Source of the DNA: an uncultured Pelagibacteraceae bacterium
GTDB lineage: Bacteria; Pseudomonadota; Alphaproteobacteria; Pelagibacterales; Pelagibacteraceae
NCBI GenBank assembly: GCA_902609915.1
Contig: CACLTO010000004.1
Coordinates: 1-64,000 of the forward strand
Direction of reading: 5' to 3'
Length of the DNA stretch: 64,000 bases
Position numbers and translations under genes: made by a program
Notes under the pieces: model-generated
Databases searched by the model: none
Told to the model about the DNA's origin: nothing
What the model saw: only the letters and a program-made list of their open reading frames with translations
Part shown: piece after piece, positions 1-64,000 of the stretch
Numbering within the stretch: the stretch's first letter is position 1
How the letters are laid out: each line of letters starts with the position of its first letter

Positions 1-54
1 CCCTCGACCTATCGCGTGACAGGCGATCGCTCTAACCAACTGAGCTACACCCCC
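1..54 (-). tRNA. tRNA-Asp(GTC), truncated at window start
   Basis: Reverse complement GGGGGTGTAGCTCAGTTGGTTAGAGCGATCGCCTGTCACGCGATAGGTCGAGGG has a tRNA D-arm and anticodon loop CTGTCAC; 3' end lies outside the window. Confidence 0.9.
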
Positions 55-69
55 ACTAGTGATTCATTT

Positions 70-145
70 TGGTGGGCAGTAAAGGACTCGAACCTTTGAC
101 CCCCTCGGTGTAAACGAGATGCTCTACCAACTGAGCTAACCGCCC
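70..145 (-). tRNA. tRNA-Val(TAC)
   Basis: Reverse complement GGGCGGTTAGCTCAGTTGGTAGAGCATCTCGTTTACACCGAGGGGGTCAAAGGTTCGAGTCCTTTACTGCCCACCA; full cloverleaf with encoded CCA and anticodon TAC. Confidence 0.95.
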
Positions 146-252
146 TTAACCAAAATAGAGTGATTTATATCTTTTGGAATAATTACGTCAAGTTCTATTA
201 CTTGTTAAAAGTGGCTAAAAAATTATTTTTTTAATGTTTAATCTTTTTATAA

Positions 253-1425
253 TTAACAAAGATATTCTAGAGCTTTTAGCAATCCACCTTTTTGATATGG
301 TATCTTTGATTTCATTAAACCCATTTCAACTCCTGCCAAAGTACCTGCTAGCATAAGTTCGTTAAAATCACCAAGGTGTCCAATTCTAAAAATTTTACCA
401 GCAACTTTTGCTAACCCGGTTCCAAGTGACATATTATAATGATCTAAAATTATTTTTCTTAATGAATCTGCATCATGACCTTCAGGAACTAAAACTGCTG
501 TTAATGAGTCAGAATACTCGTCGGGATTTTTACATAGTATTTCCAATCCCCATGAATTGACTGCAATTCTAGTTGCTTCTGCAAACCTTTTGTGTCTTTT
601 AAAGACATTATCTAATCCCTCCTCCATAAGCATATTTATTGCCTCATCTAATCCGTAAAATAAATTTGTAGCTGGTGTGTATGGGAAATAACCTTTTTTA
701 TTATTTTCTATCATCGGTCCCCAGTCCCAATATGATTTTGGTAATTCAGATGTATTATATGCTAAAAGTGCTTTTGAACTGATTGCATTAAAGGATAACC
801 CTGGTGGTAATAATAAACCTTTTTGCGATCCACCAACTGTTACATCCACTTTCCATTCTTCATGCCTATAATCAATTGATCCAAGCGATGATATTGTGTC
901 AACAAATAATAAAGCTGGATGTTTTGCATTATCTATAGCTTTTCTAATTTCTCCAATTCTACTTGTAACACCAGTTGAGGTTTCATTATGAACAGCACAA
1001 ACTGCTTTTATTCTATTTTCTTTGTCTTCTTTTAGTTTTTGTTCAACAATATTAGGGTCTACACCTGTTCTCCAATCACCTTTTACAAAGTCAACTTCAA
1101 TTTTAAATTTTTGAGCAATATCCCACCAAAGAGTTGAGAAGTGTCCTGTTTCAAACATCAAAATTTTATCTCCTGCGCTTAAAGTATTTACGATCGCTGC
1201 CTCCCAGGCACCTGTGCCAGAAGCTGGAAATATAATCACAGGTTCAGAAGTTTTAAAAATTAATTTAATTCTATCTAAAACTCTTAATCCTAATTCTGCA
1301 AAATCAGGTCCTCTATGATCTATTGTTGGATAGTCCATAGCTCTTAAGACTCTATCAGGTACGTTTGTTGGTCCAGGTATTTGTAGAAAATGACGACCAG
1401 GTCTTATATTATTTGAAATTGCCAT
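253..1425 (-). CDS. class V aminotransferase, serine/alanine-glyoxylate aminotransferase type
   Basis: N-terminal FLQIPGPTNVPDRVLRAMDYPTIDHRGPDF and PLP lysine region GGSQKGLLLPPGLSF. Confidence 0.85.
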   Translation of the reverse strand: MAISNNIRPGRHFLQIPGPTNVPDRVLRAMDYPTIDHRGPDFAELGLRVLDRIKLIFKTSEPVIIFPASGTGAWEAAIVNTLSAGDKILMFETGHFSTLWWDIAQKFKIEVDFVKGDWRTGVDPNIVEQKLKEDKENRIKAVCAVHNETSTGVTSRIGEIRKAIDNAKHPALLFVDTISSLGSIDYRHEEWKVDVTVGGSQKGLLLPPGLSFNAISSKALLAYNTSELPKSYWDWGPMIENNKKGYFPYTPATNLFYGLDEAINMLMEEGLDNVFKRHKRFAEATRIAVNSWGLEILCKNPDEYSDSLTAVLVPEGHDADSLRKIILDHYNMSLGTGLAKVAGKIFRIGHLGDFNELMLAGTLAGVEMGLMKSKIPYQKGGLLKALEYLC

Positions 1426-1470
1426 TCTGCTGTATATGCTAAAGAAATTATATAATCAAACTTATTATGT

Positions 1471-2625
1471 ATGACAAAAAGTAGTAATTTAATAGATAGC
1501 TTAGAAGTTTATATTTTAAATAATCCTAAGGAAGTTAAACCACATTGGGTAAGTCATTTTATAGTACCAACCGCCAACGAACTATTAATTAAAATCAAAA
1601 ATAAAGATGGTAATTCAGGCTTTGGTTTGGCCACAAGTTACACAGATATAAAACCCATAATCAAACCGTTCTCGAATGGTTTACAAGATTTAATAATTGG
1701 TGAAGATCCTTTTTGCCCAGAAAAGTTATATGAAAAAATATTTAACTTAACAGATACTCGTATAAGTAACGAAAAAGGTTGGAGTAAAGAATCATTAATC
1801 AGAATTTCTGCAGCTTTGGATATTGCTTGTTGGGATTTAATAGGAAAGGCATCCAAAATACCATTATATAAACTCTTTGGTGGTTATAGAAATAAAATTC
1901 CTGTTTATGTAACATGTGCTTATTACAGAGATGGTAAAGATGATAATGAACTTAGGGAAGAATTACAAAAATTAATTAAAATTGGTCATCAGAGTTTTAA
2001 AGTTAAAGTGGGTGGATTAAGTATTAAAGAAGACTCAAAAAGATTAGAAATAACTCGGCAAGAAATTGGTAATGATAAAGAATTGATGATTGATGTTAAT
2101 AGAGCATGGGACCTAAAGACAGCTATTGAGGGAGTAAAAGAATTTGAGAGATTTAATCCAACTTGGATAGAAGAGCCAGTAAGATGGGAAGATGATAGAA
2201 GAAATCTAAAACTTTTATCACAACAAACAAAAATCCCCTTATCTGGTGGAGAAAGTGAAATTACAATTTATGGATGTAGATCTATGGTAGAAGAAAATGC
2301 AATCCAAATTTTACAATTTGATTGTACTATGTTTGGAGGTTTCACTAATGGTAAAAAACTATCTGCTTTATGTGAGTTAAATCGTTTAGATATTGCTCCA
2401 CATCATGATTGTTATATTCACGCTCCTTTAGTTGCATCATCACCATCAGGAAGAATTGTTGAGTCATTCGATGATGAAAGAGATCCACTTCAAGCAGAGT
2501 TGTTTAATAATCCACATAAAATGCTTAATGGATGGATATATTTAAATGAAAATCCTGGTTTGGGATTGGAAATTTCTGAAACCGCGTTAAAAAAGTTTGG
2601 TAAATTAGTTTACAAAAATAAATAA
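1471..2625 (+). CDS. mandelate racemase/muconate lactonizing enzyme family protein (enolase superfamily)
   Basis: SFKVKVGG, LMIDVNRAWD, WIEEPVRWEDD, PLSGGESE and IAPHHD match MR/MLE-type active-site signatures. Confidence 0.85.
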   Translation: MTKSSNLIDSLEVYILNNPKEVKPHWVSHFIVPTANELLIKIKNKDGNSGFGLATSYTDIKPIIKPFSNGLQDLIIGEDPFCPEKLYEKIFNLTDTRISNEKGWSKESLIRISAALDIACWDLIGKASKIPLYKLFGGYRNKIPVYVTCAYYRDGKDDNELREELQKLIKIGHQSFKVKVGGLSIKEDSKRLEITRQEIGNDKELMIDVNRAWDLKTAIEGVKEFERFNPTWIEEPVRWEDDRRNLKLLSQQTKIPLSGGESEITIYGCRSMVEENAIQILQFDCTMFGGFTNGKKLSALCELNRLDIAPHHDCYIHAPLVASSPSGRIVESFDDERDPLQAELFNNPHKMLNGWIYLNENPGLGLEISETALKKFGKLVYKNK

Positions 2626-2642
2626 ACCTTTAATTTTGTTTA

Positions 2643-5546
2643 ATGCGGTTTAATTCAGAACAAATACGAAAAATTGGCAAAGAAATTAGTAACAAAGTTG
2701 AAGGTAAAACTTTGTTCGATGAATTCTCGCGAGGAAGATATAGTACAGATGCATCAGTTTACCAAATTAAACCTCTTGGGGTGGTTCTTCCAAAGGATAC
2801 AAATGATGTTCTAAATATAATGGATTATTCTCAAAGAAATTCTATTCCTTTATTAGCTAGAGGTGGTGGTAGTTCACAATGTGGTCAAACTGTGGGTGAA
2901 AGTGTAGTCCTTGATTATTCAAAGCACCAAAATAAAATTTTAGAGCTTAACGTTGAGGAAAAATATATATGGGTTCAGCCTGGTGTTGTGCTGGATCATT
3001 TGAATTCATTTTTAAAACCTTATGGTCTATGGTTTCCAGTAGATGTATCTACAAGTAGTAGAGCAACTATTGGAGGTATGTCAGCAAATAATTCATGTGG
3101 ATCAAGATCTTTGTATTATGGAAACATGGTTCATAATGTATTAGCAATTGAAGCTATATTAGATGATGGCTCTTTACATACATTTAATGAAATTAATAAA
3201 AATTATCTTACAACAACTAATAACCAAGATCGCTTTTATAAAATTATTGATAAGTTTTTACATTTAAGACAAAAAGTAAGTAAAGACATTGATGATAATT
3301 GGCCAACTACTCAAAGAAGAGTTGGTGGATACAATATCGACTTAATAAACCCAAAAGGATTTAATTCATCTCATCTTTTAGTTGGTTCAGAAGGGACATT
3401 GTCACTTTTTAATAAAATTAAATTAAGATTGTCTGAAATCCCAAAAAACAAAATTCTAGGTGTTTGTTATTTTGATAATTTTCACCAAGCAATGGAATTA
3501 ACGAAAGAAATCGTAAAATTAAAACCTACTTGTGTTGAATTAATGGATCAAAATTTATTAAATTTAGCAAAAGAAATACCAATGTACGCGGGTGGTATTA
3601 AAAAATATATTAAAGGTAATCCAGAAGCAGTTCTAATGGTTGAATTTATAGATATAGATCAAAGTGTGTATGAAAAAAAGATAAATGATCTTGAATATTT
3701 AGTTTTAAATCAAAATAAGAAAAATCAATTTTCTTATTTTACTGACTTATCTGAACAAAAAGAAGTTTTTGAAATTAGAAAAGCTGGATTGAATATCTTA
3801 ATGTCAATGAAGGGTGATAAAAAGCCAGTAGCATTTATTGAGGATTGCGCAGTATCCTTAGATCACTTGGCAGAATACACAGCAAGATTAAATGAAATAT
3901 TCAAAAAATATAATACTAGTGGAATGTTTTATGCTCATGCATCGGTAGGAACACTTCACGTGAGACCAGTTTTGAACATGAAGTCTGATCAGGACATTAA
4001 AAATATGAGATTTATATCTGAAGAGGCTTTTGAAATGGTTAAAGATTACAAAGGTTCTCATTCTGGTGAACATGGGGATGGGATAGTTAGATCAGAATTC
4101 CACGAAATGATGTTTGGAAAAAATATTACTAATGCATTTGAAGAAATTAAAGATACGTTTGATAATAAAAACTTATTAAATCCAGGTAAAATTGTTAGGC
4201 CTTTTAAATCAAATGATAGATCATTGATGAGGTACAAATCAGATTATCAAACAGAAAATATAAGCACACATTATGATTGGTCCAATTGGGGTCAATTTTC
4301 TGATGCTATTGAAATGTGTAATAATAATGGTGCATGTAGAAAATTAGACTCAGGTGTGATGTGCCCCTCATATAGAGTGACCAAAGAAGAAAAAGATTTA
4401 GTTAGAGGAAGAGCAAATACTCTTAGACTGGCGCTGTCTAATCAGTTGCCTGAGGGATCTTTTGCATCAAAAGAGATGTATGAAACTATGGAGCTCTGTG
4501 TAAGTTGTAAAGCTTGTCAGAGAGAATGTCCAATGTCTGTTGATATGGCTAAAATGAAAAGTGAATTTTTATCACATTATTACAAAAAATTTAGCATGAG
4601 AATAAAAGATAGAATTATCTCAGATATGCCAAGACTGATTTGGTTATATAAAATTGTGAATCCAATAATTAATAAGATTAAAAATTATCCACTTGTATCT
4701 AGTATTATTAAAAAATTTGGTTTTGCAACTGAAAGAGGTCTACCTGAGGTTCAAAATCAAAAGGCTTTAAAGGATATTTATCAAAATCAGGAAATTTCAG
4801 AAAATAAAGTTATTTTGTTTGCTGATACATTCAATATTAATTTTGAGAATGAAAATTTAGTCTACACAATTAAAGTGTTAAATAAATTTGGTTATCAAGC
4901 AATAATTCCAAGTTTTGGCGATGATAAATTAAAAAGACCTCTTTGTTGTGGCAGAACATATATTTCTTATGGTCAATTAGATAAAGCTGCTGAGGAACTA
5001 AATAGATTTAATAATTATATAATTAGAAATAATTATTTCGATTTACCGATTGTGGGAATTGAACCATCGTGTTTGCTGACTTTTAGTGACGAGTATCAAT
5101 CACTGAAAGGTGTAGAGAATAGGGATAAAATAAATAATAAATTCTATCTACTTGAAGAATTTATTTTAGAACAAATTAAAAAAGATAAAAATGTAAAACG
5201 AAATATATTTAGTCAGAATGTATTGATTCATGGACATTGTCATCAAAAATCTCAGGATAGAATGAAAGGACTTAAAAATCTTTTATCTGAATTAAATATT
5301 AACAATGAAATGATTGACTCGAGCTGTTGTGGAATGGCAGGGTCTTTTGGATATGATAGTAAAACTTATGAAACTTCAAAAAAAATGGCTAATCTTTCTT
5401 TAATACCTGCGATTAATGGTAGTAATGAAAATGATTTTATAGTTGCAAATGGTACTAGTTGTAGACATCAGATTTCTGATTTATCAGATAAGAAAGGTAA
5501 ACATGTTTCAGAATTATTATTTAAGATTTTTGAAACCGTAAATTAA
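2643..5546 (+). CDS. FAD-linked oxidase fused to 4Fe-4S and cysteine-rich domains (YdiJ/GlcD-like 2-hydroxyacid dehydrogenase)
   Basis: FAD-binding type 4 region (LARGGGSSQCGQTVG), Fe-S motif CVSCKACQRECP, C-terminal CCG-type motifs (CCGRTY, HGHCHQKS, CCGMAGSFG). Confidence 0.85.
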   Translation: MRFNSEQIRKIGKEISNKVEGKTLFDEFSRGRYSTDASVYQIKPLGVVLPKDTNDVLNIMDYSQRNSIPLLARGGGSSQCGQTVGESVVLDYSKHQNKILELNVEEKYIWVQPGVVLDHLNSFLKPYGLWFPVDVSTSSRATIGGMSANNSCGSRSLYYGNMVHNVLAIEAILDDGSLHTFNEINKNYLTTTNNQDRFYKIIDKFLHLRQKVSKDIDDNWPTTQRRVGGYNIDLINPKGFNSSHLLVGSEGTLSLFNKIKLRLSEIPKNKILGVCYFDNFHQAMELTKEIVKLKPTCVELMDQNLLNLAKEIPMYAGGIKKYIKGNPEAVLMVEFIDIDQSVYEKKINDLEYLVLNQNKKNQFSYFTDLSEQKEVFEIRKAGLNILMSMKGDKKPVAFIEDCAVSLDHLAEYTARLNEIFKKYNTSGMFYAHASVGTLHVRPVLNMKSDQDIKNMRFISEEAFEMVKDYKGSHSGEHGDGIVRSEFHEMMFGKNITNAFEEIKDTFDNKNLLNPGKIVRPFKSNDRSLMRYKSDYQTENISTHYDWSNWGQFSDAIEMCNNNGACRKLDSGVMCPSYRVTKEEKDLVRGRANTLRLALSNQLPEGSFASKEMYETMELCVSCKACQRECPMSVDMAKMKSEFLSHYYKKFSMRIKDRIISDMPRLIWLYKIVNPIINKIKNYPLVSSIIKKFGFATERGLPEVQNQKALKDIYQNQEISENKVILFADTFNINFENENLVYTIKVLNKFGYQAIIPSFGDDKLKRPLCCGRTYISYGQLDKAAEELNRFNNYIIRNNYFDLPIVGIEPSCLLTFSDEYQSLKGVENRDKINNKFYLLEEFILEQIKKDKNVKRNIFSQNVLIHGHCHQKSQDRMKGLKNLLSELNINNEMIDSSCCGMAGSFGYDSKTYETSKKMANLSLIPAINGSNENDFIVANGTSCRHQISDLSDKKGKHVSELLFKIFETVN

Positions 5547-6736
5547 AGTATTATTTTTCTACTATAAAATTCATCTATCTGTTCATCTTCATAACCAAAA
5601 TTTTGCATTATTGCTCTTGTATGCTCACCTAAACCTGGAGCACCTTTAGATTTTTCAGTTTTACTTTTTGAAAACTTAATTGGCATTCCAATAGCTTTGC
5701 TTCTGCCAGCCTTTTTATTATTTACCTCAATAATCATCTCTCTTTCGATGGTTTGTGGATCTTTAAACATATCTGTTATTGAATTAATAGGTCCGCAAGG
5801 TAAACCATTTTTATCAAAAATTTTTAACCATTCCTCGGATGTTTTTTTTATCAACTCATCATTTAATATTTCTACAAGCTCGATTAAATTCTTTTTTCTA
5901 CTTGCATTAGATGAAAACTTTTTATTATCATTTAAATCTTCACGATTAATTGCTTTTAATAACATTAACCATGTATTTTGATTTGAGGCACCCACGGTTA
6001 TCCATTTATCCTTTGTTTTAAACGCCTGATAAGGAGCAGTTAGAGGATGAGCAGATCCAAGTGGACCAGGAGATATACCAGTTGCACCAGCAATAGCTGA
6101 TTGCCAATAAGTGTGAACAATTCCAGCCTCATATAAAGATGTATCTACTTTTTGACCTTCACCTGTTTTATCTCTGTGAATTAAAGCTGCTAAAATACCA
6201 GTCGCTGCAAGTAATCCAGCAGTAATATCTGTGAGAGGTGCACCAACTTTCATTGGTGGTTTATTTCTGTCCTCACCCGTTATACTCATTAAGCCACTCA
6301 TTCCTTGGGCAACTAAATCAAATCCACCTTTATCTGCGTAAGGTCCTGTCCTACCATAACCAGAAATTTCACATAAAATAATTTTAGGATTAATCTTAGA
6401 TATTTCATCATAACCGATACCTAATTTTTCTAAGGTTCCTTTTCTAAAATTTTCTAAAACTACATCAGAATTTTTAACCATAGTCTTAAAAATCTCAATT
6501 CCTTCCTTGTCTTTTAAATTTAAGGCAATGCCTTTTTTATTTCTATTCATCATCAGATAAGCTGCTGACACGCCATTTACATCAGGAGGAAGGAAATTTC
6601 TTGTGTCATCTCCTCCTGGTGTCTTTTCAATTTTTATAACCTCTGCACCAAGATCAGCTAACAAAAGGCCACATGTTGGGCCTGCCATAATCTGGGCCAT
6701 CTCTAAAACCCGAACGCCTTTTAATGATGATGCCAT
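5543..6736 (-). CDS. CaiB/BaiF family (class III) CoA-transferase
   Basis: LKGVRVLEMAQIMAGPTCGLLLADLGAEVIKIEKTPGGDDTR is a typical family III CoA-transferase N-terminus. Confidence 0.92.
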   Translation of the reverse strand: MASSLKGVRVLEMAQIMAGPTCGLLLADLGAEVIKIEKTPGGDDTRNFLPPDVNGVSAAYLMMNRNKKGIALNLKDKEGIEIFKTMVKNSDVVLENFRKGTLEKLGIGYDEISKINPKIILCEISGYGRTGPYADKGGFDLVAQGMSGLMSITGEDRNKPPMKVGAPLTDITAGLLAATGILAALIHRDKTGEGQKVDTSLYEAGIVHTYWQSAIAGATGISPGPLGSAHPLTAPYQAFKTKDKWITVGASNQNTWLMLLKAINREDLNDNKKFSSNASRKKNLIELVEILNDELIKKTSEEWLKIFDKNGLPCGPINSITDMFKDPQTIEREMIIEVNNKKAGRSKAIGMPIKFSKSKTEKSKGAPGLGEHTRAIMQNFGYEDEQIDEFYSRKIIL

Positions 6737-6743
6737 TTAATAT

Positions 6744-7526
6744 TTATTTATTTTTAAATTTTGGCTTTGTTTTTTTTAAGAAAGACTGATAACCAATTTT
6801 GAAATCCTTGGTATCATAACATTTGTAACCTAAATTATTTATTTTTTCAGTTACTTTACCTTCTTTTAAAATATTTCTCGCGAATTGCTTATGCCATCTA
6901 GTAACTTTAGGTGCTCCCTCACATATAAGTTCAGCTGATTTATATGTTTCTTTTTTAACATCCTCATCATTTACAACTCTATTAATTAATCTTTTTTCTA
7001 ATGCTTCCTCGGCGCTAAAAACCCTCCCCTCAAACAAAATTTCCATAGCTGTTGAATAAGTGGTTGCATTTAAAAGTACTTCTAATTCTTTTGCAGCCAT
7101 AGTTAAACCAAGTCTTTTAATTGGAATTCCAAACCTAGAACTTTTCCCACAAATTCTAATATCACAGCATGCAGCTATTTCTAAACCACCACCTACACAA
7201 ATTCCCTCAATCATTGCTATAGTTGGTATTGGACAATTAAAAATTGCACCTAAAGTTCCATGTAAAAACTTTCCATAAGATTTAGCTAATTTCGATGAAG
7301 ATCTTTCCTTTTTAAATTCACCAATATCATTTCCAGGTGAAAATGATTTACCGCCTTCACCTCGAATGATGACACATCTCAAATTTTTTTCTTTTGATAT
7401 TTTTTTAAAAATCTTACCCAATTTAATCCACATGGGTTTAGTCATAGCATTTAACTTTTCAGGTCTATTAATAATTACCTCTGATAAATAATCACTTATT
7501 TTATTTAGTTTGATTAAATTACTCAT
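6744..7526 (-). CDS. enoyl-CoA hydratase/isomerase family protein
   Basis: NRPEKLNAMTKPMW and IAMIEGICVGGGLEIAACCDIRIC crotonase signature. Confidence 0.9.
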   Translation of the reverse strand: MSNLIKLNKISDYLSEVIINRPEKLNAMTKPMWIKLGKIFKKISKEKNLRCVIIRGEGGKSFSPGNDIGEFKKERSSSKLAKSYGKFLHGTLGAIFNCPIPTIAMIEGICVGGGLEIAACCDIRICGKSSRFGIPIKRLGLTMAAKELEVLLNATTYSTAMEILFEGRVFSAEEALEKRLINRVVNDEDVKKETYKSAELICEGAPKVTRWHKQFARNILKEGKVTEKINNLGYKCYDTKDFKIGYQSFLKKTKPKFKNK

Positions 7527-8810
7527 CTAACTCCTATAAAAATATTCAACTAAAGTCATTGGTATAGCTGGGACATATGTTACTAAAAGTAACAATATTA
7601 ACAACACACATATAAAAGATATGTTAGATCTTGTAACATCCCAAATATCTGCCTTGGCAACAGAGCAAGCTGTGACTAGAACACTTGCTACTGGGGGTGT
7701 TTGTTGTCCGATTGCTAAATTCAAAGTTACAATTATTCCAAAGTGAACTGGATCAATACCTACAGCATTAACTAGTGGCATAACAATTGGGACTGTTAAA
7801 ATGATTGCTGCCACTGAATGCAAAAAAAAACCTATTATCAATAAAAATACATTCAATATTGCCAAAACTGCATATTTATTATTTGTAAAATCAATAATTG
7901 ACTCAGCAACTTTCTGAGGTATTTGCTCAATTGTTAAAAATTCACCCAATAAAACTGAAGCTGCAACCAATAACATCACTGATGCTGTCTGTATAGCTCC
8001 CTCAGTTGCTGACTCGTATAATCTTTTAAAATCTATTTCTTTATATATAAAACCAATTACTAATGATGCAACAACTGCCAAGCCAGCTCCTTCTGTAGCA
8101 GTTACAATACCACCAAAAATTCCTCCTAAAATAATTACCGGTAACAAGAATGCTAACGCTGCATCTTTTGCAGTCTTTTTTACATTTGGAATATTAAATG
8201 TTTCCTCTACAGGAAAGTTTTTTCGTCTTGCCGTAACATAAGCAGCTAACATTAAAAAAAAACCACCAATTACTCCTGGAACAATTCCAGCTACAAATAA
8301 TTGAACAACTGAACTTTGTGACATAACTGCATAAACAATCATTGGTATTGATGGCGGAATAATAATTGCTAAAGATGCTGAGGATGAGGTGACAGCAGCA
8401 GCAAACGCACCTGGATATCCTTTTTTCTTCATTGCTGGAATTAAGATAGAACCTAATGCAGCAACATCTGCTACAGCTGATCCAGAAATTTCTGCAAAAA
8501 ACATTGAGGTTGCAATATTGATCATGCTCAAACCACCTTTAATAAATCCAACAAGAGCAGATGCAAAAGCTATTAACCTTCTTGAAATTCCAGCGCTATT
8601 CATAATAGACCCTGCTAGAATAAATAGTGGGATTGCAATTAATGGAAACTTCATTGAACCATCAAACATTACTATCGCAGTATCGATTAGAAAACTTGTG
8701 CCTGTCTTCATCACCATTGCTATAATAGTTGTTACCGCAAGTCCGATAGCAATAGGCACATTTATGGATAAAAGAAGCAATAAGACCATAAACATAGTAA
8801 GAATTATCAT
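7527..8810 (-). CDS. TRAP transporter large permease (DctM-like)
   Basis: ~427 aa polytopic protein with DctM signatures (IIIPPSIPMIVYAV; FGIIVTLNLAIGQQTPPV); adjacent to DctQ and DctP genes. Confidence 0.92.
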   Translation of the reverse strand: MIILTMFMVLLLLLSINVPIAIGLAVTTIIAMVMKTGTSFLIDTAIVMFDGSMKFPLIAIPLFILAGSIMNSAGISRRLIAFASALVGFIKGGLSMINIATSMFFAEISGSAVADVAALGSILIPAMKKKGYPGAFAAAVTSSSASLAIIIPPSIPMIVYAVMSQSSVVQLFVAGIVPGVIGGFFLMLAAYVTARRKNFPVEETFNIPNVKKTAKDAALAFLLPVIILGGIFGGIVTATEGAGLAVVASLVIGFIYKEIDFKRLYESATEGAIQTASVMLLVAASVLLGEFLTIEQIPQKVAESIIDFTNNKYAVLAILNVFLLIIGFFLHSVAAIILTVPIVMPLVNAVGIDPVHFGIIVTLNLAIGQQTPPVASVLVTACSVAKADIWDVTRSNISFICVLLILLLLVTYVPAIPMTLVEYFYRS

Positions 8811-9319
8811 TAGATATCCCCTGTTTGCTCTTCACCTGTATTTTGAAGAACTAAATTTTTGTAATCATCTGGAATTCTTAAAGTTTCAGATAAAATAAAT
8901 AAACATGATGCAATTGGTATAACTGATTGAACAAATGTTTGGGGAACCCATTCCAATGTGACAAGTGTTTCACCGGTAATTAAAGTTAAAACTAAATATC
9001 CGTAATAAGCTAATAATATCAAAAAACCATAAACTACAATCTTGGAAACTACAAAAAAGATCTTTCTTAAGGATAGTGGAAACGCTTTAAAAATACTTGG
9101 TACACTTATATGAGAACCTTTTAATGCTGCATAGGCTGAACCATAATATGTTATCCATGCAAGTTGGACAGCTGCGACCTCATCGTACCAAACTAATGCA
9201 CTACCAGCAAACCGAAAGGTAACTCCTAGTAAAACCGTTACTGCTAATGCCACCATCATTATAAACAGTATTAATTTTAGTATTTTTTCGTACGAGTTTA
9301 TAAAATTTTGTAGTTTCAT
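8810..9319 (-). CDS. TRAP transporter small permease (DctQ-like)
   Basis: ~169 aa, four hydrophobic segments, VTVLLGVTFRFAGSALVWYDEVA; overlaps dctM. Confidence 0.9.
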   Translation of the reverse strand: MKLQNFINSYEKILKLILFIMMVALAVTVLLGVTFRFAGSALVWYDEVAAVQLAWITYYGSAYAALKGSHISVPSIFKAFPLSLRKIFFVVSKIVVYGFLILLAYYGYLVLTLITGETLVTLEWVPQTFVQSVIPIASCLFILSETLRIPDDYKNLVLQNTGEEQTGDI

Positions 9320-9326
9320 ATTATAT

Positions 9327-9351
9327 TCAGGCCCTCAGAATGAGGGCCTGA
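9327..9351 (-). promoter_or_regulatory. stable GC-rich hairpin between dctP and dctQ genes
   Basis: Perfect inverted repeat tcaggccctca-gaa-tgagggcctga, 21 nt after the dctP stop. Confidence 0.8.
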
Positions 9352-9371
9352 TTTAAATAATTTGATTTTTA

Positions 9372-10346
9372 TTATTTTGCTAAAGATGACACTTTTTTAA
9401 CTAAAGCACCACCAGTAGGAACTTCTGATCCAAATTGATCATAGATCCCTTTACTAGCTGCAATAAAAGCACCTTTGTCCGCATTATTAACTTGGACACC
9501 TGCATCTTTAATTACTTTTAATAAAGATTTTTCAAGTTTAGCAGCTTCTTTGTACACAAATTTTTGCGTATCTTTAGCAGCTTTTTCTAAAATATCTTGA
9601 ACATCTGCAGGAAGTTTATTCCAGTGATCCTTATGAACAGTTACATAAGCTGGAGTATAAACGTGACCTGTAATTGATAAGTATTTTTGAACTTCTTGAA
9701 ATTTAGCACTAGCTATTTGAGCATATGGATTTTCTTGTCCGTCCATTGTACCAGTTTTTAAAGCAGTAAAAACCTCAGAAAATGACATTGGAGTCGGGTT
9801 TGCGCCATACGATTGGAACATTTTAACTCTCCATTTTGATTTAGGAGTTCTTAATTTAATTCCTTTTAAATCTCCTGGAGTATTAATTGGTCTAGTATTA
9901 TTTGTTATATGTCTAAAACCATTTTCCCATACAGCAATAACTTTGTATCCTGTTTTATCCTCAAGATTTTTAAACATTCCTGGTAAAACATTTTTTTCAA
10001 CTTTAGCCATGTGTTTTCTGTCTTTAATAATAAAAGGCATATCAAAAACACCAAACTCATCATGAATAGATGCCATTACTGATGAAGGTAACCACATATT
10101 AACTGTGCCTAGTTTTAATTTTTGCATACCTTGTTTATCTTTTCCAAGTTGCGATGAACCAAAAACAGTTACTTTACCTTTGTTTCCTAATCTTTTATTT
10201 GCAAGTTTAGCAAATTCGTCAACAGAAGCAGAAAATAAAGACCCTGGTTTACCTACGTGTCCAAATTTTACTTCTACTGAATTTGCAGCAAAACTTAAAA
10301 ATAAAGATGAGAACAATACAACGATTATTTTACTTAATTTATTCAT
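9372..10346 (-). CDS. TRAP transporter substrate-binding protein (DctP family)
   Basis: Signal peptide; FRHITNNTRPINTPGDLKGIKLRTP and FSEVFTALKTGTMDGQENP are DctP family signatures. Confidence 0.93.
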   Translation of the reverse strand: MNKLSKIIVVLFSSLFLSFAANSVEVKFGHVGKPGSLFSASVDEFAKLANKRLGNKGKVTVFGSSQLGKDKQGMQKLKLGTVNMWLPSSVMASIHDEFGVFDMPFIIKDRKHMAKVEKNVLPGMFKNLEDKTGYKVIAVWENGFRHITNNTRPINTPGDLKGIKLRTPKSKWRVKMFQSYGANPTPMSFSEVFTALKTGTMDGQENPYAQIASAKFQEVQKYLSITGHVYTPAYVTVHKDHWNKLPADVQDILEKAAKDTQKFVYKEAAKLEKSLLKVIKDAGVQVNNADKGAFIAASKGIYDQFGSEVPTGGALVKKVSSLAK

Positions 10347-10468
10347 ATTATTTCCCTCTAGTTATTATTTATTTAAAATAGGTTACCTAAAATATGAATA
10401 TAGTTCTAGTGAATAAATTAGCTTAGATAAAAAAAGATAATTAAAGAAAAATTAGAAGAAATCTATGC

Positions 10469-12847
10469 TTATTGAATACTAGCTTGAGATTTGTCATCTT
10501 TTTTAGACAAATCAACCTCAACCCACTCTGTCTTTTTTAGCTCTTTAGTTAAAGCGATTTTTAGAACTTCATCAGCAAACTCGACCGGAGTAATTTTAAT
10601 AGCGTCTATGATCTTTTTTGGTATATCAACAAGATCTTTTTCATTTTCCTTTGGTATTAGGACTTCTTTAATCCCCGCTCTATGAGCAGCTAATAATTTT
10701 TCCTTTAAACCACCAATTTGTAATACTTGACCAGTCAAAGTGACCTCACCAGTCATAGCAACATCTTTTCTTACAGGAATATTGGTGATTGACGAAACTA
10801 TAGAAGTGACCATACCTACTCCAGCTGATGGACCATCTTTTGGTGTTGCTCCCTCAGGAACATGAATGTGAAAATCTTTTTTTTCAAATAGTGGAGGAAT
10901 TATTCCATATTCTAAACATTTTGATCTTACAAATGATTTTGCTGCTTTAACAGACTCTTGCATAACATCACCAAGCTTACCTGTTATTTGCATACGACCT
11001 TTACCTGGCATTGTTACTGTCTCTATTTTTAAAATCTCTCCACCATATTCTGTCCAAGCTAATCCTGTAACTACACCTACTCTACTTTCAGTTTCTAATT
11101 CACTAGATTTAAATTTGGGTACACCTAAAAAATCTGATAAATTTTTTGTATCAATATCTATTTCTTTTTTTTCTCCTGAGACAACCTTTTTGACTACTTT
11201 TCTAGCAATTTTCGAAATCTCTCTTTCAAGGTTTCTTACGCCAGACTCCCTTGTATAACTTCTTATTACTTCTTTAATAATATCATCACTTAAATTCATC
11301 TCTTTTTCTTTTACGCCGTTGTCTTTAATCTGTTTTGGAAGAAGATATTTATTAGCAATGTTGATTTTTTCGTCTTCTGTATAACCTGCTAATCTTATTA
11401 CTTCCATTCTATCTAACAATGGAGGCAAAATATTAAGTGTATTAGCTGTTGTTACAAACATTACATCAGATAAATCATAATCAACTTCAAGATAATGATC
11501 ATTAAATGTAGTATTCTGTTCTGGATCTAAAGCTTCTAGCAGAGCTGACGAAGGATCACCTCTATAATCATTTCCAACTTTATCAATTTCATCTAACAAA
11601 ATAAGTGGATTTTTTGTTCCTGCTTTTTTCATCATTTGAATAATTTTACCTGGTAGTGAACCAATGTAAGTTCTTCTGTGACCTCTTATTTCTGCTTCAT
11701 CTCTCATGCCACCGACTGACATTCTCACAAACTCTCTGTTCGTTGCTTTAGCAATTGATTTACCCAAAGATGTTTTTCCTACACCTGGAGGACCAACTAA
11801 ACAAAGAATTGGACCTTTTATTTTTTCCATTCTTTTTTGTACTGCTAAAAATTCAATAATTCTCTCTTTGACTTTTTCTAAACCGAAATGATCTTTATCT
11901 AGAACTTCTAAAGCTTTTTTTAAGTCTATTGCTACGTCACTTTTTTTATGCCACGGAAGGTCAATCATCCAGTCTAAGTAATTTCTAACAACAGTTGCTT
12001 CTGCTGACATAGGACTCATATTTTTTAATTTTTTTAATTCCTGAAGACACTTCTTCTCAACATCTTTTGGCATTTTGGATTTAAGAATTGATTTGTTTAA
12101 GCTTGTATTTTCATCTTTACCATCTTCAATCTCACCTAATTCTTTTTGTATCGCTTTTAACTGTTCATTTAAATAATACTCTCTTTGAGTTTTTTCCATT
12201 TGAGTTTTAACTCTTCCTCTAATTCTTTTTTCAACTCCAATAATACTTGTCTCATTTTCCATTATTTTAATAATCGCATTTAATCTTTTTTTGACATCAA
12301 TAGTTTCAAAAATTTGTTGCTTTTCAGAGATTGTTGCGGATATGTGTGAAGCAATGTTATCAGCTATTTGTGAAGGGTCTTTTAATTGTTTTATTGTGCT
12401 GAGTGTTTCACCAGAAACTTTTTTGTTAATAGTTGATAATTTCTCCATTCGTCTCACTGCAGTTACAGCAAGAGGATTTAGATCTTCATTATCATCTATA
12501 ATGTCATTGTAAGGCGTATAGTCACAACTTATAAATTTTTCATTGTCCTTAAAGTCAACTATTTTTACCCTTCTAACACCCTCAACTAATACTTTTACAG
12601 TTCCATCAGGTAGTTTCAAAAGTTGAAGAATGCTACCTTCACAGCCGTACATAAATATGTCTGTTTTTTTTGGGTCGTCAATTTCAGAATTTTTTTGAGT
12701 AACTAATATAATTTTTTTCTCTTTTTTCATTACCTCGTTTAATGCAGAAATTGATTTGTCTCTTCCAACGAATAAAGGTATCACCATGCTAGGAAATACA
12801 ACAATATCTCTAAGTGGTAATAATGGTAATGAGCTTTTTACATCCAT
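10469..12847 (-). CDS. lon: ATP-dependent protease Lon
   Basis: LPLLPLRDIVVFPSMVIPLFVGR, GPPGVGKTSLGKSIA, EGATPKDGPSAGV catalytic Ser region. Confidence 0.98.
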   Translation of the reverse strand: MDVKSSLPLLPLRDIVVFPSMVIPLFVGRDKSISALNEVMKKEKKIILVTQKNSEIDDPKKTDIFMYGCEGSILQLLKLPDGTVKVLVEGVRRVKIVDFKDNEKFISCDYTPYNDIIDDNEDLNPLAVTAVRRMEKLSTINKKVSGETLSTIKQLKDPSQIADNIASHISATISEKQQIFETIDVKKRLNAIIKIMENETSIIGVEKRIRGRVKTQMEKTQREYYLNEQLKAIQKELGEIEDGKDENTSLNKSILKSKMPKDVEKKCLQELKKLKNMSPMSAEATVVRNYLDWMIDLPWHKKSDVAIDLKKALEVLDKDHFGLEKVKERIIEFLAVQKRMEKIKGPILCLVGPPGVGKTSLGKSIAKATNREFVRMSVGGMRDEAEIRGHRRTYIGSLPGKIIQMMKKAGTKNPLILLDEIDKVGNDYRGDPSSALLEALDPEQNTTFNDHYLEVDYDLSDVMFVTTANTLNILPPLLDRMEVIRLAGYTEDEKINIANKYLLPKQIKDNGVKEKEMNLSDDIIKEVIRSYTRESGVRNLEREISKIARKVVKKVVSGEKKEIDIDTKNLSDFLGVPKFKSSELETESRVGVVTGLAWTEYGGEILKIETVTMPGKGRMQITGKLGDVMQESVKAAKSFVRSKCLEYGIIPPLFEKKDFHIHVPEGATPKDGPSAGVGMVTSIVSSITNIPVRKDVAMTGEVTLTGQVLQIGGLKEKLLAAHRAGIKEVLIPKENEKDLVDIPKKIIDAIKITPVEFADEVLKIALTKELKKTEWVEVDLSKKDDKSQASIQ

Positions 12848-12907
12848 AAGATGAATATGGATATTAAAATTGTTTTTGCAATACCTTTTTATGAGTTATT
12901 ATGGTTA

Positions 12908-14173
12908 TTAAGCCGCTGTTGTTTTAGTTTTAGACTTAGTATCTTTTTTTGAATGGACTATTATGGGTTGAGATTGACCTTTTACTGCTGATGCATCTAC
13001 AATTACTTCCTCAATATTTTCTTGACTTGGTAAGTCATACATTGTTTTTAAAAGTATATTTTCTAATATTGACCTTAATCCTCTAGCGCCAGTTTTCTTA
13101 TTAATTGCCTTGATTGCAATCTCTTTGAGAGCATTATCTTTAAATACCAGTTTTGCACCGTCTAATTTAAATAATTCTTGATATTGTTTGGTTAAGGAGT
13201 TTTTTGGCTCTTCAAGAATTTTAATTAAAGATTTTTCGTCTAAATCTTCTAAAGTTGCAATCATTGGTAATCTTCCAACAAATTCTGGTATTAATCCATA
13301 CCTTAATAAATCCTCTGGTTCTAAGTTTTTCATCCACTCACCAGTCTTTTTGTCTTGAGTATTTTTAACGTCTGCTCCGAAACCAATTGAAGTGCCTTTA
13401 TCTCTCTGGGAGATTATCTTATCTAAACCAGCAAACGCACCACCACATATAAATAAAATGTTTGTAGTATCAACTTGCAAAAATTCTTGTTGTGGATGTT
13501 TTCGTCCCCCTTGTGGAGGAACACTTGCAATAGTACCTTCCATTATTTTTAACAAAGCTTGTTGAACACCTTCACCAGATACATCTCTTGTAATTGATGG
13601 ATTTTCAGATTTTCTGCTAATCTTATCAACCTCGTCAATGTAAACAATTCCTCTTTGAGCTTTTTCTACATTATAATCTGCAGCTTGAAGTAATTTTAAG
13701 ATAATATTTTCTACATCTTCACCAACATATCCTGCCTCAGTTAAAGTTGTTGCATCTGCCATGGTAAATGGAACATCTAAAATTCTTGCAAGGGTTTGTG
13801 CTAACAAAGTTTTTCCACACCCAGTTGGACCAACTAAAAGGATATTTGATTTTGCAAGTTCAACATTTTTACTTGTTTTATTTTCATAATTTAATCTTTT
13901 ATAATGATTATGTACTGCTACAGATAAAACTTTTTTTGCATGAGACTGCCCAATTACATAATCATCTAAAACTGAACAGATTTCTTTTGGGGAAGGTAAT
14001 CCATCTTGGTGTTTAACAAATGTTTCCTTACTTTCCTCTTTTATTATATCCATACACAATTCAACACACTCATCACATATAAATACAGTTGGACCCGCAA
14101 TAAGTTTCCGAACTTCATGTTGGCTTTTGCCACAGAAAGAGCAATAAAGAATATTTTTGTTGTTTGTGTTCAT
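12908..14173 (-). CDS. clpX: ATP-dependent Clp protease ATP-binding subunit ClpX
   Basis: N-terminal zinc motif [11 protein letters not shown]...[23 protein letters not shown]. Confidence 0.98.
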
Positions 14174-14261
14174 AAAATTTTAAACGAATCGATTAAACTA
14201 CTTTAATATAAGTAACTTGTAAGAATCAAGTTTTTGATGAACTTGAGCTATATCTGGTGCT

Positions 14262-14873
14262 TTAGGATCTCTTTTCTACTACAGAGTCTATTAAACCAAA
14301 AGATTTTGCTGTATCTGCAGTCATAAAATTATCTCTCTCTAACGCAGATTTTATTTCATCAACAGATTTACCAGTATGTTTTGAGTAAATTTCATTAAGT
14401 CTTTTTTTTAAAGACAGCACTTCATTGGCGTGTATTTCTATGTCAGTTGCCTGTCCTTGAAAACCTGCAGATGGTTGATGAACCATGATTCTTGAATTTG
14501 GAAGTGAGTATCTCTTTCCTTTAGTTCCAGCTGATAACAAGAAGGAGCCCATAGAAGCTGCTTGTCCAATACATAAAGTTGAAATATCTGGCTTAACATA
14601 TTGCATAGTATCATAAATCCCCAAGCCAGCAGTCACAAGTCCACCTGGACTGTTAATATATAGAAAAATTTCTTTTTTAGGATCCTCAGCCTCTAAAAAT
14701 AAAAGTTGGGCAGTTACTAACGAAGCAACATTGTCATTTATTTGACCAGTTAAAAAGATTATTCTTTCTTTCAATAATCTTGAGTAAATATCGTAAGCTC
14801 TTTCACCTTTATTCGATTGTTCGACAACCATTGGTATCAAGCTACTCATATGTTCAGACAATTTATTGTTCAT
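14262..14873 (-). CDS. clpP: ATP-dependent Clp protease proteolytic subunit ClpP
   Basis: [28 protein letters not shown]. Confidence 0.98.
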
Positions 14874-14906
14874 AAAATTGATTCGTATTACTTATACAAC
14901 TTGAGA

Positions 14907-16331
14907 TTACTTTTTGCTAACTTTTTTTCTTTTTTTTGAATTAGTCACGGATTTTGTGCTAGTTTTTTTTACATCTTTTTTTTTTGTTTCAACTTTTTTC
15001 TTTGAATATTTTTTTACCTCGTTTTCCAGATTTAAATCTTGATTTTGAGATTGTTTTAATATTTTTTCAGCTTCATCTTTTGACACCTCTTTTTTATTAG
15101 GTTTAGCTTTTTGTTTAACAAGATTAAGAATTTTTTCTTCATATACAGTACCCCTCAAGCTCGCAAGTGCTGATTGATTCTTTTGATAAAAATCCATTAC
15201 CATTTTTTCTTGGCCTGGCATCATCCTGATTTGCTTTTGTACCTCTGCTTGCAACTCTTGTTCAGTTACTTTAATTTGATTTTTTTCTCCAAATTCATTT
15301 AATATCAATCCGACTTTAATCCTTTTTTTTGCTATATCTTCAAAATTATCTTTACTTTTTTTTTTATCTTCTTCCGTCATTCCTTGAGAAAGAGCTTTTA
15401 TCTCTTCATCCAATAAATTTTGTGGTATTTCATCAACCTTAAATTTTTCTAATTCTTTTAGAATTTGATTTTTTGACAATCTATCTAAAGAATTTTTATA
15501 TTCGTCATTAATCTGTTTTGAAATTAGAGTTTTCAAATCTTTCAAATCTTTTGCCCCCAGATTTTTTGCAAATTCATCATCAATTTTTACTTCCTCTGAA
15601 ATTTTTACCGATAATATCTTGCAATTAAATTTTGCTTTTTTATTTACTAACTCTCTCTCAGGAAAGTTTTCAGGCAAAGTTGCTTCAACAATTTTTTGAT
15701 CATCTTTTTTAGCTCCAACTAATTGTTTATCAAAACCTTTTAAAAATAAGTCTTTACCTAAAGTTAATTGTGTATTTTTTCCTTCCCCACCTTTAAATGA
15801 TTTTTCATCAACTGTAGCTGTATAATCGAAAGAAACTAAATCACCCTCTTTTGCTTTTGTTTCAGGTGGAGCATCTTTGAAGCTTGGTGTATTTTTAGCT
15901 ATCTCTTTAATTCTTTTTTCAGTTTCACTCTCATCGATTTTAACCGTGTATTCATCAAATTTAATATTTTCTATAGATTTTAATTCAACTTTAGGAAACT
16001 CGGTAACAGAAATTATATATTCTAGATCTTTATCTTCACCATAAGTTTTGAGATCTAATTTTGGTTGTCCTGCTGGTTTTATCTTATTTTCCTCTAAAGC
16101 TTTTGTAGTTGTGTCTTTTAAAACTTTGTCTAAAACTTCGCTAAAAACTGCTTTACCAAACTGTCTTTTTAAAACTTCTACAGGAACTTTCCCTGGTCTA
16201 AAACCTTTTAAATTTACAGTGCTTTTAATTTCTTCATATTTTTCATCCATATATGAGTTCATAGTCTTTTTATCGATGAAAACTTTTATATCTTTATTAA
16301 GACCTTTTTTATTTTCTACTGTAACTTTCAT
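14907..16331 (-). CDS. tig: trigger factor with long lysine-rich C-terminal tail
   Basis: LKGFRPGKVPVEVLKRQFG, central PPIase-type domain; position upstream of clpP-clpX-lon. Confidence 0.95.
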   Translation of the reverse strand: MKVTVENKKGLNKDIKVFIDKKTMNSYMDEKYEEIKSTVNLKGFRPGKVPVEVLKRQFGKAVFSEVLDKVLKDTTTKALEENKIKPAGQPKLDLKTYGEDKDLEYIISVTEFPKVELKSIENIKFDEYTVKIDESETEKRIKEIAKNTPSFKDAPPETKAKEGDLVSFDYTATVDEKSFKGGEGKNTQLTLGKDLFLKGFDKQLVGAKKDDQKIVEATLPENFPERELVNKKAKFNCKILSVKISEEVKIDDEFAKNLGAKDLKDLKTLISKQINDEYKNSLDRLSKNQILKELEKFKVDEIPQNLLDEEIKALSQGMTEEDKKKSKDNFEDIAKKRIKVGLILNEFGEKNQIKVTEQELQAEVQKQIRMMPGQEKMVMDFYQKNQSALASLRGTVYEEKILNLVKQKAKPNKKEVSKDEAEKILKQSQNQDLNLENEVKKYSKKKVETKKKDVKKTSTKSVTNSKKRKKVSKK

Positions 16332-16341
16332 AATGTTTTAA

Positions 16342-16426
16342 TGGTAGGGCGAAAAGGACTCGAACCTTCACAGATTGCTCTATCGGTTCCTAAGACCGAC
16401 GCGTCTACCAATTCCGCCATCGCCCC
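16342..16426 (-). tRNA. tRNA-Leu(TAG)
   Basis: Reverse complement GGGGCGATGGCGGAATTGGTAGACGCGTCGGTCTTAGGAACCGATAGAGCAATCTGTGAAGGTTCGAGTCCTTTTCGCCCTACCA; class II tRNA with variable arm and encoded CCA. Confidence 0.95.
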
Positions 16427-16515
16427 ACAAATTCAAATGGTTTTATATATGATTGAAACTATTTGTCCAACGACAATTATTGTAAATTATATAATTTTTA
16501 CTCTATAATATTATT

Positions 16516-16767
16516 ATGATTGTTTCTCCATGTATCAATATTTGCAAAACTGATCCAAAAACAGACTATTGCTATGGGTGTGGAAGAACTAACGAAGAAA
16601 AAAAAATTTGGAAATTTGAGGATACAACTGATGAGTGGAAAAAAGAAAATCTTGAAATTATACAAAAAAGATTGACTGGTTGGCAATTAGAAAGTTTTAA
16701 AGAGTCCTATACTTATAAAATTGAAAATGGTATCTCTCTTTTTAAAAAGAAATTATTAGATGAGTAA
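16516..16767 (+). CDS. DUF1289 family protein
   Basis: SPCINICKTDPKTDYCYGCGRTNEE Cys pattern and downstream W motif. Confidence 0.85.
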   Translation: MIVSPCINICKTDPKTDYCYGCGRTNEEKKIWKFEDTTDEWKKENLEIIQKRLTGWQLESFKESYTYKIENGISLFKKKLLDE

Positions 16768-16933
16768 AACTACAATCGTAATTATTGTATATGTTCTAGG
16801 TCTTATTTTTGGGGCTCTTTTTCTTGATTTGTGGAGTGCAGATACAAGTATTATAAAAGGACTGGTGGGACTCGGTTGGACAGCTCTACTTTTGATTGGT
16901 TTATTTTTTGCCGAAAAAAATGAGAGTAATTAA
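16760..16933 (+). CDS. small membrane protein (57 aa)
   Basis: ATG overlapping the preceding stop region; MSKTTIVIIVYVLGLIFGALFLDLWSADTSIIKGLVGLGWTALLLIGLFFAEKNESN, two TM segments; not in the ORF track. Confidence 0.65.
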   Translation: MSKTTIVIIVYVLGLIFGALFLDLWSADTSIIKGLVGLGWTALLLIGLFFAEKNESN

Positions 16934-17342
16934 ATTTTTAATCTCTATTTTATTTATAATTCTTCCCTTCCAACATCTTAAATCAGAAATTATCATCATG
17001 AGTAAATGTGATGATAAACAAGATGAATTCTTAAAGAATGAATACATCTTAAATCTTGATGAATTAATTATGACACGAAATTATGTATATAAGGAAAAGA
17101 CATATCAAAAGTATCGGTTAACTGACCTCAGTGTAAAAAAGTCAAACACTTATGTCAGAAACATCTATGAGGAAAATGGAAAGATATTAACACATAAACA
17201 TGGTTATCCTCAATTTTACACACAAATTTTATTTGAAATAGGAAAAACTGAAATTTTTATGAAAACAGTTCTAAATGACGAAGAAGGGATATCAAAAATT
17301 TCAAATTGCAAGAAAATTGAAAAATTTAAAAAAGAAAGTTAG
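16920..17342 (+). CDS. hypothetical exported protein
   Basis: ORF track begins at a TTG at 16896; ATG at 16920 gives a clean signal peptide MRVIKFLISILFIILPFQHLKSE. Confidence 0.65.
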   Translation: MRVIKFLISILFIILPFQHLKSEIIIMSKCDDKQDEFLKNEYILNLDELIMTRNYVYKEKTYQKYRLTDLSVKKSNTYVRNIYEENGKILTHKHGYPQFYTQILFEIGKTEIFMKTVLNDEEGISKISNCKKIEKFKKES

Positions 17343-17464
17343 TCTTTTTTCTTTTTATTAAAAAAATTTTTTTTATTCTTAGAAAATCTACTATTTGTAA
17401 TGTTGCTTCTGTGTTTGGCGTAAGCTTGTTTTTGTGCTTGTTTCATTGCTCTTTTTGAAGACAT
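17339..17464 (-). CDS. small basic protein (41 aa)
   Basis: MSSKRAMKQAQKQAYAKHRSNITNSRFSKNKKNFFNKKKKD fills the otherwise empty gap; tail-to-tail overlap with the neighbouring stop. Confidence 0.5.
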   Translation of the reverse strand: MSSKRAMKQAQKQAYAKHRSNITNSRFSKNKKNFFNKKKKD

Positions 17465-17470
17465 AATATT

Positions 17471-18028
17471 CTAAAAATCAATTTCTAGACTTCCTATTAT
17501 ATTTAAGTTTTTATCTGAAACAACTATTTCACCTGATGAAGGACCATAGTTTAAAACTTCAGATATAAATACATAGTGAGTTACTAAGATCAAATTTTTC
17601 TTACTCTTAAAATTTTTAATATAGTTGTTAAAAGCTATTATCTGCTTATCTTTATTTTTATAAAATTTTGCACTATAAAAAGAATTTAAAAAACTATTTG
17701 TAGAATAATTTTTAAAAGCAATTTTTGCTGTTTCTTTACATCTACACCATTCACTAGAGAGGACTTTGTCTATTTCAATCTTATTTTTATCAAAAAATTC
17801 ACCAATACGTTGAGATTGTTTTCTTCCATCCTCACTCAAATTTCTTTGAGTGAAACAATCGTTTAAATTGAAACCAGCAGGATCACCATTTCCGGGTGCG
17901 TATGCATGTCTAATAAATATTAATTTTCCTCCATCCTCTAATTGATTTATTAAATTTTTGTATAAATCTGCTTTAATAGGTGTGTTTAAAGATATAAAAA
18001 TTATGATAAAGAATTTTAATAATTTCAT
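17471..18028 (-). CDS. histidine phosphatase family protein, exported
   Basis: LIFIRHAYAPG and C-terminal LVTHYVFISEVL; N-terminal signal-like segment. Confidence 0.8.
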   Translation of the reverse strand: MKLLKFFIIIFISLNTPIKADLYKNLINQLEDGGKLIFIRHAYAPGNGDPAGFNLNDCFTQRNLSEDGRKQSQRIGEFFDKNKIEIDKVLSSEWCRCKETAKIAFKNYSTNSFLNSFYSAKFYKNKDKQIIAFNNYIKNFKSKKNLILVTHYVFISEVLNYGPSSGEIVVSDKNLNIIGSLEIDF

Positions 18029-18031
18029 AAT

Positions 18032-18712
18032 ATGGATATTAGATTAAACGAATTAAACAAAACAATAATAAATTGTAAAAAATGTCCAAGGTTGGTAAAA
18101 TTTGTAAAAAAAGTAAGCACAAATAAAAGAAAACAAAATATTAATGAAATATACTGGGGTAAACCTGTTCCAGGCTTTGGAGATTTAAATTCAAAAATTG
18201 CAATAATTGGTCTAGCTCCAGCGGCACATGGTGGAACACGAACAGGAAGAGCGTTTACAGGAGACAAATCTGGTGATTTTTTATTTAGATGTTTGCATGA
18301 GGTGGGGATTTCAAATTCACCATTTTCAAAAAATTTAAATGATAATTTACAATTAAAATCTACTTACATCACAAATATTCTTAAATGTGTTCCACCTGAG
18401 GATAAACCACTTAGTAATGAAATTTCGAATTGTTCCGACTTTTTTGATAAGGAAATATTAAATTTAAAAAAACTAAAAGTAATTGTAACACTTGGCAAAG
18501 TTGCTTTCGATAATTGTATTAAAATGTATAAACAAAAATTTAAAATTAAAAAAAAATTTGTTTTCAAACATGGTAAAACACAAATACTGCCGAACGGATT
18601 GATAATTTTGTCAAGTTACCATCCAAGTCCAAGAAATGTTAACACTAAATTAATTTCGAATAAAATGATGGTAAATTTATTTAAAAGGGCTAAAAAATTA
18701 GCTAAGTTTTAA
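18032..18712 (+). CDS. uracil-DNA glycosylase, family 5 (UdgB-like)
   Basis: CKKCPRL, GFGD, IIGLAPAAHGGTRTGRAFTGDKSGDFLF, HPSPRN motif. Confidence 0.85.
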   Translation: MDIRLNELNKTIINCKKCPRLVKFVKKVSTNKRKQNINEIYWGKPVPGFGDLNSKIAIIGLAPAAHGGTRTGRAFTGDKSGDFLFRCLHEVGISNSPFSKNLNDNLQLKSTYITNILKCVPPEDKPLSNEISNCSDFFDKEILNLKKLKVIVTLGKVAFDNCIKMYKQKFKIKKKFVFKHGKTQILPNGLIILSSYHPSPRNVNTKLISNKMMVNLFKRAKKLAKF

Positions 18713-19124
18713 TAGTATCACAAAAATAAGGTTTAAATTTTGAGTAAATTTCGTCTGGTATTTTAACTGGTTTACCTAAATCATTAACAAAAACTAAATG
18801 AACTTGTGCCTCAACTATAGTGTCGTCATCTTTGGTAATTATTTGGTTCATAAAAAAAGATGTTTTGGTGATAGATTTAACAAAAGATCTTATGGTAAGC
18901 TCATCTTCTAGAGTTGCTGGTTTTTTATACTCAATGTTGCAAGCTTTTACTATGATTAATGAACTGAAATCCTTTTTCACTTTTTGGTTACTGAACCCAA
19001 TTGAATGGAGAGCTTCTGTTCTAGCTCTCTCTAAAAACTTTAAATAATTAGCATAATATACGACACCTCCAGCATCAGTATCTTCATAGTAAACTTTTAA
19101 ATTATGAAAAAAATTTTCATGCAT
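18702..19124 (-). CDS. ybgC: YbgC-like acyl-CoA thioesterase
   Basis: KVYYEDTDAGGVVYYANYLKFLERARTEAL hotdog thioesterase signature. Confidence 0.92.
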   Translation of the reverse strand: MHENFFHNLKVYYEDTDAGGVVYYANYLKFLERARTEALHSIGFSNQKVKKDFSSLIIVKACNIEYKKPATLEDELTIRSFVKSITKTSFFMNQIITKDDDTIVEAQVHLVFVNDLGKPVKIPDEIYSKFKPYFCDTIKT

Positions 19125-19181
19125 AATATAATTATATCAAAAAAGTAAACTATTTAATAGAAACTAAGGTATAAGTATTTA

Positions 19182-19322
19182 ATGAATATATTTGTAATTT
19201 GGTTAGTGATGGTTACCGCATGGAACTTTGGTTATCCACAAGCTAGTCCTCTGGAGGATGTTATTGTAGCTGTTATTTTATCTTTTTTTAATATCTATTT
19301 AAAAAAATATCTTAAATTTTAA
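19182..19322 (+). CDS. small membrane protein (46 aa)
   Basis: MNIFVIWLVMVTAWNFGYPQASPLEDVIVAVILSFFNIYLKKYLKF; fits exactly between flanking genes. Confidence 0.5.
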   Translation: MNIFVIWLVMVTAWNFGYPQASPLEDVIVAVILSFFNIYLKKYLKF

Positions 19323-19973
19323 CTATTGAGATGAAAAATAAATATTTTGAAAATAAGCTATAGATTTCAACTTAGTGTTGTCAGTATCAGACATAATAGC
19401 AAGTCCATCAAGCTCATTGACATTTAGATCATGTAACCTTTTAAAATCCTCTTTAACGTTAGCTTTAACTGTGACCCATTCATTTAAATTATTCTTGGTA
19501 CTGGCTAAAACATTATCAATAGATTTTTTTGTGTACGGGCTTGGGAAATTTGCTCCTACTTTATTATTGCTTGAGAAAACGTAGTTAATCGCTCTATTTG
19601 ATAGAGGTGTCGCTCCTGTTTTCTTTATAACAAATACTCTTGCTGCAAAATCATGCCCTTTTTTTGAATTTTCTTTAATACCAGACAAGTCTTTCTCTAC
19701 TTTCCAAGTAATATTAATAAATGGTGTTCTATTTAAATCAATTTTGATTTCTTTACCTAAACCTGAGGCAGCGTTATCAGCTACCGATTTTAAAAAATTG
19801 CCCTTTTCATTGGAACCAACACTGTAAATTGTTTTATTATCCGCACCTCTTACCTTCCTAACCTGTAGTTCAGAAAGCTCATTCTCAGTAAAATCGAATA
19901 CATTTAATTCTTCGGCTAATAAAATGTTAATGCTTATAAGAATAGTTGACAGTATTAAAAATAAAAATTTCAT
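19323..19973 (-). CDS. DUF3047-like exported protein
   Basis: Signal peptide; NITWKVEKDLSGIKENSKKGHDFAARVFV...NYVFSSN...LAIMSDTDNT pattern. Confidence 0.65.
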   Translation of the reverse strand: MKFLFLILSTILISINILLAEELNVFDFTENELSELQVRKVRGADNKTIYSVGSNEKGNFLKSVADNAASGLGKEIKIDLNRTPFINITWKVEKDLSGIKENSKKGHDFAARVFVIKKTGATPLSNRAINYVFSSNNKVGANFPSPYTKKSIDNVLASTKNNLNEWVTVKANVKEDFKRLHDLNVNELDGLAIMSDTDNTKLKSIAYFQNIYFSSQ

Positions 19974-20057
19974 TTAAAATTAAAAATAATTTCTTAATAC
20001 ATTATTTAGACAAGATTTAAACATCCAAAATACATCTTTAAGTTCTATATTAACAAT

Positions 20058-20201
20058 ATGAAGACAATATCAATTTTTATATTACTTATTTATTGGTCAA
20101 TAATGATTTTTGCACCAGTAATGTCTAAAGATGTCAAGTTTAGTAGGGCTAAGACTAATAATTTAAAGTTAGTTGAACAAAACCTCGAAGTTAGTAAGTA
20201 G
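20058..20201 (+). CDS. small exported/membrane protein (47 aa)
   Basis: MKTISIFILLIYWSIMIFAPVMSKDVKFSRAKTNNLKLVEQNLEVSK; overlaps the end of the convergent SDR gene. Confidence 0.4.
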   Translation: MKTISIFILLIYWSIMIFAPVMSKDVKFSRAKTNNLKLVEQNLEVSK

Positions 20202-20943
20202 AGCGACCACCGCTAATATCGAATACAGCTGCTGTTGAAAAAGTATTCTCATCTGAAGAAAGCCAGCAAATTAAGGAAGTAAATTCTTCAACTTCTAAGA
20301 ATCTTCCTCTAGGCACCTTCGATAGCATTCTTTGAACATGCTCTTTAGTCATTTGATCCAGAATTCTAGTTTTTGCTCCCGCTGGAGTTACTGCATTGAC
20401 AGCTATATTCTTATCTGCAACCTCTTTACCTAGTGATTTTGTTAAAGCTATTGCTCCAGCTTTTCCTGCGCTATATGCGCTAGCATTAGAATTTCCATCC
20501 TTTCCGGCTACCGAAGCTACGTTAACAATTCTACCATAATTATTTTTAATCATATTAGGGACTATTGCTCTACAACAGTTAAAAGTTCCCATTAAATTTA
20601 TTTCTACAACTTTTTTCCATGTATCAATATCATATTCCCATAATGTAGCGGTTGGACCTGTTATACCTGCATTATTTATTAAAATATCAATATTTGTGTT
20701 TTTTGAAATTTCTTGAACATTTTTTTTAACCTCTTCAAAATTAGACACATCAATTAAACTGAAATTTAAATTTGGATTATTCAAATTTTTAACAGCTAGT
20801 TCTATAGCTTTGGGGTCATTATCCCATATAATTACTTTGGCACCTGATTTTAAAAACCTTTTAGAAATATCTAGTCCAAATCCTTGTGCACCGCCTGTAA
20901 CAATCGCAGTTCTATTTTTAAAATCATAAGTAATTTTTTCCAT
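20191..20943 (-). CDS. short-chain dehydrogenase/reductase
   Basis: AIVTGGAQGFGLDISKRF, NNAGITG, YSAGKAGAIALTKSLGKE. Confidence 0.92.
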   Translation of the reverse strand: MEKITYDFKNRTAIVTGGAQGFGLDISKRFLKSGAKVIIWDNDPKAIELAVKNLNNPNLNFSLIDVSNFEEVKKNVQEISKNTNIDILINNAGITGPTATLWEYDIDTWKKVVEINLMGTFNCCRAIVPNMIKNNYGRIVNVASVAGKDGNSNASAYSAGKAGAIALTKSLGKEVADKNIAVNAVTPAGAKTRILDQMTKEHVQRMLSKVPRGRFLEVEEFTSLICWLSSDENTFSTAAVFDISGGRSTY

Positions 20944-20947
20944 TAGA

Positions 20948-22405
20948 TTATTTCTTAGCTAACAAATAGTAGGTCAATGATGTCACAAAAGCACCTATTA
21001 CCCATGATAATGATTGAAGAAACATTAAGTTTATATTCCAGATAGTCGAAGCTGAAAATATAAATCCTAATATCACAGAGTAGACTGCTTTTACGTGCCA
21101 ACCCCCAGAATAATAATAAGCACTGTTATTTTCTATGGAATAAATATCTTTAATATTTAATTTACCCTTTTGAATAAAATAAAAATCAGAAATCATCACA
21201 CCAAATAACGGCCCTAGAAAACATGCAAAAGTATCAATAAAAGATAAAGCACCAACTTGACTTAAATAAGTTAACCAAAATCCACCAATAATAAAACCTA
21301 GTATTGAAATTATTAAACCTGCACTTTTAGTTGAAAGAGAGAAAGGTAAAAAATTTATTAAAGTATATTGAGATGGAATAAAGTTAATAATTAAATTTGT
21401 TGATGCTGATGCTATAACAATAAAAACTAAAGCTAGAGCTATTACAAATAAATTATTCAGTTTACCAATAATATCATTTGGATTTGTAAGTATTCTTGAA
21501 AGATTTTCTGGATTCTCTTTAAGAAAAGTATCCATGCCAGAAACAATAAATAGAATAAAAAATGAGAAAATTATTAAATTAAATAACAAACTTAAATTTC
21601 CTTTTTTAAGTTCTTTATCGTCTTTTACATATCTTGAAAAATCTCCAAAACTTAAAATTGCAAAAGAAAAATATGCAAAAATAGTACTTGTAACAGTTAT
21701 TAAAGGTCCAAAATTATTTTTATTTAAAAAATTTTCTATGTTCAATGCGTTTACAAAAGCCTGAGACGTAGACTTTACATCATTTAATAAAACAGAAAAA
21801 AAAAACAACATTATTCCAAGATAAACTGCTATTGCAGAAAAAATAATTAACTTTTTATTAAAATTCATGCCTGCACTAAAGAGAAATCCTTGAAAAAAAA
21901 TTGCCATAACAATCGCTACCCAGTCAATTGGGTTCATACCAAGTAAGAAGGTTAAAAAAACTTGTTGATCAAGAATTGAGGGTTCTAATGAAAAAATTGC
22001 TATTCTTATTAAATAACTGAAAGCTTTTGAAAGAAAATATGTTTGAATACCAAATAAAAACACGCCAACTAAAAATCTAATCAAACCAAAGTACTTCGCT
22101 CCTTTAATCCCTAACGAGGATCTAAGTAATACTACAAAAGGTAATCCATATTTTTGAGATGGTCTTCCTATCAAATTCGAAAAAAAATAAACTAACAATG
22201 ATCCTAATATTGTTCCAAAAAATACAACAAAAGTATTCAGATTATAAATTAAATAAAGAGATGCAATTAATGAAAAGCCAATAATACTCTGAATATTAAC
22301 TCCCCAAAAACAAAACAAAACTTTCCAATCCCAATTTTTTTCATTTGGATTAACTGAAACTAAATCCCAATTCATTAAGTTTTTTTTTAAATTTTGAGGA
22401 CTCAC
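20948..22405 (-). CDS. NCS1-family permease (cytosine/purine/allantoin type)
   Basis: ~485 aa polytopic protein; FSFAILSFGDFSRYVKDDKELKKGN and FGVMISDFYFIQKGKLNIKDIY match NCS1 permeases. Confidence 0.85.
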   Translation of the reverse strand: MSPQNLKKNLMNWDLVSVNPNEKNWDWKVLFCFWGVNIQSIIGFSLIASLYLIYNLNTFVVFFGTILGSLLVYFFSNLIGRPSQKYGLPFVVLLRSSLGIKGAKYFGLIRFLVGVFLFGIQTYFLSKAFSYLIRIAIFSLEPSILDQQVFLTFLLGMNPIDWVAIVMAIFFQGFLFSAGMNFNKKLIIFSAIAVYLGIMLFFFSVLLNDVKSTSQAFVNALNIENFLNKNNFGPLITVTSTIFAYFSFAILSFGDFSRYVKDDKELKKGNLSLLFNLIIFSFFILFIVSGMDTFLKENPENLSRILTNPNDIIGKLNNLFVIALALVFIVIASASTNLIINFIPSQYTLINFLPFSLSTKSAGLIISILGFIIGGFWLTYLSQVGALSFIDTFACFLGPLFGVMISDFYFIQKGKLNIKDIYSIENNSAYYYSGGWHVKAVYSVILGFIFSASTIWNINLMFLQSLSWVIGAFVTSLTYYLLAKK

Positions 22406-22430
22406 CTAAACAATATAAAACTTAAATTTT

Positions 22431-23765
22431 CTACTGTCCATATAAGAGAGTTGGTAACCAAAGAGCAATTTTAGGAAATATTATAATTAATACTAAACCG
22501 ATGACTTGTAAAACCATAAATTGCATCATTCCATAATAGATATCTTTAAGATCCCATTCTGGTACAACACCTTTTAAAAAATAAGCAGATAAAGCTACTG
22601 GAGGTGATAACCAGGCGGTTTGTAGATTCACGGCAACTAATATTGCAAACCAAGTTAGATTAAATCCTAATGCTTCCACTAGAGGTAAGATAATTGGCAC
22701 TATTATCATAACAATTGGAACCCATTCTAAAGGCCATCCTAATAGAAAAATCATAACCATTATCATTGCAAGAATTAAATACTTGTTCATTTCTAATCCT
22801 AATAAAAATTCAGTAAGCAAAGTTGGAGTTCCTAATCTTGCAAAAACTGCTCCAAAAAAATTTGATGCTGCAACTAAAACCATAATTAATGCGGTTATCT
22901 CTAAAGTTTTTACTAATGCCTCTTGTAACTTTGATAATGATAACTTTTTATAAGCTAAAGATAAAAGTAATGCTCCCATTGCACCACATCCTGCTGCTTC
23001 TGTAGGAGTTGCAAATCCAAATAAAATACTTCCTAAAGCTGCAAAAACTAAAGCCGCAGGAGGAACTAAACCCAAAAAGAATTCAATCCAAACTTCTTTC
23101 ATGCTAGCAGCTCTCATCTCTTCAGGTAATACTGGTCCTAATTTTGGATTAATTATGCATCTAATTGTTGTGTAGGCGGCATAAAGACTTGCAAGAAGAA
23201 TTCCGGGTAATATTGCAGCTGCAAATAAATCTATCACTGGGATTTCCATTATAGGTCCCATCACAACAAGCATAATACTTGGAGGAATTAAAATTCCTAA
23301 AGTTCCTCCTGCTGTAATTGTACCTGCAGCAAGCCTTACGTCATAACCAGATCTATTCATTGATTTTGCTGCCATAATTCCAAGAATAGTCACTGATGCT
23401 CCCACAATACCTGTGGCCGCAGCAAAAATTACAGAAACAAACAAGACTGCGTAATAAAGTGAGCCCTTAACTTTTGCTAACATTAATTGAAAAGCTGAAA
23501 ACAATCTTTCCATTAGTCCCGCTTGTTCCATCATTATTCCCATAAATACAAAGAGTGGTACGGCGGCAAGAGTTTGTTCAGTCATTACCATCGAAAACTG
23601 TAAGGTCATTAAGTAGAAAACTAATTTTCCAAAGCCAAGATAGCCAAATACAAATCCTAAAAATATTAAAGTAAATGAAATAGGAAATCCTACAAAGATT
23701 GCAAAAAGCATTACACCAACAAGAATAAAACCTAATATCGCTGGATCTATTAACTCAGCTAACAT
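22431..23765 (-). CDS. TRAP transporter large permease (DctM-like)
   Basis: AGGTLGILIPPSIMLVVMGP and DctM fold; DctQ and DctP genes upstream. Confidence 0.93.
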   Translation of the reverse strand: MLAELIDPAILGFILVGVMLFAIFVGFPISFTLIFLGFVFGYLGFGKLVFYLMTLQFSMVMTEQTLAAVPLFVFMGIMMEQAGLMERLFSAFQLMLAKVKGSLYYAVLFVSVIFAAATGIVGASVTILGIMAAKSMNRSGYDVRLAAGTITAGGTLGILIPPSIMLVVMGPIMEIPVIDLFAAAILPGILLASLYAAYTTIRCIINPKLGPVLPEEMRAASMKEVWIEFFLGLVPPAALVFAALGSILFGFATPTEAAGCGAMGALLLSLAYKKLSLSKLQEALVKTLEITALIMVLVAASNFFGAVFARLGTPTLLTEFLLGLEMNKYLILAMIMVMIFLLGWPLEWVPIVMIIVPIILPLVEALGFNLTWFAILVAVNLQTAWLSPPVALSAYFLKGVVPEWDLKDIYYGMMQFMVLQVIGLVLIIIFPKIALWLPTLLYGQ

Positions 23766-24382
23766 TACTTATTTTCTTCTCCTGGCCACTCACCGTTTTT
23801 TGCTGCCCAATAGCTTTTAAGTAATTCTGAGAAGCCTTGTATAAGCAAAAATATAATACCAACTAATAAACAAGTTTTTATAGGCCACATAAAAGGCATC
23901 CATGTAGTATCCATGCCTCTTTCGCCTCTCCTAATAGACTCTTCTACAAATCCAATTGTCATGTATAAAAAAACTATTAGACCTGGAAAATAAAATATTA
24001 AATAAAGCCAAAAATCAATTATGCCTTGGGTCTTAGTCTTAAAATTTCTATATAAAAAATCTGCTCTTATATGTACACCCCTAGAAAGTGCATATCCAGC
24101 ACCTAACATGAATAAAGCCCCATAAAGAAAGCGACTTATGTCATAAGCCCAAATGGTTGGAGCTAAAAATAATTTTCTTGCAAGAACTTCATATGTCATT
24201 GCAAAAATTAGTGGCATCAATATCCAACAAACAATATTACCTATCCACTTACTAAATTTATCAATATTGACAATAGATTTTGCCATCCATAATGGCATAT
24301 CGTTTGGCATTTTACCTAAGCCGCCTCGTCTTTCGGCAATCATTTCATCTGAAATATCTAGTTTACTAGGTTCTTCTGCCAT
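23765..24382 (-). CDS. TRAP transporter small permease (DctQ-like, larger subtype)
   Basis: WILMPLIFAMTYEVLARKLFLAPTIWAYDISRFLYGALFMLGAGYALSRGVHIRADFLY. Confidence 0.9.
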   Translation of the reverse strand: MAEEPSKLDISDEMIAERRGGLGKMPNDMPLWMAKSIVNIDKFSKWIGNIVCWILMPLIFAMTYEVLARKLFLAPTIWAYDISRFLYGALFMLGAGYALSRGVHIRADFLYRNFKTKTQGIIDFWLYLIFYFPGLIVFLYMTIGFVEESIRRGERGMDTTWMPFMWPIKTCLLVGIIFLLIQGFSELLKSYWAAKNGEWPGEENK

Positions 24383-24400
24383 AAAATTCTAGTTAAAAAA

Positions 24401-24431
24401 ATTAGAGCGGACTGTAAAAGTCCGCTCTAAT
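24401..24431 (-). promoter_or_regulatory. 13-bp perfect stem hairpin between dctP and dctQ genes
   Basis: attagagcggact-gtaaa-agtccgctctaat inverted repeat. Confidence 0.82.
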
Positions 24432-24451
24432 AAATCAAGATTAATTACTGA

Positions 24452-25546
24452 TTACTTTAATGTTGCTGCGTGAGCCATTCCTAGCTTCGCATTAGACATT
24501 TGAGCACCACTCCAGAAAGGAACAGCAACATCAGCAAAGTTTTTCATTGAAGTGTAAACTTCATTGAAGAATTTATTCTTCGCTGCGTTTTTGTTCAATG
24601 TAGCTTTTGCAGCTGCCATATATTCTGTAAAGTAGTCTGAAGGAGTGTCTTCTAATTTAACTCCATGTTTAGTAGTAAGTTCTTGTAAAGCTTTTCCATT
24701 TTCATAGATTCTGTAACTTAAAGATTTAGCTAATGAAGCATTAGCAGCAACCTCAAGAGACTTCTTCTCATGATCACTCATAGCTTTATAAGTTTTTCCA
24801 GTAATGTAAAAGTCAGCATTTACGACAACTTGGTGTAAACCTTGTAGATAGTAATGCTTTAATACTTTTTGGAAGCCAAATGTTAAATCTGGTTTTGGAC
24901 AACACCACTCAGCAGCATCAATTGTACCTGCTTCAAGAGCTGGTAGAATATCTCCACCACCCATTGCAACAGATGCTATACCAATGTCTTTATAAGTTTG
25001 TCCCGGAATTCCTGGAGGAGTTCTGAATTTATATTTTCTAAAGTCAGCCATATCCTTAATTGGTTTTGGAAACCAACCTAAAGCCTCTGGTCCAACTGGT
25101 TGAAGCATAAATCCTTTTATGTCTCTTCCCATTTCTTTCCATAATTGGTCATACAATTCTTTACCACCACCGTATTGGAACCATGATAAGAATGCTAAGT
25201 TGTCAATACCAACTCCACCACCAGCTACTGGCGAACCAAATAACATAGCAGCAGGGTGATCACCTGACCAATAGTGAGTCCATGCGAAACCACAATCAAT
25301 CAAACCTTTATCGACAGCATCGAGAGTTTCTTTAACTCCTACAACAGCACCTGCAGGTAAAATTTCAAATTTTAACGAGCCAGCTGTTAATTCTGTAACA
25401 GTATCAGTAAAGTCCTTTAACATCTTAACTTCATCAGCTTTAGTGTTAAGAACAGTCTGACATTTTAGTGTTTTTGCAGCATTAGCACTTGATGCAAATC
25501 CAAGCACTAGAACAGTTGCAAACAACATTGAAATGATTTTTTTCAT
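24452..25546 (-). CDS. TRAP transporter substrate-binding protein (DctP family)
   Basis: Signal peptide; FRKYKFRTPPGIPGQTYKDIGIASVAMGGGDILPALEAGTIDAAEW. Confidence 0.92.
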   Translation of the reverse strand: MKKIISMLFATVLVLGFASSANAAKTLKCQTVLNTKADEVKMLKDFTDTVTELTAGSLKFEILPAGAVVGVKETLDAVDKGLIDCGFAWTHYWSGDHPAAMLFGSPVAGGGVGIDNLAFLSWFQYGGGKELYDQLWKEMGRDIKGFMLQPVGPEALGWFPKPIKDMADFRKYKFRTPPGIPGQTYKDIGIASVAMGGGDILPALEAGTIDAAEWCCPKPDLTFGFQKVLKHYYLQGLHQVVVNADFYITGKTYKAMSDHEKKSLEVAANASLAKSLSYRIYENGKALQELTTKHGVKLEDTPSDYFTEYMAAAKATLNKNAAKNKFFNEVYTSMKNFADVAVPFWSGAQMSNAKLGMAHAATLK

Positions 25547-25560
25547 TATTATTCCTCTTG

Positions 25561-25578
25561 TTAGTTAAATTTAACTAA
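25561..25578. promoter_or_regulatory. 18-bp perfect palindrome upstream of second dctP gene
   Basis: TTAGTTAAATTTAACTAA immediately upstream of the putative RBS (reverse complement CAAGAGGAAT). Confidence 0.5.
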
Positions 25579-25679
25579 AACATTCAATCAGAAAAACAAA
25601 GCTCATACAAGTGACAATTGATTAATATGAGTGTAAAGATGATTAAATGAGAATTATAAAAAAAACTATTCAACTATAG

Positions 25680-27275
25680 ATGGAAAATTTCGATTTTATA
25701 ATTATTGGTGCTGGATCTGCTGGATGTGTTCTAGCTAATAGACTTTCAGAGGATCCAAAAAATAAAGTTTTATTAATGGAAGCTGGTGGTAAAGATAATT
25801 ATCCTTGGATACATATTCCAGTTGGCTATTTTAAAACGATGCACAATCCCACTGTTGATTGGTGTTACAAAACTGAACCAGATGAAACGATGAACAATCG
25901 ATCTATTAGATATCCTAGAGGAAAAACTCTTGGTGGTAGCTCCGCTATTAACGGCTTATTGTACATAAGAGGACAAAGTAGAGATTACGATATTTGGCGT
26001 CAATCAGGTAATACTGGTTGGGGCTGGGATGATGTTCTTCCCTATTTTATTAAAGCAGAAAACCAAGAACGTGGAAAAGACGATTATCATGGAGTTGGTG
26101 GTCCTTTATCTGTTTCTGACCAAAGAATTCAATTACCATTATTAGATGAATTTCAAAGTGCAGCTGAAGAATTTGGTATTCCTAAAACAAAAGATTTTAA
26201 TACAGGTGACAATCACGGATGTGGGTATTTTCAAGTAACTGAAAAAGATGGTTTTAGATGTAGTACTGCTGTTGGCTATCTAAATCCGATCAAAAAAAGA
26301 AATAATTTAAAAATTATAACAAATGCACATGTTAAGAAAATAAACTTTGAAAATAAAACCGCAAAAAATGTTGAATATTGGATAGGAAATGAGCTTAAAC
26401 AAGTTTCAGCTCATAAAGAAATTATACTTTCATCAGGATCTATTGGATCTCCACAGATTTTACAAACATCAGGAATAGGAAATTCTAAAAATTTAAAAGA
26501 TTTAGGAATCAAGATTGTGAACGATTTAAAAGGAGTTGGAGAAAATTTACAAGATCATTTAATGTTTAGACCAATTTATAAAGTTCATGGACTTAAGTCA
26601 TTAAATAAGAAGGTTAATAGTTTACTTGGAAAACTAATGATTGGTTTAGAATATGTTTTTAACAGAAGTGGACCAATGACGATGGGTGCTAGTCAAATGT
26701 GTATGTTTGCTAAAAGTGATCCATCTTTAGAATTACCTGATTTACAGTGGCACGTTCAACCTATGAGTATGGATACTTTGGGTGCCACAAAAAATCATCA
26801 TTTTCATGCATTCACACCTACTGTTTCAAATATTAGACCAACCAGTAGAGGTCACGTTAAGATTACAAATAAAGACTCAAGAGTTTATGCAAAAGTAAAA
26901 CTCAATTATCTTTCAACTGAACATGATCGAATGATTGCTGCGAAAGGTTTAAAACTTACAAGGAAAATTGTAATGGAGTCTGAGACTTTTAAAAAATACA
27001 AACCAGAGGAATATAGGCCTGGGATTAGTATAAATGATGATGAAGAACTTGTAAAAGCAGGATCAGATTACGCACAAACAATTTTTCATCCTGTTGGTAC
27101 ATGCAAAATGGGGCAAGACGATATGGCAGTTGTTGATGAAACTCTTAAAGTAAAAGGTTTAAATAATTTAAGAGTAATTGATGCATCAATAATGCCTAAC
27201 ATTACTTCTGGTAACACCAATGCACCAACAATAATGATTGCAGAAAAAGGTGCTGATATGATACTGAGAGGTTGA
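25680..27275 (+). CDS. GMC family oxidoreductase (choline/alcohol dehydrogenase-like)
   Basis: FIIIGAGSAGCVLANRLSEDP, YPRGKTLGGSSAINGLLYIRGQ, HPVGTCKMG, SGNTNAPTIMIAEKGADMI. Confidence 0.93.
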   Translation: MENFDFIIIGAGSAGCVLANRLSEDPKNKVLLMEAGGKDNYPWIHIPVGYFKTMHNPTVDWCYKTEPDETMNNRSIRYPRGKTLGGSSAINGLLYIRGQSRDYDIWRQSGNTGWGWDDVLPYFIKAENQERGKDDYHGVGGPLSVSDQRIQLPLLDEFQSAAEEFGIPKTKDFNTGDNHGCGYFQVTEKDGFRCSTAVGYLNPIKKRNNLKIITNAHVKKINFENKTAKNVEYWIGNELKQVSAHKEIILSSGSIGSPQILQTSGIGNSKNLKDLGIKIVNDLKGVGENLQDHLMFRPIYKVHGLKSLNKKVNSLLGKLMIGLEYVFNRSGPMTMGASQMCMFAKSDPSLELPDLQWHVQPMSMDTLGATKNHHFHAFTPTVSNIRPTSRGHVKITNKDSRVYAKVKLNYLSTEHDRMIAAKGLKLTRKIVMESETFKKYKPEEYRPGISINDDEELVKAGSDYAQTIFHPVGTCKMGQDDMAVVDETLKVKGLNNLRVIDASIMPNITSGNTNAPTIMIAEKGADMILRG

Positions 27276-27868
27276 TGTTCACTGATCTTATTACTCCAGA
27301 ACAAATCGCAATTTTAACACAAATCATCCTAATTGATCTAGTTTTAGCAGGGGACAATGCAATTATAATTGGAATGGTTGCATCAAAATTTCCATTAGAA
27401 CAAAGAAAAAAAATTATCTTTTGGGGGATAGGTGGAGCTGTTATTTTAAGGATCATATTAACTCTTTTGACTGCATATTTATTGCAAATTACAGGTTTAA
27501 GATTAATTGGAGGTCTGCTTTTATTATACATAGTTTATAAACTTTATGTAGATGTAGTAAAAGGCTTTGAGAACGAAAGTGATATTAAAGTTGATAATTC
27601 AAGTTTCTTAAAAGCTATTTGGACTATTCTATTAGCTGATTTTACCATGAGTTTAGATAATGTTTTAGGAGTAGCTGGAGCAGCTGGAGACCACTATTAT
27701 TTATTGATTTTTGGTCTTGTTTTATCAATTATATTAATGGCAACTGCAGCAACTTTAATTTCTAATTGGATTAAAAAATATAAGTGGATAGCTTGGGCGG
27801 GTTTAATAGCTATTTTAATTGTTGCTATTGAATTGATTTATACAGATATTAAAATATTATTTCTATGA
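27275..27868 (+). CDS. TerC family integral membrane protein
   Basis: DLVLAGDNAIIIGMVASKFP and DFTMSLDNVLGVAGA; track start 27272 is TTG, ATG at 27275 overlaps the GMC stop. Confidence 0.88.
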   Translation: MFTDLITPEQIAILTQIILIDLVLAGDNAIIIGMVASKFPLEQRKKIIFWGIGGAVILRIILTLLTAYLLQITGLRLIGGLLLLYIVYKLYVDVVKGFENESDIKVDNSSFLKAIWTILLADFTMSLDNVLGVAGAAGDHYYLLIFGLVLSIILMATAATLISNWIKKYKWIAWAGLIAILIVAIELIYTDIKILFL

Positions 27869-28635
27869 TGTTCTTGAAAAACTATAACTTAAAAAATAGA
27901 ACTGCAGTCGTAACAGGAGCTGGTAAAGGAATTGGTAGAGCGTGTGCTATTGCTCTAGCTGAGGCTGGCGCAAACTTAATTATAATAAGTAGAACTAAAA
28001 AGGATTTGGATGAAGTTACAAAAAAAATAATGAGGATTAAGGGCAAATGTAAATCTTATGTTTGTGATATTACGAATTACAAAGAGATTAAAGATATTAT
28101 AAACAGACAATCGAAAATAGATATTCTAATCAATAACGCTGGTAATAATATTCCAGAACACTTCACAAAAGTAAAAACTAAAAATATGGAGTACTTGGTT
28201 AAGATAAATACAATGGCAACATTCAACCTAGCTCAATTATGTTCGCTTAAAATGATCAAGTCTAAAAGTAGAAAAAAAGTAGGTGGGGTAATTGTAAATA
28301 TGTCATCCCAAATGGGTCACGTTGGCGGTCCTATACGAAGTGTGTACAACATGACTAAATTTGGCTTAGAGGGTCTTACAAAAGGAATGTCAATTGACCT
28401 TGCTAAATATAACATTAGAGTAAATACTGTTTGTCCAACATTTGTTGTAACTCCTATGACACGTAAATTTTTAAAAAGTAAAAAGTTTAAAAAAGAGGTT
28501 CTAGGGAATATTCCATTAGGCAAATTTGCTGAACTATCAGATGTAGCGAGTGCAGCTGTATTTCTTGCTTCAGATGCAGCTTCAATGATTACGGGAACTT
28601 CCTTATTAGTTGATGGCGGATGGACAGCAAGATAG
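27865..28635 (+). CDS. short-chain dehydrogenase/reductase
   Basis: AVVTGAGKGIGRACAIALAEAGANL, NNAGNNIP, YNMTKFGLEGLTKGMSIDLA. Confidence 0.92.
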   Translation: MMFLKNYNLKNRTAVVTGAGKGIGRACAIALAEAGANLIIISRTKKDLDEVTKKIMRIKGKCKSYVCDITNYKEIKDIINRQSKIDILINNAGNNIPEHFTKVKTKNMEYLVKINTMATFNLAQLCSLKMIKSKSRKKVGGVIVNMSSQMGHVGGPIRSVYNMTKFGLEGLTKGMSIDLAKYNIRVNTVCPTFVVTPMTRKFLKSKKFKKEVLGNIPLGKFAELSDVASAAVFLASDAASMITGTSLLVDGGWTAR

Positions 28636-29423
28636 TAATTAGATTATTTTTTTTAATAGTTATCTTTTTACCAACTAATTTAATTGCAATCGAATTTAAA
28701 GGAAAATTTTTACAAGGTCATTATATTGTAGGAATAACTGATCCTTCTTCTCAAATAATTATAGATAAAAAAAAAGTTAGAGTTTCGAAAGATGGTTATT
28801 TTGTTTTTGGGATTGATCGAGATAGAAAATTTGATTTAACGATTACTAAAATTAGTAATGGAAAAAGTGAAAAAGTAATAAAAAAAGTTCTTAAAAGAAA
28901 ATATAATATTCAAAGGATAGATGGCCTAGAGGAAAGTAAAGTAACACCCCCCGAGTCTGTTTACAAAAGAATTAGAGAAGAAAATAATAGAATCGGAAAG
29001 GCAAGATCAATAAATTCTGATTTACCCTTTTTTAAAAATCAATTCATTATGCCTGTTGAGGGGATAATAAGTGGAGTTTATGGAAGTCAGAGAATTTTAA
29101 ATGGTAAACCAAAGTGGCCTCATTATGGGATTGATATTGCTGCAAAAAAAGGAACTATGATTAAGTCATCAGCTTCTGGTGTCGTAACGATGGCAGAGGA
29201 TGATCTTTATTATACTGGTGGCACAATTATAATGGACCATGGACATGGAATTTCTACAATTTATTCACATCTTGAGAGTGTGATGGTTTCAGTTGGTGAT
29301 CAAATAAGTCAAGGACATATCATAGGAACAGTTGGATCTACCGGCAGATCAACTGGTCCACATTTAGATTTTAGAGTAAATTGGTTTCAAACTAGGCTCG
29401 ATCCGATGTCTTTGTTAAATTAA
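28620..29423 (+). CDS. M23 family metallopeptidase (exported)
   Basis: HYGIDIAAKKGTMIKSSASGVV, MDHGHGISTIYSHL, GSTGRSTGPHLDFRV LytM-type motifs; 16-nt overlap with SDR. Confidence 0.92.
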   Translation: MDSKIVIRLFFLIVIFLPTNLIAIEFKGKFLQGHYIVGITDPSSQIIIDKKKVRVSKDGYFVFGIDRDRKFDLTITKISNGKSEKVIKKVLKRKYNIQRIDGLEESKVTPPESVYKRIREENNRIGKARSINSDLPFFKNQFIMPVEGIISGVYGSQRILNGKPKWPHYGIDIAAKKGTMIKSSASGVVTMAEDDLYYTGGTIIMDHGHGISTIYSHLESVMVSVGDQISQGHIIGTVGSTGRSTGPHLDFRVNWFQTRLDPMSLLN

Positions 29424-29437
29424 TAGAGTTTATTAAA

Positions 29438-29587
29438 ATGATGACTAAGCTTAAGAATTTATTTTCAAAAAGTAAATGGGGCAAATATATTCTGGTTGGA
29501 GGATTTACTTTTTTTTTGATAAAAGGTTTAATTTGGTTAATAGTTTTCCTTATCGCTGGTTTTAGTTTGATAAACTTTGGATCATAA
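29438..29587 (+). CDS. small membrane protein (49 aa)
   Basis: MMTKLKNLFSKSKWGKYILVGGFTFFLIKGLIWLIVFLIAGFSLINFGS; same strand, fits the intergenic gap. Confidence 0.55.
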   Translation: MMTKLKNLFSKSKWGKYILVGGFTFFLIKGLIWLIVFLIAGFSLINFGS

Positions 29588-29618
29588 AATATAATTTAAA
29601 AAAAAATAGATAAATAAT

Positions 29619-30389
29619 ATGAGCACACTAATAGAAAAAACCTCCAATAAATTAGTTAAAGCTTTTCTTAAAAACAAGATTATTGCGCCATTGCCAAGAA
29701 AATTTACCAAAAAACTAACTGAAGCCAATAAATTTAGAATGCTTTGTGAGAGTAAAGTTAAAAAACCAATTATAGGTTACAAAGCCGGAGGAACCGGAAT
29801 TCCAGTGATGAAAAAATTAAAAGAAAAAGAACCATTTTATGCATCAGTTTATAAAGATAATTTTTTAAAAAGCGGTAGAAGTGTAAAGATTAGTAAAACC
29901 ACTTTTGGCATTGAGTTGGAGGTTTGCTATTTAATTAAGAAATCTTTTTTTAATTCTAAATCAGTAGTTACAATAAAAAATATCACAAAATTTATATCTC
30001 ATATGGCTCCTTGTATTGAGATTGTGGGTTATAGACAAAGAAAAAAAGGAATAACTTCATTTGGAGATCTAAGCAGTGATTTTGGAGCTAATGTTAAGTT
30101 TTTAATCGGTCAAAAGAAAAAGTATAAGAAAATCAACATTGGAAATTTAAAAACTAATATTTCAAACAAAAAAACCAAACAAAATATAAACGGTAATACC
30201 AGTGCAGTTTTTATTAATCCATTGAACTCATTAAGATTTGTTTTGAACAAAATTAGAAAAGACAAATTAAATTTGAATAAAAATTTTTATGTATTTACAG
30301 GGTCTACTGTGGGAGTTGTTCCAATAGGCAAAGGTCTTTATAAAGGAAAAATTGACAAACTTGGTTCGGTCAAGACAATAATAAGATAA
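29619..30389 (+). CDS. 2-keto-4-pentenoate hydratase / fumarylacetoacetase-like protein
   Basis: KPIIGYKAGGTG, FGIELEVCYLIKK, APCIEIVGYRQ, FTGSTVGVVPIGKG. Confidence 0.75.
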   Translation: MSTLIEKTSNKLVKAFLKNKIIAPLPRKFTKKLTEANKFRMLCESKVKKPIIGYKAGGTGIPVMKKLKEKEPFYASVYKDNFLKSGRSVKISKTTFGIELEVCYLIKKSFFNSKSVVTIKNITKFISHMAPCIEIVGYRQRKKGITSFGDLSSDFGANVKFLIGQKKKYKKINIGNLKTNISNKKTKQNINGNTSAVFINPLNSLRFVLNKIRKDKLNLNKNFYVFTGSTVGVVPIGKGLYKGKIDKLGSVKTIIR

Positions 30390-30391
30390 AA

Positions 30392-30511
30392 ATGAAAACA
30401 TTTATACTTTTAATTTTAGTTGTTGTTATAGGTTGGGTTCTCTTTAGACCTTTTACTAAAAGAGAGCTTGACAGATATAATGATAAAAACTGGCCTAATT
30501 TAAATCAATAG
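30392..30511 (+). CDS. small membrane protein (39 aa)
   Basis: MKTFILLILVVVIGWVLFRPFTKRELDRYNDKNWPNLNQ, single TM; not in track. Confidence 0.45.
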   Translation: MKTFILLILVVVIGWVLFRPFTKRELDRYNDKNWPNLNQ

Positions 30512-30527
30512 GATAAGTATTTTATTT

Positions 30528-30881
30528 TTACTTATCTTTAATTTTTTCTAGAATTTCTTTTAACGATTCTGCGCTTATTAAAGCATTAATTTTTTTTTCA
30601 AGAATATTTATTTTAATAAGAGAAAAAAAATATAAAATAACTAAACTTATAATGCTTAAAACACTTAAGATGTAAAAAACATCAACATCATAATTTTCTG
30701 TAAAATAGCTATCTACAAATTCTGGTCTAAGTGATGCTAATATTATTAAAGTCCAAATACATATCCAAAATAAATAACTGATTTTATTTAATAACCTCTT
30801 TTTATAATTAACTTGAGTAATATAGAGCATTATTAAGGAAAAAATTATAGAAAAAGATGAAAGTACTAATTTAATAATCAC
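30528..30881 (-). CDS. DUF2304-like small membrane protein
   Basis: Three TM segments, RPEFVDS-type motif, next to a dolichol-phosphate-mannose-type GT2. Confidence 0.7.
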   Translation of the reverse strand: MIIKLVLSSFSIIFSLIMLYITQVNYKKRLLNKISYLFWICIWTLIILASLRPEFVDSYFTENYDVDVFYILSVLSIISLVILYFFSLIKINILEKKINALISAESLKEILEKIKDK

Positions 30882-31552
30882 CTAAAAACTCTCCAATATA
30901 AAATCATTAGTACAAGATATAAACCTTGAACTATATTCATCCCTTTGTATTTTTCACTAGATAAAGCTTCAATGGGAATTTGATCTATCTTACAATTATT
31001 TTTAACTGCATTACAAGTAATTTCTGCATCAGCAAAATAATGATTTATTCCAGTAGAATGCCAGTTAATTTTACTTTCTATTGAAGTGTCAAATATTCTT
31101 AGACCAGATTGAATATCAAAGAGTTTTTTTTTATAAACTAAAGAGAATAATCTTTGTAAAATAATTGTGCCTATCCTTTTTTTTAAATTTAGGTCAATTA
31201 AATTTTTCCTATAACCAATAATTAATTCACTATTTTCATCATAAATTTTTTTACAAATCTTTATCAAATCATTTGTTTTGTGTTGTCCATCTGCATCCAT
31301 GAAGGCTAAATATTTAAATTTTCGAATTTTTGCAAATTGCAATGCTGTTTTCATTGATCCAGATTTACCTAAATTATATTTATGTTTTATTAAAAATATA
31401 GGAAAATTTTCTATTTTTTTTATTGTTTGATCTTCTGAATTATTATCTACAACTAAAACATATTTAAATTTTTTACATACTTCATTTAAGACTTCAGAAA
31501 TATTTTTTTGTTCATTGTATGCTGGAATAGCTACAAGAATATCGTCAAACAT
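30878..31552 (-). CDS. glycosyltransferase family 2 (polyprenyl-phosphate glycosyltransferase-like)
   Basis: VAIPAYNEQKNISEVLNEV, VVDNNSED, AFMDADGQH. Confidence 0.9.
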   Translation of the reverse strand: MFDDILVAIPAYNEQKNISEVLNEVCKKFKYVLVVDNNSEDQTIKKIENFPIFLIKHKYNLGKSGSMKTALQFAKIRKFKYLAFMDADGQHKTNDLIKICKKIYDENSELIIGYRKNLIDLNLKKRIGTIILQRLFSLVYKKKLFDIQSGLRIFDTSIESKINWHSTGINHYFADAEITCNAVKNNCKIDQIPIEALSSEKYKGMNIVQGLYLVLMILYWRVFR

Positions 31553-32222
31553 TTTTATAATTTTTTTTTTTATAAAGTTTTAGTTGTTTAAGATTATCAA
31601 TAGTAAACCAATTTTTTGGACAAATATCTGAAACTATCAATTTTTTTTTTAACATAAGCGTATTCCAAATTTTATTAAAATCATCAGTTTTTTTTATAAT
31701 TTTGCAAATTCTATATGGGTTTACTACTTGTATTCCTGAACAGTAAATGTCGCTTTTAATTTTTCTAGATAAATTTGTAACAATGTTATTTTTTCTATGA
31801 ATATAATCTCCATCTAAATCTTTTACAGGTTTTACTGGTATGAGAAAACATTCTGGTTCACCTTTCATCTTATAATCTTTTTCAATCAAATTAAAATTAA
31901 TTTTAGTAATATTATCACACGTTAGAACAAAAATTGGTTCATCTATATATTTAAATGGAAAGTTGAAAATCCACCATGCGTTACCTTTTTTATCCGTGTT
32001 GATTACTGAATTAACTTTATTCTCAATTACATGCTTTGCTAGCATACTTCCTTTGTAACCAACTGTTATATGAATATTTTTAATATATTTTTGAATTTTT
32101 TTTATCCCACTTAAAATTAAAGTTTGATTCTTAATTTTCACCATTGCTTTTGGAATTTTGTTAGTTTTAGGCCTTAACCTAACACCCCTGCCAGCAGCTA
32201 AAATTACAGCATGATTAATCAT
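31545..32222 (-). CDS. sugar nucleotidyltransferase-like protein
   Basis: HAVILAAGRGVRLRPKTNKIPKAMVKIKN nucleotidyltransferase signature. Confidence 0.88.
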   Translation of the reverse strand: MINHAVILAAGRGVRLRPKTNKIPKAMVKIKNQTLILSGIKKIQKYIKNIHITVGYKGSMLAKHVIENKVNSVINTDKKGNAWWIFNFPFKYIDEPIFVLTCDNITKINFNLIEKDYKMKGEPECFLIPVKPVKDLDGDYIHRKNNIVTNLSRKIKSDIYCSGIQVVNPYRICKIIKKTDDFNKIWNTLMLKKKLIVSDICPKNWFTIDNLKQLKLYKKKNYKNV

Positions 32223-32232
32223 TAATTAAATT

Positions 32233-33174
32233 TTAAATACCAATTTTTATAAGCTTCAAAATTTCCTCTCTGTTTAATTTTGTAGCATTTTCAGATGACA
32301 CAATTTTTTTCAGTGGTTTTTTAGATTTTTTTTCAAAATCAATTAAATAATAAATTTTTCCTTTTTTCCTATATTTTTGAGTAAATTTTAATTCGTTTTG
32401 ACCTATCAAATACTCATCAATCCTGTCTCCTTTTCTAATATTAATAATTTTGTAACTTCCACCATACTTTTTTGTCCAAACTTTAATAATATCTATTAAT
32501 TTACATGATTTCATATTTGCGCAGAGAATTTTACCGCTAAATCTTTGACTTTCACTTAAGGCATATAAAACAAGATCTACTGCATCATGTATAGTAAAAA
32601 AAAATCTTCTCATATAAGGGCCTGTGGTTAGAATTTTTTTGTTTCTTTTAAACATTTGACTCCATATTGGTAGTACTGATCCTGTTGACCAAGCAACATT
32701 ACCATATCTAACACACAAAAATTTAGTTTTGGAATTACTATTTGCATTCAGGAATAATTTTTCCATGGCTGCCTTACTAAAACCATAAAAATTTTTTATT
32801 GGTTGAGTTGCTTTATCAGTAGAAATTCCAATGACAGTTTTGACATTTCTCTCAATTGAAACTCTTGCAATATTTGTTGAACCTAAAATATTTACATCAG
32901 AACATTCAAAGGGAAATTTCTCAGATATATCGACAAACTTAGTTGCTGCAGCATGTATAATAATTTCTGGTTTACAATAAATTATGGCATCTCTAACGGA
33001 CTCTATATTTGTAACATCTAAAGGTATTGCCTCACATCCAGTCTTAAGACTCGCATCATAATTCCTTTTTTGATTCCTAGAACCTATGAAAACTTTATAT
33101 TTTTTTTTGAGATTTAATGCCAAATTAACTCCCAAATATCCACTTCCACCAGTTATAAGTAAGTTTTTTTTCAT
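32233..33174 (-). CDS. NAD-dependent sugar epimerase/dehydratase (CapD/polysaccharide biosynthesis type)
   Basis: LITGGSGYLGVNLALNL, GISTDKATQPIKNFYGFSKAAMEKLF. Confidence 0.88.
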   Translation of the reverse strand: MKKNLLITGGSGYLGVNLALNLKKKYKVFIGSRNQKRNYDASLKTGCEAIPLDVTNIESVRDAIIYCKPEIIIHAAATKFVDISEKFPFECSDVNILGSTNIARVSIERNVKTVIGISTDKATQPIKNFYGFSKAAMEKLFLNANSNSKTKFLCVRYGNVAWSTGSVLPIWSQMFKRNKKILTTGPYMRRFFFTIHDAVDLVLYALSESQRFSGKILCANMKSCKLIDIIKVWTKKYGGSYKIINIRKGDRIDEYLIGQNELKFTQKYRKKGKIYYLIDFEKKSKKPLKKIVSSENATKLNREEILKLIKIGI

Positions 33175-33356
33175 ATAATCAATATTTTAAAAAAATAATC
33201 TATACAATTTATTAACAAATTTAATTATATTTTTACATCTAAAAAATTTATTTGCGCTAATAAAAAATCGTGATTGAACTCATTTATATTGACAACTAAA
33301 AGTTTTTGATTTTGCTTCATAAATGAAATAATTAAGTTATTGTTTATTAAATTTCA

Positions 33357-35048
33357 ATGAAACAAAAGTATATCATTAATATTTTTATATTACTCATATT
33401 AATAATTTCTTCATTTTTACTTTTGTATAAATTTAATAATCAAAATATTGTTGGTATTGATGAATTTAAATACATAGACTGGTCAGCAAATATTTTTTCA
33501 GAAAAAGCAATTCTGAGTTATTTTAGACCTGTATTTTATATTGTTTCAAATTTTTCAACAAATCTATTTGGATTTTCTTTAAATACTTTAAAATTACCTA
33601 ATATTGCGTTTTTTTTATTTAGCGCTTTATTAATAATTAATATTAGTAAGAAGTATTTTCAAAATGAATATTTTTTATTTATTCCTTTAATTTTTTTTAT
33701 ATTTAACCCAACGATTTTAAAAGAACATACCGTTTTAAGCCCATTTTCAATTTCAAATTTCTTTATTCTTCTTAATGTTTTTTTAATCTTCAAAATTATT
33801 GAGAACAATAAACAAAAAAAATTATTTTTCATATTAGGGGTTGTAAATATATTGGGAAGTTTTTGTAGAGAAGAATTAATTTTTATTTGCCTATTAAATA
33901 TTTTTTTCTTACTAATTTCTAATAATATAAAATATCTAATCAGATATTACTTTTTAGGTTTAATTTTGACAATTATACCTTTTTTAATTTTATTTTCAGA
34001 ATTTATAGAAATTAAAAAAATAATAAGTATAGCTTTAAATGTTGTTGATAAAGAAATTAGTAGTCCAATTAGAAATACTTATTATAAAATTGATAATCAG
34101 GAATACCTGAATTTTTTATTTATTTTACCACAGAATTTAAATAGATTGTTTTCTGAATTTTTTCTTATTAAAGAATTATTTATATTTATATTACTATTTT
34201 ACATCTACTTAATTTTTTTTAAAAAAGAGAATACAAGTTTAAAAACAAAGTATCTATTAATCTTAACTATCTCATACTTAATTTTTTATTTTTATATAAG
34301 AGTTGGTAGTAAATTATTCATATTTTATGAATTTTTTTTCATAACTCTTTTAATAAATAAGTTAGAAGAATTTAGGATTAAAAAATTTCTAAATAATTTT
34401 AAAATTTTTGTTATTTTTTTATTCATATCATTTATGCAAATTTATTATAACTTTAAAAATAATGAATATTCAAACTTAATAAGTGTAAATAAAATTTTAT
34501 ATGATGAAATAATTAAAGAATATCAAGCTAATGATAAAATTTTTATTTCACCAACCTCAAATTCATTAATTCATTCACCTTTAAAATATTTTAACAGTGA
34601 GCCGAGTGAAAACTTTTCTTTAACATCTAAAATTTTTTTTGGAAAAAATGCCTTACTAATTAATGATATTTTAAATTCAAATAATGTTAATAAAGAATAC
34701 CTTAAAAACTTTATAAAAAAATCAAATATAAAATTTTTTATTTTTGAAGTTCATACAAAAAATTCAAATCAAATTTTGAAAAGAGAAAATGAAAAAAAAT
34801 TTTTAAATATTCTAAATATTAGTTTGAGTGATAAAAATGAATATTTTAAATATGATATGTCCGAATATACGTATCTTAAAAAATACGGTGCTGATTTAAA
34901 TGACTATTTTTTGGTTAATCATAAAACTTTTAACAAATTGTTACTTTCCAAACTACAAATTAAACAAATATTTTTATTTAAAGATGATAAGTTAAAACGA
35001 TTAAATGAATATAAAGAGGAACCTGGGATTTATTTGTTTTTTTTATGA
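33357..35048 (+). CDS. polytopic membrane protein, possible GT39/GT83-like glycosyltransferase
   Basis: ~563 aa, many hydrophobic segments, early acidic loop NNQNIVGIDEFKYIDW; weak family assignment. Confidence 0.55.
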   Translation: MKQKYIINIFILLILIISSFLLLYKFNNQNIVGIDEFKYIDWSANIFSEKAILSYFRPVFYIVSNFSTNLFGFSLNTLKLPNIAFFLFSALLIINISKKYFQNEYFLFIPLIFFIFNPTILKEHTVLSPFSISNFFILLNVFLIFKIIENNKQKKLFFILGVVNILGSFCREELIFICLLNIFFLLISNNIKYLIRYYFLGLILTIIPFLILFSEFIEIKKIISIALNVVDKEISSPIRNTYYKIDNQEYLNFLFILPQNLNRLFSEFFLIKELFIFILLFYIYLIFFKKENTSLKTKYLLILTISYLIFYFYIRVGSKLFIFYEFFFITLLINKLEEFRIKKFLNNFKIFVIFLFISFMQIYYNFKNNEYSNLISVNKILYDEIIKEYQANDKIFISPTSNSLIHSPLKYFNSEPSENFSLTSKIFFGKNALLINDILNSNNVNKEYLKNFIKKSNIKFFIFEVHTKNSNQILKRENEKKFLNILNISLSDKNEYFKYDMSEYTYLKKYGADLNDYFLVNHKTFNKLLLSKLQIKQIFLFKDDKLKRLNEYKEEPGIYLFFL

Positions 35049-36833
35049 AATTAAAGAAGATTGTTTTTTCATATCTTCTTTTTTAATACCAGCTACTCTA
35101 ACTGGTTTTTTCATGGCGTCTCTTCTAAATGGTTCTCCAAGTTCTTGGTTTAAGATCACCTCAATAAAGGTAGTAATTCCTTTTTTTTGATCCTCACAAG
35201 ATTGCTTTATAGCATCAGTAGTTTCATCCATTGTATTTACTTTTACACCTTTTAATCCACATGCATCTGCTACTTTAGCATAACTTAGTTCTGGATCTAA
35301 TTCAGTTCCGATGAAATTATTATCAAACCACAGTGTAGTGTTTCTTTTTTCTGCTCCCCATTGATAGTTTCTGAAAATCACCATGGTAATTGCAGGCCAC
35401 TCTTCTCTAGCACAAGAGCTCATCTCATTCATACTAATTCCAAAAGCACCATCTCCTGCAAAGCCTATAACCGGTGTGTTAGGACATCCAATTTTAGCAC
35501 CTAAGATCGATGGGAAACCATATCCGCAAGGTCCAAATAAACCAGGAGCTAAATACTTTCTTGGCTTCTCAAATGTTGGGTAAGCATTTCCAATCGCACA
35601 ATTATTTCCAATATCACTTGAAATTATGACATCTTCTGGCATTCCTGCTTGTATAGCTCGCCATGCTTGTCTCGGGGACATTCTGTCTTTATCTCTTTGT
35701 CTAGCCTCTTTGTTCCAAACAGTCCCCTCATCGTCATCTTCATGATCTAAACTTGATAATTTTTGTAACCAAGCAGATTTCGTTTGATGAATTAAATCTT
35801 TTCTTTTTTTTCTATCTATGTCTCCTGCATTAGTAGCTAATTTATCAAAAATTTGTTGAGCAACTAATTTAGCATCGCCACTTATTCCTACAGTAACTTT
35901 CTTAGTTAGACCAATTCTGTCTGGATTAATATCAACCTGAATTATGTTAGCGTTCTTTGGCCAGTAATCTATCCCATAACCTGGTAAAGTTGAAAAGGGA
36001 TTTAATCTAGTTCCTAAAGCTAAAACTACATCTGCTTTGGAAATTAATTCCATTGCAGCTTTTGATCCGTTATATCCTAAAGGTCCAACTGCTAAAGGGT
36101 GACTTCCTGGAAAACTATCATTGTGCTGGTACCCTGAACAAACAGGTGAGTCTAATTTCTCAGCAAGATTTTTTGTTTCCTCAATGGCACCACCAATTAC
36201 TACTCCTGCTCCAGACAAGATAACTGGAAATTTTGCTTTTGATAAAAGATTAGCTGCTTTTGTAATTGCTTCTGATCCACCACCTTGTCTCTCTAATCTT
36301 ACAATTGGTGGAAGTTCAATATCAATAATTTGAGTCCAATAATCTCTTGGAACGTTTATTTGAGCTGGTGCAGATCCTCTAATAGCTTTTTCTATAACTC
36401 TGTTAAGAACTTCTGCCATTCTTGAAGGATCTCTTACTTCTTCCTGATAACAAACCATATCTTTAAATAAATTCATTTGTTCAACTTCTTGGAAACCACC
36501 TTGTCCCATAGTTTTGTTTGCAGCCTGAGGTGTAACTAATAATAACGGAGTGTGATTCCAATAAGCTGTTTTAATTGGTGTTACCAAACCTGTAATACCA
36601 GGTCCATTTTGTGCAATGACCATAGACATTTTCCCTGTTGATCTTGTATAACCATCTGCAATTAATCCACCGTTCGTTTCATGAGCAACGTCCCAAAAAG
36701 TTATACCTGCATCAGGAAAAATATCTGAGATTGGCATAAATGCTGATCCAATAATTCCAAAAGCATGCTCAATCCCATGCATTTGTAAAACTTTAACAAA
36801 AGCTTCCTCAGTTGTCATTTTCGTCATTGCCAA
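35043..36833 (-). CDS. xsc: sulfoacetaldehyde acetyltransferase
   Basis: ThDP-dependent enzyme: TEEAFVKVLQMHGIEHAFGIIGSAFMPISDIFPDAGI...HETNGGLIADGYTRSTGKMSMVIAQNGPGITG, GDGAFGISMNE; very Xsc-like throughout. Confidence 0.92.
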   Translation of the reverse strand: MAMTKMTTEEAFVKVLQMHGIEHAFGIIGSAFMPISDIFPDAGITFWDVAHETNGGLIADGYTRSTGKMSMVIAQNGPGITGLVTPIKTAYWNHTPLLLVTPQAANKTMGQGGFQEVEQMNLFKDMVCYQEEVRDPSRMAEVLNRVIEKAIRGSAPAQINVPRDYWTQIIDIELPPIVRLERQGGGSEAITKAANLLSKAKFPVILSGAGVVIGGAIEETKNLAEKLDSPVCSGYQHNDSFPGSHPLAVGPLGYNGSKAAMELISKADVVLALGTRLNPFSTLPGYGIDYWPKNANIIQVDINPDRIGLTKKVTVGISGDAKLVAQQIFDKLATNAGDIDRKKRKDLIHQTKSAWLQKLSSLDHEDDDEGTVWNKEARQRDKDRMSPRQAWRAIQAGMPEDVIISSDIGNNCAIGNAYPTFEKPRKYLAPGLFGPCGYGFPSILGAKIGCPNTPVIGFAGDGAFGISMNEMSSCAREEWPAITMVIFRNYQWGAEKRNTTLWFDNNFIGTELDPELSYAKVADACGLKGVKVNTMDETTDAIKQSCEDQKKGITTFIEVILNQELGEPFRRDAMKKPVRVAGIKKEDMKKQSSLIS

Positions 36834-36935
36834 ACCTTTCTTAATCAGCGTATTTTAATATATAAAATTTAATTGTTAATTTTTGCGATTAATATATAAG
36901 ATTTTGGAAATTTCAAATAAACAATTCGACACGAT

Positions 36936-37220
36936 ATGACTACTGAAATTATAATTCACGATCAAAAAGATAACGTAGGTGTTGTAGTTATTGAAAAAAT
37001 TACCCCAAATCAAGAATGTTCCTGCTGGATTATGGAGAATGATAGCTCAACTAGCATTCAATCAAAAGATGAAATTCCTTTAGGACATAAAATAGCAATG
37101 AATGACCTAAATGAGGGTGATACGATTCTTAAATACGGACACGATATTGGAAAAGTTATCAAATCTATCAAAAAAGGTGAACATGTTCATGTTCATAACG
37201 TAAAAACAAAAAAGTGGTAA
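36936..37220 (+). CDS. suyA: (2R)-sulfolactate sulfo-lyase small subunit (SAF/UxaA N-terminal type)
   Basis: 94 aa HKIAMNDLNEGDTILKYGHDIGKVIKSIKKGEHVHVHNV; paired with SuyB-like gene. Confidence 0.82.
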   Translation: MTTEIIIHDQKDNVGVVVIEKITPNQECSCWIMENDSSTSIQSKDEIPLGHKIAMNDLNEGDTILKYGHDIGKVIKSIKKGEHVHVHNVKTKKW

Positions 37221-37223
37221 TTA

Positions 37224-38390
37224 ATGGAAATTCCAAAAAGTTTTTTAGGCTATAAAAGAGAAAATGGAAGAGCTGGAACAAGAAATCATGTAATTATTCT
37301 TCCGGTTGATGATATCTCAAATGCCTGTGCTGAAGCAGTTTCAAATAATATAAAAGGTACAATTGCTCTACCCCATTCCTATGGAAGACTACAATTTGGT
37401 GCAGATTTAGAATTACATTTTAGAACAATGATTGGAACTGGAAGTAACCCAAATGTTGCAGCGGTTATTGTAATTGGCATTGAGCCAAAGTGGACGAAAA
37501 AAATTGTTGATGGAATTTCAAAAACTGGAAAACCAGTTGAAGGATTTCATATTGAACGAACAGGAGATATTGGAACAGTAATGAAAGCTTCTAAGAAAGC
37601 CCAAGAATTTGTTATGTGGGCTTCTGAAAAACAAAGAGAAGAATGTCCAATAAGTGATTTATGGATTTCAGTTAAATGTGGTGAGTCTGATACCACATCA
37701 GGTTTGGCATCTAATCCAACAGTTGGAAATTTAATGGATAAACTGGAACCACTGGGTGTTCACTTGTGTTTTGGTGAGACATCAGAGCTTACAGGGGCAG
37801 AAAAAGTTTGCGCAACAAGAGGAGCTACACAAGAAGCTTCAGATAAATTTATGAAAACCTGGAGTGCATATAATGATTTTATTTTAAAAGAGGCAACAGA
37901 CGATCTTTCTGAAAGTCAACCAACAGCAGGCAACATTGCCGGTGGTTTGACAACTATTGAGGAAAAAGCATTTGGAAACTTTCAAAAAATTGGAAATTGT
38001 AAATTTGTAGATGTCCTTGAACCAGCAGAAGAACCTAAAAAAGGTAAAGGTTTATATTTTATGGATACTTCTTCAGCAGCAGCTGAATGTGTAACACTCC
38101 AAGCTGCAGCGGGATTTAACATTCATTTATTTCCAACTGGTCAAGGTAATATTGTGGGAAATCCAATAGAGCCTGTTGTTAAGTTAACAGCTAATCCATT
38201 AACTGCAAAAAGTATGAGTGAACATGTAGATTGTGATGTTTCAAAAATTCTTTCAAGAGAAATGAATTTATCAGAAGCAGGAGATAAACTTATTGAAACA
38301 ACTCTAAGAGTTGCTAATGGAAGATTAACCTGTGCAGAAGCTTTAGGTCATAAAGAATTTGTTATGACCAAACTTTATAGAAGTGCATAA
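37224..38390 (+). CDS. suyB: (2R)-sulfolactate sulfo-lyase large subunit (UxaA C-terminal type)
   Basis: [74 protein letters not shown]. Confidence 0.85.
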
Positions 38391-38404
38391 TTATTTTATT
38401 TAAG

Positions 38405-39478
38405 ATGGAATACAATAAATATTTGGTTGTAGTACCAGGTATAATACTTGCATTTATTCTTTACTCTCTTTCTCAAGGTTTTAATAACATAATTGGAATT
38501 GAGCTTTTGGGATACAGCAAAAGTCCTATATCTACAGCAATGATAGCAATTTTGTTAGGAATTTTTTTTGGTAATTTTTTTAAAATTCGGGAAAGTTTTC
38601 AAAGAGGTTTGGATTTTAGTAGAGACTATATATTGAAACTTGGAATTATTTGTTTAGGTATACAGTTAAAACCTTTTGAATTTTTGAATTTTGGAAAAAT
38701 AGCAATTCCGTTAATATTAATCTGTATAATAAGTGTCCTAATCGTTATTAAATTATTAATTAAAAAACTTAAAATACCAACTAGAATGGCTTACCTAATA
38801 TCAATAGGTAGTACCGTTTGTGGAACTACTGCAATAATGGCAACGGCGCCAGTGATAAAAGCAAATAAAAGCGAAGTATCTTATGCAATTGCAAATATTA
38901 CTTTATTCGGAATATTATCAATGTTGTTATATCCATACTTTTCAAATTTTTATTTTAATGGAAACTCCTTATTTGTAGGTCTTTTTTTGGGAACTGCTAT
39001 ACATGAAACCTCTCAGGTTGCAGCAGCTGGTCTCATTTATGACCAACAATTTAATAGTCCTGAAACACTAAACATTGCAACAGTCACAAAACTTATAAGA
39101 AACACTTTCCTAATAATAATGATTCCACTGTTTGCTTTTCTTTACAACAGAGGTAAAACAAAAGATAAAAATTATTCCATTTTGAGCATATTTCCTTATT
39201 TTATTTTAGGTTTTATTGGAATGATAATTTTTCGAAATATTGGAGATCATTTTTTTTCAACTGCTACTAATTATAATTGGATTGAGGTGATAAATTTTAT
39301 TAAAGCTAGTTCTAAGATTTTTTTAACAATGGCTATGGCAGCAATAGGCTTATCAACAAATTTGAAAGATATTAAAAATATGGGACACAAGCCATTTGTT
39401 GTTGGATTTGTATCAATGTTAACTGTAGGGATTGTTAGCATCCTTACAATTGAAACATATTTAAGATTATTTACTTAG
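38405..39478 (+). CDS. YeiH/UPF0324-type putative sulfate/anion exporter
   Basis: GSTVCGTTAIMATAPVIKA, GTAIHETSQVAAAG, KLIRNTFLI are YeiH/PSE family signatures. Confidence 0.85.
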   Translation: MEYNKYLVVVPGIILAFILYSLSQGFNNIIGIELLGYSKSPISTAMIAILLGIFFGNFFKIRESFQRGLDFSRDYILKLGIICLGIQLKPFEFLNFGKIAIPLILICIISVLIVIKLLIKKLKIPTRMAYLISIGSTVCGTTAIMATAPVIKANKSEVSYAIANITLFGILSMLLYPYFSNFYFNGNSLFVGLFLGTAIHETSQVAAAGLIYDQQFNSPETLNIATVTKLIRNTFLIIMIPLFAFLYNRGKTKDKNYSILSIFPYFILGFIGMIIFRNIGDHFFSTATNYNWIEVINFIKASSKIFLTMAMAAIGLSTNLKDIKNMGHKPFVVGFVSMLTVGIVSILTIETYLRLFT

Positions 39479-40565
39479 ATTGCTTTACCACTTTAGTAAA
39501 ATATTTTTCTCTGAACTTTGAAATTGATCTTCTAATAAATGCAGCTGCAATTCCCAATATAACTGCAAATAAAATTGAAAATAATCCATAGAAAAACGGC
39601 ATATCTTCTGAAAACTCTTTAATAAATTTTGAAAAAAAATTAAAATCTGCCGATTCTGCAGATTTGACTCCTTTCTCAATATTTTCAGCAAAAAAAGTAT
39701 CGTAGGCTATAACGATCCCAACGATTAACAATAAAATTGCTAATAAAGCTTTTAATCCTGAGCTGTCAATTTGCTCTCCAAGTTTTTGTCCTATTTGGAC
39801 ACCTATTATCGAACCTATTACTAACATTAAAACAAGCATTAGATCTATAGAGCCATAATTGATTGAGTGAAGAAATGTTACTATCACACTAACAAAAATA
39901 GTTACAAATAAAGAAGTTCCTGGAACTAGTTTTGTAGGCATTTTAATAATATAAATCATAGCTGGAACTAATATAAAAGCCCCACCTATGCCCATTATGG
40001 CTGCTATAAAGCCAACAACTAATCCGATTATTATAGGAGTAAATATACTTTCATATAATTTTGATTTAGGAAATCTCATCCTAAAAGGAAGTCCATGTAT
40101 CCAATAATGAACATGTAATTTTTTTCTCTCAACAATATTTTTTTTTGCCTTATCAATTTCACCAAGACTTTCAACCAACATTAATGTTCCAATTATTGCA
40201 AGTATATACATATAAGCTAAAGAGATTACTGTATCGATTTTTCCAATATCTTTAAAATAAGTAAAAGTGAAAATACCTAAAGTTGTTCCTATAGATCCAC
40301 CAATAACAATCATGAAACCCATTTTATAATCTAAAGTATTCTTTAACCAATGAGTGGTGGATCCTGATACAGAAGTTGCTAATATATTATTAGCCTCATT
40401 AGCAACTGCATAAGCGGGTGGAACACCCATAAAAATTAAAAAAGGTGTCATTAAAAAACCGCCTCCTACTCCAAATAGACCAGAGAGCACTCCAACAATC
40501 GCACTTAATAAAAGAATTTCAATAGGGTTAATAAAAACTTCGGCTATTGGTAAAAATACATCCAT
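39471..40565 (-). CDS. TauE/SafE family sulfite exporter-like permease
   Basis: GVLSGLFGVGGGFLMTPFLIFMGVPPAYAVANEANNI and second GFIAAIMGIGGAFILVPAMIY half repeat. Confidence 0.9.
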   Translation of the reverse strand: MDVFLPIAEVFINPIEILLLSAIVGVLSGLFGVGGGFLMTPFLIFMGVPPAYAVANEANNILATSVSGSTTHWLKNTLDYKMGFMIVIGGSIGTTLGIFTFTYFKDIGKIDTVISLAYMYILAIIGTLMLVESLGEIDKAKKNIVERKKLHVHYWIHGLPFRMRFPKSKLYESIFTPIIIGLVVGFIAAIMGIGGAFILVPAMIYIIKMPTKLVPGTSLFVTIFVSVIVTFLHSINYGSIDLMLVLMLVIGSIIGVQIGQKLGEQIDSSGLKALLAILLLIVGIVIAYDTFFAENIEKGVKSAESADFNFFSKFIKEFSEDMPFFYGLFSILFAVILGIAAAFIRRSISKFREKYFTKVVKQSK

Positions 40566-40605
40566 AAATAATTAATTTATCACTGAATATTACTGTTATA
40601 TATTG

Positions 40606-40866
40606 ATGTCAATAAAGACAAATATATTTCAAATGAAAGCTTTTTTAGTTGCCATATTTATAAACATTTTAATTTTTAATACCGCTATTAGCGCTTCAGT
40701 TAACTGTATCAACGGAAAATGTGAATTTATCAATAGTTTTCATTATAAAACTGCAAGTACATTTTGTTTACAAACTTTAACATTTGAAGATGTTGAAACA
40801 GATTATTCTTTTTTTACAATTTTAAGAACTGGAGAACAGTGTCAAGTTTATAAATCAGAAAATTAA
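40606..40866 (+). CDS. hypothetical small exported protein, cysteine-containing
   Basis: Signal peptide (possible ATG start at 40633 MKAFLVAIFINILIFNTAISA) followed by a short domain with four Cys. Confidence 0.55.
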   Translation: MSIKTNIFQMKAFLVAIFINILIFNTAISASVNCINGKCEFINSFHYKTASTFCLQTLTFEDVETDYSFFTILRTGEQCQVYKSEN

Positions 40867-40870
40867 AAAA

Positions 40871-41740
40871 TTATTTAAAAATTTCGTTAATCTCTTTATC
40901 TAAATTATTAGTCTCAGATCTAATATCTTCACTATCTAAATTAGCCTTTGATATATCGCTTAATACTTTTGAATTTATATTGTCTACTTTTACCTTATCC
41001 TTCACAAACGGAGTACCAACAATATTAGTTTTCGTTAAAGAATTGTTTAATTCATGAATTTGTTGGAAAATTTCATTTTTTTCTTGATCAACAGAATTAA
41101 AATTATTTTTGATAATTTCATATTTTTTTTTAATACTCATAACTTCACTCGATAATCTTGTATTATCTTCTTGGTAAAATTTAATTTGATCAGATAGTTC
41201 TAAAATTTGAGATTTAATCTTTAGTGTTTCGGATTGTTCTTTTTTTAAAATTTCAATATCATTTTGTAAATTTTTGTTATGTTTAATAAATCGGGTAATT
41301 GTATCTTTTAGCTCAGTATTATTGGTAATGAGTTTTTCATTGTAATCAGATACAATTTTTAACTTATTATCAAGATTATTCATGTCAGATTTTAAGTTTT
41401 CATTATTTTGCTTATGCTTTTCTATCAATAGTTTTTGGTTATTTAAAATATCTGATTGTATTTTATTTCTATCGAAAAAGATTTTTTCATCTTTCAGTTT
41501 TTTTATTTGTAATTCCTGATTATTAATTTTTTTTGAAATTTCTGAAGTTTTTTCTTTTACACTATCCTCTATTGTTTGAGCACTTTTCTTAATTTCAGAA
41601 AATTCTTTATCTATTATATTTTGCTTATCATAAATTAAATCGTTTTTTTTATTTAAAGCTGCTTCTGCTTCCTCAATTAAATTTAATGTTTCACTTGGAA
41701 GATCATTACTTTTTGGAGTAGAATTCTTGCTATCACTCAT
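40871..41740 (-). CDS. coiled-coil protein, paralogous over central/C-terminal half to 42481..43590
   Basis: Long heptad-rich sequence; ELKDTITRFIKHNKNLQNDIEIL...QIKFYQEDNTRLSSEVMSIKKK...LDKEINEIFK. Confidence 0.8.
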   Translation of the reverse strand: MSDSKNSTPKSNDLPSETLNLIEEAEAALNKKNDLIYDKQNIIDKEFSEIKKSAQTIEDSVKEKTSEISKKINNQELQIKKLKDEKIFFDRNKIQSDILNNQKLLIEKHKQNNENLKSDMNNLDNKLKIVSDYNEKLITNNTELKDTITRFIKHNKNLQNDIEILKKEQSETLKIKSQILELSDQIKFYQEDNTRLSSEVMSIKKKYEIIKNNFNSVDQEKNEIFQQIHELNNSLTKTNIVGTPFVKDKVKVDNINSKVLSDISKANLDSEDIRSETNNLDKEINEIFK

Positions 41741-41762
41741 AAATCAAAAATTTTATACTTTT

Positions 41763-42404
41763 TTATTCGATAGAGCCTGGAGAAAAAAACCTAAATTTTT
41801 TTACTTTTTTTTCCTCATTTTTGTCATTTTTTTTAATTTCAGATTTATTGAAATTATCACGAAGGCTTACTACTTCGCTACTATTGACTTCGATTTTTTG
41901 CTGCTCTTGTATTACATTGTCATTATTTTCATTGCTATAGGAATTAATCCTTGTTTCTATGTAATTTGTTTTATCCTCTATATCTTTATTTTTTGACTCG
42001 ATATTTATTGAAGTTTTTCTAATTTCTTTCTTTATTTTGTTAACTTTGTTATCTAGCTCGGTCTCTTCTTTGGTTAGCTGTTCGGTTTGTTTTAAACGGT
42101 TTTCAAATGCACTAACTTTATCCTCTAATTCCTTTTGTTTATTTAATTCTTCTTTTTTTGTATTTAAATCATTTTCTAAATTAGATATTTTTTCTTGATG
42201 CTCTTTTTTCCTTAAATTAATTTTCATCTCTGTTTTTTCTAAATCACTTGTTAATTCTAGCAATCTACTTTCAAGATATTGAGTTCTGGTTTCATATATC
42301 CATTGTTCATTACAATGCTTACACTTAATTAATTTTCCCTCTAGCTCAGTACCTTCATTCATTATATAAAATTTTTGTTTACAACTTTTGCAATGGATCA
42401 TCAT
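41763..42404 (-). CDS. MJ0042-type zinc-ribbon coiled-coil protein
   Basis: MIHCKSCKQKFYI...LIKCKHCNEQWIY followed by continuous coiled coil. Confidence 0.82.
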   Translation of the reverse strand: MMIHCKSCKQKFYIMNEGTELEGKLIKCKHCNEQWIYETRTQYLESRLLELTSDLEKTEMKINLRKKEHQEKISNLENDLNTKKEELNKQKELEDKVSAFENRLKQTEQLTKEETELDNKVNKIKKEIRKTSINIESKNKDIEDKTNYIETRINSYSNENNDNVIQEQQKIEVNSSEVVSLRDNFNKSEIKKNDKNEEKKVKKFRFFSPGSIE

Positions 42405-42480
42405 ATTTATATTTAAATTTTAGCCTTATAAAATTAATGAGTCAATGATTACAATGATATGAAATAGTACTTGATATTGC

Positions 42481-43590
42481 TTATAGTTTTTGAAAAATTC
42501 TTTTTACTACTTCATCTAAACTTTTTTGTTCTTTATCATTAAGATTTTCTAATTCAGTACGTTTAGTAACTGATTTTTCCTCACTAAACTTAGTTGAAAT
42601 CACATTAGTTTTTTCCTCTATTGATCTGTTGAGTTCTCTAATTTTATTAGAGATTTTTTCTTTTTCTATTTCAATATCTGATAAATTTACTCTAATCGCA
42701 TCACTATTTTTTTGTGCTAACAAAAGTTCGCTAGACAATCTAACATTTTCATCTTGGTAAAATTTAATTTTATTGTTTTTTTCGCTAATATCGGTTTGAC
42801 TAGATTGCTCCAAATAATTGACCTTCTCTTGTAATTTTTTAGTGTTAACAATGTATCTAGATACCGTATTTTTTAGCTCAGCATTATTAATTTCGTAAGA
42901 TCTATTCTTTTGATTAGTATTTTCCAAATAAAGATCTTTATCAGATAATTCAGATTTTAAATCTTTAATTTCATCTGATAATATTGAATTTTCTCCACTT
43001 ATTTTGCTTAAATTAATTTGTAAATCTTTACTGTTTTTTGTTAACTCTGTATTTTCCAAAATTAATTCATTATTTGCATTATCTTTTTTAATTAATTGGT
43101 TATTTAAATTATTATTATTAGATTTAAGTTGAGTATTCTCTAGTTTGATATTTTGATTTTCAAGCTTTAAAAATTCATAACTATCAAATAATAAATCATA
43201 TCTTTTTTTTAAATTATTATAGTTATCTAATAATTCTTTTTTATTTGTCTTTAAATGATCAATTTCATTTCTAAGATTTTTTATCTCTATTTGCTCGTCA
43301 ATAATTATTTTTAAAGTATTTTTTTTAATTTTCTTCTTAAGAAAATCGTATATTTCATTTACAATTTTATCCTTTATTTCATTTTTTATCGAAATCCTAT
43401 GATTAATTGAACTAATATTATTCTTTGTAAATTTTAAAATTTCATTATTTAATATTAATGGTTCTTCAACAACTTCAGTTTTATTTTCTAATTTTTTTTT
43501 ATTAATAAATTCTGGTGATTTTTCGTCATTATCTCGATTTAAAATATTATTAGTTGCTTCAACAATTTCCTTAATAGAATAAATTTTCAT
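42481..43590 (-). CDS. coiled-coil protein, paralog of 40871..41740 with extra N-terminal region
   Basis: ELKNTVSRYIVNTKKLQEKVNYL...KIKFYQDENVRLSSELLLAQKN...LDEVVKRIFQKL; N-terminal MKIYSIKEIVEATNNIL. Confidence 0.8.
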   Translation of the reverse strand: MKIYSIKEIVEATNNILNRDNDEKSPEFINKKKLENKTEVVEEPLILNNEILKFTKNNISSINHRISIKNEIKDKIVNEIYDFLKKKIKKNTLKIIIDEQIEIKNLRNEIDHLKTNKKELLDNYNNLKKRYDLLFDSYEFLKLENQNIKLENTQLKSNNNNLNNQLIKKDNANNELILENTELTKNSKDLQINLSKISGENSILSDEIKDLKSELSDKDLYLENTNQKNRSYEINNAELKNTVSRYIVNTKKLQEKVNYLEQSSQTDISEKNNKIKFYQDENVRLSSELLLAQKNSDAIRVNLSDIEIEKEKISNKIRELNRSIEEKTNVISTKFSEEKSVTKRTELENLNDKEQKSLDEVVKRIFQKL

Positions 43591-43675
43591 AATAATTTAC
43601 GAATCGCTATAAGCTATTTATAATTCATGCTTTCTTATATTCAAGTAATGGTTGTATATTAGAGTTTAGAAGGAT

Positions 43676-44389
43676 TTAAGCGGTGATAAATATTCTACTA
43701 TTATCTGAGTCCGTTACACATACACAAGATAATTTTCCTGAAAAATAACACCCACTATCAATATTAATTCTAAAAGGATCACTTATTATGATCTCTTCTG
43801 GAGTATGACCATGAACAATAACCTTTTCCGATTGAAAATCTTTTTTAAAAAAGTCTTTAGATCTTGACCATAAATAGTCTTCTTTAGTTTGTTCAGATAA
43901 TTTATTAGAGGGATTAATTCCTGCGTGGACAAAAAAATAATTTTTTGTTGAATATACTAATTCTAAGTTTTTAAAAAAATCTATATGACTATCTTCAATA
44001 TTATTTAAAAATTTATTTCTTAATCCATCAATAACCTCATCTTCAAAACCATCTTTAATAAATTCTACAATCTCAATATTATAACTTCTAAATGTTTGGT
44101 CTGCACCAAAGTTAAGCCAATTTTTAATATTATTATGTTTATTAATTAAAAAATCGATTAGAAATTGATCATGATTTCCCAGTAAATTAATAGTATTAAT
44201 CTTATCTTCTTTTAATTTTAGAATTTGATCAATAACCTGTTTAGAATTTTTTCCTCTATCGATATAATCCCCTAGATAAATTAATACATCTTTTTTAACA
44301 TCAAAATTCTTATGAGTAAGTATTTTTTTATGAAGTGAGGTTAACTCTTTAAAACAGCCGTGGATGTCTCCAATAGCGAAATAATTCAT
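43676..44389 (-). CDS. calcineurin-like metallophosphatase (PP-type / diadenosine tetraphosphatase-like)
   Basis: FAIGDIHGCFKELTSL, YLGDYIDRGKNSKQV, NLLGNHDQFLIDF, VHGHTPEE. Confidence 0.92.
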   Translation of the reverse strand: MNYFAIGDIHGCFKELTSLHKKILTHKNFDVKKDVLIYLGDYIDRGKNSKQVIDQILKLKEDKINTINLLGNHDQFLIDFLINKHNNIKNWLNFGADQTFRSYNIEIVEFIKDGFEDEVIDGLRNKFLNNIEDSHIDFFKNLELVYSTKNYFFVHAGINPSNKLSEQTKEDYLWSRSKDFFKKDFQSEKVIVHGHTPEEIIISDPFRINIDSGCYFSGKLSCVCVTDSDNSRIFITA

Positions 44390-44394
44390 TATTT

Positions 44395-45792
44395 TTAGTC
44401 AACCTTTTGAAATAAAACTACAAATATAGTTCTCATTAAAATATAAATATCCAGCATTAAATTCCAGTTTTTAATATAGTATAAATCATACTGAAAACGT
44501 TTATTCATTGATCCGTCTTCATCAGTAGGCCCCCTTAATCCATTAACTTGTGCCCATCCCGTTATACCTGGTAGACATTTATGTCTTTGCATAAAATTTT
44601 GAACTTCCTTTGAATAATATTTTGTATGATCAGTCATATGGGGTCTTGGCCCTACTATCGACATATCACCCTTTAAAACATTAAAAAATTGAGGTAGCTC
44701 ATCAATACTTAATCTTCTAATTATTTTGCCAACTTTTAAAAGTCTTCCGTCACCTGCTTTCACTTGTAATGTCTCATTTTTATTCTTCATATTTTTTATA
44801 GATCTTAATTTTAAGATATTAAAAGATTTACCATCCCAGCCAGTTCTTTTTTGTTTAAAAAAAATTGGAAAACCATCCTCTAATACAATTAAAATAGAAA
44901 AAATTATTATTATCGGTAATGAAATTATAATGAAAATTAAAGAAAATATCTTATCCATTAAAGTTTTTAATAAAAAACTTGTACCGTAAAAAGGGGAAAA
45001 AGAGACATTATAAAAGTCAAAGCCTGCCTCACTATCTAATCCCTCAACAAATTTAAATTTTGATTCTGGTTGAATTAAACGACAATCAATTGAATAATTT
45101 AGAAATTTTTCAATTATACTTTCTATATATGATTGTGTTTTAGTATTTGAAATTATCCAAACTTGTCCGATAGAATGATGGTTTAGAATTTGACCAAAAT
45201 TCTCGTTCAGACTAAAACTTGGTATTCCATAAAAATTTGTATCTTTTTTATCAAGTTGATCTATTGCTATTAAACACTTAATCACAGAGTTGCTAACTTT
45301 CTTTGGAAATTTTTTTATAATATCTTGACAAGATATTGCATCTCCGATTAATAAAACATTTCTCTGTATGGAATTTGATTTAACTAATTGAGCATAAACG
45401 TAATCAAAAAACACCTTAGAAAAAAGGAATAAGAAAGATGAAATACCTATATTTGTAAAAAGCCATATACGTGAATAATTATCTGTGGTTTTAAAAATTA
45501 CAGTAACCAAAATTACAAAAATAAAAGTTTGGATTAACAACAAAAATTCAATTCTAAGCCATTGAACTGTTCCTTTGATATATCTTTTTTCTTTAGTAGT
45601 AAAAATTGAGAGAATAAAGAAAATAACTACAATAAATATTGAGGCCTCTAAATAAGACTCTGATAAATTCCATGTATTATTTCTTATGTAAAAAGAAATA
45701 ATACTGCTAACAAATAATATTATACTTAAAAATGAATAATAAAATAATAAAAAAGATTTATCATCTCTTTGAAATATTTTTTCAAATATCAT
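44395..45792 (-). CDS. undecaprenyl-phosphate sugar phosphotransferase (WcaJ/WbaP-like)
   Basis: C-terminal FKQKRTGWDGKSFNILKLRSI...RLSIDELPQFFNVLKGDMSIVGPRPHM...KCLPGITGWAQVNGLRG. Confidence 0.93.
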   Translation of the reverse strand: MIFEKIFQRDDKSFLLFYYSFLSIILFVSSIISFYIRNNTWNLSESYLEASIFIVVIFFILSIFTTKEKRYIKGTVQWLRIEFLLLIQTFIFVILVTVIFKTTDNYSRIWLFTNIGISSFLFLFSKVFFDYVYAQLVKSNSIQRNVLLIGDAISCQDIIKKFPKKVSNSVIKCLIAIDQLDKKDTNFYGIPSFSLNENFGQILNHHSIGQVWIISNTKTQSYIESIIEKFLNYSIDCRLIQPESKFKFVEGLDSEAGFDFYNVSFSPFYGTSFLLKTLMDKIFSLIFIIISLPIIIIFSILIVLEDGFPIFFKQKRTGWDGKSFNILKLRSIKNMKNKNETLQVKAGDGRLLKVGKIIRRLSIDELPQFFNVLKGDMSIVGPRPHMTDHTKYYSKEVQNFMQRHKCLPGITGWAQVNGLRGPTDEDGSMNKRFQYDLYYIKNWNLMLDIYILMRTIFVVLFQKVD

Positions 45793-45830
45793 TTAAAAAT
45801 TATATTTGATTTGTTCCTAATTATTAAGTC

Positions 45831-48017
45831 TTAACTATAGCTTTTATATTTATTGTAATAACCACCATATTGGTAGTAACCATAATAGCTTGCTTTAGAA
45901 GTATCTAAATCGTTAAAAATTAATCCATCTACTTTAACTTGAACGCCATTTAATTTTTTTAATACAGATTTAATCCCAACTAACTTTGTAACATTAGACC
46001 TTGCGATCAGGAAGTTATGATCAGTAGCCTGACTTATGAATAACGTATCACTCACCGGTTGTATCGGAGGTGTATCAATAATCACATAGTCATAATTTTT
46101 CTTCAGAGCATCAAAAAAACTTTTTAATTTTGATGTGGTTGTTAAATCTGTTAAGTCTGACCTTCTCGTTCCTGATGTCATTACCTCAATATCTGATCCT
46201 GGTAGTTTCATGATACAATCACTCATTTTAACCTTTCCCTGAATAATATCACTAAACCCTACTGTAGGTGCCTCATCTGCAAGGTTAGTTTTGCTTAACA
46301 CTGAAGGTCTTCTTATATCAGTTTCAATTAAAAGAACTTTGCCAATTTTAGAAAATGCTAAAGCTGTATTTAATGAAACTGTAGTTTTACCTTCTCCAGA
46401 GTAAGTCGAGCTTATTAATAATGATTTGTTTTTTTGATATTTTGCAACCAATAAAGTTCTTAAAGTTCTAATACTCTCTGAAAATTCAGAATTTACATCC
46501 TCTATAAATATCTGGGACAAATGGTATCCTTTATCTAATTTTTTTACTTTTGGAAGCGTTGCTAATACTGGAATATTGAAATTTTCAAGATGTGATGGTT
46601 CAATAACTGTGTTACTATTAAATTCTAAATATATCAAACCTCCAAAAAGAATTATAAACGATGTAAGATAAAACATTATAGTAATTTTTGTTACATTTGG
46701 AGATACGGGTAATAGCGGTAAAAGTGCATTTTGAATTATTCTAACATTTGATGATTGAAGCTCTTTAACTTCATTTGTTTCCTTCATTCTTTGAAGAAAA
46801 GTTTCATAAATTCTATTATTTGTCTCAACTTCACGCACATATTGTTGTAATGCAACATCCTTTTCCTCTAATGCTTGTAATTCAAATTTTGCTTGATCAA
46901 GTTCCGATTCACTCGACTCTATAAAACCCCTTAAATTTGATAATTCAAAAGCAGCTGCTGCAATATTTTCCTCTAAGATTTCTTTAAGCCGGTTATCTAA
47001 ATTTTGTTTGGTTTTGAGTGCCTTTTTAACTTTTGGATGTTCATCGGTGTAAATAATTTGAAGTGCCTCAATATTATTATTAGTAGCATTAATATTTGTT
47101 CTAATATTATCTACCTCTTTTTTGTTTCTAAGATCTGCTATAGCTAACAGTTCATCAACATTTCCATCAGCTAGTTTAATTGAGGTAAGATCATTCTGTT
47201 TTTTTTGTAACTCTCTATTTGCTTCAATAATTCTTTGAGAGACAGATTTAATTTGATCAATCTTAAGATCTTTAATGTCTCCTATATCTATTAAATTATT
47301 CTCTTTCTTATAATTCAGCAATTTTTGTTCAGCAATTTCCATTTGCTTTAAAAGCTTAGATAATCTTACGTTTATTTGCTGATTAGCATAGTTTGTAACT
47401 TTAACCTTTGTATCAACATCATATTTTAAATATGCATCTATAACTTGTTCTAATAAAAATTTTGCAAATTCAGCACTTCCTGAATTCATTGTTATATTTA
47501 CAACATCACTGTTTCTTATTTGAGATACGGCTAAATTATCTGTAATATAATTTTTCAAAATAATTTTTAGATCATCTTGATTAGTCGTATCTTTTTTTTT
47601 ATTGAAATTTAAGAATCTTAAATTTTTAGCAAAATAATTTTTCGGTAATCTTTTGTACAGATCTGTAATATTATCTAAATTTTTTGGATCTAATAAAATT
47701 GAAGATATAACTTCGTCACTTTCTATTATTTGAATTTGATTATTAATATAATTATTATTACTAAACCCTGTTCTCCCAGTTTCTCCATCATATACTTCTT
47801 CTATATTAACAATGTTTTTTGTTGACTCCTCAATTACTAGAGTTGCTTGACTTTGGAAAATTGGGTTAATATTTAAAGATATAAATAATCCAAGTAGTCC
47901 AAACAAAAGAGGGACAATTAAAAGTATTCTTTTAAATTTTAAAAGTATGATCCAATAATGAGCTAAATTTAATTGCTCATTAATATCACCTATTCTTTCT
48001 AATAAACTTTTTTCCAT
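45831..48017 (-). CDS. Wzc-like polysaccharide co-polymerase/tyrosine autokinase
   Basis: Wzz N-terminal domain, Walker motif SSTYSGEGKTTVSLNTALAFS, YDYVIIDTPPI, Tyr-rich tail YYGYYQYGGYYNKYKSYS. Confidence 0.93.
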   Translation of the reverse strand: MEKSLLERIGDINEQLNLAHYWIILLKFKRILLIVPLLFGLLGLFISLNINPIFQSQATLVIEESTKNIVNIEEVYDGETGRTGFSNNNYINNQIQIIESDEVISSILLDPKNLDNITDLYKRLPKNYFAKNLRFLNFNKKKDTTNQDDLKIILKNYITDNLAVSQIRNSDVVNITMNSGSAEFAKFLLEQVIDAYLKYDVDTKVKVTNYANQQINVRLSKLLKQMEIAEQKLLNYKKENNLIDIGDIKDLKIDQIKSVSQRIIEANRELQKKQNDLTSIKLADGNVDELLAIADLRNKKEVDNIRTNINATNNNIEALQIIYTDEHPKVKKALKTKQNLDNRLKEILEENIAAAAFELSNLRGFIESSESELDQAKFELQALEEKDVALQQYVREVETNNRIYETFLQRMKETNEVKELQSSNVRIIQNALLPLLPVSPNVTKITIMFYLTSFIILFGGLIYLEFNSNTVIEPSHLENFNIPVLATLPKVKKLDKGYHLSQIFIEDVNSEFSESIRTLRTLLVAKYQKNKSLLISSTYSGEGKTTVSLNTALAFSKIGKVLLIETDIRRPSVLSKTNLADEAPTVGFSDIIQGKVKMSDCIMKLPGSDIEVMTSGTRRSDLTDLTTTSKLKSFFDALKKNYDYVIIDTPPIQPVSDTLFISQATDHNFLIARSNVTKLVGIKSVLKKLNGVQVKVDGLIFNDLDTSKASYYGYYQYGGYYNKYKSYS

Positions 48018-48120
48018 TTTAATATTTTGAGAATCTAATTAAAAACGATTCGCTTACAAGTTGTTTTTTATTTTTTGAGTCTATCTGGTAAATTTTTTTA
48101 TCAACATACAATATATAGTA

Positions 48121-48654
48121 CTAATATTTAGACAAAACAACTCTTCCCGTCTCATCACTGAATCTAGGAATATTTCTTAAATAATAAAGCTTAAGAGTTT
48201 TATTTTTCTTTTTATTATTTTTCGAAAGAATAAAAAGATTTAAGAAATTTTTTTCAAACTCAATTTTATCAACATCATTATTAATCTGATGAAGTACTTT
48301 TGTTTCCCAATATTTATAATCTAACGCAGATTTCCTTTCTGTTTTTTTTATAAGATTGAAAATTTTCTTACTATATAGACTGGTGCCCCCAATATCCTTT
48401 TTATTAATCATTATGGGTTTGATAAAAAAAATCGAGTAATTGTATGGTAAAAAATTGATTGTTTTTGAAAAATAATCATCAATTTTAGTGCTGTAAGATA
48501 TTATTAATATAGAGAAAATATTATATAAAGAGATTATAATTAAGCTAATTATTAAAATTTTGTTTATGTATTTATTTAAGAAAAACACATTTAATTTTAT
48601 CAAAATAAAATTAATTTTACCATTAATTTTATCAACTGTATTTTTTTGTAACAT
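48121..48654 (-). CDS. hypothetical membrane-anchored protein (start uncertain)
   Basis: One N-terminal TM segment and a soluble tail; annotated start overlaps the divergent 48566 CDS; alternative GTG at 48588. Confidence 0.5.
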   Translation of the reverse strand: MLQKNTVDKINGKINFILIKLNVFFLNKYINKILIISLIIISLYNIFSILIISYSTKIDDYFSKTINFLPYNYSIFFIKPIMINKKDIGGTSLYSKKIFNLIKKTERKSALDYKYWETKVLHQINNDVDKIEFEKNFLNLFILSKNNKKKNKTLKLYYLRNIPRFSDETGRVVLSKY

Positions 48655-51600
48655 TTCTCATTCTGAACAGATCTTTACAGGATTTGTAGAGTCTCTAGAA
48701 GGTCAGGCAAAAAAAAACATAAATGGGAATCTGAAAAGACTAAGTGAATATGATCAAATATTTACTAATGAAAGTATTGTGGTTAGTCCAAATTCATCCA
48801 TCAATATATCATTTATTGATAATTCTATTTTAACACTTGTTGGAGATTCTGAATTTTTGGTAAAAGAATTTGATAATACTTCCCAAGAAAAGTTGTTTCG
48901 ATTAGAGATTTTAAAAGGTAAATTTACTTTTGAGTCTGGATCTATTGCAAAATCAAAAGATGATGCAATGAAAATTATTTTGTCTGAAATTGAAGTTGTT
49001 CTTAACGGAACGCTTGTTACGGGTGAAAATTCAGAGGCTAATAAATCAATAGCCTTAGTAGAAGACTCTATGGGAAAAATTGGGAGTTTGAAAGTTACAG
49101 TTGGGGATCAAACTACAACGATATCTGAACCTTCAGTTGGTATAAATATTTCAGGATCACAAATTCAGCAAACTACTCTTAGTACGGAAGAAGTAGATCA
49201 AATTAAAGAAATAAAAAAAGAAGCATTAATTAAATCATCAACGCAAAGCGAAGAGGATATTGATAGAGCTTTATCAAAACAATTAGCTAATGGAACAATC
49301 CCTGATTCAAATGGAGATGGTATTGCTGATGCAAACGACATTGAGGCTTATAAAAATGAAATTTATGATTTTAGAGGAGAAAGATTTGATTATTTTGTAG
49401 AATATTCTACAGGAGCTGACATGGGATTGATGTCAGATATAATTATGAATTCTGATCCAAGTCAGTCAATGTATCTTATGCAAAGTATGATTGATTTCGA
49501 CCAAGCTAATACTACCAATCTAATGGATGAGGTTGCAAAGGCTGGATTTGATGTATTTTCACATATGGCTCAAGCAGATGGTTTAGACCCAACTATGCCT
49601 TATATGGATGAAACTTTTGATTTCAATGAAATTAGAACTTCAATAGTTGATGGGATGATCTTAGATCAATCTGAGCAATCAATTGATGCAATAGCAAGAG
49701 TAATGGCTGTAAGTGATCCTTCGATGAGTACATATTTAGTAGAAGAGATCTCAAATATTACACCGCAAGGTGATGAAAATTTTTCAATAGACATATTAGC
49801 TAGTTTCACAGAAATGGCGCCAGAAAAGTTAGCTGAATTTTATGAGGAAGATCCCGAAACAATGAATAAATTAACAACCAATGCATTTCAAAATGCTGAT
49901 GAAGGAGATATTGAAATGATGGCAACGATAATGCAAGAAACTTCTCCAAAAGATACTGCTTTATTGATGACAAATTTAGTTGAAAATAATCCTGAAATGA
50001 TTGCTGGAGTTTACGGCACTCTAGCAGAGCAAGATTTTGATCTATTTGATCATATAGAATCTGCAAAAGTTAAATCTGGTGAAACTGTAACTGTAAGTAT
50101 CGCAAATGACTCTATGTATGGAACAGAAATCAGTGATGGAGGTCAAATAATGAATATGGTTGTAGATGACAATATCATTGCTTATCAAGATGAGTATTTC
50201 CAAAACTTTAAAGGAGAAGTTTTTGCTGAAATAATAGCTCATTCAGAGGGGACCTCTTCTGAAGTTGTAGCCGAACTTATGATGGATACAACTAATGGTG
50301 ATACTGCAATGTTTATGATGGAAGCTGTAATGAATGAAAATCCAGATGTGCTAAGTGATGTTATGAATAATTTTGCTGATCAAAATTTTGATATCTTCGA
50401 ACATATAGAAGAGACTACAATTGACGAAGAAAATATTGATATTGATGATAATCAATCTGAAAATATTCTAGTTACAGATGAGAACTTAACTACTACATCT
50501 TCACCAACTGTTGTTACAGACAACATATCTTCAGGCTCAGAAAATAAAATTCGATTAACAAAAGCTGAACGACAAGCTTTAAAAGAAGAAAGAAAAGCAA
50601 AAAGAAAAGCTGAAAAAATTGCTAAACAAGAAAAAAGGAAAGCAGAAAGACAAGCAGCAATTGCTGAGAGAAAAGCAGTAAATAAAGCTGCAAGAATAGC
50701 GACCAGAGAAGGTAATGAAGAAGAAATTGAATTTGATAACATTGAAGATGATTTAAAAGAATTTAAAACAGAAGTATTTAAAGAAATGATTGAAAATTCT
50801 AATCAAAATACAATGTCTACAATGGCTAAATTAGTGACTACTACAGATAACTCTACTGTCTCACTTATTTTTGAAACAGTTATTTCCGAACAGAACAATC
50901 CTGAAGAAAATATCGATAATATTTCAAATCAAAACTTAGCTTTAGATTTTATGGACAATCTGAGTAATGTTGACTCTGAAATAGTGGAAACAATTTACGA
51001 GACTCAAACTGAACTAGTAAATGATATTGTTGATACAGCACTATCAGATGTATCATCTGAAGATTCTGAAGCTATAGCTAATATAATATCTTCTTCAGGA
51101 AATAATGAAGTGATAGAGATGGTGTTTAATAATATTGTCTCTTCAAATGATCAATCATTAACAACTGAAGTCTTTACAACTCTTGCTGAAAGTGAAGATG
51201 GTGCAGATGCAATAATTACAATGGCCTCAACTAATCAAAGTCTTTATGAAAATATTGCACAAGATATTGATTCAACATATATGACTGCAGCATCTTTATA
51301 TACTGATACAACTTCACAATATAATACATCTACAACAGCAGCAGCTGCTGCAACATCTGCTTCAGATACTACAGCTTATGCTGCTGGTGATATATCTTGG
51401 ACGACCTACCCTATGTCACCTGGAACTATTTCAACCAGTTATTACGTAAGTATAACTGGAACGGCTGAGTCTATGAATGGCGTAGTTTATTCTGTGTCGG
51501 ACTTACCAGATGGATTAACTTTAGATTATTCTACTGGAATGATTTTTGGTACACCAACAAGTCCTGGCGTTTTTAACACAACAATTACCGCGACAGATAT

Positions 51601-54013
51601 AATGGACTCGGGAAATTTTGCTACTGCTAGTTTAACTTTTGATATAGTTGAAGATACGAGTGGAGGTTATGATAGTGGCGACGGAGGTAATTTTTCATTC
51701 ATGTCAACTCCTTATCCTCCAGCAACTTTAACTGTTAATAATACAATTACACCAATATATCTTTACACATCAGGTGGAGTTGGGAGCATTACTTTTACGG
51801 CCACTGGACTACCTACTGGTATATTTATAATGGGAGATGAGATAATGGGAACTCCAGACACTCAGACATTTTCAGGAAGCGCTGTAAATATTATAGCTAC
51901 AGATGAAGACGGAAACACTACAAGCGTAAATATTAATTTCCCTATGGTAGATTCTAATTCTGGAGAAGGTGGAGGAGCAAGTGGACCTATATGGGCAACT
52001 TATCTTTATCCACCTGCATCGCTAACAGAAGGTATTGAAATGCCTGATATGTATTTAGATGCTACAGGAACAGGATTTGTAAGTTATACAGCATCAAATT
52101 TACCGATGGGTTTATATGTTGATGGGGAGTATATTAGAGGAACTCCTAGTATGCAAACTGCTGCAGCTTCTAGTGTAATGATTACTGCTACAGATGATAT
52201 TGGTTCGCAAACCAAATATGTTACATTCCCAAGTGTAGATCCTAGCAGTGGAGGTGGTAGTGTTACTTGGACAACTACACAAGCTGATTTTCCATCTACT
52301 ATGACTAAAGGAACAGAGATATCGTCTATAACTTTAAGTGCAACAGGAATCACGGAACCAATTACTTATACTGATGATGGTAATTTACCAAATGGGATTT
52401 CTTTAACAGCAGGTGTAGTATCCGGCACTCCTCAGAATGTTAGAGCTACAGAGACTTCTGTAACTTTTACTGCTGAGGATATGGATGGTAATAAAGAGAC
52501 CTTGACGGTTTTCTTTCCGATAATAAATGCTGCAAGTGGTATTAGTAATCCTAACTGGATTACCACACCAACAACTACGGGAACTTATACTACAAGTTCA
52601 AATATAAGCATAAGTGCTGAAGCAGTCTCAGTCCCAGCAGCAAATGGAGTAATTTATTCTGCTTCAAGTTTACCTCCAGGGATTACTTTAGATACAGCAA
52701 CAGGGTTTATTTCTGGAACTCCTACAACAGCTGGAACTTATACCTCAGAAATAAAAGTAGAGGATGCAACAGACAGTACTTTTCAAATAAGTGAAACTTT
52801 GACATTTAATATTTCTGGAAGTACATCAGTCACATGGATTACACTTGATACAGATTTTCCTTCAACTTTAACCGTAGATGATCCGATTTCCTCAATAGCG
52901 CTAGATGCTGATGGAGTGGGTGAAATTTCATATGATTATACTGGAACATTACCACCTGGACTAACTTTAGCAGGAGGCTTGTTCTCTGGAACACCAACTA
53001 CATCAAGTGCAACCTCGACTACTATTACTTTTATCGCAACAGATGAGGATGGAAATAATGAGAATTTAGTAGTTACTTTGCCACAAGTGAACGCGAGTGG
53101 TGGAGGCCTGACTTGGAATACAACTGCAGCAGAGTTTTCTTCTTTAACTTTAACAGAGGGTACACCTATGTCTTCAATAACTTTATCAGCAACAGGTGTT
53201 GGTACTATAAGTTATGCTGATGACGCAATGTTACCTGCAGGTATATCTTTAACTGCAGGTATAGTTTCTGGAACTCCTACTTCATCAACCGAGACTGAAA
53301 CATCGGTAACTTTTACGGCACAAGATGATAATGGTGATACTGAAACTTTAACTGTCTCTTTTCCAATAATTAGTGCAAGTGGTGGTATTAGTAATCCAAC
53401 ATGGATGTCAGAACCAATATTTGATTCTACTTATAATATAAATGACAATATAAATATAACAGCAGATGCAGAGTCAGTACCAGCTGCAAACGGAGTTATC
53501 TACTCAGCTACTGGTTTACCCTCTGAACTTACAATTGATACTAACTCTGGCTTAATATCTGGGATGCTTAGTACAGTTAATTCTTATTCAATAACAATTT
53601 TTGCTTATGATCAGACCGATAATACTTATCAAATTAGCTCATCTAGTAGCTTTATAGTTTCGTCTGAAGGAACTGAAACAGTTGAATTTGATACGCCCGC
53701 AGGAACACTCGCTTCTGTAGACGCAGGAGAAACAATCAATGAAACTGTAACAGCAACAGCATCACAAGGTTCTGAAATTACTTACTCTTTCACAGCTACT
53801 AATAACATGAATGCAATGGGTCTTGCTGGTACAAGTATAGTTGTTACTGGAAATACGATTTCTGGTATTGCTCCAAGATTGTATGTGGCAGCTACATATT
53901 CTTTTGCGTTTACTGCTACAATCCCAAATACTCAGACAAATAACAGAACATTTACAATCGATATTTCTCAAGATTCAACTTGCGTATCACCAACTAATAA
54001 TATCTGCACTTAA
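48566..54013 (+). CDS. giant exported FecR-domain protein with helical repeats and Ig-like (He_PIG-type) repeats
   Basis: Signal-like N-terminus, FecR-type region (SIVVSPNSSINISFIDNSILTLVGDSEFLV...GKFTFESGSIA), DSNGDGIADAND Ca-binding-like motif, Met-rich repeats, KAERQALKEERKAKRKAEK helix, ~9 W-x-T...LPxGLxL..G..xGTP domains. Track start 48560 is TTG. Confidence 0.85.
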   Translation: MYLFKKNTFNFIKIKLILPLILSTVFFCNISHSEQIFTGFVESLEGQAKKNINGNLKRLSEYDQIFTNESIVVSPNSSINISFIDNSILTLVGDSEFLVKEFDNTSQEKLFRLEILKGKFTFESGSIAKSKDDAMKIILSEIEVVLNGTLVTGENSEANKSIALVEDSMGKIGSLKVTVGDQTTTISEPSVGINISGSQIQQTTLSTEEVDQIKEIKKEALIKSSTQSEEDIDRALSKQLANGTIPDSNGDGIADANDIEAYKNEIYDFRGERFDYFVEYSTGADMGLMSDIIMNSDPSQSMYLMQSMIDFDQANTTNLMDEVAKAGFDVFSHMAQADGLDPTMPYMDETFDFNEIRTSIVDGMILDQSEQSIDAIARVMAVSDPSMSTYLVEEISNITPQGDENFSIDILASFTEMAPEKLAEFYEEDPETMNKLTTNAFQNADEGDIEMMATIMQETSPKDTALLMTNLVENNPEMIAGVYGTLAEQDFDLFDHIESAKVKSGETVTVSIANDSMYGTEISDGGQIMNMVVDDNIIAYQDEYFQNFKGEVFAEIIAHSEGTSSEVVAELMMDTTNGDTAMFMMEAVMNENPDVLSDVMNNFADQNFDIFEHIEETTIDEENIDIDDNQSENILVTDENLTTTSSPTVVTDNISSGSENKIRLTKAERQALKEERKAKRKAEKIAKQEKRKAERQAAIAERKAVNKAARIATREGNEEEIEFDNIEDDLKEFKTEVFKEMIENSNQNTMSTMAKLVTTTDNSTVSLIFETVISEQNNPEENIDNISNQNLALDFMDNLSNVDSEIVETIYETQTELVNDIVDTALSDVSSEDSEAIANIISSSGNNEVIEMVFNNIVSSNDQSLTTEVFTTLAESEDGADAIITMASTNQSLYENIAQDIDSTYMTAASLYTDTTSQYNTSTTAAAAATSASDTTAYAAGDISWTTYPMSPGTISTSYYVSITGTAESMNGVVYSVSDLPDGLTLDYSTGMIFGTPTSPGVFNTTITATDIMDSGNFATASLTFDIVEDTSGGYDSGDGGNFSFMSTPYPPATLTVNNTITPIYLYTSGGVGSITFTATGLPTGIFIMGDEIMGTPDTQTFSGSAVNIIATDEDGNTTSVNINFPMVDSNSGEGGGASGPIWATYLYPPASLTEGIEMPDMYLDATGTGFVSYTASNLPMGLYVDGEYIRGTPSMQTAAASSVMITATDDIGSQTKYVTFPSVDPSSGGGSVTWTTTQADFPSTMTKGTEISSITLSATGITEPITYTDDGNLPNGISLTAGVVSGTPQNVRATETSVTFTAEDMDGNKETLTVFFPIINAASGISNPNWITTPTTTGTYTTSSNISISAEAVSVPAANGVIYSASSLPPGITLDTATGFISGTPTTAGTYTSEIKVEDATDSTFQISETLTFNISGSTSVTWITLDTDFPSTLTVDDPISSIALDADGVGEISYDYTGTLPPGLTLAGGLFSGTPTTSSATSTTITFIATDEDGNNENLVVTLPQVNASGGGLTWNTTAAEFSSLTLTEGTPMSSITLSATGVGTISYADDAMLPAGISLTAGIVSGTPTSSTETETSVTFTAQDDNGDTETLTVSFPIISASGGISNPTWMSEPIFDSTYNINDNINITADAESVPAANGVIYSATGLPSELTIDTNSGLISGMLSTVNSYSITIFAYDQTDNTYQISSSSSFIVSSEGTETVEFDTPAGTLASVDAGETINETVTATASQGSEITYSFTATNNMNAMGLAGTSIVVTGNTISGIAPRLYVAATYSFAFTATIPNTQTNNRTFTIDISQDSTCVSPTNNICT
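49380..51260 (+). repeat. array of at least six degenerate helical repeats inside the FecR protein
   Basis: Copies such as GLMSDIIMNSDPSQSMYLMQSMID...GFDVFSHMAQA, EMMATIMQETSPKDTALLMTNLVENNPEM...QDFDLFDHIESA, EVVAELMMDTTNGDTAMFMMEAVMNENPDV...QNFDIFEHIEET. Confidence 0.65.
51986..53670 (+). repeat. two ~846-bp super-repeats, each of three Ig-like domains
   Basis: attagtaatcc recurs at 52541 and 53387 (846 bp apart, in frame); preceding domain starts at 51992 and 52835 are 843 bp apart. Confidence 0.65.
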
Positions 54014-55371
54014 TGATATTAAAAAAAAATGTTCTTCAAAATCTATTTTTAATTATCTTAATTGTAACCTTGAGTTTTAATGCAAGTATTAATCCTTTAT
54101 TAATTCAAATCGCTTCTATTAATTTTATTATTCTTTTTTTTTTATGTTTAAAGAATGATGAAATTAAAGAGAGGATTAAAGAAAATTATTTGAATAATAA
54201 ATTTTTTTTTATCCTTTTTTTTGTATATTTGAGTTACCTTGTATTAAAAATAATTCCTTTCCCATTAAGTTTAATCGAAATCTTGGCACCTAATAACTAT
54301 AATCTATATACTTCTATAAAAATTGACAAATCATTATGGTCACTAAGTATAGATCCTGCAAATTCATTTTTTAGACTACTAAACTGTATTAATTTTTTCA
54401 TAATCTTTTTAATATTCCCTGTCTTGTTTAATAGAACTCGATATTTAATGAAATTTTTATTTTTTTTGTGTATCTTGGGTTTTTGCCATGCTGCATTTGC
54501 TACATACTGGATGTTGATTGGAAATCCATCAATTTTTTTTATTGAAAAAATCCATTATCTAAATGCTTCCACGGGTCTCTTTGTAAATAGATCTGTTTTT
54601 GGAACATTTTTATTTTTATGTGCTTTTTCAGGGCTATATTACATAGTAATTTATTTTCAAAAAAATCAAATAACAAACTTTACTTTCGCAGAACAGTTGA
54701 AAAGTAAAGTTTTTTTTATAAGAATCTTTATTATTTTTTTAAGTATTGGAATTCTGACAACTTGGTCTAGAGCTGCAAATTTTAGCTATATTCTTATTTT
54801 ATTCTCTTTTTTACTTTACTCAAAGATATCTTTTAAGAAATATATTAACCCACTATCAACTGTTATAATTTTCATATTAATTTTTGATGTTTGTGTAATG
54901 GCCGTCCTATTTGGCAATGCAAAACTAATTGAAAGATATGCTGAAACTTCACTTTTGAGGGAAACAATAAGATTTGATTTACAGGCTTTTGGTTTAGAAC
55001 AATTTAAAAACTTTTGGTTATTTGGTTATGGCAGTGGTGCTTTTGGAAGTATATTTAAAATCTTTTATCCTATTCCTGATAATTCTTTTAACTATTTAGC
55101 AGAACATGCGCACAATGATGGTGTAGAACTTTTAGGTGAAATAGGATTATTAGGTGTTTCGATATTATTGTTGATATTAATTTTTTATTTTAAAATAATT
55201 TTAAAAGAAATTAATGGAAAAAAACAACTCGGAAGATTCACTTTATTAACTTTATTAATTTTAATTTTGTTTATCCAAAGTTTTGTAGATTTTTCATTAC
55301 ATACACCTGGTATACCAATTTTAATAGTAAGCATTTTGTCTATAGGTTTAATTAACTATGAAAACCAATAA
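54013..55371 (+). CDS. O-antigen polymerase/ligase-like membrane protein (Wzy/WaaL family)
   Basis: Polytopic protein with periplasmic-loop motif FGYGSGAFGSIFKIFYP...EHAHNDGVELLGEIGLLG; ATG overlaps upstream TAA (TAATG). Confidence 0.85.
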   Translation: MILKKNVLQNLFLIILIVTLSFNASINPLLIQIASINFIILFFLCLKNDEIKERIKENYLNNKFFFILFFVYLSYLVLKIIPFPLSLIEILAPNNYNLYTSIKIDKSLWSLSIDPANSFFRLLNCINFFIIFLIFPVLFNRTRYLMKFLFFLCILGFCHAAFATYWMLIGNPSIFFIEKIHYLNASTGLFVNRSVFGTFLFLCAFSGLYYIVIYFQKNQITNFTFAEQLKSKVFFIRIFIIFLSIGILTTWSRAANFSYILILFSFLLYSKISFKKYINPLSTVIIFILIFDVCVMAVLFGNAKLIERYAETSLLRETIRFDLQAFGLEQFKNFWLFGYGSGAFGSIFKIFYPIPDNSFNYLAEHAHNDGVELLGEIGLLGVSILLLILIFYFKIILKEINGKKQLGRFTLLTLLILILFIQSFVDFSLHTPGIPILIVSILSIGLINYENQ

Positions 55372-55385
55372 TTTTTGAAAATATA

Positions 55386-56513
55386 TTATCTATTATCGCT
55401 TACGATATCCTCGTTATCACTTATAATATACCAGTCATCTTGTTCTGCTATATAGGGTTTATATGTTTTAAATAAAGTTTCTGATGGAGTTAATAAACTT
55501 ATTACATTATTCCATTTTACTAATTTGGTTGAAGGAATGAAAACTATATCATTTGGAAGAATATAAAAATTGTTTGCTGCAATAAATGCAGCAGGATTAT
55601 TTAAGTCAATCGTAAATATATCTATGTATAGGAATTTGTTTAAATTTTCTCTCATTACATAAATATTTTTTGTTTTAGCGGTAGCTTTATTGATCCCTTT
55701 AGTTGCTAATAATTCAGTCAATGTTAAATCTTTATATACAGAAATCGGTCCCGAAGTAGTAAACTCACCAAAGGCAAAGGCCTGGTCAGTATCAGACTCT
55801 GATACATGTAAAACATCATCTTTCCTTAAATACACATCTAAATCAGTATTATTCTTATTCAGTAATTCAAAAAGATCTATTTCAAAAACTTCATCGCCTC
55901 TTCTTAGTAACGCAGTCTTCATATAACTTTTTTGATCTTTAATATAGCCAGCCCGTATAAGAGCATCTAAAACTTTTAAAGGTTGCTCAGAAAGTAAAAT
56001 CGATAAAGGACGATTAATTGCACCTGTTATATAAACATATGAACTATTATATTGCTCAATCTTTACAATTGTTTCAGGTTCTTGGTAAAAAGTTTTTAAT
56101 ACTTCATTTATAAATGATTGAGCTTCCTCTTTAGTTTTACCATCTATAACAATTTGCCCAGCATAAGGAATTGTTACATCTCCTTTTGGACTGATAGTAT
56201 ATGAGCCATTAATGTCATCGATATCTGTGATAGACACATTTATAACATCACCTGGGCCTATAGTGTAATAATACTCATTCTCATCCATTAGCTTGATGAT
56301 TTTTTTATCTTTATTTTTTTTCATATCCTCAAATTTAGGAAGAGAAGCTGTATTGATTTTATTTAGATTATGAAATTTTAGAGTAACGCCCCTTTGTTCT
56401 AGGCCTATTTTTTTTGGATTTTTACTTTTTGGTTCACTCTTGAAACCCGTTGAGTTTGTACAACCAACTAAAAGAAGGAAAACTAACAGAATCTTTAAGT
56501 ACATATGATTCAT
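55386..56513 (-). CDS. polysaccharide export lipoprotein (Wza-like)
   Basis: Lipobox LLVGC; YTIGPGDVINVSITDIDDINGSYTISPKGDVTIPYAGQIVIDGKT, SLBB-like repeats. Confidence 0.92.
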   Translation of the reverse strand: MNHMYLKILLVFLLLVGCTNSTGFKSEPKSKNPKKIGLEQRGVTLKFHNLNKINTASLPKFEDMKKNKDKKIIKLMDENEYYYTIGPGDVINVSITDIDDINGSYTISPKGDVTIPYAGQIVIDGKTKEEAQSFINEVLKTFYQEPETIVKIEQYNSSYVYITGAINRPLSILLSEQPLKVLDALIRAGYIKDQKSYMKTALLRRGDEVFEIDLFELLNKNNTDLDVYLRKDDVLHVSESDTDQAFAFGEFTTSGPISVYKDLTLTELLATKGINKATAKTKNIYVMRENLNKFLYIDIFTIDLNNPAAFIAANNFYILPNDIVFIPSTKLVKWNNVISLLTPSETLFKTYKPYIAEQDDWYIISDNEDIVSDNR

Positions 56514-56527
56514 TTATATATTAATTT

Positions 56528-57727
56528 TTAAAAAAATGAAAAAAATTTAATAATAAATTTCAAACTAAGAATTAAAAATAATAATTCCACAAAAAATAGA
56601 GAAAGAATCAAACCATAAAGCCCTAAAAAATTTCCAAGAAAGATAAATATAAATAACGAAAAAATAGCTGTAATTAGGGATATATTTCTTTGGAATAACA
56701 TTTGGTCATTATAATAAAAATAAACATTCATCATTGTTGTTAATCCTCTTAAAAAGGCAATAGGAAATAAAAAGTAAACATATTTAATTATTATATCTAA
56801 AGGGTATTGGTCACTTAAAAGAATATTAAATAAAAAATTCCCAAAGTAATAATGAATTAATATTGCAATTAAAATAGCTATAACAAATAAACCTAATGAT
56901 TTTATAATCATTTGATTGTCTTTTTTTTTGGAGTAATCAGGCATTATGATTTTTTGTAATTGAAATAAAGGAATAAGTAAAACTTCTAATACTAATAACA
57001 AAATTGCATAGGTGGCTACTTCACTTTTTAAAATCAAAAATGGTGAAATTGTTAAACCCATATAAATTGTAAAATGATTGGATAAACTGATTATAAGATA
57101 ATTTTTTGCTTTTAAAGCAAATTCAAAGATTCCGTTCCTCAATCTTTTAACATTATTATCTTCATATCTAAGGTAAATCAAAAACTGCAGAATAATTGAA
57201 AATATTACAGAATAAATAAAAAAGTTTAAAACTTTATAAATAGTCAACTCATTTTTATTGATCAAGATTAATAAAAGGAAAAGTAAAGTTTTTGATAAAA
57301 GAATAAGATTTAATTTTAAATTTTTATTTATAGAAACTAAGAATCCTTCGTAAGAAAAAATTAAAATAAAACACAAAAATGATGATAAAAGAATTGATTT
57401 TGTATCAAAATTATTTAAAAAAAAATATAAGATTATCAAAGGGAAAATAAACAAAAAAATTAAACTTCTTAATCTTATAAAATTATAAAGAATTGATTTA
57501 AATTTATATAAATCTTTATTATAAAGATTGTTGCTATAATGAAAAAAACCAAATTCCATTGCTATTAATAAATATCCAATAGCATTCTTGATTAATTGAA
57601 AATTTGCAAAATCTTCAACTTTTAAATTATTAATTAATACTATCGCTAAAATTAAACTAGAAATTCTAAACAATAATTGCGCTGAAGAGTTTACTGTGAG
57701 AATCTTAAATAAATTAAGTAACTTCAT
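56528..57727 (-). CDS. polysaccharide flippase-like membrane protein (Wzx/MATE-like)
   Basis: ~399 aa, about 12 TM segments, N-terminal NSSAQLLFRISSLILAIVLINNL typical of Wzx proteins. Confidence 0.75.
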   Translation of the reverse strand: MKLLNLFKILTVNSSAQLLFRISSLILAIVLINNLKVEDFANFQLIKNAIGYLLIAMEFGFFHYSNNLYNKDLYKFKSILYNFIRLRSLIFLFIFPLIILYFFLNNFDTKSILLSSFLCFILIFSYEGFLVSINKNLKLNLILLSKTLLFLLLILINKNELTIYKVLNFFIYSVIFSIILQFLIYLRYEDNNVKRLRNGIFEFALKAKNYLIISLSNHFTIYMGLTISPFLILKSEVATYAILLLVLEVLLIPLFQLQKIIMPDYSKKKDNQMIIKSLGLFVIAILIAILIHYYFGNFLFNILLSDQYPLDIIIKYVYFLFPIAFLRGLTTMMNVYFYYNDQMLFQRNISLITAIFSLFIFIFLGNFLGLYGLILSLFFVELLFLILSLKFIIKFFSFF

Positions 57728-57742
57728 TGAATATTAGTTGAT

Positions 57743-58570
57743 TTAATTTTTTATCTTTTTAATAAATTGATTAAAAAATTTTCTATTAATTAACTTTCTC
57801 TTAAAATCAAATATTATACCCCATTTAGAGTAATAATATAATATAGATTTTAAGTGCATAATAAATATTCTTAAATTTTTATGTGAACTTCGATTATGTA
57901 CATGAGTTACTTTAATAGATTTAAAATAAATTGTATCAAATTTTTCAGAAATTCTTCTATACCAATCAAGATCTTCTACATATAAAAAAAAATTTTTGTC
58001 GTAAGTTCCCACTTTTTTAATTACTTCAGCTTTTGTAAAATAACAAGCACCATGAATAAAAGGAACATTTAAAATAAATTTACATTTTTTTAAGGAATCT
58101 ATTTTTTGATGAATTTTGGTAGAATATTTGTCATAATTAAAAAAAAATCTTAAAATAAAATTCAATAAACTTGGTATGGCCCTGCAAATCTGTTGTGTAC
58201 TTCCATCAATATTAACTAACATTGGTGAAAGCAATCCATAACTTTTTTTTTTTCTTAGAAAATTTATACAAGAAACTACATCATTTGGTTTTAGATAAAT
58301 ATCAGGATTTAAAATTAAATAGATTGGATTAATGTTAATCGTATTTCTTATGTTATAATTATGACCGTTGCCGAAACCAATGTTCTTATCTGAAGCAAAG
58401 TAATTGTATCTATTTTTTTTGCAAAATCTTGATAAACTTTTTTGTTTTGCATTATCAAATATACAAACTTTAACCTTCATCTTTTTAATTTTTTTAACAA
58501 AAAATAAAACTTTGGATAATTCTGAAATATTTGAATTATAAGATACTAATGAAATTACTAAAGTATTCAT
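57743..58570 (-). CDS. glycosyltransferase family 2 (rhamnosyltransferase-like)
   Basis: VISLVSYNSNISELSKVL, NIGFGNGHNYNIR, LILNPDIYL, FFLYVEDLDWYRRI. Confidence 0.9.
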   Translation of the reverse strand: MNTLVISLVSYNSNISELSKVLFFVKKIKKMKVKVCIFDNAKQKSLSRFCKKNRYNYFASDKNIGFGNGHNYNIRNTININPIYLILNPDIYLKPNDVVSCINFLRKKKSYGLLSPMLVNIDGSTQQICRAIPSLLNFILRFFFNYDKYSTKIHQKIDSLKKCKFILNVPFIHGACYFTKAEVIKKVGTYDKNFFLYVEDLDWYRRISEKFDTIYFKSIKVTHVHNRSSHKNLRIFIMHLKSILYYYSKWGIIFDFKRKLINRKFFNQFIKKIKN

Positions 58571-58573
58571 AAA

Positions 58574-59047
58574 CTAAAGAGAATTTGTTCTAATAAAATT
58601 TTGAATTATTTTTGATATATTTGATTTTGGTAATCTTATCTTATTTATATCTTTTTTTATTAAAAATTTAAGAATTTTAATTTCTAATTTTTTTTGAGAA
58701 TAACATACAGTTAATTTCATTTTTTTTTCGAGATTCTTAATTGACATCTTTTGATCATGTCCTGCTTCATCTTTCTCTCTTGGAAAAACTATAAATTTTT
58801 TATTTGCATTAATAAGATCAATAAGAGTACCATAACCTCCATGTGTAATAACTAGATTACTTTTTTTAATATTTAATAAATGTTTTTTATAATTAAATTC
58901 TTTTGAATATCTAATATATTTAGGTAGATAATCTCCTCCACCAATTTGAGCAACACATTTTATCTTATTAACTTTACAAAAATTATCAAAAGGTTTTACC
59001 AGCCTATCAAAACCTTTATGAAATTTACCAACAGTTAAATAGATCAA
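58574..59047 (-). CDS. PssE/Alg13-like glycosyltransferase subunit (GT28 C-terminal type)
   Basis: MIYLTVGKFHKGFDRLVK...NLVITHGGYGTLIDLI...FIVFPREKDEAGHDQ. Confidence 0.85.
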   Translation of the reverse strand: MIYLTVGKFHKGFDRLVKPFDNFCKVNKIKCVAQIGGGDYLPKYIRYSKEFNYKKHLLNIKKSNLVITHGGYGTLIDLINANKKFIVFPREKDEAGHDQKMSIKNLEKKMKLTVCYSQKKLEIKILKFLIKKDINKIRLPKSNISKIIQNFIRTNSL

Positions 59048-59496
59048 AATAAAAATCCTTTCGATAAAATTGCTTTTGGGTAATACTTTTTTAAAACTCT
59101 ATACTGAATAATAAATAAGTCTGAAAAATAATAAGAAATTCTTCCAGTCAGTGTTGGTGTTAAAACATTTGCGGCACTCTCTATAAAAATTATACGTGTT
59201 CTAAAAAAAATTTTTGCTAAGATTATTGTGCCTAAACATACATCTGCGCCAGTTGAAATTATCAATTTAGGTTTTTCTTTAAATAAAATTATAAAAGATT
59301 GAATAAAATTTATTAATGTTCTAAATAAATTTTTTCGTGGATGGAAAATATAATATTTAACATCTTTATCATCATAATTTGATTTAAAAGTAACGTGATA
59401 TTTTTTAGAGAAATTAATACCTTTCAAAGATTTTTTCAGCTCGTTGTAATGGCCGCCAGGAGAATAGATTAAACAAGTTTTGCTTTTTATAATCAT
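59044..59496 (-). CDS. PssD/Alg14-like glycosyltransferase subunit
   Basis: CLIYSPGGHYNELKK, KPKLIISTGADVCLG, RIIFIESAAN; 4-bp overlap with PssE-like gene. Confidence 0.85.
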   Translation of the reverse strand: MIIKSKTCLIYSPGGHYNELKKSLKGINFSKKYHVTFKSNYDDKDVKYYIFHPRKNLFRTLINFIQSFIILFKEKPKLIISTGADVCLGTIILAKIFFRTRIIFIESAANVLTPTLTGRISYYFSDLFIIQYRVLKKYYPKAILSKGFLF

Positions 59497-60128
59497 TTTT
59501 TTAAGTATTTATTTATTGCTTTATTTGTGTCTTTTATAATTAAAATTTTATCTTTTTTACTGAATGTGTTAAATACTCTTAAATCATCATAACAATATAT
59601 GTCTAAGGGAAACTTTTTTATAAATGAGTATATACGCAAATAATACAAAAAAAAATTAGTACTCAAATAATTTTTAAAATTGTTATCAAAAAAAATCCTT
59701 AAATCCAAGTCTGAATTTATTTTAATAATTTTTTTTTCTGAGGATGTTGAGCCAATAACTATTGCTTCTTTTATATCCTTAAAATTTAAAATTTTATTAA
59801 CTACTTTTTTATACGTGTAGTTCATTTTATTTAGATCGTTTGTATAATTTAAAGAATATCTATTTATCAGCCAAAATTGGCATAAAAAAACCCAAAAGAA
59901 AGTATGAATAATTATTATGCACAGAAGTAGATTCAACGATGTAAGAGAAAAAAAAATTGAGATAAGTAAAATTTCAGTAATAATCCTAAAAGATAGTTCT
60001 TTAAGTTGCATTCCTCTGATACCTTGAAAAAACCAATTAACTAATAGAATAAATATAAATGAATTAAATAAAGTATCTAATAAAGTATTTCTTTTTATAA
60101 ATTTAAATTTTCTTTTGTAAATTTTCAT
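59493..60128 (-). CDS. membrane protein with C-terminal pol-beta-type nucleotidyltransferase-like domain
   Basis: N-terminal TM segments, then AIVIGSTSSEKKIIKINSDLDLRIFFD (GS-x-DxD pattern). Track start 60200 is TTG; ATG at 60128. Confidence 0.6.
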   Translation of the reverse strand: MKIYKRKFKFIKRNTLLDTLFNSFIFILLVNWFFQGIRGMQLKELSFRIITEILLISIFFSLTSLNLLLCIIIIHTFFWVFLCQFWLINRYSLNYTNDLNKMNYTYKKVVNKILNFKDIKEAIVIGSTSSEKKIIKINSDLDLRIFFDNNFKNYLSTNFFLYYLRIYSFIKKFPLDIYCYDDLRVFNTFSKKDKILIIKDTNKAINKYLKK

Positions 60129-61362
60129 TTTCTTTTTTAGTAACAGAACTATTATAACACATTGAAAAAGCAGCCACGAAAAAAAAAGGTATAGTTGCAA
60201 AATTTGTCTCTAATAACATGGACCAGAAACCTGAGAATAACAAAGAGATGCCATATAAAAATACTGTTCCTGCCAGTATAAAACCATACTGATTTTTTGT
60301 TTTTTTATAGGTCTTGATATAATTCAAATTTTTAAAAATTATGCTTAAATAAATCATCAAAAAACTTATTAAACCAAAAATTCCTGTTTCACCCATTAAG
60401 TGTGGATAAAATAAATCTATAGAGTTTAAATTATTAAAACTAAAGCCATATTTTTGATAAACAAGATTATCTTTGTTTGATGCCCAACCACCAAAATTAC
60501 CAACACCAACTCCAAGAAAAAAATTATCTTTAATTATCTTTCCTGACTGAAGATAAAAATCATACCTAGAAGATTGATCTAATTGATTATAATCTAAAAT
60601 TGTGTTTTGTTTTGAAATAAACCTATTAGTTAAACCACTATAATTTACTATAAGAATTAAACCTATTATTAAAAAAAATAAAAATTTTTTAATTGAAATA
60701 ATTTTGGTGTAAACTAATGCTATAAGATTAATTAAGATCAGTGTAATTACGCCTAAAGATTGACTTAATAAAATTCCTATACCAAAAAGTAATGATAAAT
60801 ATTTTTTTTGATAATATAAAAATGAATAAATAATTGGAAATATTAAAAAGAATGCAAAATCGACAGGAGATCCTACAAGTGAATATGATCTAAATGGATT
60901 AATTGAGGACGGATTACCAAAAACTCCGTAAACTACGTAAAAATGTCTATCAAGAATATATTCTGATATACCTATAAATAATAATATAAAGGAAAAATAT
61001 ATATAGTAATTTAAGTATTTTTTATAAGCTTTTTCACTATAAATTACAGCAGTCACTAAGTAAATTAAACATGGTAAAAGGTAATTTTTAAGCTGTATTG
61101 AATAATCTTTAAGACTGAAGTTTTCAAAGTTTAATATAAGCGAAAATAAGCTTATTAATAAAAATATTAAGGGCCACCTTAAAAATTCTATACTTAGTCG
61201 ATTTTTGCTTAAGAGTACAAAAAAAAATAAGATTACTATAGCTATATCATCAAAATATTTTACATTTATACCAGTTACATTAGTTATAAAACTTAGTATA
61301 GAACCAGTAATTAAAGTAAGAAGTAATAAATTTCTTGAAACACTAAATATATTTGAATTCAT
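60103..61362 (-). CDS. O-antigen ligase/polymerase-like membrane protein
   Basis: Polytopic; FFLGVGVGNFGGWA...YPHLMGETGIFGLISFL motif of Wzy_C-type proteins. Confidence 0.82.
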   Translation of the reverse strand: MNSNIFSVSRNLLLLTLITGSILSFITNVTGINVKYFDDIAIVILFFFVLLSKNRLSIEFLRWPLIFLLISLFSLILNFENFSLKDYSIQLKNYLLPCLIYLVTAVIYSEKAYKKYLNYYIYFSFILLFIGISEYILDRHFYVVYGVFGNPSSINPFRSYSLVGSPVDFAFFLIFPIIYSFLYYQKKYLSLLFGIGILLSQSLGVITLILINLIALVYTKIISIKKFLFFLIIGLILIVNYSGLTNRFISKQNTILDYNQLDQSSRYDFYLQSGKIIKDNFFLGVGVGNFGGWASNKDNLVYQKYGFSFNNLNSIDLFYPHLMGETGIFGLISFLMIYLSIIFKNLNYIKTYKKTKNQYGFILAGTVFLYGISLLFSGFWSMLLETNFATIPFFFVAAFSMCYNSSVTKKENENLQKKI

Positions 61363-62480
61363 TTATATAATTTTTCAATATTCTTTTTTAGAATATGTTC
61401 ATCCTTAAATAAATATTTAGAGAAATTCTTTATAATTTTTTTTTTATTATATTTTTTTTTTAAAAATTTTGAAAATTTTTTTATTTGAATTTCAGGTTTA
61501 ATAACAGGTATAATGATACCATTATCTTCGTTAACTAATTTTTTTACATCACCAACATTTGTACTAAAAACTGGAATTCCTGTTGCAAGAGATTCTTTTA
61601 CTGCAAAAGGACCCACTTCACTTGATGAAAGGAGAATTAAAGAATGACAAGAGTTTATAACGTCATTTACGTTTTTATTTTTAACTTCATTTAATAAAAT
61701 AATATTTTTTTGAGCTTTATTTTTTTTCACAAAAGAATTTAAATTATCAAATAATTCACCATAACCAACATAACATAATTTAAAATTTTTTTTTAAATAA
61801 TTGTCATTATTTATTGTTGATATAAATAATTGTGCAATTTCAATTGGACGTTTAACCTTTGCAATTCGTCCAAGAACTAAAATAATTTTTTTTTTTTCAT
61901 TTTTAAAATAGTTTTTTTTTTTTGATTTTTTGAAACTAAAAAAAGGTGGCAAAAGCGTTAACTTTTTTTTAAGACCTTTATGTCTGATAGTATATAACTT
62001 TATGGCGTAAGTACCGGCACATGTGATTTTATCTATATAAAAGTTTATTAAAAATCTTTCAATATAGATAAAAAGTGAAACCATAAAATTCAAATAAGGG
62101 TATTTTTTTTCAAATACATCAAACGTCTTCGTATGAATAGTTGTTATTATTTTTGAATTTTTAATTACTTTAATAAATGGTGCAAAATAAATTCTATGTA
62201 TGTGAAATGTGCATCCTTCAAAAATTTTTTTATTGAATAATAGAAAAAAAAATAATTTAAAACAAAAAATTAACCAATTATGTTTTGTTGAGATAGGATA
62301 AAAATAAACTTCTGTGCCACTAATATTTTTTTTCTTAGCTTTACCTGATCCTAAAGATAATAAATAAATTTTATCAAAGTATGTTTTTTGTAATCTTATC
62401 AAACTTTCTACATATCTTATTCCTCCTCCTTGTCCTGAATAACCTATGTAACCATTATAAACATTAACTAGTTTTTTCAT
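61359..62480 (-). CDS. glycosyltransferase family 4
   Basis: GQGGGIRYVESL, ILVLGRIAKVKRPIEIAQLF, LLSSSEVGPFAVKESLATGIPVFSTNVGDV. Confidence 0.88.
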   Translation of the reverse strand: MKKLVNVYNGYIGYSGQGGGIRYVESLIRLQKTYFDKIYLLSLGSGKAKKKNISGTEVYFYPISTKHNWLIFCFKLFFFLLFNKKIFEGCTFHIHRIYFAPFIKVIKNSKIITTIHTKTFDVFEKKYPYLNFMVSLFIYIERFLINFYIDKITCAGTYAIKLYTIRHKGLKKKLTLLPPFFSFKKSKKKNYFKNEKKKIILVLGRIAKVKRPIEIAQLFISTINNDNYLKKNFKLCYVGYGELFDNLNSFVKKNKAQKNIILLNEVKNKNVNDVINSCHSLILLSSSEVGPFAVKESLATGIPVFSTNVGDVKKLVNEDNGIIIPVIKPEIQIKKFSKFLKKKYNKKKIIKNFSKYLFKDEHILKKNIEKLYK

Positions 62481-63120
62481 TTAGTTTTTCATTAATAATT
62501 TTTGAAATTTTATTTAAAGTTTCTTCGCTACTATTGTCGTTTTCAATAATATGTATTGGATATAAATTTGATATTTTCTCAAAAAGTTCCTTCCTTCTTA
62601 ATAAGTTTTTATCATAAAAAGCATCTGGCCTGTTATTTTTAATCAGTTCTACATTTCTTTTTAAAATTATATAAATTGTATCTTTTGGCATTAATTTAAA
62701 AAGAGATTTAGCAAAAATTCCAAAAACAAATTTTTCCATTTTAGTATCTATTGAAATATCTACTAATGTGTCGACTAAACATCTATCGGCAATAATTGAA
62801 GCTTGACTTATTTTAAATCTTAATATTATTTCTAAAAATTGATCAATCCATTGAAAAAATAAAAATAAAATTGATAATATTTTACTTTTATAAAAATCGT
62901 GGTAACCAATTTTTGTTCCATTAATTTTTTCTTTATAATTGTGCCCTGTTAATCTAGTGAGAAGTAATAATGGTTTTGAAGTATAATTTTTGAATCTGCT
63001 CCAAATGTATTTAAAATTAATCACGTTAGAAAAATTATTTACTATTTTGTTTATGATAAATGTCTTTCCAGATCCATCTAATCCAGAAACACAAATACAT
63101 ATTTTTTTATAATTTTTCAT
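62464..63120 (-). CDS. thymidylate kinase-like P-loop protein
   Basis: CVSGLDGSGKTFIINKI, IADRCLVDTLVD, RRKELFEKI. Confidence 0.75.
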   Translation of the reverse strand: MKNYKKICICVSGLDGSGKTFIINKIVNNFSNVINFKYIWSRFKNYTSKPLLLLTRLTGHNYKEKINGTKIGYHDFYKSKILSILFLFFQWIDQFLEIILRFKISQASIIADRCLVDTLVDISIDTKMEKFVFGIFAKSLFKLMPKDTIYIILKRNVELIKNNRPDAFYDKNLLRRKELFEKISNLYPIHIIENDNSSEETLNKISKIINEKLNEKTS

Positions 63121-63122
63121 CG

Positions 63123-64000
63123 TTATCTTGTTGTTAAAAATTTTTTTATTGTTAAATACAAATCTTCCTTATTTTTACAAACGTAAGAATTTGTATTTTT
63201 AACATGTTCGGTGATTCCCGGTGTATTTAAAACAAATAAAGGTACTTTTGTTTTAATCGCATCATTAATCACGATTGGGGTATCAGAAATAGTAATTTTA
63301 AATGGAAGTATATTTATAGAACTTTTACTTATTTTGTTTTCAAATTGAGTTGGTGAATAATATTTTGTGTCTAAAATAATTTTTTTTTGGAATTTTGAAT
63401 TTTTAATTCTATTTCTTAAATCAACAATATTGCTTTTAAGATAACTCTCCTTATTATTTCTAATCAACAGATTTAGATAAAGATTAGGTTTAATCAAAGA
63501 TAATTTTTCGAAAATATCGAATACAATATCTAGACCTCTTAAATTAAGTGGAGGGCCAAAATAAGTGAGTAATATTTTTTTGTTTTTTTTTTGAGAAAAA
63601 TTTTTTGATCTATTAAAATATTTTTTTTTGAATGGTATAAAAACTTTTCCACCTGGTAATCCATTAAATTTATATCTGATTTGAGACTCCTTACTTAAAT
63701 ATATAATATTTGAAGAACCAGTTAAATAAAAACCAATTTTTAGTAAAAAACCTGGAATTAAACTCGAGAACACTGGATTAAACAAAAGTTTAAATTCTTT
63801 AAAAAAATCAGTTAAAGTTATTCTTAATATTTCATTTATTTTGAATCTATTATTTGCAAGTAAAAAGTAAACATTATTAAAACTAGAAAATCTCATTGGA
63901 AAAAGAAACTCTTGGGATCCAATTACTATTATAATTTTTTTTGGTTTAATATTATTTATTACTCTTTTTAACTCTCCCGTAGGCGAATTAAGATTAAAAA
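63123..64000 (-). CDS. glycosyltransferase (GT4-like), 5' end beyond the window
   Basis: Track ORF starts at an internal Met at 63896; the frame stays open to the window edge (..NLNSPTGELKRVINNIKPKKIIIVIGSQEFLFPMRFSSFNN..). Confidence 0.75.
   Translation of the reverse strand, partial: FNLNSPTGELKRVINNIKPKKIIIVIGSQEFLFPMRFSSFNNVYFLLANNRFKINEILRITLTDFFKEFKLLFNPVFSSLIPGFLLKIGFYLTGSSNIIYLSKESQIRYKFNGLPGGKVFIPFKKKYFNRSKNFSQKKNKKILLTYFGPPLNLRGLDIVFDIFEKLSLIKPNLYLNLLIRNNKESYLKSNIVDLRNRIKNSKFQKKIILDTKYYSPTQFENKISKSSINILPFKITISDTPIVINDAIKTKVPLFVLNTPGITEHVKNTNSYVCKNKEDLYLTIKKFLTTR

Follow-up and report, generated by a model that had tools for sequence, protein, structure and literature searches.

How Gram-negative bacteria retain Wzy-dependent capsules has been stated to be unknown (PMC12220298). 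A capsule locus from an uncultured Pelagibacteraceae (SAR11) bacterium raised a related question, the role of a very large exported protein encoded among its polysaccharide genes. The window analysed here is a stretch of 64,000 nucleotides (contig CACLTO010000004.1) and the features discussed are collected in Table 1. The preferred answer, to which we assign a probability of about 40%, is that this protein, designated the giant, is a constant part of a Wzy-dependent capsule module and serves as an acceptor or tether that the neighboring Wzy_C enzyme joins to the polysaccharide.

Table 1. Features of the capsule locus in the window.
Feature	Coordinates	Strand	Basis
WcaJ-like undecaprenyl-phosphate sugar transferase	44395..45792	-	Profile searches including NCBIfam
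Wzc-like co-polymerase / tyrosine kinase	45831..48017	-	Pfam, NCBIfam
orf177, divergent protein of ~150 aa, a single hydrophobic segment near the N-terminus	48121..48654	-	Homologues, dN/dS
Giant, exported FecR / alpha-solenoid / Ig protein, 1815 aa	48566..54013	+	ORF, Pfam, orthologues, dN/dS
Sec-type signal peptide, residues 1-33	48566..48664	+	Inspection: KK..., hydrophobic core, ...ISHS/EQ
FecR-fold beta domain, residues 37-204	48674..49177	+	Pfam, PDB profile match, AF2 model
DxNxDGxxDxxD calcium-type loop, residues 247-258	49304..49339	+	Homologue alignment
HEAT-like alpha-solenoid 1, residues 256-618	49331..50419	+	AF2 model, Foldseek
Highly charged helix, residues 666-712	50561..50701	+	AF2 model, low confidence
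Alpha-solenoid 2, residues 727-898	50744..51259	+	AF2 model
Ig-like (He_PIG) array, residues 940-1800	51383..53965	+	Pfam, 9 stretches; alignment
Conserved C-terminal tail STCVSPTNNICT, Cys1806 and Cys1814	53975..54010	+	Orthologue comparison
Wzy_C (O-antigen ligase family) membrane protein	54013..55371	+	Pfam E 1.1e-11, conserved residues, spacing, co-occurrence
Wza-like outer-membrane polysaccharide export protein	55386..56513	-	Pfam Poly_export, SLBB; NCBIfam
Second Wzy_C protein, encoded within the variable sugar cluster	60103..61362	-	Pfam E 1.1e-10

The giant gene and the parts of its product

The reading frame has two starts, TTG at 48560 and ATG at 48566, and the length of 1815 residues is counted from the ATG. 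The frame was open over its full length in three orthologues, and dN/dS was about 0.05-0.5 in the structured segments and 0.27 to 1.13 in the charged linker, whose helix was under the loosest selection within the protein. The gene is real and under purifying selection. The first-pass annotation had described an exported protein of this size, and both its length and a Sec-type signal held, the layout of the signal peptide being the same in all homologues.

The FecR region and the nine or so Ig-like domains proposed at that stage were likewise found by Pfam (FecR, E 5.6e-6; He_PIG, E 2.4e-46, nine stretches), the number of Ig copies varying among orthologues in the alignment. The FecR domain was modeled with a pLDDT of about 80-93 and superimposed on the FecR-fold structures 4m0n/4m0h with an rmsd of 2.6-2.9 Å. 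It also gave a profile match (E 4.4e-9) to 5ix9, a retention-domain structure, but 5ix9 is matched as well by small SAR11 FecR proteins of another operon, so that the match indicates a FecR-type fold and not proven retention. The NCBIfam LapA retention model reached only E 0.048, below the cut-off.

The suggested calcium-type motif, DSNGDGIADAND, is a DxNxDGxxDxxD loop with D247, N249, D251, G252, D255 and D258 invariant in 11 homologues. What had been read as a Met-rich repeat array is, by AF2 modeling and fold search, an alpha-solenoid; the highly charged helix was predicted as well, at low confidence. Matches of the N-terminal 930 residues to importins and SF3b were generic HEAT-like hits with low TM-scores, only the FecR match being specific, and an XPC-binding Pfam match below the cut-off was taken as helical noise. 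A match (E about 1e-4) of the helical region to sister-family giants of 2374-2958 aa looked compositional; those proteins are Ala/Met-rich and adjoin TolC and ABC exporter genes. The Pfam search (E up to 10) found neither an SLH domain nor any other recognized S-layer anchor in the giant, and no pilin domain was among its matches. Searches of Pfam, NCBIfam and PDB gave no described family that has the whole architecture.

The mature protein has no cysteines other than Cys1806 and Cys1814 (C-X7-C), which lie in the C-VSPTNNI-C tail, and this pair was kept in 4/4 close orthologues. The TCVSPTNNICT ending reported earlier therefore stands, but the accompanying statement that there is no recognizable anchor was too strong, because the FecR domain shares the retention fold of RTX adhesins and the cysteine pair recurs in the four close orthologues. 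In two-partner secretion adhesins, a C-terminal hook is held in an outer-membrane pore, and the conserved pair at the extreme C-terminus could be pictured as such a hook, with the N-terminal part of the giant outside. This arrangement is very unlikely, since Pfam found no two-partner secretion domain in the giant and the cysteines are missing from more distant giants.

These distant giants (724-1606 aa) retain the FecR-loop-solenoid N-terminus and are entirely devoid of Ig domains, which means that what is conserved is not an adhesive function of such domains. Toward the C-terminus the bodies of these proteins are unrelated, yet eight of nine carry the ending [VI]S[PA]N, the one exception (L092) coming from a damaged locus. 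The last residue is T in three orthologues, I in L034 and N in the distant giants, and the conserved serine is internal. The features of PEP-CTERM proteins were absent, there being no PEP motif, C-terminal transmembrane helix or basic cluster in a tail that reads ...DSTCVSPTNNICT.

The capsule locus and its distribution

Wza, Wzc, an initiating sugar transferase, Wzy_C and glycosyltransferases occur together in the window, as in a Wzy-dependent capsule or exopolysaccharide locus. The giant had been placed between Wzc-like and Wzy-like genes; the Wzy_C gene does follow it, but the left neighbor is orf177, with Wzc beyond. The true start of orf177 is probably below about 48610. Its dN/dS was 0.08-0.26, it had no Pfam or NCBIfam match, and a homologue adjoined every giant with an assembled 5' flank. 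The conserved order of the module is orf177 and the giant back to back, the Wzy_C enzyme after the giant, then Wza and Wzc. The second Wzy_C protein is a candidate for the repeat-unit polymerase. A search for a Wzx flippase turned up a 399-aa membrane-like protein (56528-57727) with no Pfam match and a MatE-like protein in the sugar cluster of genome G398. Wzi (PF14052) was found in 0/10 module genomes by a search without a positive control, and promoter and terminator scans gave results no better than chance. Matches to type I secretion genes were absent from the window and from the loci of three close orthologues (L032, L033 and L035); in L034, there was one ABC exporter-like gene beyond Wza.

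Co-occurrence was surveyed in 399 genomes of the genus. Twelve carried Wzc and 11 the giant, 10 genomes having both; the Wzy_C partner was likewise present in 11. The Fisher p values of about 3e-17 and 5e-18 overstate the association because the sequences are related. The exceptions (G208, G197 and G444) were all contig ends. The module is therefore carried by a small minority of SAR11 genomes, about 3%, and the giant was not detected in the approximately 97% without this capsule. Linkage to polysaccharide export genes, on which the earlier reading depended, was seen at every locus complete enough to judge, Wzc, Wza and Wzy_C lying alongside the giant.

Cargo genes gather in capsule islands, and the giant could in principle be a passenger with no capsule role. 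This explanation is highly improbable, as the position and orientation of the giant are unchanged between lineages whose giants share about 25% identity and whose islands occupy different chromosomal sites, and its dN/dS is well below 1. The strict linkage with Wzc and Wza, the conservation of the FecR domain and solenoid, and the presence of a Sec signal where no route for protein export across the outer membrane was found nearby would also suit a periplasmic scaffold or molecular ruler, whose solenoid spans Wzc and Wza and sets export or chain length while the protein is never exposed at the surface. We regard such a ruler as improbable, because a large Ig array of variable copy number would be unusual for it and the domains of chain-length proteins, Wzz and GNVR, are already present in Wzc (Pfam).

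FecR-bearing ORFs sampled elsewhere in the Alphaproteobacteria have other neighbors. Type I secretion-like ABC/TolC genes were nearby in 12 of the 17 places sampled, and Wza, Wzc, Wzy_C or WcaJ in 0/17. In SAR11 itself, a homologous FecR domain occurs in the FecR / CHASE2-SpoIIE operon, but those FecR proteins are small (190-520 aa) or 906 aa long, with no solenoid match and no capsule genes; a CHASE2-SpoIIE gene adjoins the module in G398, G407 and G463 and is close by in G235. Literature searches pairing FecR with capsules, with Wza or with adhesins of type I secretion found nothing, nor did those on surface proteins and the hypervariable regions of SAR11.

The Wzy_C partner enzyme

The fixed pairing of the giant with the downstream Wzy_C gene, which the first-pass annotation had missed, is the strongest point to emerge. 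The giant stop and the Wzy_C start overlap as TAATG in the window, and the two overlapped or were at most 3 nt apart in 10/10 junctions examined. R237, R308, R320 and H367 of the partner were invariant in a 12-row alignment, and an H[NS]-x9-GxxG pattern was conserved; in E. coli WaaL, R215, R288 and H338 are functional residues common to PglL (PMC3643930). The best PDB sequence match was the WaaL ligase 7tpg, which was weak (E 0.012) with HAHND aligned. Unlike WaaL, the partner is encoded with capsule export genes and the giant rather than lipid A-core genes. PglL_A (PF15864), the hallmark domain of PglL and PglS, and Wzy_C_2 were absent, PF04932 being the only match at E up to 10. The AlphaFold model was poor (pLDDT 58) and the fold search gave no significant match.

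The enzyme could instead be a polymerase, since polymerases also belong to the Wzy_C Pfam family. The giant would then be a surface fiber or adhesin, expressed alongside the capsule without being covalently linked to it, a possible but somewhat unlikely alternative that draws on its size and Ig arrays, typical of fibrillar adhesins, and on tandem Ig copies that vary through recombination. Repeat-unit polymerases, however, are normally serotype-variable and lie in the sugar cluster, whereas the partner is constant, 77-98% identical among orthologues whose adjacent sugar clusters are different or have no genes in common. A second Wzy-like protein also coexists with it, in or near the sugar cluster, above the Pfam cut-off in G000, G061 and G398 and weakly matched in G407 and G208. 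The missing Ig domains of the distant giants likewise argue against a fiber.

A putative protein tether for the capsule

An exported protein paired directly with a sugar-joining enzyme in capsule loci is a good candidate for a tether. Of the roles first proposed, adhesin, S-layer-like scaffold or capsule retention, the last fits best; nothing showed adhesion or S-layer formation. In the mechanism we propose, Sec would move the giant into the periplasm, where the N-terminal FecR/retention-fold domain would remain as the cell-side anchor, and the alpha-solenoids, joined in some giants by Ig domains, would provide an extended acidic spacer. The Wzy_C enzyme, co-translated with the giant and acting as a ligase or O-oligosaccharyltransferase, would transfer the completed polysaccharide from its undecaprenyl carrier to the giant, the most plausible site being the serine of the conserved C-terminal VSP(T)N tail, and the capsule would be kept on the cell by a protein. 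How the tethered capsule might leave is more doubtful. Conceivably, Wza and Wzc export both the polysaccharide and the giant joined to it by its C-terminus, the protein trailing unfolded until the FecR domain, which would be too large to enter the pore, halts at the periplasmic side.

Each element has a relative among known systems. Retention domains keep RTX adhesins in the periplasm (PMC13090378, PMC12077191), and those of the LapA / MpIBP type share with the giant the fold family of the N-terminal beta domain (5ix9), a long acidic repeat body, Ig-like modules and a calcium-type motif. They differ from the giant in its Sec signal peptide, alpha-solenoid core and Wza/Wzc/Wzy_C partners, and in its lack of an RTX C-terminus (Pfam) and of type I secretion genes within the window; a YAAG sequence conserved by eye in the giant orthologues differs from the [TAP]AAG consensus of the LapG site. 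In the TfpO/PilO, TfpM and PglS systems, a Wzy_C enzyme is encoded beside one specific exported protein, the acceptor, which has a conserved C-terminal tail containing serine, and the PglS glycotag has two flanking cysteines like the tail of the window giant. The partner resembles TfpO and TfpM in its WaaL-type Arg/Arg/His and missing PglL_A, but the putative acceptor is a FecR/solenoid/Ig protein and not a type IV pilin, and it belongs to a polymerizing capsule locus. Exosortase / PEP-CTERM systems also combine surface proteins, exopolysaccharide genes and a Wzy_C-family ligase, and the lectin Wzi, an unrelated protein, has in common with the giant the proposed role of holding a Wzy-dependent capsule on the cell.

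If export proceeded through the capsule channel, it would amount to LapA-like retention with capsule export replacing type I secretion. As the giant is always encoded with a capsule exporter and a ligase-like enzyme, a covalent protein tether is directly testable. SAR11 are among the most abundant marine bacterial groups, and Acker et al. argued that marine phosphonates are carried on glycans of unidentified high-molecular-weight surface proteins in Prochlorococcus and SAR11, possibly attached by O-oligosaccharyltransferases (PMC8931226). A direct phosphonate link was not borne out, pepM being above the cut-off in 1/13 genomes checked (G061), on another contig than the module. The giant is a concrete candidate for the acceptor of phosphonate glycans in the encapsulated minority of SAR11.

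Architecture and conservation of the giant gene

The window lies on contig C4 of an 829-kb genome (~70% complete) assigned to SAR11 because its nearest named relatives are the Pelagibacteraceae single-cell genomes AG-470-P06 and AG-325-L02. The giant gene is real and under selection; its orthologues were intact at 95, 83 and 58% identity, the structured segments had dN/dS values of 0.05-0.5, and the charged linker was the sole segment nearing 1, in one comparison. By inspection, the N-terminus appears to be a Sec signal: positive charges at the start are followed by a hydrophobic core and a cleavage region of small residues. All homologues repeat this layout. An AlphaFold2 model of residues 1-930 was built from 12 homologues (mean pLDDT 72). 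Foldseek matched the beta domain to the FecR-domain structures 4m0n/4m0h (rmsd 2.6-2.9 Å, ~150 residues). Its matches for the solenoid were generic HEAT proteins. The protein is strongly acidic (Asp+Glu 261 vs Lys+Arg 70), and the Ig copy number varies among orthologues, the C-terminal cap being kept. The YAAG at the solenoid/Ig junction recalls the LapG cleavage site, [TAP]AAG, but does not match it.

Features of the giant and the adjoining orf177 (aa, giant residues; nt, window positions)
Feature	Position	Basis or remark
Giant ORF	48566 (ATG) to 54013 (stop) nt, + strand	1815 aa
orf177	48121-48654 nt, - strand	divergent from giant
Beta domain	37-204 aa	AlphaFold2, pLDDT mostly 80-93
FecR	71-165 aa	Pfam
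DxNxDGxxDxxD calcium-type loop	247-258 aa	invariant in 11 homologues
Alpha-solenoid, first	256-618 aa	AlphaFold2
Charged helix	666-712 aa	AlphaFold2, low confidence
Alpha-solenoid, second	727-898 aa	AlphaFold2
YAAG in DTTxYAAGDISW	938-941 aa (51377-51388 nt)	invariant in four close orthologues
He_PIG Ig, nine stretches		Pfam

The capsule module and its distribution

All four close orthologues had the order Wzc - orf177 - giant - Wzy_C - Wza. The 5' ends of orf177 and the giant overlap. In distant genomes this overlap measures 12-18 bp and contains both start codons (e.g. ATGAATGTTAGTCAT when read in both directions); orf177 is under purifying selection and belongs to no known family.

A search of 399 genomes of the genus revealed eight further, distant giants (724-1606 aa, ~25% identity across the first 450 residues), and a ninth was found in the complete genome G463. 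Where the contig was long enough, these were placed between orf177 and Wzy_C/Wza/Wzc, in modules occupying several, differing chromosomal sites. As independent queries of the same 399 genomes, Wzy_C was found in 11 and Wzc in 12, of which 10 in each case also had the giant. The exceptions were assembly ends: the contig ended within Wzy_C in G208 and right after Wzc in G197, a 4.1-kb contig was filled by the giant in G444, and the module was divided over two contig ends in G407. The Fisher p values for the giant (~3e-17 with Wzc, ~5e-18 with Wzy_C) are too optimistic because the genomes share ancestry; no counterexample to the linkage was seen among the 399 genomes. Full-length matches were confined to this genus in an order-wide sample (247 genomes), and in a class-wide sample (357 genomes) matches outside it were limited to the FecR part. 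In this capsule system the giant is a regular component and possibly an obligate one.

The Wzy_C partner and the C-terminal tail

The giant stop and the Wzy_C start overlapped or lay no more than 3 nt apart in 10 of 10 junctions examined (TAATG in the window). The partner was 77-98% identical among close orthologues, and the sugar-cluster genes past Wza were sharply diverged at one of their loci (L032) and unrelated at two others (L033, L034). A second Wzy-like protein in or near the sugar cluster was above the Pfam cut-off in three genomes (G000, G061, G398) and weakly detected in G407 and G208. This combination would be expected if the partner were a ligase that accepts any repeat unit and the second protein were the polymerase, roles that are inferred here; alternatively, the partner could itself be the polymerase and the giant a free fibre. 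R237, R308, R320 and H367 were invariant in the partner, and H[NS]-x9-GxxG was present. The sole sensible PDB match was the WaaL ligase 7tpg, a weak one (E 0.012) with the HAHND motif aligned. According to Schulz et al. (PMC3643930), three functional residues of E. coli WaaL (R215, R288 and H338) have conserved counterparts in PglL. A Pfam search of the partner did not find PglL_A, which TfpO and TfpM also lack (PMC12645811).

TfpO and TfpM target the C-terminal residue of the adjacent pilin, and PglS a Ser flanked by two Cys (PMC12645811). The giants' tails fit these acceptors loosely. The mature giant has exactly two cysteines, both in its last ten residues (C-VSPTNNI-C-T); the close group shares CVSPTNNIC, and NVSPN, NISPN or NISAN forms the extreme end of eight of the nine distant giants, the close and distant C-terminal parts having nothing else in common. 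The remaining one, L092 (G297:C44), is a damaged locus where the giant, which lacks the tail, and the Wzy_C gene are both shortened, as if a deletion spanned the junction; either misassembly or real breakage of the locus could account for this.

A possible FecR origin and capsule tether

A profile of the giant N-terminus matched the 'antifreeze protein' chain of PDB 5ix9 (E 4.4e-9), which is region I of the Marinomonas ice adhesin; small SAR11 FecR proteins also matched, so this is not giant-specific. LapA and FrhA have retention domains with the 5ix9 fold (PMC12077191), and retention modules remain periplasmic and hold an adhesin within the outer-membrane channel that it occupies (PMC13090378). 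For comparison, FecR-bearing ORFs, mostly large, were examined at 17 sites elsewhere in the Alphaproteobacteria. ABC-exporter-like or TolC-like genes were nearby in 12, a figure that is a maximum for type I secretion because the ABC query was generic, and CHASE2 in 7; Wza, Wzc, Wzy_C and WcaJ were found at none (E 1e-5). The module loci showed the opposite pattern.

In G398, G407 and G463 the module has a CHASE2-SpoIIE gene as its neighbour, and in G235 such a gene is close to it, which suggests that the giant's FecR domain derived from a SAR11 FecR/CHASE2-SpoIIE operon. Such an operon is widespread in SAR11, with a small or 906-aa FecR protein beside CHASE2-SpoIIE and outer-membrane or TPR proteins (L036 6104-12218; L038 8058-14986).

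Other loci were noted in related genomes. In sister-family SAR11, a 2458-2958-aa Ala/Met-rich helical giant adjoins a TolC-like gene (L045 8795-17671; L046, L047, L051), followed in L045 by an ABC exporter, and is probably type I secreted. AG-470-P06 (G061), which has the closest giant orthologue, carries a pepM (PEP mutase) above the family cut-off away from the capsule locus (C27:2582-3430, which includes one in-frame TAA). A Pelagibacter genome encodes a 1638-aa exported protein (L053 4819-9735) resembling PilY1 by inspection only.

The gene, its domains, its linkage to the capsule genes and its conservation are shown. A tether is the most parsimonious mechanism: the giant would be held in the periplasm through its FecR domain and linked to the polysaccharide by its dedicated Wzy_C ligase, the ligase chemistry, acceptor site, topology and outer-membrane crossing all being putative. 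Alternatively, the giant could act as a periplasmic ruler. Reviews describe the retention of Wzy-dependent capsules in Gram-negatives as unresolved (PMC12220298), so the tether is directly testable.
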